A stretch of DNA of 9,176 bases, from positions 1 to 9,176 of the forward strand of contig JALUDQ010000200.1 of the NCBI GenBank assembly GCA_027043985.1. The letters run 5' to 3'. The position numbers and the translations under genes are program-made. Below are positions 1 to 9,176 of the stretch, in pieces (position 1 is the stretch's first letter; the number at the start of each line of letters is the position of its first letter). Source of the DNA: Desulfurococcales archaeon (lineage in GTDB: Archaea; Thermoproteota; Thermoprotei_A; Sulfolobales; WANQ01). The notes beneath the pieces were generated by a model. The model was not told where the DNA came from. It saw nothing but the letters and a program-made list of their open reading frames with translations, and made no database searches.

Positions 1-5
1 ATATA

Positions 6-260
6 ATGATATGGGGTATAAGAGACATATTAATGTCCAATCATACTAGCAACCTTATAATAACCATACCGGAAGACGTATTAGAAAACCATGATAACGC
101 ATGGATGTACATTAAACTAAGCCTCGGATATACACCAGTAAGACAACTATACAAAATAATAGTGAATAACACAGCGTGGAAATACAATCTAGTAGCAAAA
201 ACAAGCGATAACACGTACAAAGTGGAAACTATATTCAAAACCCATATAGTGAAAGATTAA
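6..260 (+). CDS. Hypothetical protein, 84 aa or C-terminal part of a longer gene
   Basis: I do not recognise this protein. The frame is open to the left edge of the window (the codon before the ATG is ATA), so the gene may begin outside it. A second ATG lies at 33. The residue mix (SNLIITIPEDVLENHDNAWM near the middle) and the ATA/AGA/CTA codon use look like those of neighbouring real genes. I see no signal peptide, membrane helix or catalytic motif. Neither ATG has a convincing Shine-Dalgarno site in view, which slightly favours a 5'-truncated gene. It ends 95 bp before the HepT gene on the same strand, across an AT-rich gap, so it is probably not in that operon. It could also be a chance ORF. 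Confidence 0.4.
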   Translation: MIWGIRDILMSNHTSNLIITIPEDVLENHDNAWMYIKLSLGYTPVRQLYKIIVNNTAWKYNLVAKTSDNTYKVETIFKTHIVKD

Positions 261-355
261 TACTAGCTCAAGATTTCTCGACTTTTAGATTATATGTTTT
301 AAAGGAATAAATTAAATTAAGATTCTAGTTCCAATTTATACGTAAGTATTAGTGT

Positions 356-796
356 ATGGGTTTAGAATTGGGAATAAAACTTGATGATACTACCAGGGAT
401 GTTATTAGGAGACTGATAAGCGAGATAGAAGAAGCATTAGAGGTTATAAAGGATAAAGTAAGAATGGAAGCTCTAAGTCCTAGTGATAAATTCGCATTGA
501 GATACGCTATAATACAGATCGTTGAAGCTCTTGCAGTAATTGCTACTAAGCTAGGTGCCAGTATGGATTACCCTATTACTGGCTATAGTGATGCAATACT
601 GTTCCTTATGAGAGAGGGAATTATAGACCGCAATACTGGTGAAAAACTTGTAAGACTTGCCCGTCTAAGAAACATATTAGTACATAGATATTGGGAAGTA
701 GATGATATACGTATAATAAGGGAAGCACAAAATAATGGTATAGAAAGTATTAGGAGGGCCATAGATGATATTAGAAAGCTCATTAGTGAAAGGTAA
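356..796 (+). CDS. hepT: HepT-like HEPN ribonuclease toxin of a type VII toxin-antitoxin pair
   Basis: The protein is 146 aa and almost all helical, the usual size for HepT (DUF86/HEPN). The signature RX4HXY is intact: R105, N106, H110 and Y112 in RNILVHRY. In characterised HepT proteins the Arg and His form the RNase active site, and the Tyr is the residue the partner nucleotidyltransferase AMPylates to silence the toxin. The downstream partner (765-1199) overlaps by 32 nt in another frame, the translationally coupled arrangement typical of HepT-MntA pairs. A stop at 350-352 in the same frame makes ATG 356 the first possible start. There is no clear Shine-Dalgarno site, so the mRNA may be leaderless or have a short leader; AATTTATA at 333-340 is a weak TATA candidate. 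Family call is firm; toxicity is inferred. Confidence 0.85.
   Translation: MGLELGIKLDDTTRDVIRRLISEIEEALEVIKDKVRMEALSPSDKFALRYAIIQIVEALAVIATKLGASMDYPITGYSDAILFLMREGIIDRNTGEKLVRLARLRNILVHRYWEVDDIRIIREAQNNGIESIRRAIDDIRKLISER
753..757 (+). promoter_or_regulatory. Ribosome binding site inside hepT that fixes the mntA start
   Basis: GGAGG lies 7 nt before ATG 765, inside the last codons of hepT. It supports ATG 765 over the alternative in-frame GTG at 786 and implies coupled translation of toxin and antitoxin from one mRNA. Confidence 0.6.
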
Positions 797-1199
797 AAAG
801 CCTAGAAGGGTTACAGAAGAGCTGAGAGAGAAGGTTTTGGGCATATTATCGCGGGAGCTGGCAAGGGAGAAACGTATAGTTGTTGCCCTAGTCTTTGGTA
901 GTTTTATTAAGAGATCCTATGCTCGTGATGTTGATGTAGCGGTGTACTTGCGTGATCCATCTGATCTTCTAGATGACTACGGTTATGCTGAGGAGCTTGG
1001 CAAGAGGCTTTCATCAATAATAAGGTTTCCAGTAGACATAGTGATTCTTAATCATGTCGGGGACATGGTGTTTAATGAGGCATTAATTGAGGGAAAACCA
1101 GTCCTCATTAGGGATTGGAGACTATACATTGGCTTAAGAATGCTAGCGTTTGATCAAAGACGGTTCTTCAGCAAGATAAGTAAAGAGGTAAAGCATTGA
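765..1199 (+). CDS. mntA: MntA-like minimal nucleotidyltransferase antitoxin
   Basis: The protein is 144 aa with a polymerase-beta-type nucleotidyltransferase fold. The first catalytic motif is FGSFIKRSYARDVDVAVYL: G45-S46 followed by D55 and D57. A third acidic residue, D91, sits in VDIVIL at the expected distance. In type VII systems MntA transfers AMP from ATP to the Tyr of the HepT RX4HXY motif, blocking its RNase activity. The GS-to-DXD spacing here is 8 residues, not the 10 usual for MntA, so the loop is short but the catalytic residues are present. Start chosen because GGAGG lies 7 nt upstream. The first 32 nt overlap hepT. The gene converges with the desulfidase-like gene, whose stop is 32 bp away. 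Substrate specificity is inferred from the HepT neighbour. Confidence 0.85.
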   Translation: MILESSLVKGKKPRRVTEELREKVLGILSRELAREKRIVVALVFGSFIKRSYARDVDVAVYLRDPSDLLDDYGYAEELGKRLSSIIRFPVDIVILNHVGDMVFNEALIEGKPVLIRDWRLYIGLRMLAFDQRRFFSKISKEVKH

Positions 1200-1231
1200 A
1201 GCCTTCCGAATATCTCTTCCGGATAATTGAA

Positions 1232-1813
1232 TTAAGTGGAAACGTTATTCTGCAAGTATTCTACTAGTGCTTCTCTAATTTTCTTGAGGCTTTCTTCAGA
1301 CTTCTCGTAGTCGTATTCTAATAGTAGTGGTAGCTTGATGTCATGGCTCTCTAGTTCCTCCAGTAATATTTCCATGAAGACTCCTCTTCCCTCTACACGT
1401 TTAGACTCCCCTGCTTTCCGGGGATCTCCGAGCCATTCCATACTACTGCTTGTGTAGTGTACTCCGCATGAGGGGCTACCACTTACGCCTATTATTCCAA
1501 TTATGTTGAAGTTGTTCCGCTTGTACTCTAGTAAGTAGTCTATGATTGGTGCTATGAGACTTCTAGCATTTTCTCTAAACCCTGGGGTATCATATTGTTC
1601 TTTAACCTGCCACCATCTACGGAGACCAGAGTGAAGGATTTCGGGGCATGGTAACTGTATTATGCCTACTCTATACTCGTGTAATAGGTCTACGAGCTCT
1701 TTCACTATAGCTGGCCTCCGAGCTAAACCCCAAACAATACTATTCTGGTTTAACAAGCAGTGGGCTACCAAGATGACCCTACGTGAACGATTATCGGGTA
1801 TTACTACCACCAT
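1232..1813 (-). CDS. TudS-related putative desulfidase (DUF523-like, CD3072-type)
   Basis: The protein is 193 aa. Three cysteines lie in conserved-looking settings: C19 in VAHCLLNQN, C56 in LPCPE and C116 in GVSGSPSCG. In TudS (thiouracil desulfidase) three cysteines at comparable places hold a [4Fe-4S] cluster whose free iron takes sulfur from the substrate; the long spacing and the HCLLNQN/SPSCG motifs match the TudS-related group. A Trp/Arg-rich stretch after C56 (residues 65-72) and a charged helical C-terminus complete it. There is no signal peptide, so it is cytosolic. Substrate unknown: thiolated nucleobases or another thio compound are possible. On the minus strand TATA-like elements lie at 1851-1858 (CTTAAATA) and 1832-1839, the latter close enough for a nearly leaderless mRNA. 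It is divergent from the CoA-pathway gene. Confidence 0.78.
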   Translation of the reverse strand: MVVVIPDNRSRRVILVAHCLLNQNSIVWGLARRPAIVKELVDLLHEYRVGIIQLPCPEILHSGLRRWWQVKEQYDTPGFRENARSLIAPIIDYLLEYKRNNFNIIGIIGVSGSPSCGVHYTSSSMEWLGDPRKAGESKRVEGRGVFMEILLEELESHDIKLPLLLEYDYEKSEESLKKIREALVEYLQNNVST

Positions 1814-1890
1814 GTAATCTTATGGAGAGTTGTTTAATGAACCTTACTAGTATTTAAGAATTCATAGATACTGTAAGCCCTAGGTAAATA

Positions 1891-1898
1891 TTATAAAA
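1891..1898 (+). promoter_or_regulatory. TATA box of the phosphopantoate ligase gene
   Basis: TTATAAAA in an A-rich context, with transcription expected to start about 25 nt downstream (around 1918-1923), giving a leader of roughly 35-40 nt. A GGTGG ribosome binding site at 1946-1950 lies 7 nt before GTG 1958. Confidence 0.5.
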
Positions 1899-1901
1899 TC
1901 C

Positions 1902-1933
1902 GGGATAGTATAGGTTTAACGTAACCCTATCCC
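1902..1933 (+). repeat. Inverted repeat GGGATAG-N18-CTATCCC in promoter/leader
   Basis: GGGATAG (1902-1908) is perfectly complementary to CTATCCC (1927-1933). Within it, ATAGGTTT-A...T-AACCCTAT (1910-1930) can form a competing hairpin with one mismatch, sharing the CTAT arm. The left arm sits just after the TATA box and the right arm falls near or just after the expected transcription start. This could be a repressor operator or a leader hairpin controlling the coenzyme A gene. The sequence symmetry is seen; the role is inference. Confidence 0.45.
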
Positions 1934-1957
1934 ACTATAACAAGTGGTGGCTAAGCA

Positions 1958-2746
1958 GTGGTAGAGGTAAAGATCCCGAGAGATCACCCGAGATATTGGT
2001 CTCTTCTACTACGTGAACGAATAGTAGAGGGTATGAAGAAGGGCGTAGTCGTACCTCAAGGTCTCATAGCACATGGTAGAGGAGAATGTTTCGACTATAT
2101 TATAGGTGAACGCACATGGCCTCCAGCGGAAGAAGCCGTTAAAGCCGGAGTTGCTGCTTTTCTCCTCGCTAAACACCCAGTTATATCTGTTAACGGTAAT
2201 ACAGCTGTTCTAGTACCCAGAGAGATAGTTGAGTTTTCAGAACTTACTGGTGCTAAGATAGAGGTCAACTTATTCTATAGGACGAGGGAGAGAGAGGAAA
2301 AGATAGCACAAATCCTATACGAGCATGGTGCTAGAGAAGTCCTGGGTGTGGGAGAAGATGCATCGGCAACCATACCCGAACTACATAGTGAGCGTAGAAG
2401 AGTTAGTCCCCGCGGAATACTTGTTGCAGACGTAGTATTTGTTCCCCTAGAGGATGGGGATAGAACTGAAGCGTTGAGAAGAATGGGTAAGACTGTTGTT
2501 ACGGTGGACTTAAACCCATTCTCGAGAACTGCTCAGAAAGCCAATATAACTATAGTTGATAATATTGTTAGAGCAATGCCATTAATGATTAAATATGCTA
2601 GAGAATTAAGAGAGAAGCCGAGAGAAGAATTAGAAAAAATACTAGAAAACTACGATAACAAGAAAACACTTGGCTCAATGATAAAGACCATATTGGAGAG
2701 ATTAGGCGAGCTAGCTGAGAAAGGAGTCTTCGTAGACAAAGAGTAA
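1958..2746 (+). CDS. 4-phosphopantoate-beta-alanine ligase (phosphopantothenate synthetase), coenzyme A synthesis
   Basis: The 262-aa protein matches the archaeal phosphopantothenate synthetase (DUF137 family, about 260 aa) along its whole length. It joins 4-phosphopantoate to beta-alanine with ATP, giving 4'-phosphopantothenate, the archaeal replacement for bacterial pantothenate synthetase plus pantothenate kinase. Visible family blocks are HPRYWSLLLRE (10-20), GLIAHGRGECFDYIIGERT (35-53), NLFYRTRER (104-112), LGVGEDASATIPEL (129-142), ADVVFVPLEDGDRTEALRRM (157-176) and VDLNPFSRTAQKA (183-195). The start is GTG 1958, with GGTGG 7 nt upstream. It is probably transcribed alone: the neighbour upstream is divergent and the PA14 gene downstream has its own TATA and ribosome binding site 95 bp on. 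An inverted repeat at its promoter suggests regulation. Cytosolic. Function is confident from the family. Confidence 0.95.
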   Translation: MVEVKIPRDHPRYWSLLLRERIVEGMKKGVVVPQGLIAHGRGECFDYIIGERTWPPAEEAVKAGVAAFLLAKHPVISVNGNTAVLVPREIVEFSELTGAKIEVNLFYRTREREEKIAQILYEHGAREVLGVGEDASATIPELHSERRRVSPRGILVADVVFVPLEDGDRTEALRRMGKTVVTVDLNPFSRTAQKANITIVDNIVRAMPLMIKYARELREKPREELEKILENYDNKKTLGSMIKTILERLGELAEKGVFVDKE

Positions 2747-2770
2747 TCATTGACTAGTTGTAGGGGCTTA

Positions 2771-2794
2771 GTCCTTATTATACCAGTTAAGGAC
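2771..2794 (+). promoter_or_regulatory. Putative promoter with symmetric operator before the PA14 gene
   Basis: GTCCTTA (2771-2777) and TAAGGAC (2788-2794) form a perfect 7-bp inverted repeat separated by 10 nt. A TATA-like TTATTATA lies at 2775-2782, overlapping the left arm and the spacer. A start about 25 nt downstream (near 2803) would give a leader of roughly 38 nt with the GGAGGT site. The symmetry fits a dimeric repressor that occludes TBP. Alternatively it is a terminator-like hairpin after the ligase gene, but no T-run follows. Confidence 0.42.
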
Positions 2795-2825
2795 AAAGTA
2801 TACTACTAAGAATCTAGGATATCCT

Positions 2826-2831
2826 GGAGGT
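2826..2831 (+). promoter_or_regulatory. Ribosome binding site deciding the TTG start of the PA14 gene
   Basis: GGAGGT, 9 nt before TTG 2841. The frame is open upstream back to a TAG at 2769-2771 but has no ATG or GTG there, so this strong site identifies the unusual TTG start. Confidence 0.65.
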
Positions 2832-2840
2832 AATAGTATA

Positions 2841-3566
2841 TTGGCCCGCGTACTCGTAGTCAGATTAGAGCAAGGCCTAGTCAACGGCTTACACGGAAAA
2901 TACTATACGTGGAAGGGAGACTCTATACCCGAAGACTTCTCAAGCCTAGAAAAACTCTATGAGAGAATCGATCCACAAATAAACTTTGTCTGGTGGGATA
3001 AACCAGCACCAAATGTCCCAGCCGATAAGTTTGCAGTAGAATGGACGGGCTACCTAAGAGTTGAGAAAACAGGGCTATACCGGTTCTACATAGAAGTAGA
3101 TGACGGTGGTAGGCTATGGATAGACGATACCCTACTCATAGATGCTTGGAAGGAGCAACCACCAACAGTATATCATAGTGATATAGTTGAACTAGTACAC
3201 GGACTCCATAAAATACTATTCCGCTTCTTCAACAATGAGGTCTTCGCCGTAGTGAGATTGGGGTGGATAACACCAGATGGAAAAGCAGAAATCATTCCAA
3301 GGGAAAACCTTGTAACAAAGAAGAGCGATACAATAGAGGTAAGAGGGCTACCCGACAAATACAAGGTAGAATTATGGAGTGGTGAACCACTACTACAAGC
3401 AACCGTGGAGAAAGGCAAAGCAATAATGAATGCATCGAAACTAAAGGAACCCGTGGATGCTTACTTCAAAATATATGACGAGAAAGGAGAACTCATTGGA
3501 GAATCACCAGTAATAAGAGACGTCTGGGGCGGAGACGTATTTGAGATAACAATTGGGAAGGAATAA
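2841..3566 (+). CDS. Cytoplasmic PA14-domain protein
   Basis: The protein is 241 aa. Residues about 16-157 read as a PA14 beta-barrel: GLHGKYY opening, FAVEWTGYLRVEKTGLYRFY (64-83), then the hallmark VDDGGRLWIDDTLLIDAW (86-103) and a later GLHKILFRFFN (121-131). PA14 domains usually bind carbohydrates and occur in secreted adhesins, glycosidases and toxins; in the lectin-like members the DDG acidic pair helps bind calcium. Residues about 165-241 form a second beta-rich domain (VELWSGEPLLQATVEKGKA and AYFKIYDEKGELIGES), resembling a small Ig-like or PEGA-like sandwich, family unknown. There is no signal peptide or membrane helix, even if the frame is extended upstream, so it is probably intracellular, which is unusual. 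The stop is 3 bp from the stop of the convergent paralogue A. Ligand and partner are unknown. Confidence 0.85.
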   Translation: MARVLVVRLEQGLVNGLHGKYYTWKGDSIPEDFSSLEKLYERIDPQINFVWWDKPAPNVPADKFAVEWTGYLRVEKTGLYRFYIEVDDGGRLWIDDTLLIDAWKEQPPTVYHSDIVELVHGLHKILFRFFNNEVFAVVRLGWITPDGKAEIIPRENLVTKKSDTIEVRGLPDKYKVELWSGEPLLQATVEKGKAIMNASKLKEPVDAYFKIYDEKGELIGESPVIRDVWGGDVFEITIGKE

Positions 3567-3569
3567 CAC

Positions 3570-4568
3570 TTACTTATTTCCAGATGATGGTGTACCTACC
3601 TCTACGTTTATCTTCAGCAAGTCTTTTAGCTTTGATGAATTTATCTTACAGATTCTAGCATTAAGATTATCTGATCCTTTCAAGTTATCTAATGCGTCAT
3701 GACCATATGTTTCCAAACCAAAGGTATCACACCACGCACCTATTAGTGAACCATTAATGAAGAGGATATGGCATTCTGTTTCTTCTCCAGACTGTATTCG
3801 TGCTAGTAAGGGCTCGTTGGGGTGATCACTTTGGCTCATTATGCGTAGGGCTTCGAGTATCTTGTCAAGATTCGTTGATTCAAGTTCTATGATTTTCTCT
3901 GCTCCCTCTATTAACGCGTTGTTTGTTAAAGCCATTCTTCTACCAATCTCAGCTGTCTCGTCTCTACCGTGTATGTGTGTTTCCTCGACGCTGGCCTTAA
4001 TAGGCTCTGGTACAACTATGTCTATATCATCGCCTACGAGTTCGATTACTGGCTTCTCGACGTAGGTTATCTTAGTCTCCATTGGGATAAACAATGCTAT
4101 TTCCTCATATTTAACTGGTCTATCAAGCCTACTCTCTGGGTCAACATCCAGTTTCAGTGTAACCTCTACTTCACTAGTCTTCATAAGCTCCACAACACCT
4201 ACAAGAGAGGGAGAAGACAATATATCAACAAGCCTCTTTAAGGCATTTCCACCACGATAAGTCTTGATATCCTCAATACTCTCAATGCCAACTATACCTC
4301 CCTTAAGAACATATAGTATAAAAGAGGCCTTCGTCGGAGCCGCTATATGAACCCTCACAATACCTGTAAAATTCGAGTCTTTACCACATAGCTCAGATAG
4401 TTTTTTCAAAATATCGCTTTTGCTTCCCCTCCCAAAGTCTATTCTAGAGCTTTTCTCTACTCCTCTCTCAGTAAGTTCTGTAGACTCTTTTGTACGGTCA
4501 ACGAGACCTTCAAATAGTTCCTCGTGCTCCACTCGGGTCACCTTATAAAGATAGGAGGGTTTTTCCAC
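3570..4568 (-). CDS. Paralogue A: tandem-module protein of the Roadblock cluster (DUF2226/PATAN-like)
   Basis: The 332-aa soluble protein has no catalytic motif I recognise. After a charged, probably disordered N-terminus (1-50), module 1 covers about 51-162: FTGIVRV (67-73), LYVLKGGIVGIES (85-97), YRGGNALKRLV (104-114), GVVELM (124-129), then LFIP. A linker (165-215) leads to module 2, about 222-322: PLLARIQSGEETECHILF, INGSLIGAWCDTFGLETYG, HDALDNL. Both modules share the pattern strand, (N/K)G-x-I-x-G, and AL helix, so the protein looks internally duplicated. The same two modules occur in the proteins at 5293-6660 and 6752-7927. C266 and C280 are shared with the latter. The start is GTG 4568, without a Shine-Dalgarno site but about 26 nt from a TATA box, suggesting a leaderless mRNA. 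It is divergent from the Roadblock gene. DUF2226 membership is from memory; role in Roadblock signalling is inferred. Confidence 0.8.
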   Translation of the reverse strand: MEKPSYLYKVTRVEHEELFEGLVDRTKESTELTERGVEKSSRIDFGRGSKSDILKKLSELCGKDSNFTGIVRVHIAAPTKASFILYVLKGGIVGIESIEDIKTYRGGNALKRLVDILSSPSLVGVVELMKTSEVEVTLKLDVDPESRLDRPVKYEEIALFIPMETKITYVEKPVIELVGDDIDIVVPEPIKASVEETHIHGRDETAEIGRRMALTNNALIEGAEKIIELESTNLDKILEALRIMSQSDHPNEPLLARIQSGEETECHILFINGSLIGAWCDTFGLETYGHDALDNLKGSDNLNARICKINSSKLKDLLKINVEVGTPSSGNK

Positions 4569-4588
4569 TGCTATTATTAGGGCCCGCT

Positions 4589-4598
4589 ATTTTTAAAT
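4589..4598 (-). promoter_or_regulatory. TATA box of paralogue A, leaderless promoter
   Basis: On the minus strand the sequence reads ATTTAAAAAT, preceded by the purine-rich BRE-like GATAACC. Its centre is about 26 nt before GTG 4568, the normal archaeal TATA-to-start distance, so transcription should begin at or next to the start codon. Confidence 0.5.
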
Positions 4599-4674
4599 GG
4601 TTATCAGAAAAAGTTAGGTACAATTTTAATACATTGCCACTATATTTGAAAGTATTATCCATGAAGATTATTTG

Positions 4675-4689
4675 CGAAATACTTATATA
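4675..4689 (+). promoter_or_regulatory. BRE/TATA promoter of the Roadblock gene
   Basis: CGAAAT (BRE-like, 4675-4680) is followed by CTTATATA (4682-4689). The expected start near 4711-4716 gives a leader of about 35 nt containing a strong ribosome binding site. Together with the box at 4589-4598 it makes the 180-bp gap a divergent promoter region. Confidence 0.6.
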
Positions 4690-4735
4690 GAAGCACATAA
4701 TAAGATAACGTGACACAACAAAGAATTGTAAACTC

Positions 4736-4743
4736 GGGGTGAT
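4736..4743 (+). promoter_or_regulatory. Ribosome binding site of the Roadblock gene
   Basis: GGGGTGAT contains GGTGAT, complementary to the archaeal 16S rRNA 3' end, 5 nt before ATG 4749. Confidence 0.65.
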
Positions 4744-4748
4744 TATAT

Positions 4749-5105
4749 ATGTCTGAGATAGCAAGAAGAATCCTAGGAGAAATAACACGTGTAGAAGGAG
4801 TAAGAGCTGCAATAGTAGTATCACGTGATGGACTAGTACTAGATGCCGTCATCCCGAGAAGAGACATTAACCCCGAAGACATAGCTGTAGCAGTAATGCA
4901 AATAGTTAATGCAACTGATAGACTAGGCAAGGACTTCGGCCTAGGAAACACCGACATAACAAGTGTAGAGTATACAAACGGCATAATAATGGTAGGCACC
5001 ATGGGCGACAATGTCCTCGCAGTAGTAGCTGAGCGCGGCGCAATGCTAGGAATGATTAGAAACGAAATAAAGAAGCAGAGAGAGAGATTAAGAGCAGCCA
5101 TATAA
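4749..5105 (+). CDS. Roadblock/LC7-domain protein (MglB-like)
   Basis: The 118-aa protein is a single Roadblock/LC7 domain of normal length: helix SEIARRILGEITRVEGV (2-18), strands RAAIVVSRDGLVLDAVIP (19-36), helix PEDIAVAVMQIVNATDRLG (42-60), strands SVEYTNGIIMVGTMGDNVLA with the buried face visible (72-91), and a basic C-terminal helix (97-118) ending KKQRERLRAAI. Roadblock proteins dimerise through the second helix and strand and, in bacteria (MglB) and eukaryotes, act on Ras-like GTPases as activators or scaffolds. No GTPase lies in this window, so its partner is encoded elsewhere or the protein is purely structural. It has the best promoter and ribosome binding site in the region. It is divergent from paralogue A and 187 bp upstream of paralogue B on the same strand. 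Family call is confident; pairing with A, B and C is inferred from position. Confidence 0.92.
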   Translation: MSEIARRILGEITRVEGVRAAIVVSRDGLVLDAVIPRRDINPEDIAVAVMQIVNATDRLGKDFGLGNTDITSVEYTNGIIMVGTMGDNVLAVVAERGAMLGMIRNEIKKQRERLRAAI

Positions 5106-5133
5106 CACTAATTCAAGATTATTAAACACGAGC

Positions 5134-5141
5134 TTCTTTTT
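5134..5141 (+). terminator. T-run after the Roadblock gene
   Basis: TTCTTTTT about 30 nt after the Roadblock stop. Archaeal RNA polymerase terminates at such T-runs without a hairpin, so it may separate the Roadblock transcript from the gene at 5293. Evidence is only the T-run. Confidence 0.35.
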
Positions 5142-5284
5142 ATTAATGATAAACAATTCTCTATAGCAAAATTACTCAAACATTATTTTCTTGCTTAAAA
5201 GTATAATTTAAATTGCTTAACCTTTTAAGTTAGTAATAGTAGATATAAGGTACTAGAAGACGGAGAGTACTTGTACATAGGAGT

Positions 5285-5289
5285 GGTGA
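5285..5289 (+). promoter_or_regulatory. Ribosome binding site at the TTG start of paralogue B
   Basis: GGTGA, only 3 nt before TTG 5293. No ATG or GTG occurs in this frame before the conserved first module, so TTG is the best start. Spacing is short, which may mean weak initiation. Confidence 0.45.
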
Positions 5290-5292
5290 AAA

Positions 5293-6660
5293 TTGAGGCC
5301 CGTAGCTAAGGGTGTTACTAAAAAATTTATACGAATAACAGAAGATAAAGAGGCTACGGTAAACGAGTTGAAGAATAGTATTGATAGAACATTTACGGGT
5401 AGAATTCAAGGTATACTCAGAACAGATAAAGGAGAATTAGAGATAGTAATAGAGGTTTTACGGGGTAGGATTGTAGCAGCTGGTGTAGAAGGCCATACAC
5501 GTATTGATGGCGGGTTAGCTTTAAACACTATAGTTAATGCTATTATTGAGGGAACGGGATTCCTTGAAATAATAGAATTAAATGAGGAGGGAGTAAACTT
5601 AGACTTAGAGTTTAACCCAAATGCTAAGTTATCAATGCCTACAAGCCTCGAACTATACATTAATAGAATAGAGCTCAGACTACGCCAATTGCAGAGAAAA
5701 AAAGAAACTCAGCCGACATGGACATCACCACCTAGAAGAAGACCAATAGAGAAAACACGGAGAGAAGAAGTCGAAAAACCCAGACCTCCTGCTGAGACTA
5801 GTCAACCTGTGAGAAGAGAGACTCAACCGAGGAAAGTAGAAGAGAAGTCTCTAAAAGAATCAGAACCCGAGGTTAAAGAAAAAACAATAGCAGTAGAGAA
5901 ATCAGAGTCTGAGAAAAAGAAGATACTCGAAGAAATAGGATTAGACGAGGAAGTGCTGGAGGGTCTCGTAGTAAATGTCAAGGAGAAACCCCCCGTAATT
6001 GTTGCCTTACCCTCTAGTGAGAGAACCTCTGTGGCCCAAGTAGCTACTGAGACTGCTGGATCAGCTGTCGAGAAATCAATTGAGGAAAGACCCATTGTTG
6101 AAGAGTTACGTCCAGTTCCGAAAACTGAAGTTGAACGTGCACCGCAAGTAAAGGAGATCACTCCGAGTCCGGAGGAATTACTATCTAAGCTACCATTAAG
6201 TGATAAAATAGAAGAATATAGTAAATCACTATTATCAGAAACTGATAAATTATTGTTATCACTAATTGAGACCTCCAACATATTAAGTCATGGACGAGAT
6301 AAAGTTGACGTTGTGTTCAAGAAAACACTTGACTTATCAAAGAATACCGATAAACCAGTAAAGCTTAGCACAGCTACAGCGGGTAAGCTATATTATATAA
6401 TAGTACATAATGGTTCAATAATATCGGCGTTTAAAGTAGATGAAAATTCAGAAAACATTGAATTGTATGGGCGTGCTGCACTAGTGGACTTATTTAAGAA
6501 GCTGTTATCGGAGAATATAGATTATGTTGTATCACTCGTTAAAAGCAAATACGTGTTATCAAGTTTAGGTCTGATAAAAAGAGAGGAAGTAGAAGAAGAA
6601 GTGGAAGAGCGAGCTGAGGGTCTCTTTGGTAGACTTAGAAAAATCTTTGGTGGTAAATGA
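5293..6660 (+). CDS. Paralogue B: long-linker tandem-module protein with possible membrane-targeting tail
   Basis: The 455-aa soluble protein has module 1 at about 20-125 (FTGRIQGIL 34-42, IEVLRGRIVAAGVEG 53-67, DGGLALNTIVNAI 72-84, GFLEIIEL 89-96, LDLEFNPNAKL 103-113), which of the three is the best match to my memory of DUF2226. A roughly 170-residue linker (130-300) is rich in Glu, Lys, Arg and Pro and probably disordered, with a short helix-like island IGLDEEVLEGLVV (215-227). A helical segment (294-330) precedes module 2 at about 337-425 (KPVKLSTATAGKLYYIIVHN, GSIISAF, YGRAALVDLFKKL). The end is an acidic stretch (430-442) followed by LFGRLRKIFGGK, an amphipathic basic helix like the MinD membrane-targeting tail. 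The Cys pair seen in A and C is replaced by Tyr/Phe-type residues. Probably a scaffold linking a membrane surface to the Roadblock protein: inference. It converges with paralogue C, 91 bp away. Confidence 0.82.
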   Translation: MRPVAKGVTKKFIRITEDKEATVNELKNSIDRTFTGRIQGILRTDKGELEIVIEVLRGRIVAAGVEGHTRIDGGLALNTIVNAIIEGTGFLEIIELNEEGVNLDLEFNPNAKLSMPTSLELYINRIELRLRQLQRKKETQPTWTSPPRRRPIEKTRREEVEKPRPPAETSQPVRRETQPRKVEEKSLKESEPEVKEKTIAVEKSESEKKKILEEIGLDEEVLEGLVVNVKEKPPVIVALPSSERTSVAQVATETAGSAVEKSIEERPIVEELRPVPKTEVERAPQVKEITPSPEELLSKLPLSDKIEEYSKSLLSETDKLLLSLIETSNILSHGRDKVDVVFKKTLDLSKNTDKPVKLSTATAGKLYYIIVHNGSIISAFKVDENSENIELYGRAALVDLFKKLLSENIDYVVSLVKSKYVLSSLGLIKREEVEEEVEERAEGLFGRLRKIFGGK

Positions 6661-6688
6661 AGTGAGAATAAGTTGAATCTTTCCCTAT

Positions 6689-6703
6689 AGCTTATAAGCT
6701 TAT
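6689..6703. repeat. Overlapping short palindromes between convergent genes
   Basis: AGCTTATAAGCT (6689-6700) is a perfect 12-nt palindrome and overlaps the 10-nt palindrome ATAAGCTTAT (6694-6703). They lie in the 91-bp gap between the convergent stops of paralogues B and C. They might form a small hairpin on either transcript or bind a protein, but such AT-rich palindromes also arise by chance. Confidence 0.3.
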
Positions 6704-6751
6704 TGTAGACCATTTTAACCAAAACATCAAATATTTATGAATTATATAATA

Positions 6752-7927
6752 TTAGATATTGTTCTCTATGAGGAGTTTTGCCATACTGGTAGCATATTTC
6801 CAGTCTTCCTCATCCACCTTATACCATGGTGCATCTACTTCCTCTCTATCGATAGTTTTTATTGTACTGATCTCCGATGCGAGGATATATGGGAGTACAT
6901 GTAAAGCTAATACTCTGTTTATCTTTTCCTCTGCATTGCCAGTATATAGGTGTCCGCCTATTCTTATTATACGCTTACTTGATATAATTATATAGTATTT
7001 TACTTTTGATTTCCCTAATTCTAATAGACCAGTATAATAGCCTTTGAGATCGTCTAGAGCATAGAGGATCTTCTCCTTGGTTTCGCGGTACAAGTCGTTG
7101 AATACTAGTTGTCTTAGCTCAACTGTATATCCTGTTTTCTGTCGTACGAGGAATTCTACTGCTTTACGGTTAGTTATTGTTATACCCATGTTATCACAGT
7201 AGATCCCAGCAATCCTATCATCTATTATAAGCGCCATGCAGTTAACAGTTTCATCATTTGTACTTATCTTTGCAATGATTACTTGTTTTCGCTTACCATA
7301 CTTGCTCAATAATTCCAATAGGTCAACGGCTGTTGCTGCAGTTAGTATTCCTAATGGCTTGGTCTTTCTTATTAAGTGCTCGTAGTAGTTGCTTAGAAAC
7401 TCGCTATACTTGTCAACTAATCCACGGTTGCGTATGAATTTTACCTTGATCTTCTTAGAACGTTTACGAATCTTCTTAACAATGCCAAATCCCTTCTTGA
7501 CCTCGCGTGCAATAATCTTTGTGGGTGTTGGTGGTTGCTCTTCTAGTGTTTGATAGCCTGGTATGAGTGTTACAAGATCTCCAAAGTATACTGGGAGTTC
7601 TAGGGCTATTAGCGGGTTCCCTGAGATTTTTGTCTCTACTTCATATCTCATCATTTCTATGAAATCTACTCTACCCGTTACACTAGGATTAGATAGTTCT
7701 TCGAGGAGGCTACGTAGGGCGCTTCCACCATAAAGTGATACTTCTCCACGTTTTCCCTCGGCATAGACGATAGCTCCACGTATTATTCCCAGATTATATT
7801 TTGAACTAGAATAACCGGACAAGATTATCTTCAATAACCCAGTGAACATGGGGGTTGCTCTTGAACTATATCCAACGAGTCTTGCAATAAGCTCGTTTCT
7901 TGAGAGATACATTTGACCTAAAGACAT
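6752..7927 (-). CDS. Paralogue C: tandem-module protein with basic linker
   Basis: The 391-aa soluble protein has module 1 at about 11-123 (FTGLLKIIL 28-36, LGIIRGAIVYAEGK 46-59, YGGSALRSLLEEL 66-78, TGRVDFIEMM 84-93, then VTLIP), which aligns with A through FTG, RGxIV, GGxAL and LIP. The linker 131-175 is strikingly basic (13 Lys/Arg between 144 and 168). Module 2, about 196-285, has VIIAKISTNDETVNCMALII and DDRIAGIYCDNMGI, with C230 and C244 spaced exactly as C266 and C280 of A. A further segment (297-358, YTGLLELGKSKVKYYIII and KRIIRIGGH) resembles a degenerate third copy, followed by a Trp- and acid-containing C-terminus. The start may be ATG 7927 or the nearby M6 (ATG at 7912-7910), which has AGGT just upstream. 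The gene is divergent from the substrate-binding protein. Function unknown; association with the Roadblock protein is inferred from homology and position. Confidence 0.8.
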   Translation of the reverse strand: MSLGQMYLSRNELIARLVGYSSRATPMFTGLLKIILSGYSSSKYNLGIIRGAIVYAEGKRGEVSLYGGSALRSLLEELSNPSVTGRVDFIEMMRYEVETKISGNPLIALELPVYFGDLVTLIPGYQTLEEQPPTPTKIIAREVKKGFGIVKKIRKRSKKIKVKFIRNRGLVDKYSEFLSNYYEHLIRKTKPLGILTAATAVDLLELLSKYGKRKQVIIAKISTNDETVNCMALIIDDRIAGIYCDNMGITITNRKAVEFLVRQKTGYTVELRQLVFNDLYRETKEKILYALDDLKGYYTGLLELGKSKVKYYIIISSKRIIRIGGHLYTGNAEEKINRVLALHVLPYILASEISTIKTIDREEVDAPWYKVDEEDWKYATSMAKLLIENNI

Positions 7928-8207
7928 ATTGTTCTTCTACCCTTCGAATATGTATACTTTTTTGAGGAGGTATAACGTTTCTCCGTATAAAAGCTTCTTT
8001 GTGTTAGAAGTACAAAAATTTTTTCTTAAACACTTGTATTTTTCATGTACAGAGACTTTTTATTTTATATTCGTTTCATTTTATCAGTATTGTTCGTCTA
8101 AGATAGTGCTTCTGTACTTTTAGTATTTTATGGATTTGTATGTTATTCTAGGCTGTTTAACGATAGTTTTTTATTGTATTGTTCTACCTTCTGGATAGGG
8201 TGTCCAT
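7928..8207. other. T-rich divergent intergenic region
   Basis: The 280-bp gap between paralogue C (leftward) and the substrate-binding protein (rightward) is visibly T-rich on the plus strand, with AAAAATTTTTT at 8014-8024. It should hold both promoters. I see no RNA gene. The one open frame (7929-8123) codes a Phe/Tyr-rich string typical of translated T-rich noncoding DNA. A GGGTG ribosome binding site for the rightward gene lies at 8198-8202, 5 nt before its ATG. Confidence 0.5.
7986..7993 (-). promoter_or_regulatory. TATA box candidate for paralogue C
   Basis: The minus strand reads CTTTTATA followed by CGG. Transcription about 25 nt further left (near 7963) would give a leader of about 35 nt before ATG 7927. 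Confidence 0.38.
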
Positions 8208-9176
8208 ATGGATAATAAGTATATCATTGGAATAATCATAGCATTGATAGTAGGAATAGGAATAGGCTATGTGGTTCTAATAGGAACTGTGAAGCCCGTA
8301 ACAACAACGGTAACAGTCCCTAAGACCGTTACAGCTACATCAACACAAACACTAGTGAAGACTACAACTATTCCGACAACTACCGTTACGACTACTACAC
8401 TTGTATCTACAATAGTTACTACTACAACTTATGAAAAAACCATTACAAGCCCCACAACTAGTGTTACAACAATTACCAAACCAGTAACATTGACTGTGAC
8501 TTCTATAGTAAATAAGACTGTAACTAAGACTCTAGTCTATAAGATAGTCTATGATGCTCTTGGAAGACTGATAACGTTTAACCAGACGCCAGAGAGAATA
8601 GTGTGTCTCGCACCAAGTATTACTGAAATAGTCTTTGCTCTAGGACTAGGCGATAAAGTAGTTGGAGTCGACGACTATAGCAATTATCCGCCAGAAGTGA
8701 ACGAGCTTGTTAAGGAGGGTAAGATCCAACGAGTGGGTGGTTACTGGACACCAGATTTCGAGAAGATAGCAGAACTTAAACCAGACCTAGTGTTAGCTAG
8801 TGTTAGTCCTCACGCAAAAATGCTTGATAAGTTTAAGGAGCTTGGCTTAAAGGTGGTTTTCTTAAAGTCTAGTACTGCACGAAACGCCTACGATATATAT
8901 CAAGATATAGTGTTGGTGGCATCAATATTCAATGTGGATGATAAGGCCAGGAAGCTAATAGATAATATTCAGTCAATAATAGATAATGTAACCCAGACTC
9001 TGGCGAAGGCAAACGTTACTCCAGTAAGGACTCTGATAATACTAGGCCCGCCATCATGGGGTCTATGGACTACTGGTGGTGATACGTTCATAGACTATGT
9101 TATAACAACTAGTGGTGGTGTGAATATCGCATCAAAGTATAGTGGATGGGTTAAACTAGACTATGAGGAAATACTG
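8208..9176 (+). CDS. BtuF/FecB-like ABC transporter substrate-binding protein, 3' end missing
   Basis: The frame runs from ATG 8208 to the window end (323 codons) with no stop, so the C-terminus is missing. Residues 5-27 form a hydrophobic anchor (IIGIIIALIVGIGIGYVVLI) with no lipobox Cys. A Thr/Val-rich stalk follows (27-108), then the binding domain from about 110: PERIVCLAPSITEIVFALGL (128-147), DKVVGVDDYSNYPPEV, RVGGYWTPDFEKIAELKPDL, VLASVSP, and later PPSWGLWTTGGDTFIDYV. This is the Peripla_BP_2 family (cobalamin BtuF, siderophore FepB/FhuD). The NYPPEV and GGYWTPDFEKI blocks are closer to cobalamin binders, but iron chelates are also possible. It acts outside the cell, tethered to the membrane and delivering ligand to an ABC permease probably encoded downstream. 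GGGTG 5 nt upstream supports the start. Confidence 0.9.
   Translation, partial: MDNKYIIGIIIALIVGIGIGYVVLIGTVKPVTTTVTVPKTVTATSTQTLVKTTTIPTTTVTTTTLVSTIVTTTTYEKTITSPTTSVTTITKPVTLTVTSIVNKTVTKTLVYKIVYDALGRLITFNQTPERIVCLAPSITEIVFALGLGDKVVGVDDYSNYPPEVNELVKEGKIQRVGGYWTPDFEKIAELKPDLVLASVSPHAKMLDKFKELGLKVVFLKSSTARNAYDIYQDIVLVASIFNVDDKARKLIDNIQSIIDNVTQTLAKANVTPVRTLIILGPPSWGLWTTGGDTFIDYVITTSGGVNIASKYSGWVKLDYEEIL
8286..8531 (+). repeat. Low-complexity Thr-codon repeat coding a protein stalk
   Basis: ACN/GTN-rich sequence coding residues 27-108 of the substrate-binding protein; about 38 of 82 residues are Thr, in irregular TTTVT-like runs. Such stalks in archaeal surface proteins are likely O-glycosylated and span the space under the S-layer. 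The repeat is imprecise, so slippage could vary its length between strains. Confidence 0.7.

What the first reader, a model, noticed from the sequence alone, without database searches (positions are those of the whole stretch)
2841..7927. Possible undescribed Roadblock-centred cluster: PA14 protein, Roadblock/LC7 and three tandem-module paralogues
Five adjacent genes encode a cytoplasmic PA14 protein, one Roadblock protein and three proteins (A, B, C) that share two modules. Three divergent paralogues kept side by side around a Roadblock gene suggests a multi-subunit assembly. Roadblock proteins and PATAN/DUF4388-type domains are known to go together in prokaryotic small-GTPase signalling, but no GTPase is present here. 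Gene content is read from sequence; one shared system is inference, because the genes lie on both strands and are not a single operon.
Basis: partly seen in the sequence, partly recalled or inferred. Interest (0 to 1): 0.72.

Follow-up and report, generated by a model that had tools for sequence, protein, structure and literature searches.

The report
Roadblock with tandem pilus-linked adaptor proteins
An uncultured archaeon carries a Roadblock gene beside three related proteins, each with at least two copies of one small module; relatives of these proteins sit in type IV pilus gene clusters near the motor ATPase gene, so the set likely forms a regulator, predicted to work without a small GTPase, that would control a pilus-type motor.

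Summary
In detail: A, B and C each carry at least two copies of a ~105-residue module, with one Roadblock gene between A and B. PA14 looks like a bystander: its family occurs in 48 of 147 genomes of the order and was not near Roadblock or module genes in 12 of 12 neighbourhoods inspected outside the genus.

The core is a Roadblock-module pair: 14 of 25 Roadblock genes called (window and relatives) have a module gene within 8 kb. A third partner, a divergent Roadblock plus zinc-ribbon protein, was found in 24 of 28 Roadblock-positive genomes; the four without it are the window's family, which carries the A/B/C expansion.

17 of 64 module genes lie near a T2SSE-family ATPase, 14 of them also near TadC/T2SSF, in type IV pilus loci, several in Roadblock-negative genomes. 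A survey reports archaeal Roadblock proteins in pilus loci; bacterial PATAN and MglB systems are the nearest mechanism.

I read it as a likely Roadblock-scaffolded regulator of a pilus-type motor, predicted to need no small GTPase. Against: no Roadblock gene here is near T2SSE, and no interface was tested. New variant of a known kind.

The parts
3570..4568 (-). Protein A (332 aa), tandem-module protein; closest paralogue is C
   Evidence: N-terminal module tree joins A and C 100/97
4125..4442 (-). A, module 1 (residues 43-148)
   Evidence: module profile i-E 9.8e-22
3621..3896 (-). A, module 2 (residues 225-316)
   Evidence: module profile i-E 5.1e-17
3729..3773 (-). A Cys266 and Cys280, on consecutive predicted strands of module 2, invariant in 19 of 19 A/C rows; possible disulfide or metal site (inferred)
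4749..5105 (+). Roadblock/LC7 protein (118 aa), the proposed hub
   Evidence: PF03259 44.7 bits, cut-off 23; best solved relative 7yh1 E 4.1e-7
5293..6660 (+). Protein B (455 aa): module 1, variable charged linker, module 2, basic-hydrophobic tail
5311..5631 (+). B, module 1 (residues 7-113)
   Evidence: i-E 2.4e-30; block pLDDT 90-96 over residues 1-120
5914..6012 (+). B, conserved island in the linker (residues 208-240): 70% invariant in 8 orthologues, flanks 1% and 4%
6268..6516 (+). B, module 2 (residues 326-408)
   Evidence: i-E 7.4e-12
6619..6657 (+). B, C-terminal basic-hydrophobic tail GLFGRLRKIFGGK, a candidate membrane-binding helix (inferred)
   Evidence: similar tails in several Roadblock-linked relatives; helical-moment test not significant for B
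6752..7927 (-). Protein C (391 aa), tandem-module protein
7601..7921 (-). C, module 1 (residues 3-109)
   Evidence: i-E 3.8e-21
7115..7327 (-). C, module 2 (residues 201-271)
   Evidence: i-E 5.4e-10
6956..7102 (-). C, partial third module-like stretch (residues 276-324)
   Evidence: i-E 5.6e-7, profile positions 6-58 of 108
2841..3566 (+). PA14-domain protein: judged a bystander, listed because the finding included it
   Evidence: not near Roadblock or module genes in 12 of 12 neighbourhoods outside the genus

Best explanation
The Roadblock protein and the tandem-module proteins A, B and C likely form a cytoplasmic regulatory complex that would control a type IV pilus-type motor ATPase encoded elsewhere in the genome. 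Shown: the module architecture, the recurring Roadblock-module gene pairing, a third Roadblock-like zinc-ribbon partner in related families, and the presence of other module genes in pilus loci near the T2SSE ATPase gene. Inferred: a Roadblock dimer acts as scaffold for the adaptors; B's basic-hydrophobic tail, or the hydrophobic C-terminus of the zinc-ribbon partner in other families, holds the complex at the membrane; the modules touch the motor ATPase and change where or when it works; A, B and C are alternative adaptors for one hub. No small GTPase is predicted to be needed.
For: Tandem modules in A, B, C. Roadblock-module adjacency: 14 of 25 Roadblock genes called in fetched stretches (window and G014 included) have a module gene within 8 kb. 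Co-occurrence in 147 genomes, not corrected for kinship: at module E <= 1e-8, 23 of 32 Roadblock-positive and 15 of 115 Roadblock-negative genomes, Fisher p 3e-10; at E <= 1e-3, 27 of 32 and 36 of 115, p 7e-8. Pilus link: 17 of 64 module genes lie within 8 kb of a T2SSE-type ATPase and 14 of these also near TadC/T2SSF; outside the order, 5 of 5 module genes found in the 300-genome search are next to T2SSE. A profile of 11 B-type N-termini, ten of them from genes beside Roadblock and none from a pilus locus, hits 15 of the 17 T2SSE-neighbouring proteins at E 5e-28 to 2e-5 and misses two. On the module tree the pilus-linked rows fall in three places, two of them forced by well-supported branches. 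[quoted passage not shown] PATAN proteins are encoded near MglB homologues (PMC4316618, passages); the PATAN response regulator PixE is hypothesised to bind PilB1 (PMC7690835, passages).
Against: 0 of 25 Roadblock genes and none of the 19 Roadblock-linked module genes are within 8 kb of T2SSE: the two contexts exclude each other in my sample, and within this order every pilus-locus module gene found lies in a Roadblock-negative genome. The T2SSE matches of the window's family (3-6 per genome, only 12 candidates scored in each) were not located or typed, and their best E-values (1e-22 to 1e-28) are weaker than those of many relatives. The link to PATAN/DUF4388 and DUF2226 is below cut-off for A, B and C. 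Fold searches with the A and B models gave no telling solved relative. 19 of 64 module genes are near none of the three partners, some on short contigs. The helical-moment test of the tail was not significant for B. No interaction was predicted or measured.
Confidence: 0.4

Rival explanations
1. The Roadblock-module set is a membrane-near scaffold with no role in pili: a Ragulator-like platform in which Roadblock, the zinc-ribbon Roadblock protein and module adaptors organise some other NTPase or sensor, while other members of the module family were recruited separately to pilus loci.
For: Roadblock and T2SSE contexts never coincide here (0 of 25). The zinc-ribbon partner has full-length hits in 24 of 28 Roadblock-positive and 2 of 89 Roadblock-negative genomes of the 117 searched, and 16 of 20 such genes called lie near a module gene, 10 near Roadblock. 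A paper states that some Roadblock/longin proteins have roles outside small-GTPase regulation (PMC10933270, passages).
Against: Does not explain why pilus linkage appears in separate places of the module tree, nor the published arCOG02603-T4P association.
Confidence: 0.35
2. The Roadblock protein is an ordinary MglB-type regulator of a small Ras-like GTPase encoded elsewhere, and A-C are its co-factors.
For: In bacteria MglB, MglA-type GTPase and PATAN genes are reported near each other, and a Crenarchaeota-only group of Rup GTPases exists (PMC4316618, passages).
Against: Pfam Arf search: one match each in G014 (97% complete), G025 and G003 (100% complete), all in 373-381 aa frames; the G014 one carries GTP-bdg_N and GTP-bdg_M domains (HflX-type); none in G000 (63% complete). 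The G025 and G003 matches were not scanned and other GTPase profiles were not run.
Confidence: 0.1
3. No shared system: B is the partner of Roadblock, while A, C and PA14 are neighbours by local duplication and chance.
For: Genes lie on both strands; in G003 an A-type gene sits with a second B-type gene on another contig than Roadblock; C was matched only in the genus.
Confidence: 0.1
4. The first reader's five-gene system including PA14.
For: Adjacency of PA14 and A in the three genus members.
Against: PA14 homologues in 48 of 147 genomes; not near Roadblock or module genes in 12 of 12 inspected neighbourhoods outside the genus; 68% identical in G003 on another contig; in L151 and L156 it lies near a relative of the window's upstream pantothenate synthetase gene instead.
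Confidence: 0.03

Closest known systems
MglB Roadblock proteins with PATAN/DUF4388 proteins in bacterial motility and type IV pilus control
   Same: A single-domain Roadblock protein encoded beside a module protein; papers place PATAN genes near MglB genes, hypothesise PATAN-PilB1 binding, and show an MglA pathway recruiting PilB (passages).
   Different: No MglA-type GTPase found; modules come at least in pairs, in B joined by a variable linker; no receiver domain by Pfam; Pfam DUF4388 score below cut-off; archaeal.
Pfam DUF2226 (PF09987), uncharacterised archaeal proteins
   Same: 4 of 28 modules of the family match it at E <= 1, best E 1.2e-6; one pilus-linked member reaches the cut-off (22.8 against 22 bits).
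   Different: A, B and C themselves give no DUF2226 match at E <= 1.
Archaeal type IV pilus loci carrying arCOG02603 Roadblock proteins (PMC4858521)
   Same: Roadblock proteins are reported in such loci (section 17 read); module relatives sit in such loci here.
   Different: No pilus gene in the window; in the passages and section I saw, the paper does not mention DUF2226 or DUF4388.
Ragulator/TRAPP-type Roadblock platforms and Asgard Roadblock proteins
   Same: Roadblock domain by sequence; best solved match 7yh1, E 4.1e-7, an entry named in the Asgard paper PMC10933270 (one occurrence counted, passage not shown).
   Different: No longin, TRAPPC3 or Rag/Rab partner seen in the window; dimerisation not tested.

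Membership tests
Roadblock/LC7 (PF03259) | Profile match above the curated cut-off | tested here: met
   44.7 bits, cut-off 23
MglA/MglB GTPase-GAP systems | Small Ras-like GTPase gene coupled to the Roadblock gene | tested here: not met
   No GTPase among the 10 window proteins scanned; the PF00025 matches of G014, G025 and G003 lie on other contigs in 373-381 aa frames, G014's is HflX-type
MglA/MglB GTPase-GAP systems | GAP activity of the Roadblock dimer | not testable with these tools
   needs biochemistry
PATAN / DUF4388 (PF14332) | Profile match above the curated cut-off | tested here: not met
   B 12.9 bits, cut-off 25; A and C no match; best among 28 modules E 0.0023
DUF2226 (PF09987) | Profile match above the curated cut-off | tested here: not met
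   No match for A, B, C at E <= 1; some relatives match
Archaeal type IV pilus locus | T2SSE ATPase, TadC/T2SSF and pilin genes in the locus | tested here: not met
   None among the window proteins and no T2SSE or TadC match within 8 kb of the module genes of the G014 copy. Seen at relatives: T2SSE and TadC in L103, L109-L111 and L226-L235; Pfam confirmed in part of them; pilins judged by eye
Known protein fold | Clear match of the module to a solved structure | tested here: inconclusive
Ragulator/TRAPP Roadblock platforms | Roadblock or longin dimers bound to a GTPase | not testable with these tools
   only single chains can be folded

The most novel reading that the evidence does not exclude
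Thermoproteota run a Roadblock signalling system without a small GTPase: a Roadblock hub carrying interchangeable tandem-module adaptors, plus a membrane zinc-ribbon Roadblock partner in most Roadblock-bearing families of this order, that governs pilus/secretion motor ATPases; the window's family replaced the zinc-ribbon partner by an expanded A/B/C adaptor set.
Probability: 0.3. Interest if true: 0.78.

Novelty: new variant of a known kind. Interest (0 to 1): 0.6.

Why it matters
One survey counts 328 MglB homologues not coupled to an MglA gene and says no orphan MglB had been characterised experimentally (PMC4316618, passages). A defined partner family, found both beside Roadblock genes and beside pilus motor ATPase genes, would make the question of what orphan Roadblock proteins regulate directly testable. 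In Ignicoccus (same order-level group, recalled) the Roadblock protein is abundant and rises three-fold when Nanoarchaeum is present (PMC3149612, passages), which fits a surface-related role but does not show it.

Tried and rejected
PA14 as a system member: rejected. Small GTPase in the genus: the match in G014 is HflX-type; my first guess from frame length (DRG, in my notes) was wrong and was corrected. Fold identification of the module by Foldseek and VIA-align: no telling match; Roadblock folds were not among the rows listed, which excludes nothing. PDB search with the module profile: best E 0.41, a designed protein. A ~171-residue protein (A9) next to Roadblock in other families looked to me by eye like Bet3/V4R; PDB and Pfam searches gave no support, so dropped. 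B's tail as an amphipathic helix: moment against shuffles not significant for B (p 0.37) nor for 7 of the other 8 tails tried (p 0.07-0.47); L097 p 0.01; kept as a hint on conservation alone. The linker island of B as a general Roadblock-binding motif: I do not see it in the two B-type proteins of G003, so at most genus-level.

Limits and dropped rows. L105 (same gene as L236) was dropped before the 64-gene count. My longest-ORF filter hid the Roadblock genes of L061 (G033) and L056 (G046), which are not among the 25, and the module gene of L239 (G037), which is not among the 64; L061's module gene was set as Roadblock-linked by its coordinates. The 64 include paralogues and near copies from close relatives, and several stretches are short contigs. 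Stretches around Roadblock were not fetched for G037, G038, G106, G133, G138, G139 and G143, 7 of the 32 positive genomes; G025's Roadblock is split and was not called. By coordinates alone a weak module match lies 0.7 kb from Roadblock in G139, and none lies on the same contig in G037, G106, G133, G138 or G143 as far as listed. The 26 full-length zinc-ribbon hits were picked by hand from the listing (E 1.4e-19 or better, over 150 or more profile positions); weaker zinc-ribbon-only matches, present in G014, G025 and G003 too, were not counted; I assumed its 117 genomes are handles G000-G116. Presence lists were copied by hand into the script. In the module tree six near-duplicate loci and short matches were left out, L092/L093 repeat L233/L234, L236 was labelled pilus-linked although its contig ends before any T2SSE, and both L012 genes were labelled Roadblock-linked although Roadblock lies on another contig of that genome.
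Full report
What is there. The window is contig C200 of a 63%-complete genome. The two named records found with close relatives of B are Desulfurococcales/Thermoprotei metagenome assemblies; their contig lengths equal those of G014:C52 and G025:C24. Pfam finds PA14 and Robl_LC7 in the expected genes and nothing above cut-off in A, B or C. Flanks: HepT/nucleotidyltransferase pair, TudS-related protein and pantothenate synthetase upstream, an ABC substrate-binding protein downstream.

The three paralogues. A and C are clearly related pairwise (1e-13); B is related weakly. A profile started from 11 B-type N-termini and iterated over 765 ORFs finds two modules in A, two in B and two to three in C. 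The predicted A structure has the order helix-strand-strand-strand-helix-strand-helix in both halves (mean pLDDT 67.8). B's first module is predicted with block pLDDT 90-96, followed by a low-confidence linker. That linker is 51% E/K/P/R and almost free to vary, except for an island at 208-240 (70% invariant in eight orthologues; flanks 1% and 4%); the protein ends in a conserved basic-hydrophobic tail. A and C share two invariant cysteines (19 of 19 rows) on consecutive predicted strands of module 2. No solved structure matches the module tellingly.

Conservation. With C as query, 4 of 147 genomes of the order match: three of the window's genus, and G003, whose match is A-like (tree). Roadblock was found in 32 of 147, the same number with the window's protein and with Pfam PF03259. 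G014 keeps PA14, A, Roadblock, B and C in order; G025 is split inside Roadblock; G003 has Roadblock with a B-type gene on one contig and a second B-type gene with an A-type gene on another. Public protein matches for A, B and C repeat the same longest-contig lengths (11947, 36371, 17684 and 117148 for all three; 7985 and 201352 for A and B), which suggests the same cluster in other assemblies; this is inferred from lengths only.

PA14. Its family matches in 48 of 147 genomes. In 12 neighbourhoods outside the genus (9-19 kb each) no Roadblock or module gene was found; in two of them, L151 and L156, a relative of the pantothenate synthetase that precedes PA14 in the window lies nearby.

Wider pairing. 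Among 25 Roadblock genes called in fetched stretches, 14 have a module gene within 8 kb, 10 have a zinc-ribbon partner and none has a T2SSE gene. The zinc-ribbon partner has a divergent Roadblock domain (above the Pfam cut-off in G018, G099 and G005), cysteine-rich ribbons and, in 5 of 6 aligned members by eye, hydrophobic C-terminal stretches. Full-length hits: 24 of 28 Roadblock-positive and 2 of 89 Roadblock-negative genomes; the four exceptions, G000, G014, G025 and G003, are the window's family as held. Module presence at E <= 1e-8: 23 of 32 Roadblock-positive, 15 of 115 negative. These tests are not corrected for kinship.

Pilus link. Many module genes of Roadblock-negative genomes turned up in type IV pilus loci. 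In L226-L232 and L235 the module gene lies 2.6-6.1 kb from a T2SSE gene that has TadC/T2SSF and pilin-like genes beside it; in L233 and L234 it is 7 bp from T2SSE; outside the order, in L103, L104 and L109-L111, it is 68-79 bp away. Pfam confirmed T2SSE in L103, L104, L109, L111 and L226 and T2SSF in L103 and L226; the rest are by similarity to L109 and L103 proteins. In total 17 of 64 module genes have T2SSE within 8 kb, 14 of them also TadC; two of the 17 (G018, G099) are not pilus loci: the G018 neighbour is a PIN-T2SSE protein, and the G099 one has no TadC nearby. The seventeenth without TadC, L104, is on a 3.3 kb contig. Of the 15 Roadblock-negative genomes with a module at E <= 1e-8, eight show the pilus context, two (G034, G079) have the gene at a contig edge, and five do not; of these five, three are on contigs under 6.5 kb and two have a zinc-ribbon gene beside the module. 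The B-type seed profile hits 15 of the 17 proteins and misses L233 and L234, so this is mostly one recognisable family. In the tree the pilus-linked rows need three changes, two forced by well-supported branches.

Mechanism. [quoted passage not shown] A proteome table for Ignicoccus lists its Roadblock protein with the number 2603, which I take to be the same arCOG (the column head was not seen), and reports a three-fold rise in the presence of Nanoarchaeum (PMC3149612, passages). In bacteria the PATAN response regulator PixE is hypothesised to bind PilB1 (PMC7690835, passages), the MglA/SgmX pathway recruits PilB (PMC11580455, passages), and PATAN genes lie near MglB homologues (PMC4316618, passages). 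I therefore read the cluster as a Roadblock scaffold with tandem-module adaptors that would act on a pilus-type motor ATPase in trans, without a small GTPase. The adaptor-ATPase contact, the membrane tether and the competition of A, B and C are inferred.

What speaks against it. Roadblock and T2SSE never share a stretch in this sample, so the pilus link of the modules may belong to a separate branch of function. The window family's own T2SSE genes were counted but not located or typed. Pfam membership in PATAN or DUF2226 is not met for A, B and C. No interface could be computed here.

Novelty. Searches of the held open-access library found no paper with 'DUF2226', none with 'DUF4388' and 'roadblock' together, and one with 'roadblock' and 'Desulfurococcales', the T4P census. 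In these searches, judged from listings and the passages named above, I met no description of the Roadblock-module pair or of the zinc-ribbon partner; most subscription literature is not held.

Noticed in passing
2841-3566; L130, L147-L158: A PA14-domain protein without obvious signal peptide is widespread in the order (48 of 147 genomes); in 13 stretches compared no neighbour family is common to all, but a pantothenate synthetase relative lies near it in L009, L151 and L156. Its function inside the cell is unexplained.
   Followed up: partly
356-796 and 765-1199: HepT-like and nucleotidyltransferase (MNT-type) gene pair, a likely toxin-antitoxin-type pair.
   Followed up: no
L060:8962-9480, L113:9686-10198, L114:9880-10392, L115:690-1217, L116:9148-9666: A conserved ~171-residue protein without supported Pfam match lies 18-29 bp from the Roadblock gene in several other families, with the zinc-ribbon partner on its far side.
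   Followed up: partly
L045:2503-3129, L047:3987-4535, L113:10252-11076 and others: Divergent Roadblock plus zinc-ribbon protein family, found with Roadblock in 24 of 28 Roadblock-positive genomes searched and not found in the window's family.
   Followed up: yes
L100:10432-12012; L237: In G018 a module gene is next to a PIN-T2SSE (PINA-like; name recalled) ATPase gene, and in G099 next to a T2SSE-type gene; neither has TadC nearby.
   Followed up: partly
L097 (G000:C88), L098, L099: The window's genus has a further B-like module protein (about 323 aa, similar basic tail); in L098 it lies beside TldD/PmbA protease and MoxR genes.
   Followed up: partly
L226:10290-10697, L227:10393-10824, L230:7576-7989, L236:13241-13711: A ~136-157 residue protein, similar at its N-terminal part by eye and coiled-coil-like, lies beside the pilus-linked module genes; unknown function.
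   Followed up: no
8208-9176: ABC substrate-binding protein with a long Thr/Val-rich stalk after its N-terminal hydrophobic stretch.
   Followed up: no
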